Assembly (NCBI GenBank): GCA_019240215.1
Contig: JAFAYQ010000027.1
Span: forward strand, 1-64,000
From: Actinomycetota bacterium
GTDB lineage: Bacteria; Actinomycetota; Actinomycetes; Streptosporangiales; Streptosporangiaceae
Direction: 5' to 3'
Length of the DNA: 64,000 nt
A model generated the notes under the pieces. It had not been told where the DNA came from and ran no database searches. It saw only the letters and a program-made list of their open reading frames with translations. The position numbers and the translations under genes were made by a program. Each line of letters begins with the position of its first letter. The stretch's first letter is position 1. Positions 1 through 64,000 of the stretch are shown piece after piece.

Positions 1-357
1 GTCGACGAACGCGCCGACGTCCGCGACGCGGTCCTTCAGGAGGTAGCCGACTCCGGCGGCGCCCGAGAGCGTAAGCTCGCGCGCATACAGCGGCTCGACG
101 TACTGGCTGAGGACCAGGACGGGCATGCCCGGCCGCCTGGCCCGCGCGCCGATGGCCGCCACCAGGCCCTCGTTGGTGAACGTGGGCGGCATCCGGACGT
201 CCATGATCACGACGTCGACCGGGGCCCGATCGGCCAGCGCCTCGGTCAGCTCGGCCGGGTCGCCGACCTCGGCCACCACGTCGAAGTCGTGCGCCCGCAG
301 CAGCCGGGCCAGCCCGTCCCGCAGCAGCGTCAGGTCTTCGGCGATGACAACTCGCAC
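1..357 (-). CDS. NarL/LuxR-type response regulator receiver domain (3' end cut by window edge)
   Basis: Reverse-strand reading from GTG at 357: VRVVIAEDLTLLRDGLARLLRAHDFDVV...DVVIMDVRMPPTFTNEGL...VLVLSQYVEPLYARELT...GVGYLLKDRV; overlaps the 3' end of the upstream kinase gene. Confidence 0.9.
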   Translation of the reverse strand, partial: MRVVIAEDLTLLRDGLARLLRAHDFDVVAEVGDPAELTEALADRAPVDVVIMDVRMPPTFTNEGLVAAIGARARRPGMPVLVLSQYVEPLYARELTLSGAAGVGYLLKDRVADVGAFVD

Positions 358-1391
358 GGCACCTCCATGGTGACGGTGGTGGGGCCACCGGGCGGGCTGC
401 TGATGGCCAGCGTGCCGTCGAAGGTCTCCAGCCGCCCGGCCACCCCGAGCAGCCCGGTGCCGCCGTCGAGGCGGGCGCCGCCGAGCCCGTTGTCGCCGAC
501 GGTGACCGACAGCAGGCCATGGTCGTGCCGCAGGCCGACCGTGGCGGCCGTCGCCCCGCTGTGCTTGACCACGTTGGCCAGGCACTCGGCGGCGGTGAAG
601 TAGACCGCCGACTCGACCGGCACCGGCGGCCGCCCGGCCAGCGTGCCGCTGACCGTCACCGGCACCGCCACGTCCAGCGCCAGCGCCCGGATCGCGCCTT
701 CCAGCCCGCGGTCGGCCAGCACCGGCGGCTGGATGCCGCGCATCACCGTGCGCAGGTCATCGAGGGCGGCCAGCGTGGTCGAGCGGGCCTCGATCAGCAG
801 CCCCGGCAGCTCGTTGGGCTTGCTGGCCAGCAGCGACTCGGCCAGGCCGAGGCTCATCGCCACCGACACCAGCCGGGCCTGGGCGCCGTCGTGCAGGTCC
901 CGCTCGATCCGCTGCAGCTCGGCCGCCTGGATGTCGAGCGCGCCCCGGCGGGTGCGGGTCAGCACGTCCACCCGGTCGGTCAGCGCCTGCTCGCGCTCGG
1001 CCGACCGGTTCCGCACCATCCAGACGTGCAGCGCCAGCAGCACGCTGAGGCCGAGGATCGGCCACACCGGCCAGAAGTAGTGGAACCCGGCCAGCATCCA
1101 GATGACCAGGAACATCACCGCCAGCGCGAACGACACCGACAGATGCAGGGCCAGGAACCGGCGCCCGCGGGGGACCCGCAGGCCCCACAGCGCGGCCGCT
1201 TGCAGCCAGAGCGGCACCCCCAGCCCGAACCAGACCCAGGCCGGCCAGAAGTGCCCGTGGGCCCCGGTCAGCGCCCACCCCAGCGCGAGGCCGCCGCCGA
1301 TGACCAGGGAGATGAACGCCTCGAGACGCCACAGCGTCCGCCAGACGGCGTACGGCCGCGCGGCGCGGCCAGGCTGGGCGTCGACGCTCAC
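330..1391 (-). CDS. Two-component sensor histidine kinase (HisKA_3 type)
   Basis: ORF 330..1475; likely start GTG at 1391; TM segments then RIERDLHDGAQARLVSVAMSLGLAE H-box and C-terminal ATPase region (VGDNGLGGARLDGGTGLLGVAGRLE). Confidence 0.9.
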   Translation of the reverse strand: MSVDAQPGRAARPYAVWRTLWRLEAFISLVIGGGLALGWALTGAHGHFWPAWVWFGLGVPLWLQAAALWGLRVPRGRRFLALHLSVSFALAVMFLVIWMLAGFHYFWPVWPILGLSVLLALHVWMVRNRSAEREQALTDRVDVLTRTRRGALDIQAAELQRIERDLHDGAQARLVSVAMSLGLAESLLASKPNELPGLLIEARSTTLAALDDLRTVMRGIQPPVLADRGLEGAIRALALDVAVPVTVSGTLAGRPPVPVESAVYFTAAECLANVVKHSGATAATVGLRHDHGLLSVTVGDNGLGGARLDGGTGLLGVAGRLETFDGTLAISSPPGGPTTVTMEVPCELSSPKT

Positions 1392-1453
1392 GTAACCGAC
1401 GATAAACGACCTCGCGGTGACCGGCGATCTTCCCGGCCGCCAGCGCATCAAAA

Positions 1454-1470
1454 GTGGGGTTAACCCCCAC
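1454..1470. promoter_or_regulatory. GTGGGGTTAACCCCCAC palindrome upstream of histidine kinase gene
   Basis: Near-perfect palindrome 63-79 bp upstream of the inferred start at 1391; similar element at 34154-34173. Confidence 0.6.
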
Positions 1471-1642
1471 CGCAAGATGGGTGACAGTCCCCTGGTGACT
1501 GTCAGAGGTCGCCCATAGCGTGGCTTATGTGCGTTACGGCCGATGATTTGGGGCCGCGGCGCCGGTCGGACCAGATGTAAATGAGATGCGCGGAATACCG
1601 GCCGCGAGGCACGGTGTTCTCAAGGCTCGAACGGGGGCAAGG

Positions 1643-2779
1643 ATGATCGCGATCGTGTGGGCGCTGAGCGCGGCCGTGCTCTACGGTACGGGCGCCGCGC
1701 TGCAGCAGCATCAGGCGGCCGCCGCGCCGGACCGGGCGGCGGGGCGCCCTGGTCTGCTCCTGCTGCTGATGCGCCGTCCGTGGTGGCTGCTGGGCATCGT
1801 CGCCGAGATCGGCGGCTTCGCGACCCACGCCTTCGCGCTGAAGTCGGGGCCGCTGACCGTGGTGCAGCTGCTGCTGGCCTCCTCGCTGGTGTTCAGCGTC
1901 GGTACCGTGCACCTGCGGTCCGGGCGCTGGCCGAGCCGGGCCACCTGGGCCGCGGTCGCCGCCGTGGTCGCCGGTCTCGGCTCGTTCGTCGCGCTGACCG
2001 CGCCGGCCCTGGCTCACGCCCACGACGGTTCGTCGCGGTCCGGGCTGGCCGCGCTCGGCCTGGCCGCCGCCGCGCTGCCGTTCGCGGCGATCGGGCTGTT
2101 CAGCCGGGACCGCCGCCGGGCGGTGCTGCTGGCCATCGGCGCCGGCCTGGCCGACACCGGCGTCGCCGTGGTCACCATGGCCTTCACCCACTCGCTGGGC
2201 CACGGCCTGGGCGGCATGCTGACCTCGTGGCCGGCCTACGCGCTGGCCATCGGCGGCCCTTGCTCGCTGCTGCTGACCCAGACCGCCTACCAGGCCGGCC
2301 GCCCGATGATCTCGCTGCCCGTCATCACCGTGGTCAGCCCGCTGGCCAGCCTGGCCGTCGGGATCGGCCTGCTCGGTGAGACCACCAAGCTGACCGTGCT
2401 CAGCGCGACCGGGGCCGGCCTGGCCGTCCTGGTCGCCGGAGCGGGCCTGCTCAGCCTGGCCCGCACCGCCTCGATCCCGGCCGCGGCCGTCCAGCCCGCT
2501 ACCGCGCCCGCTACCCCGCCCGCTCCCGGCCTGGTGCCCGACCCGGAGCCGGCCCCCCGGTGGCGGCCGGCCATCCTGGGCGTCATGCGTCCCCTCGCCG
2601 TCCACTCCGCCCACGCGGCCCGGCTGGCCTTCGGCAGCCTGGCGTTCTGGGCCTACCCGGCCTGGGGCACCAGCCCCTACTGGGAGTCGATCCCGCCGGC
2701 CGGCCCGGCTGAGGCCCGGCCCGTCGCCTCGCCCTACCCGCACCGGCCACCGGCCCACACCGGGCCCCTGGCCCACTGA
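1643..2779 (+). CDS. EamA/DMT-like multi-TM transporter
   Basis: MIAIVWALSAAVLYGTGAALQQHQ... repeated hydrophobic segments; Pro-rich C-terminal tail. Confidence 0.75.
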   Translation: MIAIVWALSAAVLYGTGAALQQHQAAAAPDRAAGRPGLLLLLMRRPWWLLGIVAEIGGFATHAFALKSGPLTVVQLLLASSLVFSVGTVHLRSGRWPSRATWAAVAAVVAGLGSFVALTAPALAHAHDGSSRSGLAALGLAAAALPFAAIGLFSRDRRRAVLLAIGAGLADTGVAVVTMAFTHSLGHGLGGMLTSWPAYALAIGGPCSLLLTQTAYQAGRPMISLPVITVVSPLASLAVGIGLLGETTKLTVLSATGAGLAVLVAGAGLLSLARTASIPAAAVQPATAPATPPAPGLVPDPEPAPRWRPAILGVMRPLAVHSAHAARLAFGSLAFWAYPAWGTSPYWESIPPAGPAEARPVASPYPHRPPAHTGPLAH

Positions 2780-2859
2780 GCGCGCCTGTCCAGCCACGCC
2801 CGGCCCGGTCATCGCACCAGGCCGGGCGTGGCTTCGATCTGCTCGCCCTGGGCAGCTTC

Positions 2860-4011
2860 GTGGTGCTGGGGCTGCCGGACGGCATGCTCGGGCCGGCCTG
2901 GCCCGCGATCCGGCAGACGTTCGGCGCCCCGATCGCCGACCTCGGGCTGATCCTGCTGGTCACCACCGTCGGCTCGATCACGGTGACGGTGTTCGTGGGC
3001 TCGCTGATCCGCCGCCTGGGGGTACCCGCGCTGCTGGCCACGTCCGGGCTCAGCGCCGCCCTCGGCGCGATCGGCTACACGCTGGCGCCCGGGCTGTGGC
3101 TCGTGCTGTCGGTCGCGGTCCTGGTCGGAGTGGCGGCCGGCCTGATGGACGGTGGCCTGAACACCGCGATCGGCCTGGCCGGGCGGCCCCGGCTGCTGAA
3201 CCTGCTGCACGCCGCCTACGGGATCGGCACCACGATCGGCCCGCTGGTGATCACCGCCGCCATCGTCACCGGCTCCTGGCGGCCCGCCTACGCCGCCCTG
3301 GCCGCCTGCAACCTGGTCATCGCCGGACTCTGGCTCCGCCAGCGCCGGGCCGGCCTGCGCGCCACCGCCGCCCCCGACGCCGGCGCCCCGCCTGAGACGG
3401 AGCTGGATCCGAGTACCGGCTGGTCCCGGCGCCGGTCCTCGGCCGCGGTGATCACCGGCATCCTGATCTTCTTCGCCTACACCGGCGTCGAGGTCGCGGC
3501 CGGTCAGTGGGAGGCCAGCTACTGCCGCTACCACCTGGGCATGTCGGCCTCGGCGGCCGGGATCGCGGTGTTCGGCTACTGGGCCGCGCTGACCGGCGCC
3601 CGCATCCTGCTGGCGCTGCTGCCCCGCCCGATTCCGCTGGTCCAGATCGTCCGCTGGGGGAGCGTGCTGGGGGCGGTCGGGGCCGCCGCGATCTGGTGGC
3701 AGCCGGACCGGGCCGTCACCCTGGCCGGCTTCACCATCATCGGCGCCGGCCTGGCGGGCGTGTTCCCGGCCCTGATCGGCCTCACCCCCGTCCGCATCGG
3801 CCACCGCCGCGCCCAGCACGCCATCGCCTGGCAGGTCGGCGCGGCCGCCGCCGGCGGCTCAGGCCTGTCGGCCCTGCTCGGCCTCCTCATCGGCCTGTCC
3901 GGCCTTCAGATCCTCGGCCCCGCCCTCACCCTGCTGGCCCTCCTCCTCATCGCCCTCAACCTGGTGCTGGCCCGCATCGCCCCCGTCCCGCTCACCCCGC
4001 ACCGCCCCTGA
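2860..4011 (+). CDS. MFS transporter
   Basis: VLGLPDGMLGPAWPAIRQTFGAPIADLGLILLVTTVGSITVTVFVGSLIRRLG, about 12 hydrophobic segments; start uncertain (open frame continues upstream). Confidence 0.85.
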   Translation: MVLGLPDGMLGPAWPAIRQTFGAPIADLGLILLVTTVGSITVTVFVGSLIRRLGVPALLATSGLSAALGAIGYTLAPGLWLVLSVAVLVGVAAGLMDGGLNTAIGLAGRPRLLNLLHAAYGIGTTIGPLVITAAIVTGSWRPAYAALAACNLVIAGLWLRQRRAGLRATAAPDAGAPPETELDPSTGWSRRRSSAAVITGILIFFAYTGVEVAAGQWEASYCRYHLGMSASAAGIAVFGYWAALTGARILLALLPRPIPLVQIVRWGSVLGAVGAAAIWWQPDRAVTLAGFTIIGAGLAGVFPALIGLTPVRIGHRRAQHAIAWQVGAAAAGGSGLSALLGLLIGLSGLQILGPALTLLALLLIALNLVLARIAPVPLTPHRP

Positions 4012-5130
4012 GCAGCTCGTCGAGTTGCCGGACCACCGGGTTGTGCTGGTCGGTGGCGAGCAGCAGGGCCACGTAACCCCGGGCGTCGAAGGGAATCATC
4101 TCGTCGCGGCGGGCCGGATCGGCCCCCCGTTCGATCAGCAAGCCGACCACCTCCGGTTGCGGGTACATGACCGCCCAGACCAGGCCGGTTCGCCCGAAGT
4201 AGGGCGCGACGTCGGGGTTCAGGCCGCGGTCGAGGAACCAGCGCACGACCTCGGTCCGGCCGTGCTGGCAGGCGTGGACGAACGCCTCGGCCATGATCTG
4301 CTCCGGATCGGATGTCGCCGGGTTCCGGGCTGGGAGGGGGAAGAAGTCGGCCGGGTTGGGGCGCGGCCGCGCGGCGGCGGGCCGCAGCCTGCCGTCCGCC
4401 TCGAAGCAGGCCCGGACCAGCTCCAGCCGGCCGCGGGTAGCAAGAGGTCCAGGCGGGTGGCCTTGCCGATCAGCACCTCGGCGGCGGTGCGCGGCACCCC
4501 GAGTCCCGGGCCGAGTTTGGTTCCCAGCAGTTCCCGCACGGTGAGCATCTGCAGCAGGGTGTCGGCCTGCCCGGCGCTCAGCTGGGCCAGCCGGCTGGTG
4601 TCGCCCGCCAGCATGGCTTCGGCCTCTGGACGCAGGCGCCGCCATCTCTCCTGCCGTTCGGCCGCCTCGCGCTGGGATTTCTCGGCGCCCTCCACCAGCT
4701 CCCGCCAGGTCGGGAAGCCGAACTCGCGGGCGATGATCAGCCGCGCGTCGCGCAGCTCGGCGGTGGATGCGTCGGTGGCCGCAGCGTATCTGGGCACTTG
4801 CGCCCGCAGCCGGCCGAGCGCGCCCGGGTCGCCGCGGCGCAGCTCGGTGAGCAGGGCGTCGGCCCATGAGGCGTAGTCGCCTGCCCCTTGTCCCCACAGC
4901 CGGGAGACCGGCCGGTCCTCGGTGGCGCGCTGATTCTGGATGTACGCCCGGAACTCGGCCCAGTTCCGGAATCCGTGTTCCTGGGCCACCACGTACTGGG
5001 CGTCGCTGAGCAGGAACCGCTCGGCCCGGTCGCCCAGCACCTCGGCCGCCCGGTCCCGGGCGGCGGCATCTCCCGCCTCGTAGCCGCGCAGCAGGTGCTT
5101 GGCCTGAGGCTACTGCTCAAGGTGGGAAAA
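3992..5130 (-). pseudogene. Ankyrin-repeat protein, disrupted (frameshift plus in-frame stop)
   Basis: Two overlapping ORFs in different frames (4219..5040 and 3992..4897) join near 4438-4446 as ...KATRLDLL/ATRGRLELVRACFEADGR...; in-frame TAG at 5110-5112 inside LEQ*PQAKHLLRGYEAGD; ankyrin-like EVVRWFLDRGLNPDVAP...GLLIERGADP. Confidence 0.7.
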
Positions 5131-5318
5131 TCCCTGCCCGCGGACTGGCAGCGCCCTTGCACGCTCCATTCACATTAACGATCGGCTCTGGGCCCAGCAA
5201 CCGCCACTTGTGGACGATCATCTCCCGTGACCGGACAGCACCCCGCCGTACTCCGGTGGCCCGCTCCGGTACCGGTCCCGCTCATCCCATCCCGGTCCAT
5301 TGGGTAGAGGAACCGGCG

Positions 5319-5924
5319 ATGGAGGACTTCTTCGCGACGCTGACGTCCTGGTGGCCGCCGGGCCGCCCCGACCTGCACTGGCACCTGCTGCCCGCTCCCG
5401 CCCCGGTGGCGGCCGGGCTCACCGCCCACTACCGCGAGCTCACCCACCGGCCCGGCCTGGCCCCGGTCGACCCGCGCTGGTGTCATGTCACCGTCCAGGA
5501 CATCGCCCCGGCCGACGAGGTCAGCCCGGACGAGGTGGACCGCATCGTGGCCCAGGTCCGCCGGGCCGTGGCCGGGCTGGCGGCACCCGAGCTGACCCTG
5601 GGCCCACCGGAGATCGGCCGCCTCGGCCTCGGCTGCCCGGTGAGCCCGGCCGGACCCGCCCGGCGGCTGTGGGAGATCACCGTGGCCGCCTCTCAGCAGG
5701 TCACCGGCGAACGGTTCCCGGTCCGCCCGGCCGCCTACCGCCCGCACCTGTCGCTGGCCTACGGCGTCGCCCGCACCAGCGATGAGCCGCTGCGCGACTG
5801 GCTGGCCACCCACCCCGCCCGGACCGCGGCGTTTACCGCCGGGAAGCTGTCGCTGGTGGCTCAGTCCCACGACGCGTCCGGCGCCATCACCTGGCGCCCG
5901 GTCGCCGACGTTACGCTGCTCTAG
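5319..5924 (+). CDS. 2H phosphoesterase / 2'-5' RNA ligase family protein
   Basis: Two H-x-[TS] motifs: WCHVTVQDI and YRPHLSLAYG. Confidence 0.8.
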   Translation: MEDFFATLTSWWPPGRPDLHWHLLPAPAPVAAGLTAHYRELTHRPGLAPVDPRWCHVTVQDIAPADEVSPDEVDRIVAQVRRAVAGLAAPELTLGPPEIGRLGLGCPVSPAGPARRLWEITVAASQQVTGERFPVRPAAYRPHLSLAYGVARTSDEPLRDWLATHPARTAAFTAGKLSLVAQSHDASGAITWRPVADVTLL

Positions 5925-5951
5925 TAGGGCCAGACTCAACGGGGAGCAGCC

Positions 5952-6454
5952 ATGTACGAGCCTTATCCGGGTACCGGCGCCGAGCCGCAGCCGACGGCCG
6001 ACGCCACGCTGACGCCCACGCCGCCGCCGTCGATCCAGACCGCGGTCCGGCTCATGTACGCCGGCGCCGCCGTCGAAGTCGTCGCGTTCATCGTCACGCT
6101 GGTGGCCAGCGGCAGCCGCCGGGCCGCCATCGTCAAGGCCCACCCGGGCTACACGGCGGCCGAGGTGCACCGGTCCGAGCTCGCCCTGACCATCCCGCTG
6201 GCGATCGGCGCGCTGATCGCGATCGCGCTGTGGGTCTGGATGGCGCGGGCGAACGGGCGCGGACGGAGCTGGGCCCGGGTCCTGGCCGCGGTGCTGTTCG
6301 GCATCAACACGATCGACACGCTCGGTTCGCTGGCCCTGGTCCGCCACGGGACCACGCTCTCGGCCGGGGTGCCGACGCTGATCGTCGCCGTGGTCATCTG
6401 GCTGATCGGGCTGGCCGCCATCGTGCTGCTGTTCCGCAAGGACAGCACCTCCTA

Positions 6455-6476
<22 letters not shown>
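5952..6476 (+). CDS. Multi-TM membrane protein of unknown function
   Basis: ATG with GGGGAG upstream; hydrophobic segments [28 protein letters not shown]..., conserved-looking TM layout. Confidence 0.7.
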
Positions 6477-9382
<2,906 letters not shown>

Positions 9383-9463
9383 ATTGGCTCTCGTATAACA
9401 CCGCGGATGCCCTATTCGTTCCCGGTCCCGACGCTCCCGGAACCCCTCTTGAGGAGGCGTTGG

Positions 9464-10192
9464 CTAGGCGTGACGGGAGGTCACCAGGGTGGCGAACACC
9501 ACCGTGCTGCTGAGGTAATGACCGGTCGAGAAGTCGAACGCCCCGCCGCAGGTAATAAGGTGCAGGGCCGCGTAGTCAGAAGCGCCGTAAATGATTTTGG
9601 TCGGGAAATTGTCTTTCGGGTACTCGCGCACTCCGGTGACCCGGAAAACCGCGGTCACCCCGTCCGCCAGCGTTACGTCAATGGTGTTCCCGGGCCGCAG
9701 CGCGCCCAGCCGGTAGAAGACGGCCGGCCCGTTGAGCGTGTCCACGTGACCCTCGATCACCGACGAGCCGATCTCGCCCGGGGTGACCGAGTACTTGTAC
9801 CAGGCCGCTTCCATCGGCCGGTTGTAGACCGACGGGACCTGAATGGTGCCGTCCGCGTTGAGGCCCAGACGCAGCAGGCTGGACCGCACCCCGATGGCGG
9901 GGATGCTGACCGTGGTCGGCTCCGAATGGGGCAGTCGCGGGCCCCGGCCGCTGGCCGCGGTCACGCCGGCCGCGTCCTGGCCCGGCTGGGGCGCGTGGTG
10001 CTGGGTCAGCGCGGCCACCCCCATCGCGGCCGCCCCGCCGATGATGAGCAGCACGGCCGCGAATCCGGCCAGCCGGGCCCGCCAGTTGACCGGCGGCCGC
10101 GGCGGCAGGTTCATGCCGGTGCCGCTGGTAAAGACGACGCGGAACCCGGCAATCCGTCGCCACTCGGGGTCCGCCAATGCCCCTCCTTCCAC
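9464..10192 (-). CDS. Class F sortase
   Basis: N-terminal TM anchor; VIEGHVD (His) and LHLITCGGAFDFSTGHYLSSTVVFA (Cys) sortase motifs. Confidence 0.85.
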   Translation of the reverse strand: MEGGALADPEWRRIAGFRVVFTSGTGMNLPPRPPVNWRARLAGFAAVLLIIGGAAAMGVAALTQHHAPQPGQDAAGVTAASGRGPRLPHSEPTTVSIPAIGVRSSLLRLGLNADGTIQVPSVYNRPMEAAWYKYSVTPGEIGSSVIEGHVDTLNGPAVFYRLGALRPGNTIDVTLADGVTAVFRVTGVREYPKDNFPTKIIYGASDYAALHLITCGGAFDFSTGHYLSSTVVFATLVTSRHA

Positions 10193-10415
10193 AATGGGTG
10201 TTACTCGCGTAGCCTAATATTCCAGTGAAAAATAGGCCATTGCGTGCCAGGGTCGCCCGTCCGGCTTCCTATTTTGCCGGGGGCGCTTTTGCCGTGCCGC
10301 GCGCGGCCCGCCCGGGGCGCCGTTACGCTGGCCCAGCCGATTCTTGCTCAAATGCCGGTTTGCATTCCCCGGATCTGGGGGACAGCCGTTCTGCGACTGG
10401 GACATAGGAGGGTTC

Positions 10416-10844
10416 ATGCGGGTGCGCTGGATGGCCGGGCAGGCCAGAGTACGCAGGCGGATGGCAGCCGTCCTCTGCAGCTCGGTGGCCATGTTCGCGG
10501 CGCTGTCCGTCTCCGCCTGCACCGGGGGCTCGACTCCGGGCGCGGGCGCCTCCGCGTCGTCCAGCTTCTTCACCGCCAAGGCCCCGTCCGGTACCGCCAC
10601 CGTCATCACGCCCAGCCCGTCGCCGTCCCCGTCGCTGACCCCGTCCCCGTCCCCGTCTCCGTCGCTGACCGAGGCCACCCTGCCGGTGCCCGCCACCACC
10701 TCGGCCGCCCCCATCGGCGCTCCCTCCACGGGCGGCGGCGGCACCGCCGGCCTGCAGCACCTGACCCTGTTCGGCCTCGGCGGCCTGGCCATCCTGGCCG
10801 GCCTGGCCAGCTTGATCTACCGCCGCCGGCTGCGCGACCGCTGA
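10416..10844 (+). CDS. Secreted/wall-anchored-like small protein with SP repeats and C-terminal TM plus Arg-rich tail
   Basis: RBS GGAGG then ATG 10416; (SP)n repeats; C-terminus GAPSTGGGGTAGLQHLTLFGLGGLAILAGLASLIYRRRLRDR. Confidence 0.75.
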   Translation: MRVRWMAGQARVRRRMAAVLCSSVAMFAALSVSACTGGSTPGAGASASSSFFTAKAPSGTATVITPSPSPSPSLTPSPSPSPSLTEATLPVPATTSAAPIGAPSTGGGGTAGLQHLTLFGLGGLAILAGLASLIYRRRLRDR

Positions 10845-10866
10845 GCGCCCGCACCTGACCCCGCGG

Positions 10867-11469
10867 CTACCCGTCCTGCACGCTCAGCTGGAGGGCGGTG
10901 ATGCCGCCCGCGCTGATCGGCCTGATGTCCATCGGGCAGCTCGACAGCACCACCAGGCAGTCCAGCTCGGCCCGGAACGCGATGAAGTCACCGGGCCCGC
11001 TCGACGCCGGGTGCGAGGCCAGGGTCCCGTCCGGCTCCGGGCGCACGTCCATGAACACGTTCAGCGGCTGCGGCACCGTCCCGGCGGTGACGCCGTGGCC
11101 GGTCAGCGCCTCGGCCAGGTTGGCCGCGCACGAGCGGTGCCCGGGGGCCGCCCCCAGCGACGCGTAGCGGGCCGGGTCGCAGGCCGCGTACAGCATGTCG
11201 TGCCGCCCGGGCGAGGTGTCCTCGGTCACGGCCAGGATCGGCCGCCGCCGGTTGGTCAGCACCGGGTCGCCCGGCCGCGGGAACAGCTTGGCGATGGCCG
11301 GCCGGGTGTGCTGGGCGCTGGCGTACTCGCCCGGGTCGGCCCGGCTGAACGCGAACAGGTCGCCCACCTGCCCGCCGGCCAGGTCCGTGACCCGCACGAC
11401 CTGCCCGGCCGCGACCAGCACGGCGCGGCCCTCGCCGCCCGGCACCTGCACCCGCGCCCGTTCGGCCAT
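10867..11469 (-). CDS. DUF1989 / urea-carboxylase-associated family protein
   Basis: VRVTDLAGGQVGDLFAFSRADPGEYASAQHTR...LYAACDPARYASLG...NVFMDV. Confidence 0.85.
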   Translation of the reverse strand: MAERARVQVPGGEGRAVLVAAGQVVRVTDLAGGQVGDLFAFSRADPGEYASAQHTRPAIAKLFPRPGDPVLTNRRRPILAVTEDTSPGRHDMLYAACDPARYASLGAAPGHRSCAANLAEALTGHGVTAGTVPQPLNVFMDVRPEPDGTLASHPASSGPGDFIAFRAELDCLVVLSSCPMDIRPISAGGITALQLSVQDG

Positions 11470-11486
11470 TTCTCTACTATCGCAGC

Positions 11487-12620
11487 ATGAACGCCCACCA
11501 GACCACGCCCACGGGGCTGCCCCGGGCCCGCTCGATCGGGATCCCGTTCGGCGGCGACCCCGGCCCCAGCAACGCGATCACCGACGTTTCCGGCGTGCAG
11601 GTCGGCTACGTCACCCTGATCGAGGGCGACGGCCCCCTGCGGGCCGGCCAGGGCCCGGTCCGGACCGGGGTCACCGCGATCCTGGCTCGCGGCCGCGACG
11701 GCTGGGGGACCGGCTGCGCGGCCGGGTTCCACTCGTTCAACGGCAACGGCGAGCTGACCGCCTCGCACTGGCTGGCCGAGACCGGCATCTTGTCCTCGGC
11801 CGTGCTGCTGACCAACACCTACGCGGTCGGTACCGTGCACCGCGGCGTGGTCGACTGGATCAACCAGAACCGGCCCGGCCAGCTGCCCTGGGAGTTCCCG
11901 GTCGTCGGCGAGACCTACGACGGCTACCTCAACGACGTCAGCGGCGCCCACGTCCGCACCGGCGACGCGGTGACCGCGATCGATCAGGCCCACGGCGGCC
12001 CGATCGAGGAGGGCTCGGTCGGCGGCGGCACCGGCATGTGCGGCTACGGCTACAAGGGCGGCAGCGGCACCGCCTCCCGGCTGGTCGCGCTGGGCACCCA
12101 GACGTGCACGGTCGGCGTGTTCGTGCAGGCCAACTTCGGCCGCCGGCGGCACCTGACGATCGCCGGGCGCCCGGTCGGCCAGCACCTGCTGGACGACAAC
12201 CCGCTGGAGGAGACCAACTGGTTCCTGCCCGCCGGGGCCGGCTCGATCATCGCCGTGGTCGCCACCGACGCGCCGCTGCTGCCCGGCCAGGCCAGCGCGC
12301 TGGCCCGCCGGGCCACCCTCGGCATCGGCCGGACCGGAACCACTGGCTCGCACAGCTCCGGCGACATCTTCCTGGCCTTCTCGACCGCCAATCCCGGCCA
12401 GCTCGGCAGCGAGGAGGGCCCCGACTCACCCCAGCCGGGCCAGCTCCGGCGGCTGGAGTTCCTGGGCTGGGACGACATCGACGGCCTGTTCGAGGCGACC
12501 GTCCAGGCGGTCGAGGAAGCGGTCCTCAACGCGCTGGTGGCCAACTCCGAGATGACCGGCCGCGACGGCCACCGGATGCCCGCCCTGCCCCGCGACCGCG
12601 TCACCGCCCTGCTCGGCTGA
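11487..12620 (+). CDS. P1 family peptidase (DmpA/BapA-like, S58)
   Basis: GDPGPSNAITDVSGVQVGYVTLIEG... GGGTGMCGYGYKGGSGTASR ... GIGRTGTTGSHSSGDIFLAFSTANP. Confidence 0.9.
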   Translation: MNAHQTTPTGLPRARSIGIPFGGDPGPSNAITDVSGVQVGYVTLIEGDGPLRAGQGPVRTGVTAILARGRDGWGTGCAAGFHSFNGNGELTASHWLAETGILSSAVLLTNTYAVGTVHRGVVDWINQNRPGQLPWEFPVVGETYDGYLNDVSGAHVRTGDAVTAIDQAHGGPIEEGSVGGGTGMCGYGYKGGSGTASRLVALGTQTCTVGVFVQANFGRRRHLTIAGRPVGQHLLDDNPLEETNWFLPAGAGSIIAVVATDAPLLPGQASALARRATLGIGRTGTTGSHSSGDIFLAFSTANPGQLGSEEGPDSPQPGQLRRLEFLGWDDIDGLFEATVQAVEEAVLNALVANSEMTGRDGHRMPALPRDRVTALLG

Positions 12621-12720
12621 CCCCCAAACCGAAATATATTTTTAAAATGTTCCAACGGGATCACCGCAATCGATCCAGCATGCGGAAAAACCAGATCCTC
12701 AGTTACTGAGGAGGTGAATT

Positions 12721-12852
12721 ATGAGCCAGCCGGTAAGCCGCATACTGACCGTTGATACGCCCACGCCTTCTCTCGCCTCGTCAGGGCCCCGAGGCGGGGA
12801 CCTGCAGACCCCTGGTGCCGCCCGGATCCTGGTTTTCTGGCTGCTCGCATAG
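12721..12852 (+). CDS. Small ORF (43 aa), unknown
   Basis: Strong RBS (GAGGAGGTGAATT-ATG); MSQPVSRILTVDTPTPSLASSGPRGGDLQTPGAARILVFWLLA*; below the size cutoff of the supplied ORF track. Confidence 0.35.
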   Translation: MSQPVSRILTVDTPTPSLASSGPRGGDLQTPGAARILVFWLLA

Positions 12853-12900
12853 CGCTGGTGCGGCCTGGAGCTGGCCTGAGGTTGGCCGGGGCGGGGACCG

Positions 12901-13824
12901 TCAGGCGGCCGTGGCGCTCAGGCTGACCCCGGTCAGCCGTTCCGCCTCGGCCCACAGCCGGGCGGCGGTGGCCGCATCGCGGGCCCGGCGGGGCGGCCGG
13001 GTGAGGACGGTCGGCCCGACCAGCCCGAACCGCTGGCTCGGCCCGTAGTAGCCCCCGTTACCGGCGTCCGGGCTGGTCGCCGCGTACAGCAGCGGCTCGC
13101 AGCCGGTCCCGACCTCCTGCGACAGCAGCCGGGTGCCGAGCTGCAGCGGCGACCAGCGGGCCTCCGCCCGGCCCAGGTTGGGGCCGCTGGTCTGCAGGTT
13201 GGTGCGGGTGAAGCCGGGGTGGGCGGCGGTGCTGAGCAGGTCCCAGCCCCGCTCGGCCGCCAGCGCCGCCAGGTGCTCGGTCAGCATCAGGTCGGCCAGC
13301 TTGGACTGGCAGTAGGCGGGCCAGGCCCGGTACCGGCGGCTGTACTGCAGGTCGCCGAAGTGGATCCGGCCCACGTTGGCCATGCCGCTGCTCATCGTGA
13401 CCACCCGGGGCGCGGGTGCTTTCAGCAGCAGCGGCAGCAGCCGCACGGTGAGCGCGAACGGCCCGAGGAAGTTGCTGCCGAACTGCAGCTCGAACCCGTC
13501 GGCGGTCGTCATCCGGGTCGGCACCGCCATCACCCCGGCGTTGTTGAGCAGCAGGTCCAGTGGGGTGCCGTCGGCGATCAGCCCGTCCGCGAACTCGGTC
13601 ACCGAGGCCAGGTCGGCCAGGTCGCACCGGCGCACCTCCACCTCGGCATCAGGCTGCTGGGCGAGGATGCCGTCCCGGGCCTGCTCGCCCTTGGCCGGCG
13701 TGCGGACCGCCATGATCACCTGGGCCCCGGCCGCGGCCAGCCGCCGGGCCGCCTCCTGGCCGGTGCCGCTGTTCGCCCCGGTGATGACCACCCGGCGGCC
13801 GGACTGATCGGGAACCGTGTACAT
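12901..13824 (-). CDS. SDR family oxidoreductase
   Basis: [50 protein letters not shown]. Confidence 0.92.
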
Positions 13825-13837
13825 GGCGTCTCCTATA

Positions 13838-13905
13838 AGACCGTCGGTCTGTTACGATTCCGAAATTAGCAGACCGCCGGTCTCTATACAAGGGACCGGC
13901 GGTCT
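13838..13905. promoter_or_regulatory. Three-site TetR-type operator cluster
   Basis: AGACCGTCGGTCT (13838-13850), AGACCGCCGGTCT (13871-13883), GGACCGGCGGTCT (13893-13905) in the SDR/TetR divergent intergenic region. Confidence 0.8.
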
Positions 13906-13920
13906 GTAATATTGCTGAGC

Positions 13921-14607
13921 ATGACGGTGTTCCAGCGGGCCCGCAGCGCCGAGCAGCGTGAGGTGCGGCGCCACGCCATCCTCGACACGGCCGCCGCGAT
14001 GCTGTCGGAGATGCCGGCCGCCGACATCACCCTGAACGAGCTGAGCCGCCGGGTCGGCCTGGCCAAGTCCAACGTGCTCCGGTACTTCGAGTCGCGCGAG
14101 GCGGTGCTGCTGGAACTGCTGGCCGCCCAGTGGCAGGAGTGGCTGACCGCGCTGGCCGCCGACCTCGGCGAAGGAGTGACGGCCGGGGCCCCGGTCGCCA
14201 ACCGCGGCGACGCAGTGGCGGCGGTGCTGGCCATCTCGCTGGCCGCCCGCCCGGTCCTCTGCGACCTGATCAGCGCCCAGGCCGCCGTGCTCGAGCGCAA
14301 CGTCTCGCCGCAGATCGCCGCCACCTACAAGCGGTCCACCCTGGCCGGCTTCGGCGACCTCGGGACCCTGCTCGGCCGCCACCTGCCCGAGCTCGGCGAC
14401 CAGGACACCTGGCGGCTGGCCGGCGCCACCGTCATCACCGCCGGCGCCCTGTGGCAGCAGTGCCAGCCGTCGGCCGCGATGCTGGCCGCCTACGAGGCCG
14501 ACCCCGACCTGGCCGCCCTCCGGCTGGACTTCACTCCCACCCTCCGCGAGTTCACCGAAGTCCTGATCTCCGGCCTCCTCGCCCGCGCCGGAATCCCCTC
14601 GCGCTGA
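13921..14607 (+). CDS. TetR family transcriptional regulator
   Basis: RRHAILDTAAAMLSEMPAADITLNELSRRVGLAKSNVLRYFESREAVLLELL HTH. Confidence 0.93.
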   Translation: MTVFQRARSAEQREVRRHAILDTAAAMLSEMPAADITLNELSRRVGLAKSNVLRYFESREAVLLELLAAQWQEWLTALAADLGEGVTAGAPVANRGDAVAAVLAISLAARPVLCDLISAQAAVLERNVSPQIAATYKRSTLAGFGDLGTLLGRHLPELGDQDTWRLAGATVITAGALWQQCQPSAAMLAAYEADPDLAALRLDFTPTLREFTEVLISGLLARAGIPSR

Positions 14608-14611
14608 GACC

Positions 14612-14791
14612 TCAGGGACTGCCGCCCATCCGCTCCATCAGCGAACCGCGGCTCAGCCCGAACTGGGCGCAGAACCGGTCCAGGTCCTGGACGGTGACCG
14701 GATCGTGGAGGGTCCGGGCGGCGGCCTCGGCCGCCTCCGGCATGCCCGCCCGGCGCAAGCTCTTGACGAATTGCTGCTTCGAAAGGTCCAT
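14612..14791 (-). CDS. Small conserved-looking hypothetical protein (59 aa)
   Basis: MDLSKQQFVKSLRRAGMPEAAEAAARTLHDPVTVQDLDRFCAQFGLSRGSLMERMGGSP with GAGGT upstream. Confidence 0.6.
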   Translation of the reverse strand: MDLSKQQFVKSLRRAGMPEAAEAAARTLHDPVTVQDLDRFCAQFGLSRGSLMERMGGSP

Positions 14792-14877
14792 CGGGACCTC
14801 CTCGCTACGGAAGGTGGCCCCGGACGCCCATTGGCCAGGGCCCGCCGCTACCGGTGACAACCAGGGTCCGGACCCCT

Positions 14878-15942
14878 TTAGTTCCGATTCTGATCGTTGA
14901 ATTCGGCGACCAGCTCGAGGAACCGGCCGAGCGTGGCCAGCCGCTCGGGCAGCTCGCCGCGCAGCTTGACCGACAGGGTTTTCACGCCGGCCTCGCGGTA
15001 CCAGCGCAGCCGGTCGCGGATCATCGCCGGCGGGCCGAGCAGGTTGGTCCTGGCCCCCAGCGCCCGCGGCACCCGGCGGGCGGCCTCGTCCCGGCGGCCT
15101 TCCCGCCACAGCTGCTGCACGGCCGCCACCTCCTCGCCGAACCCCTGGCGGGCGAACGCCTGGTTGTAGAAGTTGGTTGTCGCCGAGCCCATCGCGCCGA
15201 TCGTGAACGCGTAACCGGCCGCGTGCCGGGCCTCGGCCTCGGCCACGTCGTCGGTGAACTCCACCGCCACCGGCACCTGCAGGTCCAGGTCGGCCAGGGT
15301 GCGGCCGGCCGCGGCGGCGCCGGCCCGCAGCGGGTCCAGGAACACCTCGGCCGATTCGGGGATGAAGGCGTTGCCGAGCCAGCCGTCGGCCAGCTCACCG
15401 CACAGCCGCAGGTTGGCCGGGCCGATGGCGGCCACGTAGATCGGCACCGGGGCCGGGGGAGCGGCCGCCCGCAGCGCCCGGCCGTCGCCGCCGGGCAGCG
15501 GCAGCTGATACACCTCGCCTTGGTAGTCGAGCCGGTCGCCGCGGCTGATGATCCGGATGATCTCGATCGTCTCGCGGGTGGTCTGGATCGGCCGCCGGAA
15601 CCGGACGCCGTGCCAGCCCTCCATCACCTGCGGGCCGCTGACGCCGATCCCGAGCCGGAACCGGCCGTCCGACAGCTGCTGCAGCGACAGCGCCGACATC
15701 GCCAGCAGCGCGGGGGAGCGGGAACCGACCTGCACGATCGAGGTACCGAGCGCGATCCGCTCGGTGCGGGCGGCCAGGTAACCGACCTGGGTCAGCGCGT
15801 CGTGGCCCCAGAACTCCGGCACCCAGGCCGCGTCCGCTCCCAGCCGTTCGGCCTCCCGCACGAACTCGGCCGCGTCGGCCGACCCCGCCCCGCCCTCGAC
15901 CGCGACCCGCAGCCGGGCTGCTTCCCCGGGCTGCTCAGGCAC
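14878..15942 (-). CDS. LLM class (F420-dependent-like) oxidoreductase
   Basis: RLGADAAWVPEFWGHDALTQVGYLAARTERIALGTSIVQVGSRSPALLAMSALSLQQLSDGRFRLGIGVSGP. Confidence 0.9.
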   Translation of the reverse strand: MPEQPGEAARLRVAVEGGAGSADAAEFVREAERLGADAAWVPEFWGHDALTQVGYLAARTERIALGTSIVQVGSRSPALLAMSALSLQQLSDGRFRLGIGVSGPQVMEGWHGVRFRRPIQTTRETIEIIRIISRGDRLDYQGEVYQLPLPGGDGRALRAAAPPAPVPIYVAAIGPANLRLCGELADGWLGNAFIPESAEVFLDPLRAGAAAAGRTLADLDLQVPVAVEFTDDVAEAEARHAAGYAFTIGAMGSATTNFYNQAFARQGFGEEVAAVQQLWREGRRDEAARRVPRALGARTNLLGPPAMIRDRLRWYREAGVKTLSVKLRGELPERLATLGRFLELVAEFNDQNRN

Positions 15943-16444
15943 CGGCCGGGGCCCGCTCGGCCAGCTCCTTGATCCCGGCCAGGCACCGGTTCATGTTGGC
16001 CTCGTGCTCGGCCAGCCGCCGGGCCACGATCCGTTCCTCCTTGTCCGGCCTCGCCTCGATGGCGGGGGTCAGGCCGGACCGGCCGGGCCCGAGCACCGCC
16101 CACTGCCGCAGCAATGTCCCGGCCCCGTCCGGTTCCAGCTCGAACCCCCAGCGGGCGGCCGGGTCGTCGGGGTCCTCCACCACCCAGCTGAACGCCCGTG
16201 GCTCCTCGCAGACGACGACCGTGCAGGTGGTCTGCCAGGTGCCGGCCGCCGGGTGCTGGCTGTGCCCGGTGAACCGGGCCCCGGCGCACGGCCCGGTCGT
16301 CCCCTCGGCCCACTCCGCCATGGTCAGCTCGGTGGAGAACCGCGACGGCACGGTGATGTCGCAGACCAGCGGCCACACCGTGCTGGGCGGAGCCGCGACG
16401 TGGATCTCCGCCCGCGCGGTCGGGTTGTCGGCGTACTTGACCAT
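15935..16444 (-). CDS. SRPBCC (START-like) family protein
   Basis: AEIHVAAPPSTVWPLVCDITVPSRFSTELTMAEW...PRAFSWVVEDPDDPAARWGFELEPDGAGTLLRQW. Confidence 0.82.
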   Translation of the reverse strand: MVKYADNPTARAEIHVAAPPSTVWPLVCDITVPSRFSTELTMAEWAEGTTGPCAGARFTGHSQHPAAGTWQTTCTVVVCEEPRAFSWVVEDPDDPAARWGFELEPDGAGTLLRQWAVLGPGRSGLTPAIEARPDKEERIVARRLAEHEANMNRCLAGIKELAERAPAGA

Positions 16445-16477
16445 GCTCCCGATTGTGGCCCGCCCAGCCCCCAGCGG

Positions 16478-18325
16478 CTACTTCGACGGGTGGACCACCA
16501 GCGCGCTGCCGCCGCCCAGCCGGACCGGCTCGGCGATCGGCTCGACCTTGCCGCCGCCCAGCACCTGCAGCGCCGTCGCGTCACCCGGGTAGTAGTCCAG
16601 CGGCAGGATCGAGCCGCCCGTCTCGGTGAACTTCTCGCCGTACTGGCTGGTCAGCTGCTTGGCCACCGCACTGTTGTAGAAAAGGGGCTCAGCACTGGAG
16701 GTCGCCGAGTTGGTGTTGCTGACCCGCGGCGCGGCCAGCGCGTCCGGCAGCGACATACCGAAGTCGACGTGGTTGATCAGCGTCTGCAGGATCGTGGTGA
16801 TGATCGTCGAACCGCCCGCCGCGCCGATGCTGAACACCGGCCGGCCGTGCTGCAGCGCGATGACCGGGCCCATGCTCGAGCGCGGCTGCTTGCCGCTGGC
16901 GGGCAGGTTCGGGTCGGTGGCCCCGGTCGCCGGCGGCGCGAAGTCGAAGTCGGTCATCTCGTCGTTGAGCAGGAAGCCGTAACCGGGCACGGTCTGGCCG
17001 CTGCCGCCGAAGAAGTTGATCGTGTTGGTGTAGGCGACGATGTCGCCCCACTTGTCGGCGGTCACGATGTTGTTGGTGTGCAGGCCCTCGTTGGTGGTCT
17101 GGGCCGCCGCCGACGAGCTCGGGCAGGACTTGTACGGTCCGTACGGGTTACCCGCGGCCACCGGCGCGGTCGCCGCGGTGCTGCCGATCAGGCACTGGCG
17201 GGTCGCCGCGTACTTCGGGTTCAGCAGTTCCTGGGTGGGCACGCTGACCTGCCGGGGATCGCCGACGTAGGCGTTGCGGTCGGCGTAGGACAGCTTGGAC
17301 GCCTCGATGTAGTGGAACAGCGCCTCGGCCCGCGACTCGGTCGACAGGTTGTAGTGGGACAGGATGTTCAGCGCCTCGCCGACGGTGGTGCCGCTGCTGG
17401 ACGGCGGCGCCATGCTGTAGATGTCCAGGCCGCGGTAGTTCACGTGGGTCGGCGCCTGGATGTGGGCCCGGTAGTTGCGCAGGTCACTGGTGGTCATGAT
17501 GCCCGGCAGCTGGACCACGGTCTGGCCGGGGGTGGTGACCGGATGGTCGTCGGCCTGCACGATGGCCTGCCCGAGCGGCCCGTCGTACAGGTAGGACGGG
17601 CCGTACCTGGCCAGCAGACCGTAGGTCCGGGCCAGGTCCGGGTTCTTGAGCAGGGTGCCGACCGGCAGCGGCTGGCCCGCGCTGGTCAGCAGCCAGTGGC
17701 TGGCCGGGTAGGCCTGCAGCTCGGGCAGCTCGGACTGGGTGAGCTGCTGGAAGTCGGCGTCGGTGCGGAACCCGTTCCTGGCCAGGCTGATCGCGGGCTG
17801 CAGGTCGTCGGCCAGGCCCAGCCGGCCGTACTTCTGCAGCGCGGTGGCCCAGGTCGCCACCATCGACGGCACCCCGGTCGACAGCGGCTGGTCCGAGGCG
17901 TAGTCGTAGTTGTAGGGCTGGCCAGTCTTCGGGTCGATGAACATCGTCTTGGTGCAGGCGGCCGGGCAGTTCTCGCGCCCGTCGATCGTGACCACCTCGT
18001 GCTGCCGGGCCAGGTAGATGACCATGAACCCGCCGCCGCCGGGCCCGGCCACGAACGGGATCGTCACCCCCAGCGCGCTGGCGGTCGCGACCGCCGCGTC
18101 GACCGCGTTGCCGCCGCGCTTGAGCACGTCGATCCCGGCCTGGCTGGCGCCGAGGTCCATCGACGCCACCCCGCCGCCGGTCCCGACCGCCACCGGCTGC
18201 TTGGTGGGGGCCGACGCCCCTTCCCCGGCCGCGCTCAACTGCGCGGGCACGGCTACCAGCAGAGCAGCCAGAGCGGACAACGACGTGGTGACAGCCCAGC
18301 GGCGACGGCGCAGACGCATGTACAC
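16478..18325 (-). CDS. ggt: Gamma-glutamyltransferase family protein
   Basis: Signal peptide; GGVASMDLGASQAGIDVLKRGGNAVDAAVATASALGV; NEGLHTNNIVTADKWGDIVAYTNTINFFGG; PRSSMGPVIALQHGRPVFSIGAAGGSTIITT. Confidence 0.9.
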   Translation of the reverse strand: MYMRLRRRRWAVTTSLSALAALLVAVPAQLSAAGEGASAPTKQPVAVGTGGGVASMDLGASQAGIDVLKRGGNAVDAAVATASALGVTIPFVAGPGGGGFMVIYLARQHEVVTIDGRENCPAACTKTMFIDPKTGQPYNYDYASDQPLSTGVPSMVATWATALQKYGRLGLADDLQPAISLARNGFRTDADFQQLTQSELPELQAYPASHWLLTSAGQPLPVGTLLKNPDLARTYGLLARYGPSYLYDGPLGQAIVQADDHPVTTPGQTVVQLPGIMTTSDLRNYRAHIQAPTHVNYRGLDIYSMAPPSSSGTTVGEALNILSHYNLSTESRAEALFHYIEASKLSYADRNAYVGDPRQVSVPTQELLNPKYAATRQCLIGSTAATAPVAAGNPYGPYKSCPSSSAAAQTTNEGLHTNNIVTADKWGDIVAYTNTINFFGGSGQTVPGYGFLLNDEMTDFDFAPPATGATDPNLPASGKQPRSSMGPVIALQHGRPVFSIGAAGGSTIITTILQTLINHVDFGMSLPDALAAPRVSNTNSATSSAEPLFYNSAVAKQLTSQYGEKFTETGGSILPLDYYPGDATALQVLGGGKVEPIAEPVRLGGGSALVVHPSK

Positions 18326-18392
18326 AACCTTTTATGTGCGAATATGTCGCGTCCATACTGGCCGTCGCCGACCGCGTTATCAAGAGCGAAGA

Positions 18393-19370
18393 TCAGCCCG
18401 CAGATTCTTGCAGGGCCGCGATCAGTTCCGGCGCCGCCTGGAAGAACCGGTCCTGCTCGGGCTCGGTGCCGCCGATCTGGACCAGGGCCAGGTCGGTGAA
18501 GCCCGCCTGCCAGAACGCCGACGCCGCCTCGGTCACCGCCTCGACCGATTGGCCGCACGGGATCGACTGGGCCACGTCCTCGGGCCGCACGAACTGGCTG
18601 GCGGCGTCGAACCCGGTCGTGCCCGGCAGTTCGGCGTTGACCTTCCAGCCGCCGCCGAACCAGCGGAACAGCTCGTGCGCCCGCTTGACGCACTCGTCTT
18701 TGTCCGGGCCCCAGCAGATCGGCAGCTGCCCGACCTTGCGGCCGGGCGCCTTACCGGACGCCCCGTCCCACCACCGCCCGAGCGAGGCTTCCGGCTCGAC
18801 CGCGATCATCACGTCGGCCAGCGGCGCGAACAGCTCGCAGGACTGCCGCCCGGACACCGCCACCCCGATCGGGACCGGCTGGGCGGGCAGGTCCCAGAGC
18901 TTGGCCGAGTCGACCGTGAAGTAGTCGCCCTCGATGCTGACGTAGCCGCCGCCGAACAGCTCGCGGATGATCGTCACCGCCTCGGCCAGCATCTCCTGCC
19001 GCTGGTTGGCAGGCGGCCAGCCAGCTCCGACGACGTGCTCGTTGAGCGACTCTCCGGCGCCCAGGCCGAGGGTGAAGCGGCCGCCGCTCAGCAGCCCCAG
19101 GGTCGCGGCCTGCTGAGCTACCACGGTTGGGTGGTACCGCATGGTCGGGCAGGTCACGTAGGTCATCAACTCGGCCCGCTCGGTCGCCTGGGCGACCGCG
19201 CCCAGGGTGACCCAGGCGTTCGGGGCGTGGCCCATCTCGTCCAGCCAGGGGAAGTAGTGGTCGCTGGAGACCAGCAGCTCGAAGCCGCTCTGCTCCGCCC
19301 GCTTCGCCCACCGCACCAGGTCGGCCGGTCCCGCCTGTTCGGTCATCAGTGTGTAGCCCACGGTGGCCAT
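18393..19370 (-). CDS. F420-dependent LLM oxidoreductase (TIGR03557-like)
   Basis: ATVGYTLMTEQAGPADLVRWAKRAEQSGFELLVSSDHYFPWLDEMGHAPNAWVTLGAVAQATERAELMTYVTCPT. Confidence 0.88.
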   Translation of the reverse strand: MATVGYTLMTEQAGPADLVRWAKRAEQSGFELLVSSDHYFPWLDEMGHAPNAWVTLGAVAQATERAELMTYVTCPTMRYHPTVVAQQAATLGLLSGGRFTLGLGAGESLNEHVVGAGWPPANQRQEMLAEAVTIIRELFGGGYVSIEGDYFTVDSAKLWDLPAQPVPIGVAVSGRQSCELFAPLADVMIAVEPEASLGRWWDGASGKAPGRKVGQLPICWGPDKDECVKRAHELFRWFGGGWKVNAELPGTTGFDAASQFVRPEDVAQSIPCGQSVEAVTEAASAFWQAGFTDLALVQIGGTEPEQDRFFQAAPELIAALQESAG

Positions 19371-19452
19371 GACGTCCGTCCCCTCGTTGCGAGTCGTGTG
19401 GCCCCGTCTAACTGACCAGCCACCCGCCCGCTAAACAACCCGGGCAGCACAA

Positions 19453-19478
19453 CGCCCGCCCCTGATCAGGGGCGGGCG
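19453..19478. terminator. 26-bp perfect palindrome downstream of csbD-like gene
   Basis: CGCCCGCCCCTGATCAGGGGCGGGCG. Confidence 0.6.
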
Positions 19479-19490
19479 CTTAGCTCGGTC

Positions 19491-19664
19491 TTACTTCTTG
19501 AAGGCGTCCTTGACCTTGTCGCCGGCCTGCTTGAGATTCCCCTTGGCCTGGTCGGTTTCGCCTTCGGCCTTCAGCTGGTCGTCGTCGGTGGCGTCGCCCA
19601 CGCCTTCCTTTACCTTGCCCTTGAGCTCGGTGGCCTTGTGAGCTGCCTTGTCCTCGGTTGCCAT
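19491..19664 (-). CDS. CsbD family stress protein
   Basis: MATEDKAAHKATELKGKVKEGVGDATDDDQLKAEGETDQAKGNLKQAGDKVKDAFKK. Confidence 0.92.
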   Translation of the reverse strand: MATEDKAAHKATELKGKVKEGVGDATDDDQLKAEGETDQAKGNLKQAGDKVKDAFKK

Positions 19665-19733
19665 CGTCAGCACGCTCCTTCCCGTTTCACTATGGACCCT
19701 TCCCCCTGAGCGGCCCTCAAACGGTGAACCGGG

Positions 19734-21032
19734 TCACGCCGGCCGCAAAAATGCTTTCATGGCCGCGATCATCATGGAAATGTCGGCGGTGCCGGACAGT
19801 TCGCGGGCCGAGTGCATGCCCAGCGAGGCGTTGCCGACGTCCACCGTCGGCACCGCCAGCCCGGCCGCCACGATCGGGCCGATGGTGGAACCGCTGCGCA
19901 CGCCGCTGCGGTTGACGAAGTACTGCACCGGCACCCCGGCCTGCTCGGTGGCGGCCAGGAAGGCGGCCTGGGTCATCGCGTTGGTGCCGTAGTTGACGTT
20001 CGCGCTCACCTTGATCACCGGCCCGCCGCCGAGCTCGATCCAGTGCCCGGGCTCGTGCCGGTCGGAATAGTTCGGGTGGGTCGCGTGGGTCATGTCGGCC
20101 GACACGTGCAGCGAGTTCGCCACCGCCCGCAGGAAGTCGTCCCGGGTGCCGCCGCGGGCCAGCACCGACCGTTCCAGCTGGCGGCCCAGCCAGGCCCCGT
20201 CTGCCCCGGTCGGGGACCGGCTGCCGATCTCCTCGTGGTCGAACAGCACGATCGCGCTCACGTGCCCGGCGTCCGGGGCCGCGGCCACCTCGGCCAGCGC
20301 CGAGACGCTGGCGAACGAGCAGTTCAGGTTGTCCTGGCGGCCCGAGCTGACGAACTCCTCGTCCACCCCCGCCAGGTTGGCGCCGGCCACGTCGTAGACC
20401 ACGACCTCCCAGCTCAGCACGGCCGCTGGGTCGACCTCGAGCTCGCCCGCGAGGAACCGCGCGAACCCGCCCGGGTCGGGTGCCCCCAGCGACCAGATCG
20501 GCACCAGGTGGCGCTGGGCGTCCAGCTTGAGCCCCTCGCGCACGGTCGGGTCCAGGTGGATGGCGAGCTGGGGGACCCGCAGGATCGGGCGGTCGACCCG
20601 CACCAGCCGGACCTGCGGCCCGTCGGCGGTGGCGACCACCACCCGGCCCGCCAGCCCCAGGTCCCGGTCCAGCCATGAGTTCAGCAGCGGCCCGCCGTAG
20701 ACCTCGACCCCCAGCTGCCGGAAGCCCGCGCTGCCGGTGTCCGGCTGCGGCTTGACCTTGAGCGTGGGGCTGTCGGTGTGCGCGCCCAGCAGCCGGAAGC
20801 TGGCGTCGGGGGCGGCTCCGTCCGGCACCACCCAGGCGAACAGCGACCCGCCGTCGGTCAGCACGTAGCGGCCGGGCCCGGACGGCCAGGCCTCGGCCGG
20901 GCCGACCTCGGTGAAGCCGGCCGCGGTCAGCCGCTCGCGGGCCTGGGCGGCCGCGTGGTACGGCGACGGCGCGGAGTTGAGGAACTCGATCAGGTCAAGG
21001 GCGGTGTCGCGGGCGCTGTTCACCCGCTCCAT
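19734..21032 (-). CDS. M18 family aminopeptidase
   Basis: FLNSAPSPYHAAAQARERL; RLLGAHTDSPTLKVKP; DHEEIGSRSPTGADG; inferred start at 21032. Confidence 0.92.
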   Translation of the reverse strand: MERVNSARDTALDLIEFLNSAPSPYHAAAQARERLTAAGFTEVGPAEAWPSGPGRYVLTDGGSLFAWVVPDGAAPDASFRLLGAHTDSPTLKVKPQPDTGSAGFRQLGVEVYGGPLLNSWLDRDLGLAGRVVVATADGPQVRLVRVDRPILRVPQLAIHLDPTVREGLKLDAQRHLVPIWSLGAPDPGGFARFLAGELEVDPAAVLSWEVVVYDVAGANLAGVDEEFVSSGRQDNLNCSFASVSALAEVAAAPDAGHVSAIVLFDHEEIGSRSPTGADGAWLGRQLERSVLARGGTRDDFLRAVANSLHVSADMTHATHPNYSDRHEPGHWIELGGGPVIKVSANVNYGTNAMTQAAFLAATEQAGVPVQYFVNRSGVRSGSTIGPIVAAGLAVPTVDVGNASLGMHSARELSGTADISMMIAAMKAFLRPA

Positions 21033-21054
21033 CCTGCCCGATAACCTGCTGCGC

Positions 21055-21576
21055 ATGGCAAAGAAGCGCGCGCTCACCCCGCTCGGGGCCGTCATCGGAG
21101 GCTTCCTGGCCGGGGCCGCGGGCACCGTGGCCCTGGACGTCTACGGCTACCTGAAGTACAAGCGCGGCGGGGGCACCGAGGCCCCCCTGGCCTGGGAGTT
21201 CCCCAAGGTCGAGACCTGGGACCAGGCGCCCGCGCCCGGCCAGGTGGCCAAGCGGGTGGTCGAGGGCTTCACCCAGCACGAGCTGCCCGACCGCTACGCC
21301 AACTTGTTCAGCAACGTCATGCACTGGGGCTACGGCTCGGTCAACGGCGCCGCCTACGGCATCGTGGCCGGCTCGCTGCGGCGGCCGACCCCGGAGACCG
21401 GGCTGCCGTTCGGGGTCGTGGTCTGGCTGACCGGCTACGTCGTCCTCCCGCTGGGCGGCCTGTACCAGCCGATCTGGAAGTACGACATCAAGACGCTGGC
21501 CGAGGACCTCGGCGGCCACCTGTGCTTCGGCCTCACCACCGGCACGGTGTTCTGGCTCTACACCAAGCTGGCCTGA
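21055..21576 (+). CDS. Hypothetical membrane-associated protein (DUF1440-like)
   Basis: MAKKRALTPLGAVIGGFLAGAAGTVALDVYGYLKYKRGGG...YQPIWKYDIKTLAEDLGGHLCFGLTTGTVFW. Confidence 0.7.
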   Translation: MAKKRALTPLGAVIGGFLAGAAGTVALDVYGYLKYKRGGGTEAPLAWEFPKVETWDQAPAPGQVAKRVVEGFTQHELPDRYANLFSNVMHWGYGSVNGAAYGIVAGSLRRPTPETGLPFGVVVWLTGYVVLPLGGLYQPIWKYDIKTLAEDLGGHLCFGLTTGTVFWLYTKLA

Positions 21577-21621
21577 CCGCAGGACCGGGCCTCGTGCGGC
21601 CTCGTTCTGCACCTGGTTGCC

Positions 21622-22173
21622 TCAGCCGCCCGAGGTGTGGTTACCCCAGCGCACGAAGATGGTCAGCGCGATGATCACCGCGGTGATGCCGCCGCCGAAT
21701 TCCAGCAGGTGCAGCGCGTCCGGCTCGGCCACCGCTTCCTCGGCGAAGGTGACCGCGAGCACCAGCACGATCATCGAGATGACCCGGCTCTTGAGGTCGT
21801 TAAGGTCGCGCATGGCCAGCCAGCCGGGCAGCACGTCCCGGCCGCCGACCCGGATGTTCCCGATGAACAGCTCGTAGAAGCCGATCGCCGAGATCAGCGC
21901 GGTCGCGCCGATCAGGAACAGGTCGAACTCCAGCAGGACCGAGCCGATGTGGTGCCCGACCGGGAAGGGGTGCCCGCTGACCTCCCGCACCGTGTCGAAC
22001 AGGACCGCCACCGCGTAGACGAACGAGCCCAGCGCTGAGACCAGCAGGAACGCTACCGGCAGGATCGCCAGCCACAGCGATACAGCCAGCGTCCGCTCCA
22101 CCCCCTCGGTCAGCCGCCGGCGCGGCCGCCGGCTGGTCCGCTCCGCGGCTTCCGTTTTCTCCTCATCGGGCAC
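21622..22173 (-). CDS. YqhA/UPF0114 family membrane protein
   Basis: FYELFIGNIRVGGRDVLPGWLAMRDLNDLKSRVISMIVLVLAVTF. Confidence 0.85.
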   Translation of the reverse strand: MPDEEKTEAAERTSRRPRRRLTEGVERTLAVSLWLAILPVAFLLVSALGSFVYAVAVLFDTVREVSGHPFPVGHHIGSVLLEFDLFLIGATALISAIGFYELFIGNIRVGGRDVLPGWLAMRDLNDLKSRVISMIVLVLAVTFAEEAVAEPDALHLLEFGGGITAVIIALTIFVRWGNHTSGG

Positions 22174-22186
22174 GGCGTCAATGATT

Positions 22187-23452
22187 TCACGACGTCGCCG
22201 GCGGTCTCCCCAGCCAGGTCAGCGCGGCGACCGTCAGCGCCTCGATGCCGGTGCTCAAGGTGGGCTCGATGACCGGCGCGAAGTGCGGCGAATGGTTGCC
22301 CGGCAGCGAGTCGATGCGCCCGTCGCGCACGGCAGCCAGGGCTGTCTCGTACTCCAGGCCTCCCCAGAACCAGAAAACCGTGGGCACGCCGGCGGCCTCG
22401 CCGAACACACCGACGTCCTCGCTGGCGTTGACCACCGGCATCGGCAGCAGGCGGTCCGCACCGAAATACCCGGTGAAGGCGGCGACCGTGGCCTGGGTCG
22501 CGGACGGATCGCTGACCAGCAGGGGCGCGCTGAGGGTCCAGGTCAGCTCGGGCGGCCGCGGTGCGCCACTGCTGGCGGCCTCACTGCTGACGATGCGCTC
22601 GATCGCGGCGCGGACCAGCTCACGGGTCTGCGGGGAGTAGGTCCGGATGTTGATCCCCAGCTCGGCGGCGCTGGGGATGATGTTGTCCTTGGTCCCGGCC
22701 TGCACCCGCCCGACCGTGACCACGGCGGCCTCGGCGGGCGGCACCTCCCGGGCGACGATGCCCTGCAGCCGGGTGATCACGTGCGCGGCCATCAGGACCG
22801 GGTCCACGGTGGCCTCGGGGCGTGACCCGTGCCCACCCCGGCCGTGCAGGACGATCTCGGCCGAGTCGGCCGCGGCCATCACCGGCCCGCTGGCGTGCCC
22901 GATCAGGCCGGCCGGGAGCGGGCCCACGTGCTGGCCCAGCACGATGCCCGGTTTGGGAAAGCGCTGGAGCAACCCGTCGGCGACCATGTCCCGGGCCCCC
23001 CGGGCCAGTTCCTCGGCGGGCTGGAAAACGACGAGCACGGTGCCGGACCAGGCGCCGTCCGCGCGGGCGAGCAGGGTCGCGGCGCCCACCAGGCAGGCGG
23101 CGTGCATGTCGTGCCCGCAGGCGTGCATGACCGGGACCTCAACCCCATCCTCGCCCGCGGCCCGAACCGTGCTCGCGTAGGACAGGCCGGTCTGCTCCTG
23201 GACGGGCAACGCGTCGAAGTCGGCCCGCAGCATCACCACCGGGCCGGCTCCGCGGGTGAGGACGCCGACCACCCCGGTGCCGCCGACCTTCTCGGTAACG
23301 TCGAAGCCGAGCGGCCGCAACGCCTGCGCCACCCGCTGCCCGGTGCGGTGCTCGTGCAGCGAAAGCTCGGGATGGCGGTGCAGGTCCTGGTAGAAGTCCG
23401 CCAGCTGGGCGCTCACCTCGGCTGCGCCTGCGAGTACGGTGGCGTCGGCCAT
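22187..23452 (-). CDS. M20 family amidohydrolase/peptidase
   Basis: DLHRHPELSLHEHRTGQRVA; MHACGHDMHAACLVGAATLL; FQPAEELARGARDMVADG. Confidence 0.93.
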   Translation of the reverse strand: MADATVLAGAAEVSAQLADFYQDLHRHPELSLHEHRTGQRVAQALRPLGFDVTEKVGGTGVVGVLTRGAGPVVMLRADFDALPVQEQTGLSYASTVRAAGEDGVEVPVMHACGHDMHAACLVGAATLLARADGAWSGTVLVVFQPAEELARGARDMVADGLLQRFPKPGIVLGQHVGPLPAGLIGHASGPVMAAADSAEIVLHGRGGHGSRPEATVDPVLMAAHVITRLQGIVAREVPPAEAAVVTVGRVQAGTKDNIIPSAAELGINIRTYSPQTRELVRAAIERIVSSEAASSGAPRPPELTWTLSAPLLVSDPSATQATVAAFTGYFGADRLLPMPVVNASEDVGVFGEAAGVPTVFWFWGGLEYETALAAVRDGRIDSLPGNHSPHFAPVIEPTLSTGIEALTVAALTWLGRPPATS

Positions 23453-23470
23453 GGCGTCAGGTCCTTCCGG

Positions 23471-23992
23471 TCAGGAACTGGGAACGGTGGCCGGTGACGG
23501 GGCGGGGCAGCGGTTCCCGACCGCGGCCAGCAGCCGCTGGGCCGCCGCCGCCACGCTGGCCTTGGCGCTGCTGACGCCCGCCTCCCGGCTGGGCGCGGCG
23601 GCGTAGCTGCTCGCGGCCGATTGCAACCGCGTCAGCTGCGATTTCAGCGCGTCGATCTGGCTCTGCCATTCATGCTGGCCGGAGACGGTGCGGGCGAGGT
23701 CGTCCACACTCGCCTGCATCCCTCGCGTCACCGCCTGGATTTCGCTGACGTTGGCCTGGGTGATGCTGACCGAGATCAGGCTGCGCAGGGCGGCCCGCAC
23801 CGAGTTCACCTCCTGGCAGACGGTCAGGACGGGCGTGGGCGCGGCTGAGGGTGCGGCGGTCGCGCTGGCGGAGACGCTGCCGGACCCGCCAGCGGGCGAA
23901 CTGCCACCAGAACCGCAGGCGGCGGCCAGCACCGTCACCGCAGACAGCATCGCCGCGGCGACGGCCAGCCGGCCGGAGGTAACTCGCGTCAT
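23471..23992 (-). CDS. Putative secreted lipoprotein
   Basis: Signal with lipobox VTVLAAACGSGGSSPAGGS; helical C-terminal region. Confidence 0.7.
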   Translation of the reverse strand: MTRVTSGRLAVAAAMLSAVTVLAAACGSGGSSPAGGSGSVSASATAAPSAAPTPVLTVCQEVNSVRAALRSLISVSITQANVSEIQAVTRGMQASVDDLARTVSGQHEWQSQIDALKSQLTRLQSAASSYAAAPSREAGVSSAKASVAAAAQRLLAAVGNRCPAPSPATVPSS

Positions 23993-24158
23993 ATCAGCCC
24001 ACGATCGGGCCCCCGCCGCCCGCTGCGCCTCACCCGTCGCGGGCGAACCGCGAAAAACCTGGCCGCGATCACCTGGAAAGGATGATGACCCCGCGCCCGC
24101 CAGCGGTCACCATGAAGGGGTCAACGTCCGCGGATTCCGGCTGTCCGGCTGGTGACTG

Positions 24159-26651
24159 GTGCACAGTGGCTCACAGGCGCACGACCTGATCGAGAAGGCG
24201 GACCCCGTGGCCGGGACGGGTTTCTGGCGGACCTGGCGATCGATCGCGTTCGCCCCGGCCGGTGACGGGCAGCGCCGGCGGCGCGGGAGCGACGGGGTAC
24301 GCCTGGCCGCCGCGGTGCTCGTACTCGTCGTCTGCGTGCTGATCATCCGCTACGACTCCCGCATCGACCGGGCCATCGTCCAGGTCCTGCACCCGCCGCC
24401 CCGGAGCATCACCTGGCTGGTGACGGTGGTCTACCAGGCCGGGTCGGCTGGTGTCGTGGTCGTCCTGATCGGGCTGGTCCTGCTGGCTCGCCGCTGGGTG
24501 GCGGCCCGCGACCTCGCGCTGAGCGCGGTCGGCGCCGCCGTGGTCAGCGTGATTCTGGTCGTCCTGCTCGGCGGCCACGGCGGCCGCCCGGCCGGCGTCG
24601 CGATCGGCGGTTACCAGCTGAGTTTCCCGGTGCTGCGCATAGCGCTGTTCGCGGCGGTCGCGGTGGTGGCGCTGCCTTACCTGGCCCGCAGTGCCCAGCG
24701 GCTGATCGAGATTTTCATCGCCCTGGTCGCGCTGGCCACCGCGGTCGGCGGGCACGGGCTGCCGCTCAACGTCGCCGGCAGCCTGGCCATCGGCTGGGGG
24801 GTGGCGGCGGCCGTCCGGCTCGGGTTCGGCTCGCCGCTGGGCCTGCCCTCGGCCGATGACGTCCGGCTGCTGCTGGCGGAGCTCGGAATCCGGGCCGGCC
24901 ACCTGACTCCGGCCCCGCGGCAGGTCTGGGGGGTGGCCAAGTTCCAGGCCGAGGAGCTCCACCCGCCGGGGGTGGCCGGGGCCAACGGCGGGGCCGCGGC
25001 CGGCCGTCTCGACATCGCGGTCTACGGGCGGGACGCGGCCGACGCCCGGCTGCTGACCAAGCTGGGCCGGTTCGTGTTCTACCGGGCCTCCGGGCCGAGC
25101 CTCACCATCACCCGGCTGCAGCAGGTCGAGCACGAGGCCTACCTCACGCTGCGGGCGGCCCGGGCCGGTGTCGCGGTCCCCGAGGTCGCCGAGGCCGGGA
25201 AGGCCGGCCCGTCCGGCGACGCGCTTCTGGTCGGCCGGAGGCCGGCCGGGCGGGCGGTCCTGGCGCTGCCGGACGCCGATGCCGCCGAGATCAGTGACGC
25301 GTGGCTCGATGACCTGTACCGGCAGCTGCTGGCCCTGCGGTCGGCGCGCATCGCCCACGGCGGGATCAGCGGCGACGCGCTGCTCGCCGACCTGGTGACG
25401 CAGACCGCCGTGCTCACGGACTTCCGTAACGCCGCGGTGACCGCCTCGCCCGGTCAGCTCGACCGGGACCTGGCCGGAGCCATCGCCGCGACGGCGGTGG
25501 CCGTCGGCCCGGACCGGGCGGCTGGCGCCGCCGCCCGCTGCCTGCCGCCGGACGTGCTGCGGGACGCCCTCCAGCATCTTCAGCGGGCCGCCCTCGACCC
25601 GGCGCTGAGGGGGAGCCTGCGTGGCCACCGCGGGCTGCTGGAGGACGTCCGTCAGCGCGCCGCCGAGGCGGCCTCAATCGAGGTGCCGGCGCTGATCGAG
25701 CCACGCCGCGTGAGCTGGCCGACGCTGATCATGGTCATCGGCACGCTCGTCGGCGGCTGGGCGCTGGTCGGGGTGCTGATCGACGTCTCCCAGTCCTTCG
25801 ACACCGTGATCGGGGCCAACTGGCTCTGGGTCGCGCTGGCGTTCATCCTCGCCCAGCTCGCTTACGTCGCGTCCGCCGTGGAGGCGGTCGGCAGCGTGGC
25901 CGGGCCGCTGCCGCTCGGGCGGACAGTAGCCGTCGAGGTCGCCAACTCGTTCAGCGCGCTGGCCGGCGGCCAGCCGGCGGTCTTCGCCACCCGGGTGCGC
26001 TTCTTCCAGACCCAGGGGTATGACGCCTCGGTCGCGCTGAGCTCGGGCGCCATCATGACCATTTCCAGCTGGATGGCCACCGCCGTCCTGGTCGTGTGCT
26101 CGCTGCCGTTTGCCTGGGGCTCCCTTGACGTGAAGGTGACGCCCCAGTCCGGCGGCGACTCCAAGCTGGTGTGGATCATTCTGGCCGTCGTCGTGCTGGT
26201 GGCCGTGCTGGCCGGCCTGGTGCTGGCGGTGCCCCGGCTGCGCCGCCTGGCGGCTGCGAAGATCGTGCCCAAGGCGCGGGACGTCTGGTCCAATCTGACC
26301 CTGGTCGCCCGTTCTCCGCGCAAGCTGGTCATGCTGCTGGGAGGCTCGTTCGCGGCCGAGCTGCTGGTGGCGATGGCCCTGTCGGTCTCACTGCGGGCCT
26401 TTGATGATCATCTGCGGCTGCCCGTCCTGATCGTGGTCATCATGCTGGCGGCGGTCATCGGCGGTGTAGCGCCGTCGCCGGGCGGGATGGGCGTCGTGGA
26501 AGCGGGCATGATTCTGGGTCTTACGGCGGCCGGGGTGGGGGAGGCGGACGCCACCGCGGCCGTGTTCATCCAGCGGCTTTTCACGTCCTACCTGCCGCCG
26601 ATCTGGGGCTGGCTCACCCTGGTCTGGATGCGCAGGCGGGAATACCTGTAG
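24159..26651 (+). CDS. Large membrane protein: N-terminal TM region, kinase-like middle domain, C-terminal LPG-synthase-like TM (UPF0104) domain
   Basis: 830 aa; middle RIAHGGISGDALLADLVTQTAVLTDFRNAAV; C-terminal IGGVAPSPGGMGVVEAGMILGLTAAGVGEADATAAVFIQRLFTSYLPPIWGW. Confidence 0.85.
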   Translation: MHSGSQAHDLIEKADPVAGTGFWRTWRSIAFAPAGDGQRRRRGSDGVRLAAAVLVLVVCVLIIRYDSRIDRAIVQVLHPPPRSITWLVTVVYQAGSAGVVVVLIGLVLLARRWVAARDLALSAVGAAVVSVILVVLLGGHGGRPAGVAIGGYQLSFPVLRIALFAAVAVVALPYLARSAQRLIEIFIALVALATAVGGHGLPLNVAGSLAIGWGVAAAVRLGFGSPLGLPSADDVRLLLAELGIRAGHLTPAPRQVWGVAKFQAEELHPPGVAGANGGAAAGRLDIAVYGRDAADARLLTKLGRFVFYRASGPSLTITRLQQVEHEAYLTLRAARAGVAVPEVAEAGKAGPSGDALLVGRRPAGRAVLALPDADAAEISDAWLDDLYRQLLALRSARIAHGGISGDALLADLVTQTAVLTDFRNAAVTASPGQLDRDLAGAIAATAVAVGPDRAAGAAARCLPPDVLRDALQHLQRAALDPALRGSLRGHRGLLEDVRQRAAEAASIEVPALIEPRRVSWPTLIMVIGTLVGGWALVGVLIDVSQSFDTVIGANWLWVALAFILAQLAYVASAVEAVGSVAGPLPLGRTVAVEVANSFSALAGGQPAVFATRVRFFQTQGYDASVALSSGAIMTISSWMATAVLVVCSLPFAWGSLDVKVTPQSGGDSKLVWIILAVVVLVAVLAGLVLAVPRLRRLAAAKIVPKARDVWSNLTLVARSPRKLVMLLGGSFAAELLVAMALSVSLRAFDDHLRLPVLIVVIMLAAVIGGVAPSPGGMGVVEAGMILGLTAAGVGEADATAAVFIQRLFTSYLPPIWGWLTLVWMRRREYL

Positions 26652-26730
26652 CTGCCGCGCCTGGTAGGCCAGCATGGCCAGCCGGGGCCACCAGGGGCCA
26701 GGTCACCTTTCCCGGGTGATGTGGTGGAGC

Positions 26731-28104
26731 TCAGCCCGCGAAACCCGGCGGTGCGTCGACGGTCTCGGCCGCCATGCCGCGGGCGAGCTGAGCATGGTCG
26801 CGCTCGTTCTGGTCCGCGTACCGCTGGGCGAACCGGGTCATCGCGTTGGTGAAGGCGGGGCCCTTACCGAGGTAGCCGCCGATGGCGACGGGGTCGCCGG
26901 TCCGGGCGTGGGCCCGCGCGAGTGCCTCGCCGCAGGCCGTGGCGAACGCGGCCAGCCGGGGAGCGATCAGCTCGGTGGTTGGGATGATCTTCATGTCGCG
27001 GAACTGGCGCACGTAGTAGTCCCGGCCGTGCAGCGAGCCCCAGCCGACGAAGATGTCGGTGGCGCTCTGGATCAGCCGCTTGCCGTTGATCACCCGCGCA
27101 CCGTGATTCTCGTGCCGGCTGGGCCGCGTGTACGCCTCGTAGACCGACGGCCCCGCCTGTTTGAGCTGAAGGAACAGCGGGTCGGCCCCGCTGCGGCCCT
27201 CCAGCAGCACCAGGTAGACCTGCATGCCCACGCTGCCGACCCCGACGACCTGCCGCACCATGTCGCTGACGGTGAAGCGGTCGAACAGGGCCCGGCGGTC
27301 CTCCTGGAGGGTCAGCCGGTATTCGGCCAGCAGGTGGCCAGCCACGTCAGCCTGCTCGTCGTCGCTGATCGTGACCCGGATCGGCGGCTCGGTGGTGATC
27401 CGGGGGCGTCCGTGGGCCATCGTGGTCAGCTTGGCGAAGGCCCCGCGGCTGGTGCGGCGCTTTCGTTTTTCCTCGATATGGACGGAGACCCGGCCACGGT
27501 CGGCGGGCTCGAAGTAGCCGACCAGGCTGTCGGCGTGGATGCCGTCGTACCAGACGTCGAGTTCCGGCCAGCTCGCGTACTGGCGGATCCGGCCGCGGTA
27601 GGCCTCGGCGCAGGCCCGGACCGCGGCGTCGGCGGCGGGCCGGTCGAGCTGATTTTCCCGGGCCGCGACGACCAGGCTGGCGGCCAGCCGCTTCACGTCC
27701 CACTCGAACGGCCCCGGCAGGGTCTCGTCGAAGTCGCGCAGGTCGAACGACAGGTTGCGCTCCGGGGTGGCCCACAGGCCGAAGTTCAGCACGTGGGCGT
27801 CCCCGCACAGCTGCACGATCAGCCCGGAGTCGGGCTCCGCGGCCAGGTCGGCGGCCATGACCGCGGCCGCACCCCGGTAATAGGTCCACGGTGAGGCGGC
27901 CATCCGCTGATGCCGCAGGGGTACCAGCTCCGGCACCCGCAACTGGTTCTGCGCCAGAACCGTCGCCAGCGCGTCGTGGGTTCGCTCCTGGTCACCCCAG
28001 CGGCCCAGCGCGCTCCGCGGGACACGTTTGCGCGCGGCCCGGCCGGACGCCCGCCGTTCGTCAGTGGTGGCGGGCAGGTCGGGCAGGCCGGCCGGCCCGG
28101 TCAT
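26731..28104 (-). CDS. DUF2252 domain-containing protein
   Basis: ASPWTYYRGAAAVMAADLAAEPDSGLIVQLCGDAHVLNFGLWATPERNLSFDLRDFDETLPGPFEWDVKRLAASLVVAARE. Confidence 0.92.
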   Translation of the reverse strand: MTGPAGLPDLPATTDERRASGRAARKRVPRSALGRWGDQERTHDALATVLAQNQLRVPELVPLRHQRMAASPWTYYRGAAAVMAADLAAEPDSGLIVQLCGDAHVLNFGLWATPERNLSFDLRDFDETLPGPFEWDVKRLAASLVVAARENQLDRPAADAAVRACAEAYRGRIRQYASWPELDVWYDGIHADSLVGYFEPADRGRVSVHIEEKRKRRTSRGAFAKLTTMAHGRPRITTEPPIRVTISDDEQADVAGHLLAEYRLTLQEDRRALFDRFTVSDMVRQVVGVGSVGMQVYLVLLEGRSGADPLFLQLKQAGPSVYEAYTRPSRHENHGARVINGKRLIQSATDIFVGWGSLHGRDYYVRQFRDMKIIPTTELIAPRLAAFATACGEALARAHARTGDPVAIGGYLGKGPAFTNAMTRFAQRYADQNERDHAQLARGMAAETVDAPPGFAG

Positions 28105-28592
28105 GCCTCCATACCGAAGGCCTCCCGGAGCTTGGCTTCCTGCTCATCGGACAGGTTTGTGCTGATCAGCTCGGCGTCGGTGTCGGCGAACTCGGCCGCC
28201 ACCTTGTCGTAGACGGCCCCGGTGGTCAGCGCGAACAGGGCCGAGGTGCCGGGTGTGATCTTTTCCCGCACTTCGTTGATGAACTTGTCGCTGATGCCGA
28301 CGTCGCGCATGGAACCGAACAGGGCGCCGCTGGCCGCGCCGATCGCCAGGCCGAGCAGCGGGACGAAGAAGATCAGGCCGAACAGCAGTCCCCAGAAGCC
28401 GCCACTCAGCACGCCCGACTTGGTCGTGTCGTGCAGTTCGTGGGTCCGCGGTTTTTTGTGTCCCGGCTCCCAGCTCACCACCGCCGCGTCGTGCAGGTTG
28501 ATGAGCATCTGCTCGTTCAGTCGTTCCAGCTTGATCAGGGCGTTTTCGGCGCCGTAGGGCGTGCGGAACTTCCAGGCGGTCAGCGTGGCCAT
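28101..28592 (-). CDS. DUF1269-like membrane protein
   Basis: MATLTAWKFRTPYGAENALIKLERLNEQMLINLHDAAVVSW...GLLFGLIFFVPLLGLAIGAASGALFG; 4-bp overlap with DUF2252 gene. Confidence 0.85.
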   Translation of the reverse strand: MATLTAWKFRTPYGAENALIKLERLNEQMLINLHDAAVVSWEPGHKKPRTHELHDTTKSGVLSGGFWGLLFGLIFFVPLLGLAIGAASGALFGSMRDVGISDKFINEVREKITPGTSALFALTTGAVYDKVAAEFADTDAELISTNLSDEQEAKLREAFGMEA

Positions 28593-28692
28593 GAACCTCT
28601 CCTCAAGTCGGGACGATCGGCAACCCCGACCTTGATCGGCATGCGGGTCCCCGGCATCACCCTTTGCAGGTGAAGGCGCCCCCACCGGCCGG

Positions 28693-31311
28693 TCACAGCA
28701 GCTCGAGCTCCCGCGCGCGCAGGACGGCGTCCTTGCGCCTGCTGACCGCGAGCTTGCGGTAGATGGCGGCCAGGTGCGACTTGACCGTGTTGGCCGACAG
28801 GCACATCTCGTCCGCGATCTCCGTGTTCGACAAGCTGGTGGACAGGAACCGCAGGACCGACTGCTCCCGCTCGGTGAGCGGATCGGCCAGGTCGATCATC
28901 GGTAGCCGCTCGCTGCCGCTGATCGTGGTCCGCGGCCCGGCCGCGATCAGCCCCGGCCAGCCGGCCGCGACGGCGGGGTGACGGGCCAGCAGCGGAGCGA
29001 AGAACTGCTGCGCCGCCCAGAACGGCAGCACGATGTCGTCCTGGGCGAGTTCGGCGGCCCCCATGATCGTTCCCAGCGCGCTCCCCGGGTCGCCGTTCAG
29101 CAGCGCGATCCGGGCGTCGCACAGCATCGCCTCCACTAGCAGGTACCGGCTGGCCAGGGGACTGGTCGTGGTGAGGGCGACTCGTACGCAGTCCTCCGCC
29201 CGACGCCGGTCGTCCAAGGCCAGATACGCCCGCGCGCGGGGCAGCGCGGTGAGGATCGCGAGGTCGCCGCCGGCCTGACCCGCCAGCAGTTCCAGCGCGG
29301 TGTTCGGCCTCCCGAGCATGGTCTCGGCGTCGGCCAGCAGCGTCTCCCGCAGCGCTCGGGGCAACGGCAGGTCGGCGGGTTGGGGCCGGGCGAGCGCGAC
29401 GGCCCGCGCCTCGTTCACGTTCCCGCCTGCCAGCAGCAGCGTGGCCTGCCCGACGTCTCGCGCCGCGGCCAGGCCGGGATCGCTGTCGACCGCGTCGGAC
29501 AGCTGCGTCCGCTGCAGCGCCCGGGCCGCGCCGGCCAGATCGGCGGCCGCCATCAGGCGGGTCGCGGCCGCCAGTTCCAGCGCCGGGTGCAGGCTCAGGT
29601 CGCTGTGCTTGTGCAGCAGCGCGTGGGCGCGGCGGCCGGCGTCGAGGGCGTGCCGCGGCCGCGACTGCAGGCTGTCGATCAGCGCGGTCATCGCGGTGGC
29701 CTTCAGCTCCACCACGGGCGGCGCGTGCTCCCGGGCCTCGGCCGACGCCACCGCCAGCAGCGTCCTGGCCGCGTCGATCCGCCCGTGCCAGAACAGGCTG
29801 CCTGCCTGCACCAGCAGCACCGCGGCGGGCAGGCCCGGCGCGAGGCTTTCGGGGACAGTGGTCTTCTGCGCGAGCAGGCGCTCGGCGGCGGCGGCGACCG
29901 CGGTCTCGTCGCCCCGCTTCAGGCCGAGGATGAGCCGGGCCAGCGCGGCGGTGACGACGAGGTGCGGGCTGACCGGTTGGGCTGGCGTCCGTCCGTCCGC
30001 CGGCTGGCATTCCGGCCCTGACGCTTCGGCGCCTTCGGTGACCGCGCCGATCGCCAGGCTGGCGACGGCCACGGCGCAGGTCTGCTCGGAGTCGCCGTCG
30101 GCCGGGGCTGGTGGCCGCCACCGGTTCAGGCCCAGGCCGGAGAGGTCTTCGCCGTGCACGAACGCGTGCGCCAGACCACCCTGGACCAGCAGCGAGGCCG
30201 CGTAGGGCCGGTCACCGGCCTGGGCGGCCCAGCTCAGCGCCTTGCCGGGGTCGCCGCTGCGCTGGAAGTAGGCCGCCGCCCGGCGCATCAGCTCCGCCAC
30301 CTGCTGCGCCGGGTAACGGTGCAGGTCGTGGCGCAAGATCTCGCGCAGCAGCTGATGGTAGCGGAAGCGGGTCCGGGTGGCGTCGACCGGGATGACGAAC
30401 GAGTTGCTCGCGGCCAGCCCGGACAGCATGTCAGCGCACCCCGGGATCCCGGTCACCGCGCTGGACAGCGGGCCGGTCACCTCGTCGAACAAGCTGGTCT
30501 CGGTCAGCACCCGCCGGACCGGCTCGGGCTGGTGGTCGAGCACTTCGGCCATCAGGTATTCGCCGATGCTGCCCTGGCCGAGCGCCAGCTCGGACACGAA
30601 CAGCGCCGGGTACTCGGTGTTTTCCATCCGCATGGCCGACAGCCGGGCACCCGCCGCCCACCCCTCGGTCCGGGCCATGAGCAGGTTCAGATCGTCATCG
30701 GTGAGCGTGACCCGGTGGGCCGTGAGCAGCTGCTGGGTCTCGCCGCGGGTCATGGCCAGCTGCCGGGCCCGCAACTCACCCATCTGCCCGGCCAGCCGGT
30801 ACCGGTGCAGGGGGAGCAGCGGGTCGCTGCGGGCGGCCAGGATCAGGCGCAGGCGCGGCGGCAGGCCGCTGCGGACCAGCGTGTCGAGGTCGGCCAGCAC
30901 GTCCGGGTGGGTGAGCAGGTGCGCGTCATCGATGATCAGGACAGGTGGCTCCGGCGCCGCGGGCAGGCGGCCGAGCAGCGCCTGCATCCGTTCGACGGTG
31001 TCTCCGTGCGGCGCCACCGGCGGCAGCGTCCGGGCCAGCGGCCCCCAGGCCTGCAGGGCTTCCCGCAGCAGCCGCCAGAACCGGAACGGCTCGTTGTCCG
31101 CGGCGGTGACGGTGATCCAGGCCACGGAGGTCTTCGTGCGTAGCACCCAGTCCGACAGCAGGACCGTCTTGCCCGCGCCCGGTCCCGCCGCGATCAGGAT
31201 CAGCGGCCGGTCCGCGGCCCGGTCGAGGTCGGCCAGCAGCCGGGCCCGCGAGATGTGCCGCGGCGGCAGGGCAGGCACGACAAAGCGCGCGTCCAAACGC
31301 CGACCCGACAT
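28693..31311 (-). CDS. MalT-like LuxR-family ATP-binding transcriptional regulator
   Basis: LILIAAGPGAGKTVLLSDWV Walker A; PPVLIIDDAHLL; C-terminal LTEREQSVLRFLSTSLSNTEIADEMCLSANTVKSHLAAIYRKLAVSRRKDAV. Confidence 0.92.
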   Translation of the reverse strand: MSGRRLDARFVVPALPPRHISRARLLADLDRAADRPLILIAAGPGAGKTVLLSDWVLRTKTSVAWITVTAADNEPFRFWRLLREALQAWGPLARTLPPVAPHGDTVERMQALLGRLPAAPEPPVLIIDDAHLLTHPDVLADLDTLVRSGLPPRLRLILAARSDPLLPLHRYRLAGQMGELRARQLAMTRGETQQLLTAHRVTLTDDDLNLLMARTEGWAAGARLSAMRMENTEYPALFVSELALGQGSIGEYLMAEVLDHQPEPVRRVLTETSLFDEVTGPLSSAVTGIPGCADMLSGLAASNSFVIPVDATRTRFRYHQLLREILRHDLHRYPAQQVAELMRRAAAYFQRSGDPGKALSWAAQAGDRPYAASLLVQGGLAHAFVHGEDLSGLGLNRWRPPAPADGDSEQTCAVAVASLAIGAVTEGAEASGPECQPADGRTPAQPVSPHLVVTAALARLILGLKRGDETAVAAAAERLLAQKTTVPESLAPGLPAAVLLVQAGSLFWHGRIDAARTLLAVASAEAREHAPPVVELKATAMTALIDSLQSRPRHALDAGRRAHALLHKHSDLSLHPALELAAATRLMAAADLAGAARALQRTQLSDAVDSDPGLAAARDVGQATLLLAGGNVNEARAVALARPQPADLPLPRALRETLLADAETMLGRPNTALELLAGQAGGDLAILTALPRARAYLALDDRRRAEDCVRVALTTTSPLASRYLLVEAMLCDARIALLNGDPGSALGTIMGAAELAQDDIVLPFWAAQQFFAPLLARHPAVAAGWPGLIAAGPRTTISGSERLPMIDLADPLTEREQSVLRFLSTSLSNTEIADEMCLSANTVKSHLAAIYRKLAVSRRKDAVLRARELELL

Positions 31312-31446
31312 CGAGGCCCCTCCCCGGCTGAGGCACCATGATCTCGCTTTTCGGACTTTAACATTTCGGCAAGCCACCCGAAAGGAAGGAGGCGGGCCGT
31401 GCTCACGCGGTAAAGCCTGAATAGAGGGCACCGGGGATTGGGAGCC

Positions 31447-31770
31447 ATGGCTTTGGACCTGTGCTATGAGATCCGCGTAGCGGGCCGGCTCGATGAGGCG
31501 CTGGCCGCGGCGGCGTTCGGCGGCCTGACCGTCAAGGTCCGCGGCGGCGTCACCATTCTGCGGGGCAACCTGGACCAGGCGGCCCTGCACGGCGTCCTCG
31601 AGCGCATCCGATCGCTGCACCTCGAACTGCTCGACGCCCGCCGCACCCGCCGCTTTCCCAGTCCCGATCCAGCCCGGTGGGGTGACCGCCCCGATCCCGG
31701 AGGAGGCCCCGATGGCAGCTCACGCCTACGAGATCAGGGTGGTCGGATCGCTGGGGCCCGCGGCTCGTGA
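31447..31770 (+). CDS. Small YEIRV-type protein, copy 1
   Basis: MALDLCYEIRVAGRLDEALAAAAFGGLTVKVRGGVTILRGNLDQAALHGVLERIRSLHLELLDARR... Confidence 0.75.
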   Translation: MALDLCYEIRVAGRLDEALAAAAFGGLTVKVRGGVTILRGNLDQAALHGVLERIRSLHLELLDARRTRRFPSPDPARWGDRPDPGGGPDGSSRLRDQGGRIAGARGS

Positions 31771-31924
31771 CGCCTTCGGCGGCGCCGAGGTCGAAGTTGA
31801 GCCCACCGCCACCGTCATCTCCGCCCGGCTCGACCAGGCGGCCCTTCATGCCCTGCTGGATCAGGTACGCGCCCTGGGCCTGGAATTGATCGATATCAAA
31901 CAGTTCCCCGATATGCCTGGCTAG
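31712..31924 (+). CDS. Small YEIRV-type protein, copy 2 (overlaps copy 1 out of frame)
   Basis: GGAGGAG RBS; MAAHAYEIRVVGSLGPAARDAFGGAEVEVEPTATVISARLDQAALHALLDQVRALGLELIDIKQFPDMPG. Confidence 0.78.
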   Translation: MAAHAYEIRVVGSLGPAARDAFGGAEVEVEPTATVISARLDQAALHALLDQVRALGLELIDIKQFPDMPG

Positions 31925-31978
31925 TTTCCGCCTCAGGAACAAACTCAATCAACAATTTGGGCGAAAGCCGGTAGGCCT

Positions 31979-32089
31979 GTGAACGCGTCTCTGCTGGCCA
32001 TTCTCAACGACCACGAGCGGTTGCTGGTGGCCGAGACCGAGCGGGCGGCGCTCGCCTCCCTCGGCGAGGACGCCGCGGTCAGTCGATGA
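31979..32089 (+). CDS. Short ORF (36 aa), possible truncated gene remnant
   Basis: VNASLLAILNDHERLLVAETERAALASLGEDAAVSR*; ends abruptly and overlaps the 3' end of the next gene. Confidence 0.35.
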   Translation: MNASLLAILNDHERLLVAETERAALASLGEDAAVSR

Positions 32090-33008
32090 TCACCTGCGGA
32101 TGATCAAATCCGGCCAGGTCGATGACCCGGCGCAGCTGGTAGGGGGCGCCGGTGACCACGATGCCGCCGTCGGCCGGCAGCCCGGCCGCGGCCTGGTAGA
32201 CGACGCCGAGGGCGGCCGCCTCCGCGTAGATCAGGCCCGACACGTCGAGGTGGAGCGAGGGCTGGGCGGCCAGCCGGGCTCCCAGCACCCGCAGGAAGAC
32301 CGGGCGGCTGGCCAGGTCCAGCTCGCCGCTGATGGCCAGCCCCCAGGGGTCGGTGGTCGCGGTGAACTGCACCGGCGGGGTCAGCACGTGGTCCGGCGCG
32401 ATCCCGGCGTGCTCGGCCGCGATCTGGGCGGCGGCGTCGCCGAAGCGGCTCTGATCGTACTGGCAGACCGAGGTGATGCCCTCCTCGTGCTGCATCGGGG
32501 TGCACAGCCGTTCCCAGTCCAGCAGCCGGTCGACCGACCCGACGGCGGCGGCGAAGTCGCCCATCTCGGCCGCCACCCGCAGCGCCCCGAACCCGTCCGC
32601 CCGGGCCTGCCGGGCCGCAGTCCGGAAGTCGGCCGCCATCTGGTCCAGGTCGAGCTGGCCGGGCTCGCCGTAGGCGGTGGCGAAGTCGCGGATCACCAGC
32701 TGGCCCCGGTCGGCGGCCGGCCCGGCCGGTACCTGGTGCGCCTCCAGCGCGGTGTGCACCTGCGCCTCGAGCCGGTCGCTGGCCACGTACAGGACCCGGT
32801 CACCGGCCGCCAGGCCGCTGCCGACGAACGCGGCCGCGGTCTGGTCCAGCTCGGCCGGCCCGGAGTACAGCGCGCACAGGTGGGTGCCGGGCTCGGCGTC
32901 CCACAAGCTGAGCGGCGCGTGCCTGCCATCGAGAGTGGCCGTCTGGCCACGGTTGCTCACAGCATCATTTTCACCCAGGCGAGGCGGCCGGCCAAGCATT
33001 ACCGCCAA
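32079..33008 (-). CDS. MEDS-domain (DcmR-like) sensory protein with C-terminal STAS-like domain
   Basis: GTHLCALYSGPAELDQTAAAFVGSGLAAGDRVLYVASDRL; C-terminal GLAISGELDLASRPVFLRVLGARLAAQPSLHLDVSGLIYAEAAALGVVY; start may be GTG near 32960. Confidence 0.82.
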   Translation of the reverse strand: MAVMLGRPPRLGENDAVSNRGQTATLDGRHAPLSLWDAEPGTHLCALYSGPAELDQTAAAFVGSGLAAGDRVLYVASDRLEAQVHTALEAHQVPAGPAADRGQLVIRDFATAYGEPGQLDLDQMAADFRTAARQARADGFGALRVAAEMGDFAAAVGSVDRLLDWERLCTPMQHEEGITSVCQYDQSRFGDAAAQIAAEHAGIAPDHVLTPPVQFTATTDPWGLAISGELDLASRPVFLRVLGARLAAQPSLHLDVSGLIYAEAAALGVVYQAAAGLPADGGIVVTGAPYQLRRVIDLAGFDHPQVIID

Positions 33009-33084
33009 CCTGCTTTAACGATCACGCAGCTTTTTCCGGATGCCAGGATGGACGCGACCACGAATGGGGCGAAAGGGGAACGCG

Positions 33085-34146
33085 ATGGCACGCCGGGTGG
33101 ACGCCGAACTGCTGCTGGTGGGGAGCCTGCCCGCCGACTCGACCGAGGCGGCGCTGCGCTCGGCGGCCGGGTTCTTCGGCGACCTGGTGTTCGCGCTGCC
33201 GGACGGGGAGACCGGTCCCCGGGCGGGCTGGGTCAGCTACGAGCGCGAGCGCCTGGCCCGCCCGAACCCGGACGTGGTGGTGGTCCAGGAGACCGAGTCG
33301 CCGACCGGGCTGCCCCGGCACGCCTACGAGACCCCGGTGTTCGGCATCCGCCCCGGCGTCAGCGCGCTGCACTGGGACCGCTGGCCCCGCATCGACGACG
33401 CGATCGCCGGCTACCAGGTGTTCTCGGCGCTGCGGGCCGACGGCGTGATCCCCGCCCACGTCCGGTTCCAGGTCGGGCTGCCGTTCCCGGCCAGCGCGCT
33501 GAACGCGTTCAAGGCCGACTTCGCGGCCGACTACCCGGTCGCCGCCCGCGGGTTCGAGGACCTGGTCGGCCGCGAGCTGACCCGGCTGACGGCCGCGATC
33601 CCGCCCGCCGACCTGGCCATCCAGTGGGACATGGCCTACGAGACCCAGGACCTGGAGGGCGTGCTCGCCTGGACCTCGGAGGGAGCCTGGGAGCGGTTCG
33701 CGGGGCCGGTCACCCGGCTGACCCGGCAGATCCCGGCCGAGACCCTGGTCGGCTACCACCTCTGCTACGGCACGTTCCCCGAGTGGCCCATGTACGAGGC
33801 CCGCGACCTCGGCCTGCTGGTCCGGATGGCCAACTTCGCGGTGGCCAGCTCGGGCCGCCCGGTCGACTGGCTGCACCTGGCCGGTCCCCGCTACCTGCGC
33901 AGCGAGGACCGGTCGTTCTTCCGCCCGCTGGTCGACCTGGAGCCGGGCGACGCCCGGGTCTTCCTCGGCATCGTGCTGCCGATCGACGGGGTGGCCGGGC
34001 TGCGCCGGCGGCACGACACCGCCGCTCGCTACCTCGACGACTTCGGGGTCGCCATGTACTGCGGGTTCGGCCGCCAGCCGGGGGCCGACGGCACCGAGAC
34101 CATGCGCGACCACGCCGCCGTGGTCCGCACCGTGCACGGAGCCTGA
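33085..34146 (+). CDS. UROD/MetE-like superfamily hypothetical protein
   Basis: MARRVDAELLLVGSLPADSTEAALRSAAGFFGDLVFALPDGETGPRAGWVSYERERLA...AIQWDMAYE...VGYHLCYGTFPEWPMYE. Confidence 0.65.
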   Translation: MARRVDAELLLVGSLPADSTEAALRSAAGFFGDLVFALPDGETGPRAGWVSYERERLARPNPDVVVVQETESPTGLPRHAYETPVFGIRPGVSALHWDRWPRIDDAIAGYQVFSALRADGVIPAHVRFQVGLPFPASALNAFKADFAADYPVAARGFEDLVGRELTRLTAAIPPADLAIQWDMAYETQDLEGVLAWTSEGAWERFAGPVTRLTRQIPAETLVGYHLCYGTFPEWPMYEARDLGLLVRMANFAVASSGRPVDWLHLAGPRYLRSEDRSFFRPLVDLEPGDARVFLGIVLPIDGVAGLRRRHDTAARYLDDFGVAMYCGFGRQPGADGTETMRDHAAVVRTVHGA

Positions 34147-34153
34147 CCGCCGT

Positions 34154-34173
34154 GGGTGGGGTTAACCCCACCC
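34154..34173. promoter_or_regulatory. GGGTGGGGTTAACCCCACCC perfect palindrome upstream of histidine kinase gene
   Basis: 20-bp perfect palindrome 58-77 bp upstream of the inferred GTG start at 34231. Confidence 0.65.
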
Positions 34174-34230
34174 CGGTTACGGGGGTACGGGCGATGGCCG
34201 GCCGCGTCCGCGCTGACTAGCGTCGCTGTT

Positions 34231-35481
34231 GTGTTCCTGCTCCCCGGCCTGGTCGCGCCCCGCACCTGGCTTGCGTTCGTCCACCACCTGGCGGGCCTGC
34301 TCGTCGGGGTGGTGGCGTTCCTGGTCCTCGGCTACGGCCTGACGTTGGGTGCTGCCTTTTTGCCGGTGGCGCTGGCCGGGCTGGTCCTGTTCGGCTTGAC
34401 GCTCCGGTTCGCCGACCAGCTGGCGGCGGCCGAGCGGGCCCGGTTCGCGGTACTGCTGGGTGAGCGGATCCCGGCCTGGCCGGCCACCGTCGGCGGCCGG
34501 TTCCGCTGGCTGTTCGTACCCCGCCGGGCCACCCTGACCGGCCGCCGGACCTGGGCGGGAGTCGGCTACGGGCTGCTCCGGCTGCCGGTCAGCGGCGTGT
34601 TCGCGGTCGCGGTGATCGGCCTCTGGGCGTCCGGCCTGGTCCTGCTGACGCTGCCGCTGTACGGCCGGCTGCTGCCAGGCGGCGGGCCCACCATCGCCGG
34701 CACCGTGCTGGCCGGTCCGTTCCCGACCGCGGGACTGGCCGTGGCCGGCCTGTTCCTGCTGATGGCGGCGCCGCCGGTCACCCGCGGGCTGGCGGTCGCC
34801 GACGTGGCCCTGGCCCGGCGGCTGCTGGGCCCGCCCGACGACCTGGCCGCCCGGGTCACCCAGCTCGAGGTCAGCCGCGAACGGGTGATGGACGCGGCCG
34901 AGACCGAGCGCCGCCGCATCGAGCGCGACCTGCACGACGGCGCCCAGCAGCGGCTGGTCGCGCTGACGATGGAGCTGGGCCGGGCCCGGGCCAAGTTCGT
35001 CGACGACGTCGACGCCGCCCGCGACCTCGTCGACCAGGCCCACGCCGAGGCCAAGGCCGCCCTCACCGAGCTGCGCAACCTGGTCCGGGGGATGCACCCG
35101 CCGGTGCTGACCGACCGCGGCCTCGACGCGGCCCTGTCGGGGCTGGCGGCGCTGTGCCCGGTGCCGGTCGAGGTGCAGGTCGACGTGCCGGTCCGGCCGC
35201 GGGCGGCGGTCGAGGCGGTCGCCTACTTCACCATCGCCGAGGCGCTCACCAACGTGGCCAAGCACTCGCGGGCCACCCACGCGCGGGTGGTGGTCGAGCA
35301 GCACGGCTATCCGGGCACGCTCACGGTGGTGGTCAGCGACGATGGGATCGGCGGGGCCGACCCGGCCGGGGCCGGGCTGTCCGGCCTGGCCGACCGGGTA
35401 GCCGGGGTGGACGGGACGCTGGCGGTCGAGTCGCCGGCCGGCGGCCCGACGATGATCTCGGCGGTGCTCCCGTGCGGCTAG
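34231..35481 (+). CDS. Two-component sensor histidine kinase (HisKA_3 type)
   Basis: TM segments then ETERRRIERDLHDGAQQRLVALTMELGRARAKF; VVSDDGIGGADPAGAGLSGLADRVAGVDGTL. Confidence 0.93.
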   Translation: MFLLPGLVAPRTWLAFVHHLAGLLVGVVAFLVLGYGLTLGAAFLPVALAGLVLFGLTLRFADQLAAAERARFAVLLGERIPAWPATVGGRFRWLFVPRRATLTGRRTWAGVGYGLLRLPVSGVFAVAVIGLWASGLVLLTLPLYGRLLPGGGPTIAGTVLAGPFPTAGLAVAGLFLLMAAPPVTRGLAVADVALARRLLGPPDDLAARVTQLEVSRERVMDAAETERRRIERDLHDGAQQRLVALTMELGRARAKFVDDVDAARDLVDQAHAEAKAALTELRNLVRGMHPPVLTDRGLDAALSGLAALCPVPVEVQVDVPVRPRAAVEAVAYFTIAEALTNVAKHSRATHARVVVEQHGYPGTLTVVVSDDGIGGADPAGAGLSGLADRVAGVDGTLAVESPAGGPTMISAVLPCG

Positions 35482-36113
35482 TTATCGCCGAGGACTCGGT
35501 GCTGCTCCGCGAGGGGCTGACCCGGCTGCTGGCCGAGGCCGGCCACGAGGTCGTCGCGGCCGAGGGCGACGCCGAGAAGTTTCTGCGGGCGGTGGCGGCC
35601 ACTGTCCCCGACGCCTGCGTGGTCGACGTCCGGATGCCGCCCACGTTCACCGACGAGGGGCTGCGGGCGGCGCTGCTGGTCCGCGACCGCTGGCCCGGGG
35701 TCGGCGTGCTGGTGCTGTCGCAATGGGTGGAGGAACGCTACGCCACCGAGCTCATCGCCGACCGCCCGCACGGGGTCGGTTACCTGCTCAAGGACCGGGT
35801 GTCGGATGTCGAGGAGTTCCTCGACGCGCTCGGCCGGGTGGCCGCGGGTGGCAGCGTGCTCGACCCCGAGGTCGTCGGCCAGCTGCTGGCCCGCAGCCGG
35901 AGCCCGCTGGGGACGCTGACCCCCCGCGAGCGCCAGGTGCTGGCGCTGATGGCCGAGGGCCTGGCCAACGCCGCCATCGCCAACACTCTGGTGGTCGGCG
36001 GCGGCGCGGTCGAAAAGCACATCAACAGCATCTTCACCAAGCTCGGCCTGGAGCCGGGCGAGCGGGACCACCGGCGGGTGCTGGCGGTCCTGCGCTACCT
36101 GGGGACGGGGTGA
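35472..36113 (+). CDS. NarL/LuxR-type response regulator
   Basis: VRLVIAEDSVLLREGLTRLLAEAGHEVV...CVVDVRMPPTF...YLLKDRV...LTPRERQVLALMAEGLANAAIANTLVVGGGAVEKHINSIFTKL; 10-bp overlap with kinase gene. Confidence 0.94.
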   Translation: MRLVIAEDSVLLREGLTRLLAEAGHEVVAAEGDAEKFLRAVAATVPDACVVDVRMPPTFTDEGLRAALLVRDRWPGVGVLVLSQWVEERYATELIADRPHGVGYLLKDRVSDVEEFLDALGRVAAGGSVLDPEVVGQLLARSRSPLGTLTPRERQVLALMAEGLANAAIANTLVVGGGAVEKHINSIFTKLGLEPGERDHRRVLAVLRYLGTG

Positions 36114-36889
36114 CCGCCGTGCTGCCGATGACCCCGGCCCGCCGGGTCTGGCTGGCGTTCGGGGTGCCGGTCTGCCTGGTCGTGGTCGGCTGGATCGGCC
36201 TCAACCTGGTCGCGCTGACCGGCCAGGGCTCGTTCGGCGTCAGCCACCCCATCCCGGCCCGCACCGGGCGGGTGAGCGTGACCTTCAGCTCCGGGGACGT
36301 CCACTTGCGACCGGCGGCCGGGGAAACGGCCGGGCTGACCGGCACCGCCCACTACAGCCTGGTCCGGCCCCGGTTCACCACCCGGGCGACCGCGGCCGGC
36401 ACCGACTTCGGCTACCACTGCGATCTCCCGTTCGGCGACTGCGACCTGGACGCGACCGTCAGTGTCCCGCCGGGGACGGCCGCCGCGGTCCGCACCGGGG
36501 GCGGCGACGCCTCCGTCACCGGCACCACCGGAGACGTCAGCCTGAGCACCGACGGCGGGACGGTGTCGGCCGACGAGGTGTCCGGTGACCTCACCCTGGC
36601 CACCGACGGCGGTGACGTCACCGCCAGCGCGGTCACCGCCGGCCGGGTCTCGGCCAGCACCAGAGGCGGCCGGGTCACGCTGCGGTTCACCCGGGTGCCG
36701 GCCGACGTCAGCGTCAGCACCGGCGGTGGCGACATCACGATCGTGCTCCCGCCCGGCGATACCCACTACCGGCTGACCGAGCACTCCAACGGCGGCACGG
36801 CCTCCGCAGGGGTCCCGACCGACTCGTCCTCCCCGAACGTGATCACCGCCCTCAGCGACGGCGGCGACATCAGCGTCAGCCAGTCGTGA
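36110..36889 (+). CDS. DUF4097-like beta-repeat membrane-anchored protein
   Basis: GTGA overlap with RR stop; N-terminal TM then TGDVSLSTDGGTVSADEVSGDLTLATDGGDVTASAVTAGRVSASTRGG. Confidence 0.85.
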   Translation: MTAVLPMTPARRVWLAFGVPVCLVVVGWIGLNLVALTGQGSFGVSHPIPARTGRVSVTFSSGDVHLRPAAGETAGLTGTAHYSLVRPRFTTRATAAGTDFGYHCDLPFGDCDLDATVSVPPGTAAAVRTGGGDASVTGTTGDVSLSTDGGTVSADEVSGDLTLATDGGDVTASAVTAGRVSASTRGGRVTLRFTRVPADVSVSTGGGDITIVLPPGDTHYRLTEHSNGGTASAGVPTDSSSPNVITALSDGGDISVSQS

Positions 36890-37409
36890 CCCGGGGCGGC
36901 GCCTCGTCGGCCTTGACCCGGCGGGCGGCCTCGCACATGTCGGCCAGCGGGTCGAGGGTCTGCGCCCGGCAGGCCAGCCGGCTCAGCAGCGCCTGGAAGG
37001 TGGCGGCGTCGGCGGCCGGCAGCGGGCTGAGCACGTGCGCCTCGACCCGGCGCAGCTGATCCCGCAGCTGGCGCCAGAGATCCCGGCCGCGGTCGGTGGC
37101 CACCACCAGCCGGCTGCGGCGGTCGGCCGGGTCGGGGTGCCGGGCCACCAGGTCCAGCCGCTCCAGGTCGTCGATCAGGTAGGTCAGCACGGTGCGGTCG
37201 ATGCCGAGGTCCTCGGCGATCGCGCCCTGGTTGCGCGGCGGCGTACCGGCGGCCGCGGTCAGGACCTGATAGCCGCGCGGGCCGCCGGGCAGGTCGCGCA
37301 GCGCGTGGTCGGCCGCCTTCACGTACGCGCGGAAGACCACCCCGAGCATCCAGCCCAGGTCGCCCTCCAGGTCGGCGGGCCGCCCCCGGTCCCGCTGCGG
37401 TTCAGCCAT
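36876..37409 (-). CDS. MarR family transcriptional regulator
   Basis: YQVLTAAAGTPPRNQGAIAEDLGIDRTVLTYLIDDLERLDLVARHPDPADRRSRLVVATDRG. Confidence 0.92.
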   Translation of the reverse strand: MAEPQRDRGRPADLEGDLGWMLGVVFRAYVKAADHALRDLPGGPRGYQVLTAAAGTPPRNQGAIAEDLGIDRTVLTYLIDDLERLDLVARHPDPADRRSRLVVATDRGRDLWRQLRDQLRRVEAHVLSPLPAADAATFQALLSRLACRAQTLDPLADMCEAARRVKADEAPPRVTTG

Positions 37410-37535
37410 GCCGTTAGGATAACGCAACATCACAGACATTCTGCTTTTTAAATAATCTGCTTGGCATAATATCTGTGGTGCAGCAGTTGAGGCGGAAGTG
37501 ACGATGATCGCGCGCACCACGAAAGGGGGCCGGCC

Positions 37536-39116
37536 ATGACCGGCTACGGCCACCCCCTGCTGTTCGGGTCGTTCATCACCCCGGCGGCCGGCGATCCGGA
37601 GCGGACGGTCGAGCTGGCCGTGCTGTCCGAGCAGGCCGGCCTGGACCTGGTGACGTTCCAGGACCACCCGTACCAGCCGGCCTTCCTCGACACCTGGACC
37701 CTGCTCAGCTACGTGGCCGCCCGGACCAGCCGGGTGCGGCTGGCGGCCAACGTGACCAACCTGCCGTTGCGTCCGCCCGCGGTGCTGGCCCGCTCGGTCG
37801 CCAGCCTCGACCTGCTGTCGGGCGGCCGGATCGAGCTCGGCCTCGGCGCGGGCGCGTTCTGGGACGCGATCGAGGCGATGGGCGGCCGCCGGCTCGGTCC
37901 CGGCCAGGCCCGTCAGGCCCTGGCCGAAGCCATCGAGGTCATCCGCCAGACCTGGGCCGCGGACCAGCGTGGGGGAGTCCGCGCGGACGGCGAGTTCTAC
38001 CCGGTGCACGGGGCCAAGCGCGGTCCCGCCCCCGCCCATCCGGTCGGCATCTGGCTGGGCGCCTACAAGCCGGGCATGCTCGCCCTGACCGGCCGGGCGG
38101 CCGACGGCTGGCTGCCGTCCCTGAGCTACCTGCAGCCGGGCGAACTGGCGGCCGGCAACAAGATCATCGACGAAGCGGCCGAGCGGGGCGGGCGCTCCCC
38201 GGACCAGATCCGCCGCCTGCTCAACGTCTCCGGCCAGTTCGGCCCGGTCAGCCGGGGCCCGCTCGACGGCCCGGCCGGCCAGTGGGCCGAGGAGCTGGCC
38301 GGCCTGGCCCTGTCCGACGGCATCAGCGCGTTCATCTTCGCGGGCGACGACCCCGACGACCTGCGCCGGTTCGCCGCCGAGGTCGCCCCCGCCGTCCGCG
38401 AACTGGTCGCCGCCGAGCAAGCCGCCGACCGCGCCGGCACCCCCACCAAAGCCGTCCCCACCAAAGCCGTCTCCACCAAAGTCGGCCCCACCTCAGGCGC
38501 CTTCGCCGTCGTCCCCACCCCCGACGACGGCACCCGCCGCAGCGCCACCCGGCTCTGGGACGAGGCCGACCGGCCGGCCGGCCCGGCCCGCGATCCGGGC
38601 CGCACCTACACCCGGCGCCAGCAGGCCGAGGGCCGTCACCTGATCGAGGTGCACGACGCCCTGCGCGGCGAGCTGGACCAGATCCATGAACTGATCGAGC
38701 AGGTCGCGGCCGGTACGATGAACGCCGCGACGGCGCGGTCGCACATCAACGAGATGACCGTGCGGCAGAACAACTGGACGCTGGGTACCTACTGCGAGTC
38801 CTACTGCCGGGTGGTCACCGTGCACCACACGATCGAGGACCAATCGCTGTTCCCGTACCTGCGCGACCACGACCCCCGGCTGGGCCCGGTCATCGACCGG
38901 CTGCAGGCCGAGCACCGGGTCATCCACGATGTCCTCGACGGCGTCGACCGCGCGCTGGTGGCCTTCATCAGTGCTCCCGATCGGGCCACCGACCGGGCGG
39001 CGGCCCTGGATAACCTGCGCGCGGCCGCCGACCTGCTCAGCGACACGCTGCGCTCACACCTGTCCTACGAGGAGCGTGAGCTGGTCGAGCCGATCGCCCG
39101 CCTGGGGTTCGGCTGA
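37536..39116 (+). CDS. LLM flavin-dependent oxidoreductase fused to C-terminal hemerythrin-like domain
   Basis: N-term LLM (LAVLSEQAGLDLVTFQDHPYQPAFLDTWTLLSYVAART...LDLLSGGRIELGLGAGAF); C-term HLIEVHDALRGELDQIHELIE...VVTVHHTIEDQSLFPYLRDHDP...LQAEHRVIHDVL...LSYEERELVEPI. Confidence 0.88.
   Translation: MTGYGHPLLFGSFITPAAGDPERTVELAVLSEQAGLDLVTFQDHPYQPAFLDTWTLLSYVAARTSRVRLAANVTNLPLRPPAVLARSVASLDLLSGGRIELGLGAGAFWDAIEAMGGRRLGPGQARQALAEAIEVIRQTWAADQRGGVRADGEFYPVHGAKRGPAPAHPVGIWLGAYKPGMLALTGRAADGWLPSLSYLQPGELAAGNKIIDEAAERGGRSPDQIRRLLNVSGQFGPVSRGPLDGPAGQWAEELAGLALSDGISAFIFAGDDPDDLRRFAAEVAPAVRELVAAEQAADRAGTPTKAVPTKAVSTKVGPTSGAFAVVPTPDDGTRRSATRLWDEADRPAGPARDPGRTYTRRQQAEGRHLIEVHDALRGELDQIHELIEQVAAGTMNAATARSHINEMTVRQNNWTLGTYCESYCRVVTVHHTIEDQSLFPYLRDHDPRLGPVIDRLQAEHRVIHDVLDGVDRALVAFISAPDRATDRAAALDNLRAAADLLSDTLRSHLSYEERELVEPIARLGFG
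38441..38485 (+). repeat. 3 x 15-bp tandem repeat in interdomain linker
   Basis: CCCCACCAAAGCCGT x2 then CTCCACCAAAGTCGG; encodes PTKAVPTKAVSTKV. Confidence 0.85.
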
Positions 39117-39166
39117 CCGCCCGCTGCCCACCCACCGATCACTGACACAGCAAGGAGCCCCCTGTC

Positions 39167-39751
39167 ATGCCCACGCTCACCATCATCGTCGGCTCGACCC
39201 GTCCCGGCCGGGCCGGCCAGCCGATCGCGAACTGGTTCGCCGAGCGCGCCCGTGCCCACGGCGGGTTCGACGTCGAGATCGCCGACCTCGCCGAGATCGG
39301 GCTGCCGCTGCTCGACGAGCCCAACCACCCGCGGCTCGGCCAGTACACCAAGCAGCACACCAAGGACTGGAGTGCCACCATCGACCGGGCCGACGCGATC
39401 GTGTTCGTGACCCCCGAGTACAACTACGGGTACCCGGCCACGATCAAGAACGCGATCGACTTCCTGCACCGCGAGTGGCGGGACAAGCCGGTCGGCTTCG
39501 TCTCCTACGGCGGCGTGGCGGCCGGCACCCGCGCCATCCAGCAGCTCAAGCAGGTCGTCACCACGCTGCGGATGGTCCCGGTGTTCGAGAGCGTCAACAT
39601 CCCCTGGCACGCTCAGCTCATCAAGGACGGCAAGTTCGAGGGCAACGAGGGCCTCGACCAGGCGGCCGACACCATGCTCGATGAGCTGCTGCGGGTGGAG
39701 CCGGCCCTGCACCAGCTGCGCGCCCCGGCCTCGGCCACCCAGCCGGCCTGA
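39167..39751 (+). CDS. NADPH-dependent FMN reductase family protein
   Basis: PTLTIIVGSTRPGRAGQPIANWFAERA...VTPEYNYGYPATIKNAIDFLHREWRDKPVGFVSYGG. Confidence 0.93.
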   Translation: MPTLTIIVGSTRPGRAGQPIANWFAERARAHGGFDVEIADLAEIGLPLLDEPNHPRLGQYTKQHTKDWSATIDRADAIVFVTPEYNYGYPATIKNAIDFLHREWRDKPVGFVSYGGVAAGTRAIQQLKQVVTTLRMVPVFESVNIPWHAQLIKDGKFEGNEGLDQAADTMLDELLRVEPALHQLRAPASATQPA

Positions 39752-39760
39752 TCCGGTCCC

Positions 39761-40531
39761 GTGCCGGCTTCGCCGTTCGTCCTGACCGGGCGCACCGCGC
39801 TGCTCACCGGGTCGGCCCGCGGCCTCGGGCTGGAGATGGCCCGCGGGCTGGCCACGGCGGGCGCCCGGGTCATCCTCAACGGCCGTGACCCGGGCCGTCT
39901 GGATCAGGCCGCCCAGCGGCTGCGGGACGAGGGCCTGGCCGTCGGCACCTGCCCCTTCGACGTCACCGAGGCCGGCGCCGCCACCGCCGCCGTCGAGGCC
40001 CTGCTGGCCGACGCGGGCCCGGTCGACATCCTCGTCAACAACGTCGGCCACCGGGACCGGCGCGGCCTGGACGAGCTGACCGCCGACGACCTGGCGCGGA
40101 TGCTCGACACCCACGTGATTTGCGCCTACCGGATCAGCCGGCTGGTGTCGGCCGACCTGATCGGCCGCGGCCGGCCCGGCCGGATCATCAACGTGTCGTC
40201 GGTGCTGGCCCAGCTCGGCCGGCTCGGGGACGTCGCCTACCCGGTCGCCAAGGCCGGGCTGGACGGCCTCACCCGGGCGCTGGCGGCCGAGCTCGGCCCG
40301 CACGGCATCACCGTCAACGCGATCGCGCCGGGCAGCTTCGCGACCGAGACCAATGCCTACCTGGCGGCCGACCCGGTCTGGCAGGACCGGCTGCGGATGC
40401 GCACCCTGCTCGGCCGCTGGGGCCGCCCCGAGGAGATCGCCGGCGCCGCCGTGTTCCTGGCCAGCGACTCCGCCTCCTACGTGACCGGCCAGGTCATCGC
40501 CGTCGACGGCGGCATGACCGCCACGTTCTGA
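39761..40531 (+). CDS. SDR family oxidoreductase
   Basis: GRTALLTGSARGLGLEMARGLATAGARVILNGR; NNVGHRDRRGLDEL; YPVAKAGLDGLTRALAAELGPHGITVNAIAPG. Confidence 0.93.
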   Translation: MPASPFVLTGRTALLTGSARGLGLEMARGLATAGARVILNGRDPGRLDQAAQRLRDEGLAVGTCPFDVTEAGAATAAVEALLADAGPVDILVNNVGHRDRRGLDELTADDLARMLDTHVICAYRISRLVSADLIGRGRPGRIINVSSVLAQLGRLGDVAYPVAKAGLDGLTRALAAELGPHGITVNAIAPGSFATETNAYLAADPVWQDRLRMRTLLGRWGRPEEIAGAAVFLASDSASYVTGQVIAVDGGMTATF

Positions 40532-40559
40532 CCGGCGCTGGCCGACCAGCCCGCCGCCG

Positions 40560-42197
40560 CTACTTGGCGGGTACCACCTCGACGGTGTCGCCGACCGGGC
40601 GGAGCGGGCTGCTGGACGGGTCGTCCAGCACCTGGCCGAACGAGGCGAACTGGGTGGAGCCGCCGCCGTCCAGGTTCATCGCGTCGACCGCCCCGAGCGA
40701 GCGCATGAACGCGGCCTCCTCGGTCAGCGTCATGCCCTCGCTCACCCCGGGGATCCCGTCCACGGTGGCCAGCAGGATCCGGCCCTGGCGGCCCACCCCG
40801 ATCATGGTCCGCGCGTGCTTGTCGGCGCTGAACGTGTAGTCGTTCAGGTCGCGCGGGTCGAACACGCCCTCGGCGGCCGCGTCGATGGCGGTCCGGCCGC
40901 CCGCCAGCAGGATCGGGCCGGCGCTGGTCACAGTGGTGGCCGCGCTCAGCCGGAGCGGCTGGCCGCTCGGGGTCCGGAGCCGCTCGCTGACCGACAGGCG
41001 GGTACCGGTCTTGGCGTGGGCGGCCAGCCAGGCCTCGTCGGTACCGATCGCCTGCACCGCCCAGTCCCCGGCGGACAGGCTGCCGCCCGGGGCGCCGGCC
41101 GACACCACCCGGCCGCCGGCGTCGACGATCACCTGGAGGGCGGGCTCGGAGGCCGGCGCCGGTGGCAGCGGCGCCCCGAACTGCGGGGTGAACACGACGA
41201 GGTCGTCCGGCCCGGTGCAGACCGTGTTCTGCCGGGGCTCGGCGGTGGGTGTGAACCCGGCCACCCCGCAGTCCTCGGACACGCCGGGCAGCCGGTTGAC
41301 GCCCAGTACCCGGGCCGTCGCCCCGCCCGCGGCTTGCAGCCGGGCCGACGAGGTCACGTTCTCGATGCTGACCCGGTTCTGGCTCCCGAAGACGACCGCG
41401 GCCCGGTCCCCGTTGGCCAGCGATTCGACCACGCCGTTCTGGACCGACAGCCCGGTGTCGACCCCGCCGACGTAGGTGGCCTCGGGGGCGTCGATGGTGA
41501 AGTAGCCGCCGTTGGTGGCGACGGCCGAGCCGAGCGCGGCCGATTCGGCCGGGGCGGTCGTCCGGCTGGCGATCGCCGTCCCGTGCGAGGCGAACACCCG
41601 GCCGCTGAATTGCCGGGGGTCGATGACGGCGACGTGCACGAGCTCGGCGTCGGGGGCCGGGGTCGGGTCGAAGCCGGTCCACTCGACCTCGGGGGCGAAT
41701 CCGTCGGCGGTCAGCTCGGACGCGACCGGCGTCGCCGCCGCCTGGGTGGCGAACTGCCCGACCCGGACCCGCACCCCCATCACCCCGTGCGGGTCGCCGG
41801 CGTAGGCGGGCCAGGGCAGGTCGGCCGCGGACGGGGTGAACCCGTCGGCGGTCAGCGCCGCCTCGGTGCTCTGAGCCCAGGCCGGGGTGCCCGCCTCGGC
41901 CTCCTCGCTGGACCCGTCGAACGGGCTCCTGGCCGGGGCCTGGATCGTGATCGTCCAGTAGGGGTGGGCCGCCGCGTCGGTGTACTTGCCGCTGAGCAGG
42001 GTCACCCCCCGCACCGGCGCGGACGATGTCCAGGCGATGTGGGAGATGAACGCGGTCGAGTCCGCCGACGGCGGCGCGGGCGTAGCCGCCAAAGCCGGAC
42101 CCTGGGCCCGGGCCTGGGCCGCCGCCCCGGTCCCGGCCGCCACGGCCACCGCCGCGGCCGTCACCACCCCGGCCCGGTACAACCTCGCACGCATCAC
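40560..42197 (-). CDS. Secreted phosphodiester glycosidase (NAGPA-like) family protein
   Basis: Signal peptide; RTMIGVGRQGRILLATVDGIPG...GMTLTEEAAFMRSLGAVDAMNLDGGGSTQFA. Confidence 0.88.
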   Translation of the reverse strand: MMRARLYRAGVVTAAAVAVAAGTGAAAQARAQGPALAATPAPPSADSTAFISHIAWTSSAPVRGVTLLSGKYTDAAAHPYWTITIQAPARSPFDGSSEEAEAGTPAWAQSTEAALTADGFTPSAADLPWPAYAGDPHGVMGVRVRVGQFATQAAATPVASELTADGFAPEVEWTGFDPTPAPDAELVHVAVIDPRQFSGRVFASHGTAIASRTTAPAESAALGSAVATNGGYFTIDAPEATYVGGVDTGLSVQNGVVESLANGDRAAVVFGSQNRVSIENVTSSARLQAAGGATARVLGVNRLPGVSEDCGVAGFTPTAEPRQNTVCTGPDDLVVFTPQFGAPLPPAPASEPALQVIVDAGGRVVSAGAPGGSLSAGDWAVQAIGTDEAWLAAHAKTGTRLSVSERLRTPSGQPLRLSAATTVTSAGPILLAGGRTAIDAAAEGVFDPRDLNDYTFSADKHARTMIGVGRQGRILLATVDGIPGVSEGMTLTEEAAFMRSLGAVDAMNLDGGGSTQFASFGQVLDDPSSSPLRPVGDTVEVVPAK

Positions 42198-42227
42198 TGG
42201 CCTCCTGGCTTAACCCGAGTTCGCACA

Positions 42228-42671
42228 ATGGCGCGCACGAAGCTACGGATACCGCAAGGCGGCCGCGCGAACCGTTCCTGGCCTGCCCGTGACCAGTCGG
42301 GGAACACCTGGCCGCCGCGCTTTGACGACGCCCCCGGCCGGCGGGTCCGCTACCGCGGTCTGCTGCGGTCCCACCAGGCCACCGGCTGGGGCGGTCTGTG
42401 GCTGCGGGTGGACGGGGCCAGCGGACCACTGCTGCTGGACAACATGGAGGACCGGCCGGTCCGCCACACCACCGGCTGGACCGAGGCGAGCATCGTCCTC
42501 GACGTGCCCGAAGAGGCCGAATCGCTGCACTTCGGCATGCTGCTGAGCGGGGACGGGGCCCTGGACCTGGCCCGGCCGGAGTTCGAGGAGGCCGCCGCCA
42601 CCGTTCCGGTCACGGTGACGGCGCGGGCGCGCACCGCTCTCCCGGACGAGCCCCAGGCGCTCGACTTCTAG
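42228..42671 (+). CDS. Stand-alone domain resembling the C-terminal sensory domain of AraC-type/other regulators (no HTH)
   Basis: GRRVRYRGLLRSHQATGWGGLWLRVDGASGPLLLDNMEDRPVRHTTGWTEASIVLDVPEEAESLHFGMLLSGDGALDLARPEFEE. Confidence 0.65.
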   Translation: MARTKLRIPQGGRANRSWPARDQSGNTWPPRFDDAPGRRVRYRGLLRSHQATGWGGLWLRVDGASGPLLLDNMEDRPVRHTTGWTEASIVLDVPEEAESLHFGMLLSGDGALDLARPEFEEAAATVPVTVTARARTALPDEPQALDF

Positions 42672-42688
42672 CCGGCCACCCGATCCAG

Positions 42689-43537
42689 TCAGCTGACCAG
42701 CGCGCCGATGACCTCGTCGCGGTTGGTCTCGTTGAGGATCTCGTGCCGGGCGCCCGGGTAGGTGACGGTGGTGACATCGGTCAGCCCGGCGTCCTTGAGC
42801 CGGTCCACCAGCGGGGTCAGCAGCGTGAGGCCGCCGTTGACCGGGTCCTGCTCGCCCACGGCGATGTAAAGGGGCAGGTCGGGCCGGATGTTGGCCAGCT
42901 CGGCGGGGTCGGCCAGCGCCCGCGCGCCCGCGAACATCTGCCGGGTCGCCTCGGCGTCGAGGCCGAACCCGCACCGCGGGTCGGCCACGTAAGCGTCCAC
43001 GATCGCCTCGTCCCGGGTCAGCCAGTCGTAGTCGGTCCGGGCCGGGGCGAACGGGGCGTTGAATACCGAGAGGTCCATCGGCTGGCTCAGGTCGAGCGCG
43101 GGCTCCAGCAGGTCGATGACGGCGGTGCCGGTCAGCACCGCCCCGTCCACCTCCCAGCTGTGCCGCAGCAGGTACTGCTGTACCGCGAACGACCCCATGC
43201 TGTGCCCCAGCAGCACCAGCGGCAGCCCCGGCTGCTCGTCCCGGATCGGCGCGCTCAGCCCCCCGATGTCGTCCACCAGCGCCGGCCAACCGCCCTCACC
43301 GAGCTGCCCGGGCTCGCCGGCCATGCTGGCCCCGTGCCCCCGGTGATCCTGCCCGTACACCACGTAGCCGGCCTCGTTCAGCGCCTGCGCCACGTGCTCG
43401 TAACGCCGAGCGTGCTCGCCCATCCCGTGCGTCAATTGAACGACCGCCCGCGCCTGCCCGGCCGGGTCCCACCGGTACGCGGTGATCTGCGCCCCGTCGC
43501 TGTCCGACGGGTACCTGAAGCTGCTACTGGGCGCCAT
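42689..43537 (-). CDS. Alpha/beta hydrolase (monoacylglycerol lipase-like)
   Basis: VVQLTHGMGEHARRYEHVAQALNEAGYVVYGQDHRGHGAS; VLLGHSMGSFAVQQYL nucleophile elbow; inferred start 43537. Confidence 0.93.
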   Translation of the reverse strand: MAPSSSFRYPSDSDGAQITAYRWDPAGQARAVVQLTHGMGEHARRYEHVAQALNEAGYVVYGQDHRGHGASMAGEPGQLGEGGWPALVDDIGGLSAPIRDEQPGLPLVLLGHSMGSFAVQQYLLRHSWEVDGAVLTGTAVIDLLEPALDLSQPMDLSVFNAPFAPARTDYDWLTRDEAIVDAYVADPRCGFGLDAEATRQMFAGARALADPAELANIRPDLPLYIAVGEQDPVNGGLTLLTPLVDRLKDAGLTDVTTVTYPGARHEILNETNRDEVIGALVS

Positions 43538-43695
43538 CGGGCGACAGTACCACCGGGCTGAACACCCGCCCGGAGCGGGCAACGCCGCCGCCCAGGCCTG
43601 TTTGGCCGCCGCGGCGGCCAGCAGGCGCGTGCTGGAGCAGGTCGAAGTCCGCGTCCGGCCGACCCGCCCGCAACCCCGCGATCGGGTCGGCAACC

Positions 43696-43926
43696 CTACG
43701 CGTCGTCCTCATCGCCGCGCCGCCGGGTGAGCTTGATGCGGCGCCGCCGTTCGGTCCGCGGCTCGGCCAGGGCCACCGCCCCGGCCGGGAGCGTGGGCCG
43801 CGGGCGCCGGGGCTCGCGGACTCCCGCCAGCGGCGGGCGGCGGCCGCGGCGGGTCAGTCGGCTGAGTAGCCGCTGGAGCACCGAGGTCACCCGGTGCCAC
43901 GCGGGGCTCAAGGGTACTGATGCCAT
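43696..43926 (-). CDS. Small Arg-rich hypothetical protein
   Basis: MASVPLSPAWHRVTSVLQRLLSRLTRRGRRPPLAGVREPRRPRPTLP...RRRRIKLTRRRGDEDDA; only composition supports it. Confidence 0.4.
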   Translation of the reverse strand: MASVPLSPAWHRVTSVLQRLLSRLTRRGRRPPLAGVREPRRPRPTLPAGAVALAEPRTERRRRIKLTRRRGDEDDA

Positions 43927-44036
43927 GTTCTCATTATGCGCCGGCCCGCAAAATACTTTGCCGTGTCCTTCAGCGTCGTCATACCGGCCTCAGATGATTG
44001 CCCAATAACGTCGTTCCTGTCGAACAGAAAGGGACA

Positions 44037-44462
44037 ATGCTGATGATTAAAAAGCTGGGCGGTGCGCTCTTGGCCTTCGGTGCGCCAATGCTCGCGGCCG
44101 GACTGCTCACCGCGCCCTCGGCGTCGGCTGCGACGACCACCGCGAGCACCGCGACCGCCGCCACCACCGGTTCGGGGACCACGCCGTTGCGGGTGCAGGC
44201 CCGGGTCAGCAACAGCCGGCCGCGGGACCGCAGCACCGAATACATCGAGGTCACCACGGCCAAGGGCGCCAAGGTGACGGCGGTCGCGCACTTCCGGACC
44301 GGCCCCCAGACCCGCACCGCCACCGCCAACTCGCGAGGCGACGCCACCCTCGCCTACGCGGTCGGCCACGCCACCCCCGGCGACCGGGTGGTCGTCACCG
44401 TGACCGCCACCTCCGGCCAGGATCACGCCGTCACCCTCACCTATTTCACCCCACAGCGATAA
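44037..44462 (+). CDS. Secreted small protein with Ig-like/beta-rich domain
   Basis: Signal peptide KKLGGALLAFGAPMLAAGLLTAPSASA; VQARVSNSRPRDRSTEYIEVTTAKGAKVTAVAHFRTG... Confidence 0.75.
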   Translation: MLMIKKLGGALLAFGAPMLAAGLLTAPSASAATTTASTATAATTGSGTTPLRVQARVSNSRPRDRSTEYIEVTTAKGAKVTAVAHFRTGPQTRTATANSRGDATLAYAVGHATPGDRVVVTVTATSGQDHAVTLTYFTPQR

Positions 44463-44473
44463 TAAGAGCGGCC

Positions 44474-44506
44474 TTCGGCACATTTTCATAATTAAAATGT
44501 GCCGAA
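44474..44506. terminator. Perfect 13-bp-arm hairpin downstream of secreted protein gene
   Basis: TTCGGCACATTTT-CATAATT-AAAATGTGCCGAA. Confidence 0.65.
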
Positions 44507-44593
44507 TTCCTGGTGCCGGTAATTCAGTAGCGGTCACGCCGGGCGTGAGCAGTAGCATGACCCGGATCTGCCGTTACGCCGGGAGGAAACATC

Positions 44594-45115
44594 GTGGCCG
44601 TTACCAGGCTGCTGTCGGTTGACGACGCCGAGGAGCTGGCGTCGCTGGTGTGCGAGAACCGCGACTTCCTCGCCCCCTGGCAGCCGTTGCACAGCGAGGC
44701 CTACTTCACTGCCGACGGGCAACGCGCGAGCCTGCAGCAGGCACTCGACGCCTACCGGCGGGAAGCGATGGTGCCGCTCGGCATCGTGGCCGAGGACGGG
44801 CGGCTGGCCGGCCGGATCAGCCTCAACAGCATCATCCGCGGCGCCGCCCAGTCGGCCGCTGTTGGTTACTGGGTGAGCCAGGCCGACAACGGCCGCGGCC
44901 TGGCCAGTGCGGCCGTCGCCGACGCCGTCGACATCGCGTTCGGCCAGCTTGGCCTGCACCGCCTGCAGGCCGAGACGGTGCTGCTCAACACCCCCTCGCA
45001 GCGCGTGCTGATCCGCAACCGGTTCCAGCCGTTCGCGATCGCCCCCTGCTACCTCAAGATCGCCGGCCGGTGGCAGGACCAGATCTTGTTCCAGCGGCTC
45101 AACCCGTCGGAATAG
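44594..45115 (+). CDS. GNAT family (RimJ/RimL-like) N-acetyltransferase
   Basis: VTRLLSVDDAEELASLVCENRDFLAPWQP...GYWVSQADNGRGLASAAVADAVDIAFGQLGLHRLQAETVLLNTPSQRVLIRNRF. Confidence 0.93.
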   Translation: MAVTRLLSVDDAEELASLVCENRDFLAPWQPLHSEAYFTADGQRASLQQALDAYRREAMVPLGIVAEDGRLAGRISLNSIIRGAAQSAAVGYWVSQADNGRGLASAAVADAVDIAFGQLGLHRLQAETVLLNTPSQRVLIRNRFQPFAIAPCYLKIAGRWQDQILFQRLNPSE

Positions 45116-45119
45116 CGCC

Positions 45120-45884
45120 GTGGAGGACGAGGCCTTCCTGGCCTACGTCGCCGCCCGGCTGGGTGGCCTGCCGGCGGTGCAGGCGGTCACGCTCGGCGGT
45201 TCGCGGGCCGCCGGCACCCACCGGCCCGGCAGCGACTGGGACTTCAGCGTCTACTACCGCGGCCCGTTCGACCCGCAGGCGCTGCGCGATCTCGGCTGGC
45301 CCGGCCAGGTGTCGGAGCTCGGCGGCTGGGGCGGCGTCTTCAACGGCGGGGCCTGGCTGCAGATCGACCGCCGCCGCTGCGACGTCCACTACCGCGACCT
45401 GGACACCGTCGACCGCGAGCTGGCGGCGGCCGCGGCGGGCCGGTTTCGCATCGAGCCGCTGATGTTCCACCTGGCGGGCATCCCGTCCTACCTGGTGCTG
45501 GCTGAGCTGGCGGTCAAACGGGTGCTGCGCGGCCAGCTGCCCACCCCCGGCTACCCGGCCGCGCTGCGGGCCAGCGCCCCGGCCGTGTGGTGGGACCGCG
45601 CCGACCGGACCTTCGCCTACGCCCATGACAATTACGCCCCGTACGGCCGCCTGGCCCAGTGCACGGGCCTGGTCGCCCAGGCCGCCTCCCAGTCCGCCCA
45701 CGCGGTCCTGGCCGCCCGCGGCCAATGGACCACCAACGAGAAAACCCTGCTCACCAAAGCCGGCCTCCGCCAAGTCGACGACTTCGTGGCTGCCGCCACC
45801 CCCGACCCCGACGGCCTGCGCGCCCTGGTCAACCGCTCCCGCGCCCTCTGCCGCGCCACCCTCGAAGCCGCCGCGCCCTCCTGA
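45120..45884 (+). CDS. Nucleotidyltransferase domain protein
   Basis: AVTLGGSRAAGTHRPGSDWDFSVYY (GGSRAxG..DxD motif). Confidence 0.85.
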   Translation: MEDEAFLAYVAARLGGLPAVQAVTLGGSRAAGTHRPGSDWDFSVYYRGPFDPQALRDLGWPGQVSELGGWGGVFNGGAWLQIDRRRCDVHYRDLDTVDRELAAAAAGRFRIEPLMFHLAGIPSYLVLAELAVKRVLRGQLPTPGYPAALRASAPAVWWDRADRTFAYAHDNYAPYGRLAQCTGLVAQAASQSAHAVLAARGQWTTNEKTLLTKAGLRQVDDFVAAATPDPDGLRALVNRSRALCRATLEAAAPS

Positions 45885-45973
45885 TAACAGCAAGAAACTC
45901 GCGGGCCACTCGGCCGCCCGCCCGGCCGCTTCTATCCGGACGCCACCGCCCCGCTCCGTGATAACAGCAAGAA
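45882..45973 (+). repeat. Pair of 15-bp direct repeats (TGATAACAGCAAGAA)
   Basis: 45882-45896 and 45959-45973, each followed by a GC-rich segment. Confidence 0.75.
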
Positions 45974-46110
45974 GCGGGCTCGCCAACCCGCGCGCCTCCG
46001 CCTCACCGCACACTGATTCGCACACAGTTGTTGACATAGAACAAGCTTGATGTGAAAGTGAACGTCAATGTTGTTCGGGATGAGCTGACAGCAGGGTCCC
46101 CCGACCTCGT

Positions 46111-47592
46111 GTGGAGGCTGTTGTGGCTATTGAGGATTCCGCCCCTCGCCCGCCCGGCGTGCTGACTGATCCCGCCGACCCCGTCCACCTCGTGCACACT
46201 GACCTGCGCAAGGGGTCGGTGGGGCTGGCCGGCGTGCTCATGCAGTCGGTGGCCCAGATCTCGCCGACGCTGGGCATCTTCTACACGATCGCGTTCAACA
46301 CCGGGCAGGCCGGGAAGGTGGCGCCGCTGACCTACCTGGCCGCGTTCATCGTCTGCCTGATCATCGCGGTCCCGATGACCCGGCTGGCCCGCCACCTGCC
46401 GTCGGCCGGTGGTTTCTACACCTACGTGGCCCAGGGCATCGGCCCGCGCTGGGGCTTCATCACCGGCTGGCTGTACGCGATCATGGTGACGATCGTCCCG
46501 GCCGCGCTGGCCGCGTTCACCGGCGCGGTGCTGCACGACGAGCTGTCGGCCAAGTACGGCTTCGGCGCCCCCTGGTGGGCCTACGCGCTGGTCATCCTGG
46601 CCATCTGCCTGGCCTGCGCCTACCGGGGCATCGTGATCTCGGTCCGCTTCCTGGTCACGATGTCGCTGTTCGAGATCTGCGTCGGGCTGGGCCTGGCGCT
46701 CACCGGCGTGTTCAACCCGGGCGCGGGCGGCGTCAACGCCGACGGCTTCAACCCGGCTCACATCGGCAACTCCTCCGGCTTCTTCCTGGCCATCGTGCTG
46801 TCGATCTTCGCCTTCACCGGCTTCGAGTCGGCCGCGGCGGTGGGGGAGGAGTCCCGTAACCCCAAGCGGCTGGTGCCGATGGCGATCGCCGGCTCGCTCA
46901 TCCTCATCGGCGCGTTCTACGTGTTCTGCGCCTGGGGACTGCAGATCGGCTGGGGCACCGACCACCTCAAGGCGCTGGCCGACTCGCCCACCGCCCCCGC
47001 CTTCGTGCTGGCCGACCGGCTGTGGAGCGGCGGCTCCATCATCGTGCTGATCGCCCTGGTCAACTCCGGCCTCGGCGTCTGCATCGCCTGCACCACCAGC
47101 TCCACCCGGACGATCTTCGGGATGGCCCGTACCGGGGCGCTGCCGGCCCCGCTGGCCCGGGTCAGCAAGCGTTACCGGACCCCGGTCACCGCGGTGCTGC
47201 TGCAGACGGCGGTGGCGGTGACGATCGCGCTGGCGGCCGGCCTGCCGCTCGGTCCCTACAACCTGTTCAACCTGCTCGGCACCACCGGCACGTTCGTCTA
47301 CATCCCGATCTTCATCTTGATGAACGTGGCCGCGTTCAAGTACTTCCGCGACCAGCACCGCGACGAGTTCCGCATCCTGCCGCTGGTGGTGGCGCCGATC
47401 ATCTCCACCGCGGCGCTGATCACGATCGGTTACAAGAGCATCGTGCCGCTGCCCGCCGCCCCGGTTGCGTTCGCGCCCGCGATCGCGGCCGGCTACCTGC
47501 TGCTGGGCGTGATCGTCCTGTTCGGGCGTAATCTGCGCCCGGGCCACCGCGCCTGGATGGCCCAGGCCGGCGAGCTCCCCGACGTCGACTGA
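46111..47592 (+). CDS. APC superfamily amino acid permease
   Basis: GSVGLAGVLMQSVAQISPTLGIFYTIAFNTGQAGKVAPLTYLAAFIVCLIIAVPMTRLARHLPSAGGFYTYVAQGIGPRWGFITGWLY. Confidence 0.93.
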   Translation: MEAVVAIEDSAPRPPGVLTDPADPVHLVHTDLRKGSVGLAGVLMQSVAQISPTLGIFYTIAFNTGQAGKVAPLTYLAAFIVCLIIAVPMTRLARHLPSAGGFYTYVAQGIGPRWGFITGWLYAIMVTIVPAALAAFTGAVLHDELSAKYGFGAPWWAYALVILAICLACAYRGIVISVRFLVTMSLFEICVGLGLALTGVFNPGAGGVNADGFNPAHIGNSSGFFLAIVLSIFAFTGFESAAAVGEESRNPKRLVPMAIAGSLILIGAFYVFCAWGLQIGWGTDHLKALADSPTAPAFVLADRLWSGGSIIVLIALVNSGLGVCIACTTSSTRTIFGMARTGALPAPLARVSKRYRTPVTAVLLQTAVAVTIALAAGLPLGPYNLFNLLGTTGTFVYIPIFILMNVAAFKYFRDQHRDEFRILPLVVAPIISTAALITIGYKSIVPLPAAPVAFAPAIAAGYLLLGVIVLFGRNLRPGHRAWMAQAGELPDVD

Positions 47593-47642
47593 CCGCCCGC
47601 CCGAGAGCGCCGAACCCAAGACCGAACCCCAGGAGGCACGTC

Positions 47643-48398
47643 GTGCAAGCCGAGGAACGGCAGCAGACGATTCTGCAGCTGCTGGACGCCCGTGGCCAGG
47701 TGACGATCGCCGACCTCAGCGGCCGGTTCGCGGTCTCCGAGATGACGATCCGCCGGGACCTGGCGCAGCTGGAAGCCGAGGGCCTGCTGCGCCGGACCCA
47801 CGGCGGCGCCACCCGCACCGCCAGCGGCAGCTTCGAGCCGCCGTTCGCGCTGCGGGCCCGGCTGCACCTGGACGCCAAGCGCGCGATCGCCGCCGACATC
47901 GCCGGCCGCCTGGTCGACGGGCAGACCGTGGTGCTCGACGGCGGCAGCACCGGGGCGGTGATCGCCGAGGCGATCGCCGGCCGCAACCTGACCGTCTGCG
48001 CGCTCAACATGCGGGTGGCCGAGATCCTGTCGTCCTCGCCCAGCACCCGGGTCATGGTTCCCGGTGGCCTGATCCGGCCGGGCGAGCTGTCGCTGATCGG
48101 CCCGGCCGCTGAGCGCACGCTGGCCGACCACCGCTTCGACACCTACGTGATGACGGTCTCGGCGGTCGACGCCTCGGCCGGGCTGACCGAGTGGAACGTC
48201 GAGGACGCGGCGGTCAAGCGGGCCGCGCTGGCCTCCTCCAGCCGCTGCGTCGTGGCCTGCGACTCCTCCAAGTTCGGGCAGACCGCGTTTGCCCGCATCG
48301 CCGGCCTCGACGCCGCCGACCTCATCGTCACCGACCCCGGCCTCGACGCCGAGCACCGCAACGTCGTCGCGGCCGGGGCCGTTCTGCACATCGCCTGA
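47643..48398 (+). CDS. DeoR/GlpR family transcriptional regulator
   Basis: QAEERQQTILQLLDARGQVTIADLSGRFAVSEMTIRRDLAQLEAEGLLRRTHGGA. Confidence 0.95.
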   Translation: MQAEERQQTILQLLDARGQVTIADLSGRFAVSEMTIRRDLAQLEAEGLLRRTHGGATRTASGSFEPPFALRARLHLDAKRAIAADIAGRLVDGQTVVLDGGSTGAVIAEAIAGRNLTVCALNMRVAEILSSSPSTRVMVPGGLIRPGELSLIGPAAERTLADHRFDTYVMTVSAVDASAGLTEWNVEDAAVKRAALASSSRCVVACDSSKFGQTAFARIAGLDAADLIVTDPGLDAEHRNVVAAGAVLHIA

Positions 48399-48409
48399 AG
48401 GAACCCGCC

Positions 48410-49930
48410 ATGACCCAAGCACCGCTATCCGACGAGACTGGCACCGTTGTCATCGGCGCCGGTACCGGCGGCGCCGCCTTCGCCGGCCTGCTGGCCCGTC
48501 ACAGCGACGAGCCGATCCTGCTGCTCGACGCCGGCCCCGACTACGGGCCGTTCGACCCGGCCCGCTGGCCGGGCGACATGCTCGACGCCAAGTCGATCCC
48601 GCTGTCGCACGACTGGGGCCTGGTCTCGGCCCCGCCGCAGCGGCTGGACCTGCCCCGCGCCCGCATCGTCGGCGGCTGCTCGGCCCACAACGGCTGCACG
48701 ATCTCCCGCAGCGCCCGGGCCGACTACGACGGCTGGGCGGCGGCCGGCAACCCCGGCTGGGACGCGGCCACGGTCGAGCCGCTGCTGGACTGGGCGCACG
48801 AGCGCTTCCGGGTCCGCCGGTACCGGATGGACGAGCTGACCGTGGCCCAGGCCGCGTTCGTCAATGCGGGCGTCCGCACCGGCCTGCCGTTCGCCGACGA
48901 CCTCGACGACCTGGCGGCCGGCCCCGGTATCGGGCCGATGCCGGTCAACATCGTCGACGGCGTCCGCTGGAACGCCGCCTTCGCGTTCCTCGACCCGGTC
49001 CGCGACCGGCCCGGCCTGCGGATCGCCGCGCGTACCCACGTCCGCCGGATCCTGATCGGTAACGGCGCCGCCACCGGCGTCGAGGTGACCGGGCCGGACG
49101 GCCGGGCCGCCACCATCCGCGCCCGCCGGGTCGTGGTCGCGGCCGGCGCCTACCACTCACCGGCGCTGCTGCAGCGCTCCGGGATCGGGGCGGCCGACCG
49201 GCTGCGCGGCCTCGGTCTCGACGTGGCCGCCGACCTGCCCGGCGTCGGCGCCCACCTGCTCGACCACGCCTGCGTCGAGCTCGACTTCAACGGCCGCCCC
49301 GGCCTCGCCGATGAGCTGGCTGCCCAGGCCTGGAACCCGGACGAGCAGACCGTGGGCCGGGCCCGGTCGGCCCGCTGCGACGACGGGCCCTACGACATCC
49401 ACGTGTTCATGGTGGCCGGCGCCAACAGCGGTCACCCCGGGCTGCCGCCGATCAGCCTGTACGGCGGGGCGATGCGCGCGATCTCCGAAGGCCAGGTCAC
49501 GATCGGCCGCGCCGACCCGGACGCCAACCCCACGGTCGACCATCGCTACGGCACCGACCCCGGCGGCCACGACCGGGCGGTGCTGGCCGAGGCGCTGGCG
49601 CTGCTGCGCGACCTGACCCGCGATCCCGGCCTGCGCGACCTGCTCGGTACCGAGCACCGTCCCGAGCGTGACCCGCTGGCCGGCATCGTGAGCTACTGCC
49701 ACCCGGCCGGCACCTGCAAGATGGGACCGGCCAGCGACCCGGGCGCGGTGGTCGGCCCGACCGGGGCGGTGCACGGCCTGGACGGGCTCTACGTCTGCGA
49801 CGCTTCGATCATGCCCGCCATCACCCGCGGCAACATCAACCTGCCGACCGCCATGATCGGCGCCCGCGTCGCGGCCGGCCTGCTCGGGCTCGACCCGGCC
49901 CGCGCAGCCGGTCTCATCCACCAGAACTGA
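48410..49930 (+). CDS. GMC family oxidoreductase
   Basis: VVIGAGTGGAAFAGLLARHSDEPILLLDAG; RIVGGCSAHNGCTISR; SYCHPAGTCKMGP; GLYVCDASIMPAITRGNINLPTAMIGARVA. Confidence 0.94.
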   Translation: MTQAPLSDETGTVVIGAGTGGAAFAGLLARHSDEPILLLDAGPDYGPFDPARWPGDMLDAKSIPLSHDWGLVSAPPQRLDLPRARIVGGCSAHNGCTISRSARADYDGWAAAGNPGWDAATVEPLLDWAHERFRVRRYRMDELTVAQAAFVNAGVRTGLPFADDLDDLAAGPGIGPMPVNIVDGVRWNAAFAFLDPVRDRPGLRIAARTHVRRILIGNGAATGVEVTGPDGRAATIRARRVVVAAGAYHSPALLQRSGIGAADRLRGLGLDVAADLPGVGAHLLDHACVELDFNGRPGLADELAAQAWNPDEQTVGRARSARCDDGPYDIHVFMVAGANSGHPGLPPISLYGGAMRAISEGQVTIGRADPDANPTVDHRYGTDPGGHDRAVLAEALALLRDLTRDPGLRDLLGTEHRPERDPLAGIVSYCHPAGTCKMGPASDPGAVVGPTGAVHGLDGLYVCDASIMPAITRGNINLPTAMIGARVAAGLLGLDPARAAGLIHQN

Positions 49931-49951
49931 CCCACGGGAGCGCAACCGACG

Positions 49952-50962
49952 ATGAGCCTGACCCCGTTCGAACGTGACATCGCGGCCCAGCCCGAGGCGC
50001 TGCGCGCCTTCGCCCACACCGACGGCCTCCCGGGCCTGACCGCGCTGGACCCTGGCCGCTACGACCGGATCGTGCTCACCGGCATGGGCTCCTCGCACGA
50101 CGCCGCCCTGCCGACCTGGCGGCGGCTGGCGGGCGCCGGCCGGGCGGCCTGGTGGGTCGACACCGGCCAGCTGCTGGACACCCCCGAGCTGGTCACCGAC
50201 CGCACCTTGCTGATCGTCACCTCCCAGTCGGGGGCCAGCGGTGAGGTCGTGTCGCTGCTGGCCGCCCAGCCCCGGCCCGCCACCCTGGTCGCGGTCACCA
50301 ACGACCCCGCCAGCCCCCTGGCCACCGCCGCCGACCTGGTCATCGCGCTGCACAGCGGCGACGAGGCCACCGTCAGCACCAAGAGCTACCTGAACAGCCT
50401 GGCCGCCCACGACCTGCTGGCCGCCACCTTGACCAGGACCGCGCCCGCCGACGTGCTGGCGGTGGCCAAGGTCGTCGAGGAGTCCGGCGCCGACGCCGGG
50501 CTCGCCCCGCTGGCCCGCCAGCTGGTCGCGGCCGGCCACCCGCGGCTGGCCTACGTCGGGTTCGGCGACTACGCGGCCACCGCCCGCTACGCCGGGCTGA
50601 TCACCAAAGAAGGCGCCAAGATGGCGGCCGAGGGCTTCATCGGCGGCCAGTTCCGGCACGGCCCGCTCGAGCTGGCCGGCCCGGGCCTGCTGGCGGTGCT
50701 GTTCGGGGCCGATGACCCGGCCGCCAACGCCTCGCTGCAGCGGCTGGCGGCCGACCTGACCGGGGCCGGCTCGGCCGTGGTGGCGGTCGCCGCCTTGGAC
50801 GTCCCCGGGGCGGCCCTCCAGCTCCGGCCGCCCGCCGGGGTGCTGGCTCAGCTCGCCCACGGGGCGGTGGCGGCCCAGCACCTGACGGTGGCGCTGGCCC
50901 GGGCCCGCGGGATCACCCCGGGCGCGTTCGCCTACGGCAGCAAGATCACCACCGCCCTGTGA
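49952..50962 (+). CDS. SIS domain sugar isomerase/deglycase-like protein
   Basis: YDRIVLTGMGSSHDAALPTWRRLAGAGRAAWWVDTGQLLDTPELVTDRTLLIVTSQSGASGEVVSLL...EGFIGGQFRHGPLELAGPG. Confidence 0.92.
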   Translation: MSLTPFERDIAAQPEALRAFAHTDGLPGLTALDPGRYDRIVLTGMGSSHDAALPTWRRLAGAGRAAWWVDTGQLLDTPELVTDRTLLIVTSQSGASGEVVSLLAAQPRPATLVAVTNDPASPLATAADLVIALHSGDEATVSTKSYLNSLAAHDLLAATLTRTAPADVLAVAKVVEESGADAGLAPLARQLVAAGHPRLAYVGFGDYAATARYAGLITKEGAKMAAEGFIGGQFRHGPLELAGPGLLAVLFGADDPAANASLQRLAADLTGAGSAVVAVAALDVPGAALQLRPPAGVLAQLAHGAVAAQHLTVALARARGITPGAFAYGSKITTAL

Positions 50963-51825
50963 CCGGGACCTTCACGCTGGGCGTGGACCTGGGCGGCACC
51001 GGCACCCGGGTCGTCGCCCTCGATGCCGGCGGCGCGGTGATCCGCCAGGCCAGCTTCCGCACCGCCACCGGTGCCCCCGACGCCGCCGTCCCGGGCCTGC
51101 TGGCCGAGCTGGATGCCCTGGCCGACGGGCTCGAAGTGACGGCGGCCGGGATCGGCGCCAGCGGGCCGGTCACCGCCGAGGGCATCATCGACAACCCGGC
51201 CACGCTGCCCGCCTATACGGGCGTCGATATCTGCGCTTTTACAGAAAAAGTGACCGGCTGGCGTTGCGTCATCGACAACGACGCGGCCGCCGCCGCCATC
51301 GGCGAATACGCCTACGGAGCCGGGCGCGGCAGCCGCACCTGCGTCACCGTTACCCTCGGCACCGGCATCGGGGTGGCGGTGGTGACCGGCGGGCAGCTGT
51401 TCCGGGCCGGCGACGGCACCCACCCCGAGGCCGGCCACCTGGCCGTCCCCGACGCGCCGGTGCCCTGCTACTGCGGCCTGGCCCGGTGCTGGGAGCAGGC
51501 CGCCTCGCGGGCCGCCCTGGAGGGGCTGACCAGCGGCGACCCCGCGACTGCGGCCGCCGCCGCCCGCCGCGGCGAGCCCGGCCCGGTGGCCGCCTTCGCG
51601 CTCTACGGCCAGCGGCTGGCGGCCGGGCTCGGCACCCTGCTGACCGTGTTCCGGCCCGACCGGGTGGTGCTCGGCGGCTCGGCCGCCCGCTACCTCGACC
51701 TGTTCGCCCCGGCCCTGGCCGCGGGCCTGGACCACGACGCCCCCTACCAGTGGACCCCGCCCGTGGTCCCCGCCGAGCTGGGTGACCTGGCCGGCGCGGT
51801 CGGGGCGGCGGTGCTGGCCCGGTGA
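50959..51825 (+). CDS. ROK-family sugar kinase
   Basis: LGVDLGGTGTRVVALDAGG; VIDNDAAAAAIGEYAYGAGRGSRTCVTVTLGTGIGVAVVTGGQLFRAGDGTHPEAGHLAVPDAPVPCYCGLARCWEQAAS. Confidence 0.93.
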   Translation: MTGTFTLGVDLGGTGTRVVALDAGGAVIRQASFRTATGAPDAAVPGLLAELDALADGLEVTAAGIGASGPVTAEGIIDNPATLPAYTGVDICAFTEKVTGWRCVIDNDAAAAAIGEYAYGAGRGSRTCVTVTLGTGIGVAVVTGGQLFRAGDGTHPEAGHLAVPDAPVPCYCGLARCWEQAASRAALEGLTSGDPATAAAAARRGEPGPVAAFALYGQRLAAGLGTLLTVFRPDRVVLGGSAARYLDLFAPALAAGLDHDAPYQWTPPVVPAELGDLAGAVGAAVLAR

Positions 51826-51882
51826 TCCAGTGGCCCGGTTATCCAGTTGGCCGGCGGGCCGGCCGGGTGCTGGAATGTCGCG

Positions 51883-52656
51883 GTGGACCGTAACGCTGTG
51901 CTGGCCCAGTTCAACGACCAGCTGCGCCGGGAGCCGGCCGCCGAGCCCGGGTCGCGGATCGAGCGCGACGACCACGTCACCCGGATCGTCGCCGCCGACG
52001 GTGACTGGAACGGCGTGCTGTGGTCCGACCTCAGCGCGGCCGACGCCGACGCGGTGATCGCGGCCCAGGTCGCCCGGTTCGCCGACGTCGGCGAGTGGGA
52101 GTGGAAGCACTACTCTTACGACCAGCCCGCTGACCTGCCCGAACGGCTGACCGCGGCCGGCTTCGCAGCCGAGCAGCCCGAGACCCTGCTGGTGGCCGAG
52201 ATCGCCGCCTTGGACCTGGACCCCCGCCCGCCCGCCGGCGTCCGGCTGGTCCCGGTCGACGACGCCGCCGGCGCGACCGCGGTGGTCCGGGTGCACAACG
52301 AGGTCTTCGGCGGCGACCACCAGGCGACCGGGGCCGCCATCACCGCCGCCCTCGGCCGGCACCCCCGCCCGGTCCAGGCCGTGGTGGCCATGGCGGGCGA
52401 CACCCCGGTCTCGGCCGCCCGGATCGAGTTCCCGGGCGGCAGCGACTTCGCCAGCCTCTGGGGTGGCGGGACGTTGCCGTCCTGGCGCGGCCGGGGCGTG
52501 TTCCGGGCGCTGGTCGCCCACCGGGCCGTCCTCGCCCGCGACCGCGGCTACCGCTACCTCCAGGTCGACGCCTCGCCCGACAGCCGGCCGATCCTGGGCC
52601 GGCTCGGCTTCACCGAGCTGGCCACCACCACGCCATTCATCTACTCTTCGCGCTAG
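51883..52656 (+). CDS. GNAT family N-acetyltransferase
   Basis: VRLVPVDDAAGATAVVRVHNEVFGG...GGGTLPSWRGRGVFRALVAHRAVLARDRGYRYLQVDASPDSRPILGRLGF. Confidence 0.88.
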   Translation: MDRNAVLAQFNDQLRREPAAEPGSRIERDDHVTRIVAADGDWNGVLWSDLSAADADAVIAAQVARFADVGEWEWKHYSYDQPADLPERLTAAGFAAEQPETLLVAEIAALDLDPRPPAGVRLVPVDDAAGATAVVRVHNEVFGGDHQATGAAITAALGRHPRPVQAVVAMAGDTPVSAARIEFPGGSDFASLWGGGTLPSWRGRGVFRALVAHRAVLARDRGYRYLQVDASPDSRPILGRLGFTELATTTPFIYSSR

Positions 52657-52741
52657 CCAGGCGCTATTTCCCGGAATCAATTGATTGCGGTGCTCTAGCC
52701 TGCTGCCATACCTCACAATATGGATCAGAAGGAATTGCGCC

Positions 52742-53347
52742 ATGAGCATCGCCACGATGGTGGACACCCGGATCGCCCGGCAGCAGGCCGAGAATATAAA
52801 CAGTCCCAGCCCGGACAAGCCGGTCGGCGCCCCGACCGATCTGGTCAACCAGATCACGCGCTGGATACCGACCGAGACGATAACGATTTACGTCGCCCTT
52901 CTCGCTTTGCTGGCCCCGGTCGCCAGACACGCGCCCACGTATCAGAGCCGCTGGGTGCTGCTGGGCATTGTCGCCGCGTCCAACCCGGTGGTGGTTTATC
53001 TGCTCACCAAAGCCAAGACCCAGACAAAGAAAATTCAAATGCCCTGGTTCGAGATGATGGTCGCGCCGGTGGCGTTCGCGGCCTGGGCCTTCGCGCTGCC
53101 GGACACGCCGCTCAGCTCGATCCCCGGCTACCAGCTCAAGTGGAACGCGGCCATCGTCACCGTCACCACCACCGCGATCGTGCTGATCGCCAACGCCCTG
53201 CACAACTCACCCGACTACGACCAGGTGGTGACGATCCAGCAGGGCGCCCAGTCCGAGCACCCGATCGACATGAGCGTGCCCGCCGTCGCGCCCCGGACCG
53301 CGCCCAGCACCAGCCCCAAGACGCCGGCCGCGGTCACCGGCTCGTAG
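52742..53347 (+). CDS. Hypothetical four-TM-like membrane protein
   Basis: ITRWIPTETITIYVALLALLAPVARHAPTYQSRWVLLGIVAASNPVVVYLLTKAK...WFEMMVAPVAFAAWAFALP. Confidence 0.7.
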   Translation: MSIATMVDTRIARQQAENINSPSPDKPVGAPTDLVNQITRWIPTETITIYVALLALLAPVARHAPTYQSRWVLLGIVAASNPVVVYLLTKAKTQTKKIQMPWFEMMVAPVAFAAWAFALPDTPLSSIPGYQLKWNAAIVTVTTTAIVLIANALHNSPDYDQVVTIQQGAQSEHPIDMSVPAVAPRTAPSTSPKTPAAVTGS

Positions 53348-55007
53348 GCAGCCCCCGGCCGCTGACGTCGAACCGGCTCACCCCGTCGACCAGCGTGGCC
53401 AGCACGTCGAGGCCGGCGATCCGGTGCGGGCTGACCGCGGTCGGATCCTCGGCCAGCACGGTCAGGTCGGCCAGGTAGCCAGCGGCGATCGTGCCCTTGA
53501 TCTGCTCGGCGTGGCTGGCGTAGGCCGACCCGCTGGTGTAGGCGCGCAACGCCTCCTCGGCGGTGATCGCCTCGACCGGGTTGTAGGGAGCCCCGGAGCC
53601 GGTCCGCCGGTTGACCATGTCGTGCACACCCAGCAGCGGCGCCCCGGTCACCACCGGCCGGTCCGAGCTGCCGGTCAACGTCAGCCCGGCCTCCAGCAGC
53701 GACCGCTGCCGGTACAGCCAGCCGTGCCGGTCCGGCCCGATCGCGGCCAGGAAGCCGTCTCCCAGCTCGGTCGCGAAGTGACCCTGCGGCACCGGGACCA
53801 CGCCCAGCTCGGCGGCCCGGGCCACCTGGTCGGGGCGGACGATGGCGAAGTGCTCGATCCGGTGCCGGGTGTCCGCCCGCGGGTAGCGGCGCTGGGCCTC
53901 GGCGTAGGCGTCCAGGGCCAGGTCGATGGCCAGGTCCCCGATCGCGTGGGCGGCCACCTGCCAGCCCGACCGGTGGGCGGCGATGATCGTCGCGGCCAGC
54001 TGGCCGGCGTCGGCCTGCAGGTAGCCGCGGTCACCGGGGGTCCCGGCGAAGTCTTCGGTCATGGCCGCGGTCCGGCCGATCAGCGACCCGTCGGTGAAGA
54101 TCTTCATCGCCCCGATCCGCAGCCAGTCGTCGCCGAAGCCGGTGCGGATGCCGAGGTCGAGCCCGAGTTCGAGACCGTCGCCGGGGTCGGCCGCCAGCGG
54201 GTGGAGCACGTCGCTGACCACCATCAGCTCGACCCGGACGGGCAGCCGGCCGTCGTCGCGGGCGGCCTGGTAGGCGGCCAGCTCGACCGGCGTGTGCCCG
54301 ATCCAGCCGCCGCCGATGCCCGCCTCGGTGACGCTGGTGATGCCCTCGCGCAGGTACTGCTGGCCGGCCCGGTCGATCGCGTCGGCCAGCGTCGCCACCG
54401 GGTAGGGCCGCACCAGGTCGGCCACCAGCTCCTGGGCGGTCTCCTGCAGCAGCCCGGTCGGGCGGCCGGCCGCGTCGGTCACCACCTTGCCGCCGGGCAC
54501 GTCAGCGGCCCGCTCGGCCAGGCCGAGGTCGGCCAGCACGGCGCTGCTGACCACGCACATGTGGCCCGAGGTGTGCCGCAGCCAGACCCGGCGGCCGGGC
54601 GCGGCCCGGTCCAGGCCGTCCCGGTTGGGGTGGCCGCCGAGCTTGTTCTGGTCGTAGCCGGCCCCGACCACCCAGTCTTCCGGGGCCACCGCCGAGGCCT
54701 GCCGGGTGACCGCCGCGTACAGGTCGTCCAGCGTCGGTGTGGCCTCCGGGCGCAGGTCGGCTTCGGTCAGCGTCAGCCCGAACCAGGCCATGTGGTTGTG
54801 GGCGTCGTGGAAGCCCGGCAGCACGGTGGCGCCGCCCAGGTCCACCACCTCGCGCGCCCGCAGGCCACCCGGCCCGGCGTCGGGGTCGAGTGCCAGCACC
54901 CGGCCGCCCCCGATCGCGACCGACCCGGCCCGCGGCCGGGCCCGGTCCATCGTCAGCACGTTGGCGTTGACCAGCAGCAGGTCAGCCGGAACGGATGGGC
55001 TAGACAT
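53334..55007 (-). CDS. Metal-dependent amidohydrolase (YtcJ-like)
   Basis: LLVNANVLTMDRARPRAGSVAIGGGRVLAL; LPGFHDAHNHMAWFGL; VAAHAIGDLAIDLALDAY; GSDRPVVTGAPLLGVHDMVNR. Confidence 0.93.
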   Translation of the reverse strand: MSSPSVPADLLLVNANVLTMDRARPRAGSVAIGGGRVLALDPDAGPGGLRAREVVDLGGATVLPGFHDAHNHMAWFGLTLTEADLRPEATPTLDDLYAAVTRQASAVAPEDWVVGAGYDQNKLGGHPNRDGLDRAAPGRRVWLRHTSGHMCVVSSAVLADLGLAERAADVPGGKVVTDAAGRPTGLLQETAQELVADLVRPYPVATLADAIDRAGQQYLREGITSVTEAGIGGGWIGHTPVELAAYQAARDDGRLPVRVELMVVSDVLHPLAADPGDGLELGLDLGIRTGFGDDWLRIGAMKIFTDGSLIGRTAAMTEDFAGTPGDRGYLQADAGQLAATIIAAHRSGWQVAAHAIGDLAIDLALDAYAEAQRRYPRADTRHRIEHFAIVRPDQVARAAELGVVPVPQGHFATELGDGFLAAIGPDRHGWLYRQRSLLEAGLTLTGSSDRPVVTGAPLLGVHDMVNRRTGSGAPYNPVEAITAEEALRAYTSGSAYASHAEQIKGTIAAGYLADLTVLAEDPTAVSPHRIAGLDVLATLVDGVSRFDVSGRGLPTSR

Positions 55008-55425
55008 CGGCCGCCCCCAGCGCTTCGAACGTTTCCCGGTACCAGGGGCTCCACGGCGCGGGCCGCCCGGCCTGGTCGATCTTGACGATCACCCGGTGCC
55101 CGCGGGCCAGGGTGTGGCCGTCGGCCGGATCGGCGCACCGGAACAGGTAGGTGGCGCTGGTCCGCCCGAGCTTCCCGGCCGACAGCTCGACCAGCAGCGA
55201 CCCGGGCGCTTCGAGCGGCGCGTCGAACTCCACATGCAGCTCCCGGACCACGTAGCGCAGGTCCGGGTCGCGCTCGGCGTAGCTGGTCCAGCCCTTGCCG
55301 AGCTGCTCGAACAGGGCCGACTGGGCCCGCTCCACGTGCACCGCGAACCTTGTGTTGTGCAGCGCCCCGTTGAGGTCGAGCTCGTCGAAGAACACCGGGC
55401 TGAGCCAGCTGAACGGCCCGCTCAT
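55000..55425 (-). CDS. Acyl-CoA thioesterase (hotdog fold)
   Basis: FFDELDLNGALHNTRFAVHVERAQSALFEQLGKGW...YVVRELHVEFDAPLEAPGSLLVELSAGKLGRTSATYLF. Confidence 0.88.
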   Translation of the reverse strand: MSGPFSWLSPVFFDELDLNGALHNTRFAVHVERAQSALFEQLGKGWTSYAERDPDLRYVVRELHVEFDAPLEAPGSLLVELSAGKLGRTSATYLFRCADPADGHTLARGHRVIVKIDQAGRPAPWSPWYRETFEALGAADV

Positions 55426-56990
55426 ACGCCGGCCCAGGTACCGTCGGCGGCGTCGAACACCGGCCCGTGCAGGTCGCCGAGCTGCTTCTTGATCACCCGC
55501 TCGGAGTCGGTGCGCGGCAGGTCGGGGGCGGCCTGCCAGAACCGGGGCACCTTGAACCGGGCCAGCCGCTCGCGGCACCAGGCGGCCAGCTCGGCCGCCT
55601 CGACCGCGGCCCCGTCGCTGGTGACGTAGTAGGCCTTGACCTCTTCGCCGCGGATCTCGTCGGGCACCGCCACCACCGCCACCAGCCGGATCTGCGGGTG
55701 GGTGAGCAGCACCTCTTCGACCTCGCGGGCGGCGACGTTCTCGCCGCCGCGCCGGATCATGTCCTTGAGCCGGCCCGCGTGGTAGACCCGGCCCTGGCTG
55801 TCCATCCAGCCCAGGTCGCCGGTGTGGAACCAGCCGTCACGGAACACCTGGGCGGTCGCCTCCGGGTCGCCGTCGTAGCCGTCCATCATGCCCGGGCCGG
55901 CCAGCGTGATCTCGCCGGTCTGGCCGGCCGCCAGCGGCTGGCCGTCGCCGGAGCTGATCCGCACCTGGCGGTGCCGGGCCGGGCCGCCCAGGCAGCCGCT
56001 GCCGACCAGCTCGTCGTGGTCGGCGTCGGTCACCCGCAGGTCGCCCCCGGTCTCGGTCATCCCGAACGCCTCGTACCAGGGCACCCCCCAGCGTTCCTCC
56101 AGGGTGGCGTGCAGCGCGGGCGGGATCGCCGAGCACTGCACGGCCCGGACCCGGTGCTGGCGGTCGGCCGGGTCGGGCGGCATCCGCAGCAGCAGTCCCG
56201 GCATCGCGCCCAGGCAGTAGAAGTAGGTCACCTGGTGCTCGCGGACCTTGGCCCAGAACGACGACGGGTGGAAGCCGTCCAGGATCACCAGCTCGGCGCC
56301 GGCCAGCAGCCCGGCCGCGACGTTCCACTGCGGGTCGATGTAGTGGAACGGCTGCGCGGTCAGCATCACGTCGGTCTCGCTGAGGTACGGGAACTCGCTG
56401 ACCAGGCTGGCCGCCAGCAGCGCCCAGTACCGGTTGGACAGCAGGCAGCCCTTGGGGCGGCCGGTGGTGCCCGAGGTGAACTGGACGTTGGCGGTCGCCG
56501 CCGGGTCCGGGGGAGTGAACCCGGCCGGAACGGCGGCCCGGGCGGCCGCGGTGGCCAGCTCGGCGGCCGGGATCACCCGGCCGAGCGCGGGCAGGCCGGC
56601 CGGCAGCCGCTCCAGCAGCGGCCCGAACTGGGCCCCGGTCACGATGGCGGACGCCCGGCCGGCGGTGAGCACGTGGGTGGCGTCGGCGGTCTGGTACCGG
56701 GTGTTGACCGGGACCGCCGCCGCCCCCAGCCGCGACAGCGCGATCCAGGTCAGCGGGAAGGCCGCCTCGTTGGCCAGCAGCACCGCCACCCGGTCGCCGG
56801 CCCGCACCCCGCGGTCGCTCAGCTCCTGCGCGTAGCCCGCCGTCAGCCGGCTGACGTCGGCGAACGTCAGCTGGTCGCCGGGGTCGAACCGCCAGGCGAT
56901 CCGGTCCGGCCAGCGCTGCCCGGCCGCGTGCACGGCCGCCGCCAGCGTGGCCGCCAGGGCCGGCTCGGCCGCGCCCACGTCAGTGCTCAT
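55422..56990 (-). CDS. AMP-dependent acyl-CoA synthetase/ligase
   Basis: VQFTSGTTGRPKGCLLSNRYW; YEAFGMTETGGDLR; GWFHTGDLGWMDSQGRVYHAGRLKDMIRRGGENVAAREVEEVL. Confidence 0.95.
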   Translation of the reverse strand: MSTDVGAAEPALAATLAAAVHAAGQRWPDRIAWRFDPGDQLTFADVSRLTAGYAQELSDRGVRAGDRVAVLLANEAAFPLTWIALSRLGAAAVPVNTRYQTADATHVLTAGRASAIVTGAQFGPLLERLPAGLPALGRVIPAAELATAAARAAVPAGFTPPDPAATANVQFTSGTTGRPKGCLLSNRYWALLAASLVSEFPYLSETDVMLTAQPFHYIDPQWNVAAGLLAGAELVILDGFHPSSFWAKVREHQVTYFYCLGAMPGLLLRMPPDPADRQHRVRAVQCSAIPPALHATLEERWGVPWYEAFGMTETGGDLRVTDADHDELVGSGCLGGPARHRQVRISSGDGQPLAAGQTGEITLAGPGMMDGYDGDPEATAQVFRDGWFHTGDLGWMDSQGRVYHAGRLKDMIRRGGENVAAREVEEVLLTHPQIRLVAVVAVPDEIRGEEVKAYYVTSDGAAVEAAELAAWCRERLARFKVPRFWQAAPDLPRTDSERVIKKQLGDLHGPVFDAADGTWAGV

Positions 56991-58393
56991 TGCGCGGGCT
57001 CATTCCCGGGGTCCTTCCCGGTCTCCGGGGCGACGGTCAGCGCGGCGAAGTCGGTCTCGGTCGCCATCGCCTCCTCCAGCGCGCTCTCGGCCCCCCGGTC
57101 CAGCGCCTGCTTGGCCAGCGCCAGCGCCAGGGCCGGGCGGTCTCGCAGCCGGGCCGCGATCCCGGCCGCCACCTGCTCGTGCTCACCGGCCGGGGCGACC
57201 TGGTTGACCAGCCCCCACTCCTGGGCGCGGACGGCGCCGAACCGCTCGCCCAGCAGCAGCAGTTCCTTGGCCCGGACCGGGCCGACCAGCAGCGGCAGCA
57301 GCCGCGAGATCCCGCCGGTGACGCTCAGCCCGACCGACACCTCGGGGAACCCGAACTGGGCGTCCTCGGCCGCCACGACCAGGTCACAGCCGAGCGCGAA
57401 CTCGCAGCCGGCCCCCAGCGCGTACCCGTGCACGGCCGCGATGACCGGGCCCGGGAACCGCCGGATGGCCCGGGTCACCTCCTGGATCTGGTCCACCCGC
57501 CGCCGGGTGGCCAGCACCGTTTCCGGCGGCAGCGGCTCCTTCAGGTCGTGTCCGGAACAGAACGCCCGGCCCCGCCCGGCCAGCACCACCGCCCGCGCCC
57601 CGTCCTGTTCGGCTCGCGCGAACGCGCCGATCAGCCCGGCCACCAGCTCGGGCACGACCGCGTTGAGGCGCTGCGGCCGGTTCAGCCGGATCCACGCCAC
57701 CGAATCGGCCAGCTCGTACTCGACGGCCATCGTGACCTCGGTCGCGCTGACTCGCGGATCGCTCTGGTCCAGCCGGTAGCGGTACTGGTAGACCGCCGCC
57801 AGGATGGCCGGGGTCTGGGATGGCCCGGGCGCGGGGGCGGCGCCGACCCGGGCCGCCATCAGCCGCATCGGCGTCCACTCGTCCCCGTGCGGGTTGCCGT
57901 AGCCCTTGACCGGCAGCAGCCGCCCCCCGTGGCGCTGGTAGAACGCGACCCGGCGTTGCCGGGTGTGTACCTCACCGGGGTCGGTGCCGGGCTCGTCGGC
58001 GTCTTCCACGTCCCACACCAGCAGCCGGTAGCCGCCGGCCTGCAGCCAGGCCATGAGCTGATCCCACATGATCCCGCCGAGCCCCTGCCCGCGCCGCTGC
58101 TGGCTGACGACGAAGTAACGCAGGAAAATCCAGCCGGTGTGACCGAGCGGCCGGAGCATGGCGAACCCGCACGGCTGCCCGTCCTGCAGCAGCGCCAGCG
58201 CGATCTCGCCTTCCTCCCGTTCGGTGGTCAAGGTGGCGAACCCGGACCGCAGGTGGGGCGCGAACCCGTCCTCGTAGATCCGGCGCACTTCACCGGTGCG
58301 GGCCGGGTCGAGCGCCTCGACCGGTTCGAGCGCGTAGTCCGCAGTCATCAGCTGTTCAATCCCTCCCTCGCGCGGCCGGGGCCGGGCATCCAT
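56987..58393 (-). CDS. GNAT acetyltransferase domain fused to enoyl-CoA hydratase domain (single ORF)
   Basis: N-term FLRYFVVSQQRRGQGLGGIMWDQLMAWLQAGGYRLLVWDVEDADEPG...VAFYQRHGGRLLPV; C-term VAWIRLNRPQRLNAVVPELVAGLIGAF...VIAAVHGYALGAGCEFALGCDLVVAAEDAQFGFPEVSVGL; no stop between; internal ATG near 57731. Confidence 0.85.
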   Translation of the reverse strand: MDARPRPREGGIEQLMTADYALEPVEALDPARTGEVRRIYEDGFAPHLRSGFATLTTEREEGEIALALLQDGQPCGFAMLRPLGHTGWIFLRYFVVSQQRRGQGLGGIMWDQLMAWLQAGGYRLLVWDVEDADEPGTDPGEVHTRQRRVAFYQRHGGRLLPVKGYGNPHGDEWTPMRLMAARVGAAPAPGPSQTPAILAAVYQYRYRLDQSDPRVSATEVTMAVEYELADSVAWIRLNRPQRLNAVVPELVAGLIGAFARAEQDGARAVVLAGRGRAFCSGHDLKEPLPPETVLATRRRVDQIQEVTRAIRRFPGPVIAAVHGYALGAGCEFALGCDLVVAAEDAQFGFPEVSVGLSVTGGISRLLPLLVGPVRAKELLLLGERFGAVRAQEWGLVNQVAPAGEHEQVAAGIAARLRDRPALALALAKQALDRGAESALEEAMATETDFAALTVAPETGKDPGNEPAQ

Positions 58394-59117
58394 GGCTCAG
58401 CCAGGCTAGGGCCTCGGCCACGGTGGCCACGGCCGGGGCGGCCGGAACCGGGGGCCGGTCCACCATCACCACCGGCACCCCCAGCTGCCGGGCCGCGGTC
58501 AGCTTGGCCGCCGTCAGCTCCCCGCCGCTGTCCTTGGTGACCAGCACGTCGATCTCGTGCTCGTGCAGCAGCGCCAGCTCCCCGGGCACCGTGAACGGCC
58601 CGCGGGCGGTCAGCAGCCGCGCCCGCGCTGGCAGCGGCCCGTCCGGCGCCTGCACCGACCGGATCAGGAACCAGCGGCGCTGATCGGCCGCGAACACCTC
58701 CAGCCCGGTCCGGCCGACGGTGAGCAGCACCCGCTCGCCCGGCAGGCCGGTGGCCGCGGCCGCCAGCGTGGGGATCCGCCGCCAGTCGTCCCCCGGCCCG
58801 GCCGTCCAGCCCGGCCGCCGCAGCTGCAGCAGCGGGACGCCGGCCTGGCCGCTGGCGGTCACCGCGGCGGCGCTGATCGCGGCCGCGAACGGGTGGGTGG
58901 CGTCGATGACCGCATCGATACGCTCGGCCGTCAGCCAGGCGGCCAGCTGGCCGCGGCCGCCGAACCCGCCGGTCCGGGTCGCCCCCTCCAGCCGGGCCGG
59001 GTCGCGGGTCCGCCCGGCCAGCGAGGTGATCACCTCGACCCCGGGGGTGGCCGCCAGCCGGGCCGCCAGCTGCCGCGCCTCACCGGTGCCTCCCAGCAAA
59101 AGCACACGGTTACTCAT
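58356..59117 (-). CDS. cobK: Cobalt-precorrin-6A / precorrin-6A reductase
   Basis: MSNRVLLLGGTGEARQLAARLAA...ERIDAVIDATHPFAAAISAAAVTAS...LVTKDSGGELTAAKLTAARQLGVPVVMVDRPP. Confidence 0.92.
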   Translation of the reverse strand: MSNRVLLLGGTGEARQLAARLAATPGVEVITSLAGRTRDPARLEGATRTGGFGGRGQLAAWLTAERIDAVIDATHPFAAAISAAAVTASGQAGVPLLQLRRPGWTAGPGDDWRRIPTLAAAATGLPGERVLLTVGRTGLEVFAADQRRWFLIRSVQAPDGPLPARARLLTARGPFTVPGELALLHEHEIDVLVTKDSGGELTAAKLTAARQLGVPVVMVDRPPVPAAPAVATVAEALAWLSHGCPAPAARGRD

Positions 59118-59160
59118 GTGGCCCTCATCTGGCACTCATCCAAGCATCGTAGGGTGCAGC

Positions 59161-59919
59161 ATGCGCAAGATCGTGGTCATCGGTATCGGGGCGGGCGACC
59201 CTCGCCAGGTGACGATGGAGGCGGTCGAGGCGCTCAACCGGTGTGACGTTTTCTTCATTCTGGACAAAGGGCCGGACAAGCGGCAGCTGGCGCAGGTGCG
59301 CCAGGAGATCCTCGACCGCTACGTGCCCGGGGGTTCCTACCGCCTGGTGCACGCCCCCGACCCGGAGCGCGACCGGACCGCGGGCCGGTACGCCGAGGCG
59401 GTGGCCGACTGGCGCCGCCGCCGGGCGGCCGCCTACCAGGACATGGTCACCCGTGAGCTGGCCGACGGCCAGACCGGGGCGTTCCTGGTCTGGGGCGACC
59501 CCGCCCTGTTCGACAGCACGCTGCCGATCCTGGCCGGCCTGGCCGAGGGCGGCCTGTCGTTCGAGCTGGACGTCATCCCCGGCATCAGCAGCGTCTCGGC
59601 GCTGGCCGCCCGGCACCAGATCACCCTCAACCGGATCGGCTCGCCGGTCCAGATCACCACCGGCCGCCGCCTGGACGACGGCTGGCCCCCGGCCACCGAC
59701 GACGTGGTCGTGATGCTGGACTCCCGCACCGCCTTCGAGCAGTTCACCGAGGACGACGTCGACATCTACTGGGGCGCCTACCTCGGCACCCCCGACGAGG
59801 TCCTCATTTCCGGCCCGTTGTCGCAGGTCGCCCCCAGGATCGCCGCCGAACGGGCGGAGCAGCGCGAGCGCAAGGGCTGGGTGATGGACACCTACCTGCT
59901 GCGCCGAAACCGCCGCTGA
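59161..59919 (+). CDS. cobF: Precorrin-6A synthase (deacetylating)
   Basis: MRKIVVIGIGAGDPRQVTMEAVEALNRCDVFFILDKG...FLVWGDPALFDSTLPIL...VIPGISSVSALAARHQITLNRIG. Confidence 0.94.
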   Translation: MRKIVVIGIGAGDPRQVTMEAVEALNRCDVFFILDKGPDKRQLAQVRQEILDRYVPGGSYRLVHAPDPERDRTAGRYAEAVADWRRRRAAAYQDMVTRELADGQTGAFLVWGDPALFDSTLPILAGLAEGGLSFELDVIPGISSVSALAARHQITLNRIGSPVQITTGRRLDDGWPPATDDVVVMLDSRTAFEQFTEDDVDIYWGAYLGTPDEVLISGPLSQVAPRIAAERAEQRERKGWVMDTYLLRRNRR

Positions 59920-60190
59920 TCGAGAAATTTCCGGATAAGAGCAACCCGGCCGGCCCTCGGCTCCGAATAAACCCTGAGGCCTGAGTTGCGGCGCCCTCGG
60001 CGCGATGCTGTTGGTGACCGAAAGGGGGCAGTCGATTACGGAATGTTGATTAAAAAGCGTGACGCGGGCAACGTCGGCTGGTAGCTGAGCGTCACACATA
60101 AAACGCTGATAAAGGGCAAGAAGGGCGGTCGGCCGTTCGGTTAGGGGCGGTGACCTGCGACAACTCCTGGGGGGGAGAGCAATAGAAATT

Positions 60191-63100
60191 ATGCCAACGA
60201 CTGACAAAACCGACCGGCACGAGGTGCCGCTGTCCTACGAGCAGGAGCAGCTGTGGTTTTCCCACCGGCTGCAGCCGGACGCTCCGCTGGACCACGAGTG
60301 CGTGGTGGTGACGTTCCCGGCCGGGGAGATCGACACCGGGGCGCTCCGCCAGAGCCTGGATGCGTTCACCGCCCGGCACGAGCTGTGGCGGACCGTTTTC
60401 CCCCGGGCCGATGACGGGACCGGCGGTCCCGTGCAGGTGGTGCGGCCGTCCGGCCAGTTCACCTGGTCGGAGCTGGACCTGAGCGACCGGTCCAGTCCCG
60501 ACGCCGACGCCGAGGCCCGGCGGCGGGTCGAGGAGGAGGCCCAGCAGCCTTTCGACCTGGTCGCCGGGCCGCTGGTGCGGGCCCTGCTGGTGCGCTTCCG
60601 CGCCGACCGGTACCGGCTGTACCTGACCTTGCACCGCATCGTCTCCGACTGGGGCTCGCTGACCGGGATCTTCCTGCCCGAACTGCAGGCTCTCTACGAC
60701 GCCACCCGCGAGCGGTACCCGGCTGACCTGCCCAAGCTGGAACGGCAGTACGCGGACTACGCCCAGTGGCAGCGGAGCCGCCCCGGGGCCGAACGGGCCG
60801 AGCAGCTGCAGTTCTGGAAGCACTACCTGGCGGGCGCGCCCGCCGCGCTGGAGCTGCCGTCTGACCACCGGCGGCCGGAGCGGCCCGAGCAGCGGGCCGG
60901 GGTCGAGACGTTCACGCTGGACGCCAAGCTGGCGGCCGGGCTGCGTGAGCTGAGCGAGCGCGAGCAGGTGACGCTGACGGCGACCCTGACGGCGGCGCTG
61001 GCCACATTGCTGCACCGCTACACCGGGCAGGAGGACCTGCTCATCGGGACGTTCCCGGAGCGCGGGCCCGGCCCGCTGGCCCGGCCGATGGTGGGCTGCC
61101 ATCCCAACACCGTGGTGCACCGGTCGGACCTGGCCGGGCAGCCGTCCACCAGCGAGCTGCTGCGCCGGACCGAGGCCGTCCGCCAGGCCATCGCCGCGTA
61201 TCAGACGGTGCCGTTCGACGCGGTGGTCAAGGAGCTGCGGCCCGAGCACAGCCCCGGCCGCCCGCCGCTGGTCCAGGTGGCGCTGTCGGTCGTGCCGGCC
61301 ACCGCCGCCGCCGGCACGTCGCTGGCCTCGCGGGCCGCCTGGGCGCTGGCGCGGGTGGGGCAGGACGCCCCCGCGCCCAAGTTCGACCTGCTGGTGGAGG
61401 TGGAGGAGCGGCCGGGGGGCCTGGCTGGCCGGTTCGTCTACCATCGCGGGCTGTTCGCGCCGGAGACGATCCGGCGGATGGCCGGGCACTGGCGGATGGT
61501 GCTCGAGGGCATGGTGGCACGGCCGCAGCAGCCGGTCACCGAGCTGGAGCTGCTCACCGGCCCCGAGCGCACCCAGCTGCTGGAGCAGTGGAGCGCCGGC
61601 GGCCCGGCCCCGGCCGGCCCGGACGTGGCCGAGCTGATCGAAGCGCAAGCCCAGCGCAATCCCGGCGCGGTCGCCGTCGTCTGCGACGACGTGCAGCTGA
61701 GCTACCAGGAACTGCGGCAGCGGGCCCGCCAGCTCGCCCGCTACCTGCGCGCGAACGGCGTCGGGGCCGGGGTGACGGTGGGGGTGTGCCTGGAGCGGTC
61801 GGTCGAGCAGGTGGTCGCGCTGCTGGCCATCTTCCTGGCCGGCGGCGCCTACGTGCCCGTCGACCCGGCCGCCCCGGCCGAGCGGATCCGGTTCGTCACC
61901 GGCGACGCCGACCTGGCGCTGATGCTGACCCAGGCCCGGCTGCGGGAACGGGTGGAAGGGACCGGGGCCAAGGTCGTGGTCCTGGCCGACGCCGAGGTGG
62001 CGGCGACCGCCGGGCCCGGCCAGGACGACCCCGGCCAGGAAGAGCCGGCCGCCAGCCAGGCCGCCTACGTCATCTACACCTCCGGCTCGACCGGGCGGCC
62101 CAAGGGGGTGGTGGTCGAGCGCGGGGCGCTGTCGGCCCACTGCCGCACGATCATCGCCGAATGGGGCCTGACCCCGCCCGACCGGGTCACCAACTTCAGC
62201 CAGTACAGCTTCGACGCCTCGCTCGAGCAGATCCTGCCGCCGCTGGCGGCCGGGGCCCGGCTGGTCATGCGGGGCGAGGAGATCTGGTCGCCCCGGCAGC
62301 TGCTCCACCAGCTGCGCAGCCAGCAGGTGACGGTGCTGATCCTGCCCGCCGCCTACTGGCAGCAGGCGGTCCGTGAATGGGCCCAGACGCCGGGCGGGCT
62401 GGCCGGCACCCGGCTGCGGCTGGTGGTCTCGGGCGGTGAGCAGCTGAGCCGCCAGGTGCTGCAGCAGTGGCCGGGGCTCGGCCGGCCGGAGACCCGGCTG
62501 CTGAACGTCTACGGGCCGACCGAGACCACGATCACCGCGACCATGGCCGACATCAGCCCGGACGACGAGTGGATCACGATCGGGCGGCCGCTGCCCGGCC
62601 GGACCGCCTACATCCTCGACCATCGGCGCCGGCCGGTCCCGGCCGGCGTGGTCGGCGAGCTCTACATCGGCGGGGGGCTGCTGGCCCGCGAGTACCTGAA
62701 CCGGCCCGAGCTGACCAGCGAGCGCTTCGTACCGGATTCGGTCACCGGGCAGCCGGGCGCCCGGCTGTACCGGACCGGCGACCGGGCCCGGCACCTGTCC
62801 GACGGGCGCATCGAGTACGCCGGCCGGGCCGACCAGCAGGTCAAGATCCGCGGTTACCGGATCGAGCTCGGCGAGGTCGAAGCGGTGCTGGCCCAGCACC
62901 CCGGGGTCGCCCAGGCGGTGGTGGTGGCCCGGCCGGACCGCCGCGGCCCCGAGCTGGCCGCGTTCGTGGTCGCCCGCCCCGGAGCCGAGCTCGACCAGGA
63001 GGCGGCCCGCCGGTTCCTGCGCGACCGGCTGCCGGCCTACATGGTGCCGCCGGTGATCGAGCCGCTGGCCGAGATGCCGTTCCTGGCCTCGGGCAAGCCC

Positions 63101-64000
63101 GACCGGCGGCGCCTGCTGGAGATGCCGCTCCAGCACGCCCGGTCGGGCGAGCGCCACGTCCCGCCCCAGCGGCCGCTGCACCGGGAGCTGGCCGCCATCT
63201 GGGAGGAGCTGCTCGACACCCGGCCGATCGGGATCACCGACAACTTCTTCGACCTCGGCGGTCACTCGCTGCTGGCGGCCCAGCTGATCGACCGGATCGA
63301 CCAGCGCTACGGGAAGAAGGTGGCGCTGTCGGAGCTGTTCGGCAAGCCGACGATCGAGCAGCTGGCCGACGAGCTCGAGGACCGGACCGAGCGGGCGGAG
63401 GAGCAGGTGCCGCCGGTGAAGCTGCGGCCGGTTCAGGAGTCCGGCACCCGGACGCCGTTCTTCTTCCTGCACGGAGACTGGACCGGGGGTGCCTTCTACT
63501 GTTACGCGCTGGCCCGCGCCTGCGGCCCCGACCAGCCGTTCTACGTGCTCGAGCCGTACGTGTTCGGCGATCGGGACGAGGTCCGCGACCTGGAAGCGGT
63601 GGCCGCCGCCCACCTGGACGCGATCCGGGCGGTCCAGCCGCACGGCCCTTACCGGCTGGGTGGCTTCTGCAACGGCGGGCTGCTGGCCTATGAGATGGCG
63701 CGCCAGTTCGCGGCCGACGGCGAGCAGGTGGAGTTCCTGGGGCTGGTCAACCCGTCGCCGCCGTTCCAGCAGGACCGGGTCCAGGCCGTGACCGACCGGC
63801 TGAGCGAGCTGTTGCGGATCCCGGCGGCCGCCCAGGTGACCGGGTACCTGCGCACCCGGCAGGCCCTCCGGCACGTCTACCGGCGGTTGCGGCCGGGCGG
63901 CTCCCGGGTCGAAGATTTCGAGAAGCTGCTGGTGGTCGAGCCCCGGCTGGCGGCGATGGTCCCACCCCGGCCGGCTCTGTACCGGGACTACGTCGGGGTG
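60191..64000 (+). CDS. NRPS single module: condensation (degenerate), adenylation, PCP, thioesterase; 3' end beyond window
   Basis: MPTTDKTDRHEVPLSYEQEQLWFSHRLQP (C1); LTLHRIVSDWGSL (degenerate C3); YVIYTSGSTGRPKGVVVE (A3); NVYGPTETTITAT (A5); YRTGDRAR (A7); DNFFDLGGHSLLAAQL (PCP); FFFLHGDWTGG...YRLGGFCNGGLLAYEMARQF (TE). Frame open to base 64000, so absent from the supplied track. Confidence 0.95.
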   Translation, partial: MPTTDKTDRHEVPLSYEQEQLWFSHRLQPDAPLDHECVVVTFPAGEIDTGALRQSLDAFTARHELWRTVFPRADDGTGGPVQVVRPSGQFTWSELDLSDRSSPDADAEARRRVEEEAQQPFDLVAGPLVRALLVRFRADRYRLYLTLHRIVSDWGSLTGIFLPELQALYDATRERYPADLPKLERQYADYAQWQRSRPGAERAEQLQFWKHYLAGAPAALELPSDHRRPERPEQRAGVETFTLDAKLAAGLRELSEREQVTLTATLTAALATLLHRYTGQEDLLIGTFPERGPGPLARPMVGCHPNTVVHRSDLAGQPSTSELLRRTEAVRQAIAAYQTVPFDAVVKELRPEHSPGRPPLVQVALSVVPATAAAGTSLASRAAWALARVGQDAPAPKFDLLVEVEERPGGLAGRFVYHRGLFAPETIRRMAGHWRMVLEGMVARPQQPVTELELLTGPERTQLLEQWSAGGPAPAGPDVAELIEAQAQRNPGAVAVVCDDVQLSYQELRQRARQLARYLRANGVGAGVTVGVCLERSVEQVVALLAIFLAGGAYVPVDPAAPAERIRFVTGDADLALMLTQARLRERVEGTGAKVVVLADAEVAATAGPGQDDPGQEEPAASQAAYVIYTSGSTGRPKGVVVERGALSAHCRTIIAEWGLTPPDRVTNFSQYSFDASLEQILPPLAAGARLVMRGEEIWSPRQLLHQLRSQQVTVLILPAAYWQQAVREWAQTPGGLAGTRLRLVVSGGEQLSRQVLQQWPGLGRPETRLLNVYGPTETTITATMADISPDDEWITIGRPLPGRTAYILDHRRRPVPAGVVGELYIGGGLLAREYLNRPELTSERFVPDSVTGQPGARLYRTGDRARHLSDGRIEYAGRADQQVKIRGYRIELGEVEAVLAQHPGVAQAVVVARPDRRGPELAAFVVARPGAELDQEAARRFLRDRLPAYMVPPVIEPLAEMPFLASGKPDRRRLLEMPLQHARSGERHVPPQRPLHRELAAIWEELLDTRPIGITDNFFDLGGHSLLAAQLIDRIDQRYGKKVALSELFGKPTIEQLADELEDRTERAEEQVPPVKLRPVQESGTRTPFFFLHGDWTGGAFYCYALARACGPDQPFYVLEPYVFGDRDEVRDLEAVAAAHLDAIRAVQPHGPYRLGGFCNGGLLAYEMARQFAADGEQVEFLGLVNPSPPFQQDRVQAVTDRLSELLRIPAAAQVTGYLRTRQALRHVYRRLRPGGSRVEDFEKLLVVEPRLAAMVPPRPALYRDYVGV

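What the first reader, a model, noticed from the sequence alone, without database searches (positions are those of the whole stretch)
1454..1470. Palindrome GTGGGGTTAACCCCCAC upstream of kinase 1 matches one upstream of kinase 2
Seen directly: GTGGGGTTAACCCCCAC at 1454-1470 (63-79 bp upstream of the likely kinase start at 1391) and GGGTGGGGTTAACCCCACCC at 34154-34173 (58-77 bp upstream of the likely start at 34231). The two kinase/response-regulator pairs are paralogous and 33 kb apart. Inference: shared or cross-talking autoregulatory operator bound by the NarL-type response regulators.
Basis: partly seen in the sequence, partly recalled or inferred. Interest (0 to 1): 0.62.

Follow-up and report, generated by a model that had tools for sequence, protein, structure and literature searches.

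The report
Shared control site before kinase genes
A rare 18-letter mirror-image DNA sequence in front of two sensor-kinase gene pairs is conserved across actinobacteria and is most likely the docking site by which such a pair's regulator switches on its own genes, a Toastrack (envelope-stress-type) protein gene and neighbouring transporter genes; the exact regulon is new, the type of control is ordinary.

Summary
The two sites exist at the stated coordinates. Genome-wide, TGGGGTTAACCCCA with at most one mismatch occurs at only three places, all intergenic and beside two-component genes.

In relatives it lies upstream of PF13796/HisKA_3 kinase plus NarL-type regulator operons, upstream of unlinked DUF4097 (Toastrack) genes, and in promoters shared with ABC or MMPL transporter genes. 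In the window, kinase 2, its regulator and a DUF4097 gene form one apparent operon. A matrix trained only on DUF4097-gene sites finds the kinase promoters (14 of 30, about 0.003 expected per promoter). A TAnnGT -10 element sits 53-55 (or 67) bp from the operator centre, suggesting an activator position near -66.

"Autoregulatory operator bound by the NarL-type regulators" is well supported. "Shared or cross-talking" is only plausible: the kinase-1 site is asymmetric, its orthologues have GGG(G/A)GTTAACCCC, and regulator 1's recognition helix differs. The kinase-1 site also faces a divergent transporter promoter at +54. This is a new regulon of a known kind; no binding data exist here.

The parts
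34154..34173 (.). Operator 2: perfect palindrome GGGTGGGGTTAACCCCACCC, full match to GGTGGGGnTAnCCCCACC
   Evidence: matrix score 30.4, highest in the window
34218..34223 (+). -10-like element TAGCGT, 54 bp from the centre of operator 2, 7 bp before the GTG start (leaderless transcript inferred)
   Evidence: distance conserved across operators
34231..35481 (+). Kinase 2: PF13796 sensor + HisKA_3 + HATPase_c
35472..36113 (+). Regulator 2: receiver + GerE (NarL-type) DNA-binding domain, recognition helix GGGAVEKHINSIF
36110..36889 (+). DUF4097 Toastrack protein; its start overlaps the stop of regulator 2 (same apparent operon)
   Evidence: the same family sits behind unlinked copies of the operator in relatives
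1454..1470 (.). Operator 1: GTGGGGTTAACCCCCAC, imperfect palindrome between two divergent promoters
   Evidence: matrix score 14.8, second highest in the window
1399..1404 (-). -10-like element TATCGT of kinase 1, 57 bp from the centre of operator 1
   Evidence: same sequence and distance in congener G001
330..1391 (-). Kinase 1: HisKA_3 kinase without a recognised PF13796 sensor
1..357 (-). Regulator 1, receiver part only; the DNA-binding domain is lost because the contig starts at window base 1
1516..1521 (+). -10-like element TAGCGT facing the DMT transporter gene, 54 bp from the centre of operator 1
   Evidence: same sequence and distance in congener G001
1643..2779 (+). DMT family transporter, divergent from kinase 1, proposed second target of operator 1
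   Evidence: NCBIfam DMT_1 78.9 bits, cut-off 50

Best explanation
The palindrome is the binding site of a NarL-type response regulator dimer, centred about 66-70 bp upstream of the start of leaderless transcripts. The regulator encoded with kinase 2 binds GGTGGGGnTAnCCCCACC upstream of its own operon (kinase 2, regulator 2, DUF4097 Toastrack protein) and, when phosphorylated, activates it from a class-I-like position: a positive feedback loop for an envelope-stress-type response. Operator 1 is the equivalent element of the paralogous pair 1; it lies between two divergent promoters, kinase 1 and a DMT transporter, and probably serves both. Shown: the motif, its rarity, its conservation, the target genes and the spacing. 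Inferred: which protein binds, that it activates rather than represses, the signal, and any cross-binding of the two regulators.
For: Only three genome places, all intergenic beside two-component genes. Conserved upstream of homologous kinases found by protein similarity alone: a matrix trained only on 13 DUF4097-gene sites scores >=10 in 14 of 30 kinase promoters, one such score in 105 kb of background. The same operator precedes unlinked DUF4097 genes in relatives, while in the window, Kineosporia and Nonomuraea DUF4097 lies in the kinase/regulator operon. TAnnGT lies 53-55 bp (15 cases) or 67 bp (8 cases) from the operator centre and at most once at any other distance. Framed palindromes in 32 of 66 kinase promoters against 25 of 2022 control windows. 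The inner half-site goes with the regulator's recognition helix (16 of 20 against 1 of 12, Fisher 1.3e-4; post hoc).
Against: No binding or expression data. Many homologous kinases have no recognisable GTGGGG palindrome (16 of 30 score below 10). The overall helix-to-operator distance test is not significant (Mantel p about 0.18). A minority of sites precede genes with no obvious link, such as small membrane protein genes in Streptomyces.
Confidence: 0.75

Rival explanations
1. The palindrome is bound by a different transcription factor, for example an orphan or global regulator, that controls these kinase, DUF4097 and transporter genes; the adjacent regulators bind elsewhere.
For: Some sites are not next to a kinase/regulator pair (Streptomyces small membrane proteins, Catenulispora ABC genes). 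Binding was not measured.
Against: Paralogous pairs carry different inner sequences in the same frame at the same place, as expected of cognate regulators. The motif is strongly tied to this kinase/regulator family.
Confidence: 0.15
2. Pair 1 and pair 2 use separate operators that merely look alike: operator 1 is read only by regulator 1 and there is no cross-talk. This is compatible with the best explanation and concerns only the reader's 'shared' claim.
For: Kinase-1 orthologues have a different palindrome. The recognition helices differ, DKA or AKA against GGG. Operator 1 scores 15 against 30 for operator 2.
Against: Operator 1 contains an intact GTGGGGTTAACCCC stretch that the site of congener G001 lacks, and G001 has no clear kinase-2 orthologue.
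Confidence: 0.55
3. The palindromes are hairpin terminators of upstream genes.
For: Operator 2 begins 8 bp after the stop codon of the gene at 33097-34146, and several DUF4097-gene sites follow the adenosyltransferase stop closely.
Against: Operator 1 lies between two divergent genes. There is no T-tract and no terminator call at either palindrome. The distance to the downstream -10 is fixed.
Confidence: 0.03
4. Chance similarity between two GC-rich palindromes.
For: Matches of this length exist by chance in very large collections.
Against: Expected 0.19 in the window against 2 found; conservation, spacing and target genes.
Confidence: 0.01

Closest known systems
LiaFSR / VraTSR envelope-stress systems of Firmicutes
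   Same: HisKA_3-type kinase, NarL-type regulator and a Toastrack/DUF4097 partner in one locus (PMC11237479)
   Different: No LiaF-type membrane gene seen here, a PF13796 sensor instead, a different operator; LiaS and LiaG family cut-offs are not reached
BldM homodimer and BldM-WhiI heterodimer sites of Streptomyces (PMC4125116)
   Same: A 16-bp palindrome bound by a NarL/FixJ-class regulator in an actinomycete; paralogous regulators can share a half-site
   Different: Consensus TCACCCGnnCGGGTGA; orphan atypical regulators of sporulation, not kinase-paired autoregulation
DevR(DosR), VraR, DesR, NarL regulators
   Same: Closest solved relatives of regulator 2 over receiver and DNA-binding domains
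   Different: Low similarity (best E 3.4e-16); different operators and regulons
MadR family response regulators (NCBIfam NF047785)
   Same: Best NCBIfam match of regulator 2 (90.6 bits)
   Different: Far below the family cut-off of 300 bits, so not a member

Membership tests
Autoregulatory operator of a NarL-type two-component regulator | Inverted repeat in the promoter of the kinase/regulator operon, conserved in orthologues | tested here: met
Autoregulatory operator of a NarL-type two-component regulator | Fixed position relative to the -10 element | tested here: met
   53-55 or 67 bp from the operator centre
Autoregulatory operator of a NarL-type two-component regulator | Cognate regulator binds it and transcription depends on it | not testable with these tools
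   needs EMSA, footprint, reporter assays
   kinase-1 orthologues carry GGG(G/A)GTTAACCCC(A/C)CT, kinase-2 homologues GGTGGGGnTAnCCCCACC
   regulator 1 is truncated in the window; its orthologues have TDKAIDKH or TAKAVDKH against GGGAVEKH
LiaFSR-type system | HisKA_3 kinase, NarL-type regulator and Toastrack protein in one operon | tested here: met
LiaFSR-type system | Scores above curated LiaS / LiaG family cut-offs | tested here: not met
   40.7 against 450 bits; 18.7 against 285 bits
MadR family | Score above the curated cut-off | tested here: not met
   90.6 against 300 bits
Intrinsic terminator | GC-rich stem-loop followed by a T-run downstream of a gene | tested here: not met
   no terminator called at either palindrome; operator 1 is not downstream of any gene

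The most novel reading that the evidence does not exclude
A large actinobacterial family of PF13796/HisKA_3-NarL pairs uses one operator frame, GGT-N12-ACC, whose inner bases are read by the residue just before the A(V/I)xKH motif of the recognition helix (small residue: GGGG; arginine: GTG or GTAC), so that regulons could be predicted from protein sequence. The asymmetric operator 1 would be a composite site where two paralogous regulators meet, possibly as a heterodimer, above a divergent transporter promoter.
Probability: 0.3. Interest if true: 0.65.

Novelty: new member of a known kind. Interest (0 to 1): 0.52.

Why it matters
These kinase/regulator pairs are abundant in actinobacteria, and the searches made here found no described operator or regulon for them. 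The site gives a testable operator, a predicted target set (Toastrack protein, ABC, MMPL and DMT transporters) and a fixed promoter geometry, which makes the function of an uncharacterised envelope-type signalling family directly testable in culturable relatives.

Tried and rejected
Exact TTAA palindrome as the motif: too narrow, the centre varies. GTDB-wide exact scan as proof: about 90 hits in 257 Gb, many outside actinobacteria and near a rough chance expectation; only the actinobacterial subset is informative. Looser matching in the own genome gave mostly chance hits, fewer than the reversed control, and those inspected lie in coding sequence. Terminator reading: rejected. Overall Mantel test of helix against operator distance: not significant. 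Literature searches for the motif: no paper describing it found. Rfam on the window: nothing.

Full report
Observation. Operator 2 (34154-34173) is a perfect 20-bp palindrome. Operator 1 (1454-1470) has one extra C in an arm. Two matches with at most 3 mismatches in 64 kb are above chance (0.19 expected). In the whole assembly the core with at most one mismatch occurs three times, always between genes. The third place, C7:7438, lies between a receiver-only gene and a LuxR/AAA gene next to another kinase/regulator pair, and carries a second inverted copy 38 bp away.

Genes. Kinase 2 is a PF13796 sensor/HisKA_3 kinase. Regulator 2 is a receiver plus GerE protein. A third gene overlapping the end of regulator 2 encodes a DUF4097 Toastrack protein. 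Kinase 1 is a HisKA_3 kinase. Its regulator is truncated because the contig begins at window base 1. The divergent gene at 1643 is a DMT transporter.

Related sequences. A protein search with kinase 2 in 40 relatives, with no use of the motif, returned kinases whose promoters contain GGTGGGG-N4-CCCCACC variants. The pattern GGTGGGGnTnnCCCCACC was then sought in 151 family genomes: 51 have it, well above the reversed control. The palindromic nTAn sites fall into three classes. The first is upstream of kinase/regulator operons, often between rho and rpmE. The second is upstream of a DUF4097 gene next to cobalamin adenosyltransferase; in genomes with both classes on one contig the two sites are about 18-38 kb apart. 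The third is upstream of another kinase pair, several of them divergent from ABC transporter genes. Pfam confirms DUF4097, MMPL, ABC, Rho and adenosyltransferase. Exact GTDB hits in Kineosporia and Nonomuraea have kinase-regulator-DUF4097 operons like the window, and Solirubrobacterales hits precede transporter-kinase-regulator operons. In a wider sample of 395 genomes of the class the exact palindrome is sparser (20 genomes), again partly at kinase and DUF4097 genes.

Independent test. A matrix trained only on 13 DUF4097-gene sites scores at least 10 in 14 of 30 kinase promoters found by protein similarity alone; one such score occurs in 105 kb of background. The window sites score 30.4 and 14.8, the two highest in the window.

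Promoter geometry. Over 115 flanks of non-redundant operators, TAnnGT occurs at 53-55 bp from the operator centre 15 times, at 67 bp 8 times, and at most once at any other distance. Operator 2 has TAGCGT at +54, just before the GTG start. Operator 1 has TATCGT at +57 towards kinase 1 and TAGCGT at +54 towards the DMT gene; both are conserved in the congener G001 with identical spacing. The fixed distance puts the operator centre near -66 to -70, the usual place for an activator. The step from position to activation is inference.

Which protein binds. Among 66 kinase/regulator pairs fetched by protein similarity, 32 have a GGT-N12-ACC palindrome in the kinase promoter against 25 of 2022 control windows. 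The inner bases differ between paralogues. Regulators with G, S or A before the A(V/I)xKH motif mostly go with xGGG half-sites (16 of 20). Those with R go with GTG or GTAC (1 of 12 has xGGG; Fisher 1.3e-4). This split was chosen after inspection, sequences are related, and an overall distance test was not significant, so it is suggestive only.

Shared or not. Two true orthologues of kinase 1 exist (73% and 67% identity). Their sites are AGGGGGTTAACCCCCCT and CGGGAGTTAACCCCACT, and their regulators carry TDKAIDKH and TAKAVDKH, unlike GGGAVEKH of regulator 2. Operator 1 is therefore best read as the pair-1 operator that resembles the pair-2 consensus on one arm. Cross-binding is possible but not demonstrated.

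Comparison with the known. The arrangement works like the Lia/Vra systems: kinase, NarL-type regulator and a Toastrack partner (PMC11237479). Curated family cut-offs for LiaS, LiaG and MadR are not met, so membership is not claimed. BldM/WhiI give a precedent for a palindromic regulator site and a heterodimer site (PMC4125116). No paper with this operator was found in the library; most subscription papers are not covered.

Verdict. A real, conserved operator of a known kind with an apparently undescribed regulon.

Noticed in passing
window 1482-1504: Second inverted repeat, TGACAGTC-N7-GACTGTCA, between operator 1 and the -10 of the DMT gene; part of it (TGTCACCC) is conserved in the congener G001.
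   Followed up: partly
window 1527-1580: A possible leaderless 17-codon reading frame (MCVTADDLGPRRRSDQM) starts 6 bp after the TAGCGT element, followed by a leader before the DMT gene; no Rfam match.
   Followed up: no
L004 7399-7452 (G000:C7): Two inverted copies of the motif, 38 bp apart, between a receiver-only gene and a LuxR/AAA regulator gene: a third candidate target in the genome.
   Followed up: partly
L007, L017, L026, L069, L074, L342, L343, L346: In Streptomyces the same palindrome lies near a gene for a small 68-88 aa membrane protein and a 36-39 aa protein, with no kinase nearby; unexplained.
   Followed up: no
L057, L065, L068, L094: In Catenulispora relatives the palindrome lies upstream of an ABC transporter ATPase gene.
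   Followed up: no
L332, L252, L258, L253, L309: A paralogous group of kinase/regulator pairs with TERAV or SERAV helices has GGGTGTACCTAGGTACACCC-like palindromes in the kinase promoters.
   Followed up: partly
window 60092-64000: Long overlapping open frames on both strands at the window end; the + frame begins like a peptide-synthetase condensation domain (VPLSYEQEQLWF).
   Followed up: no
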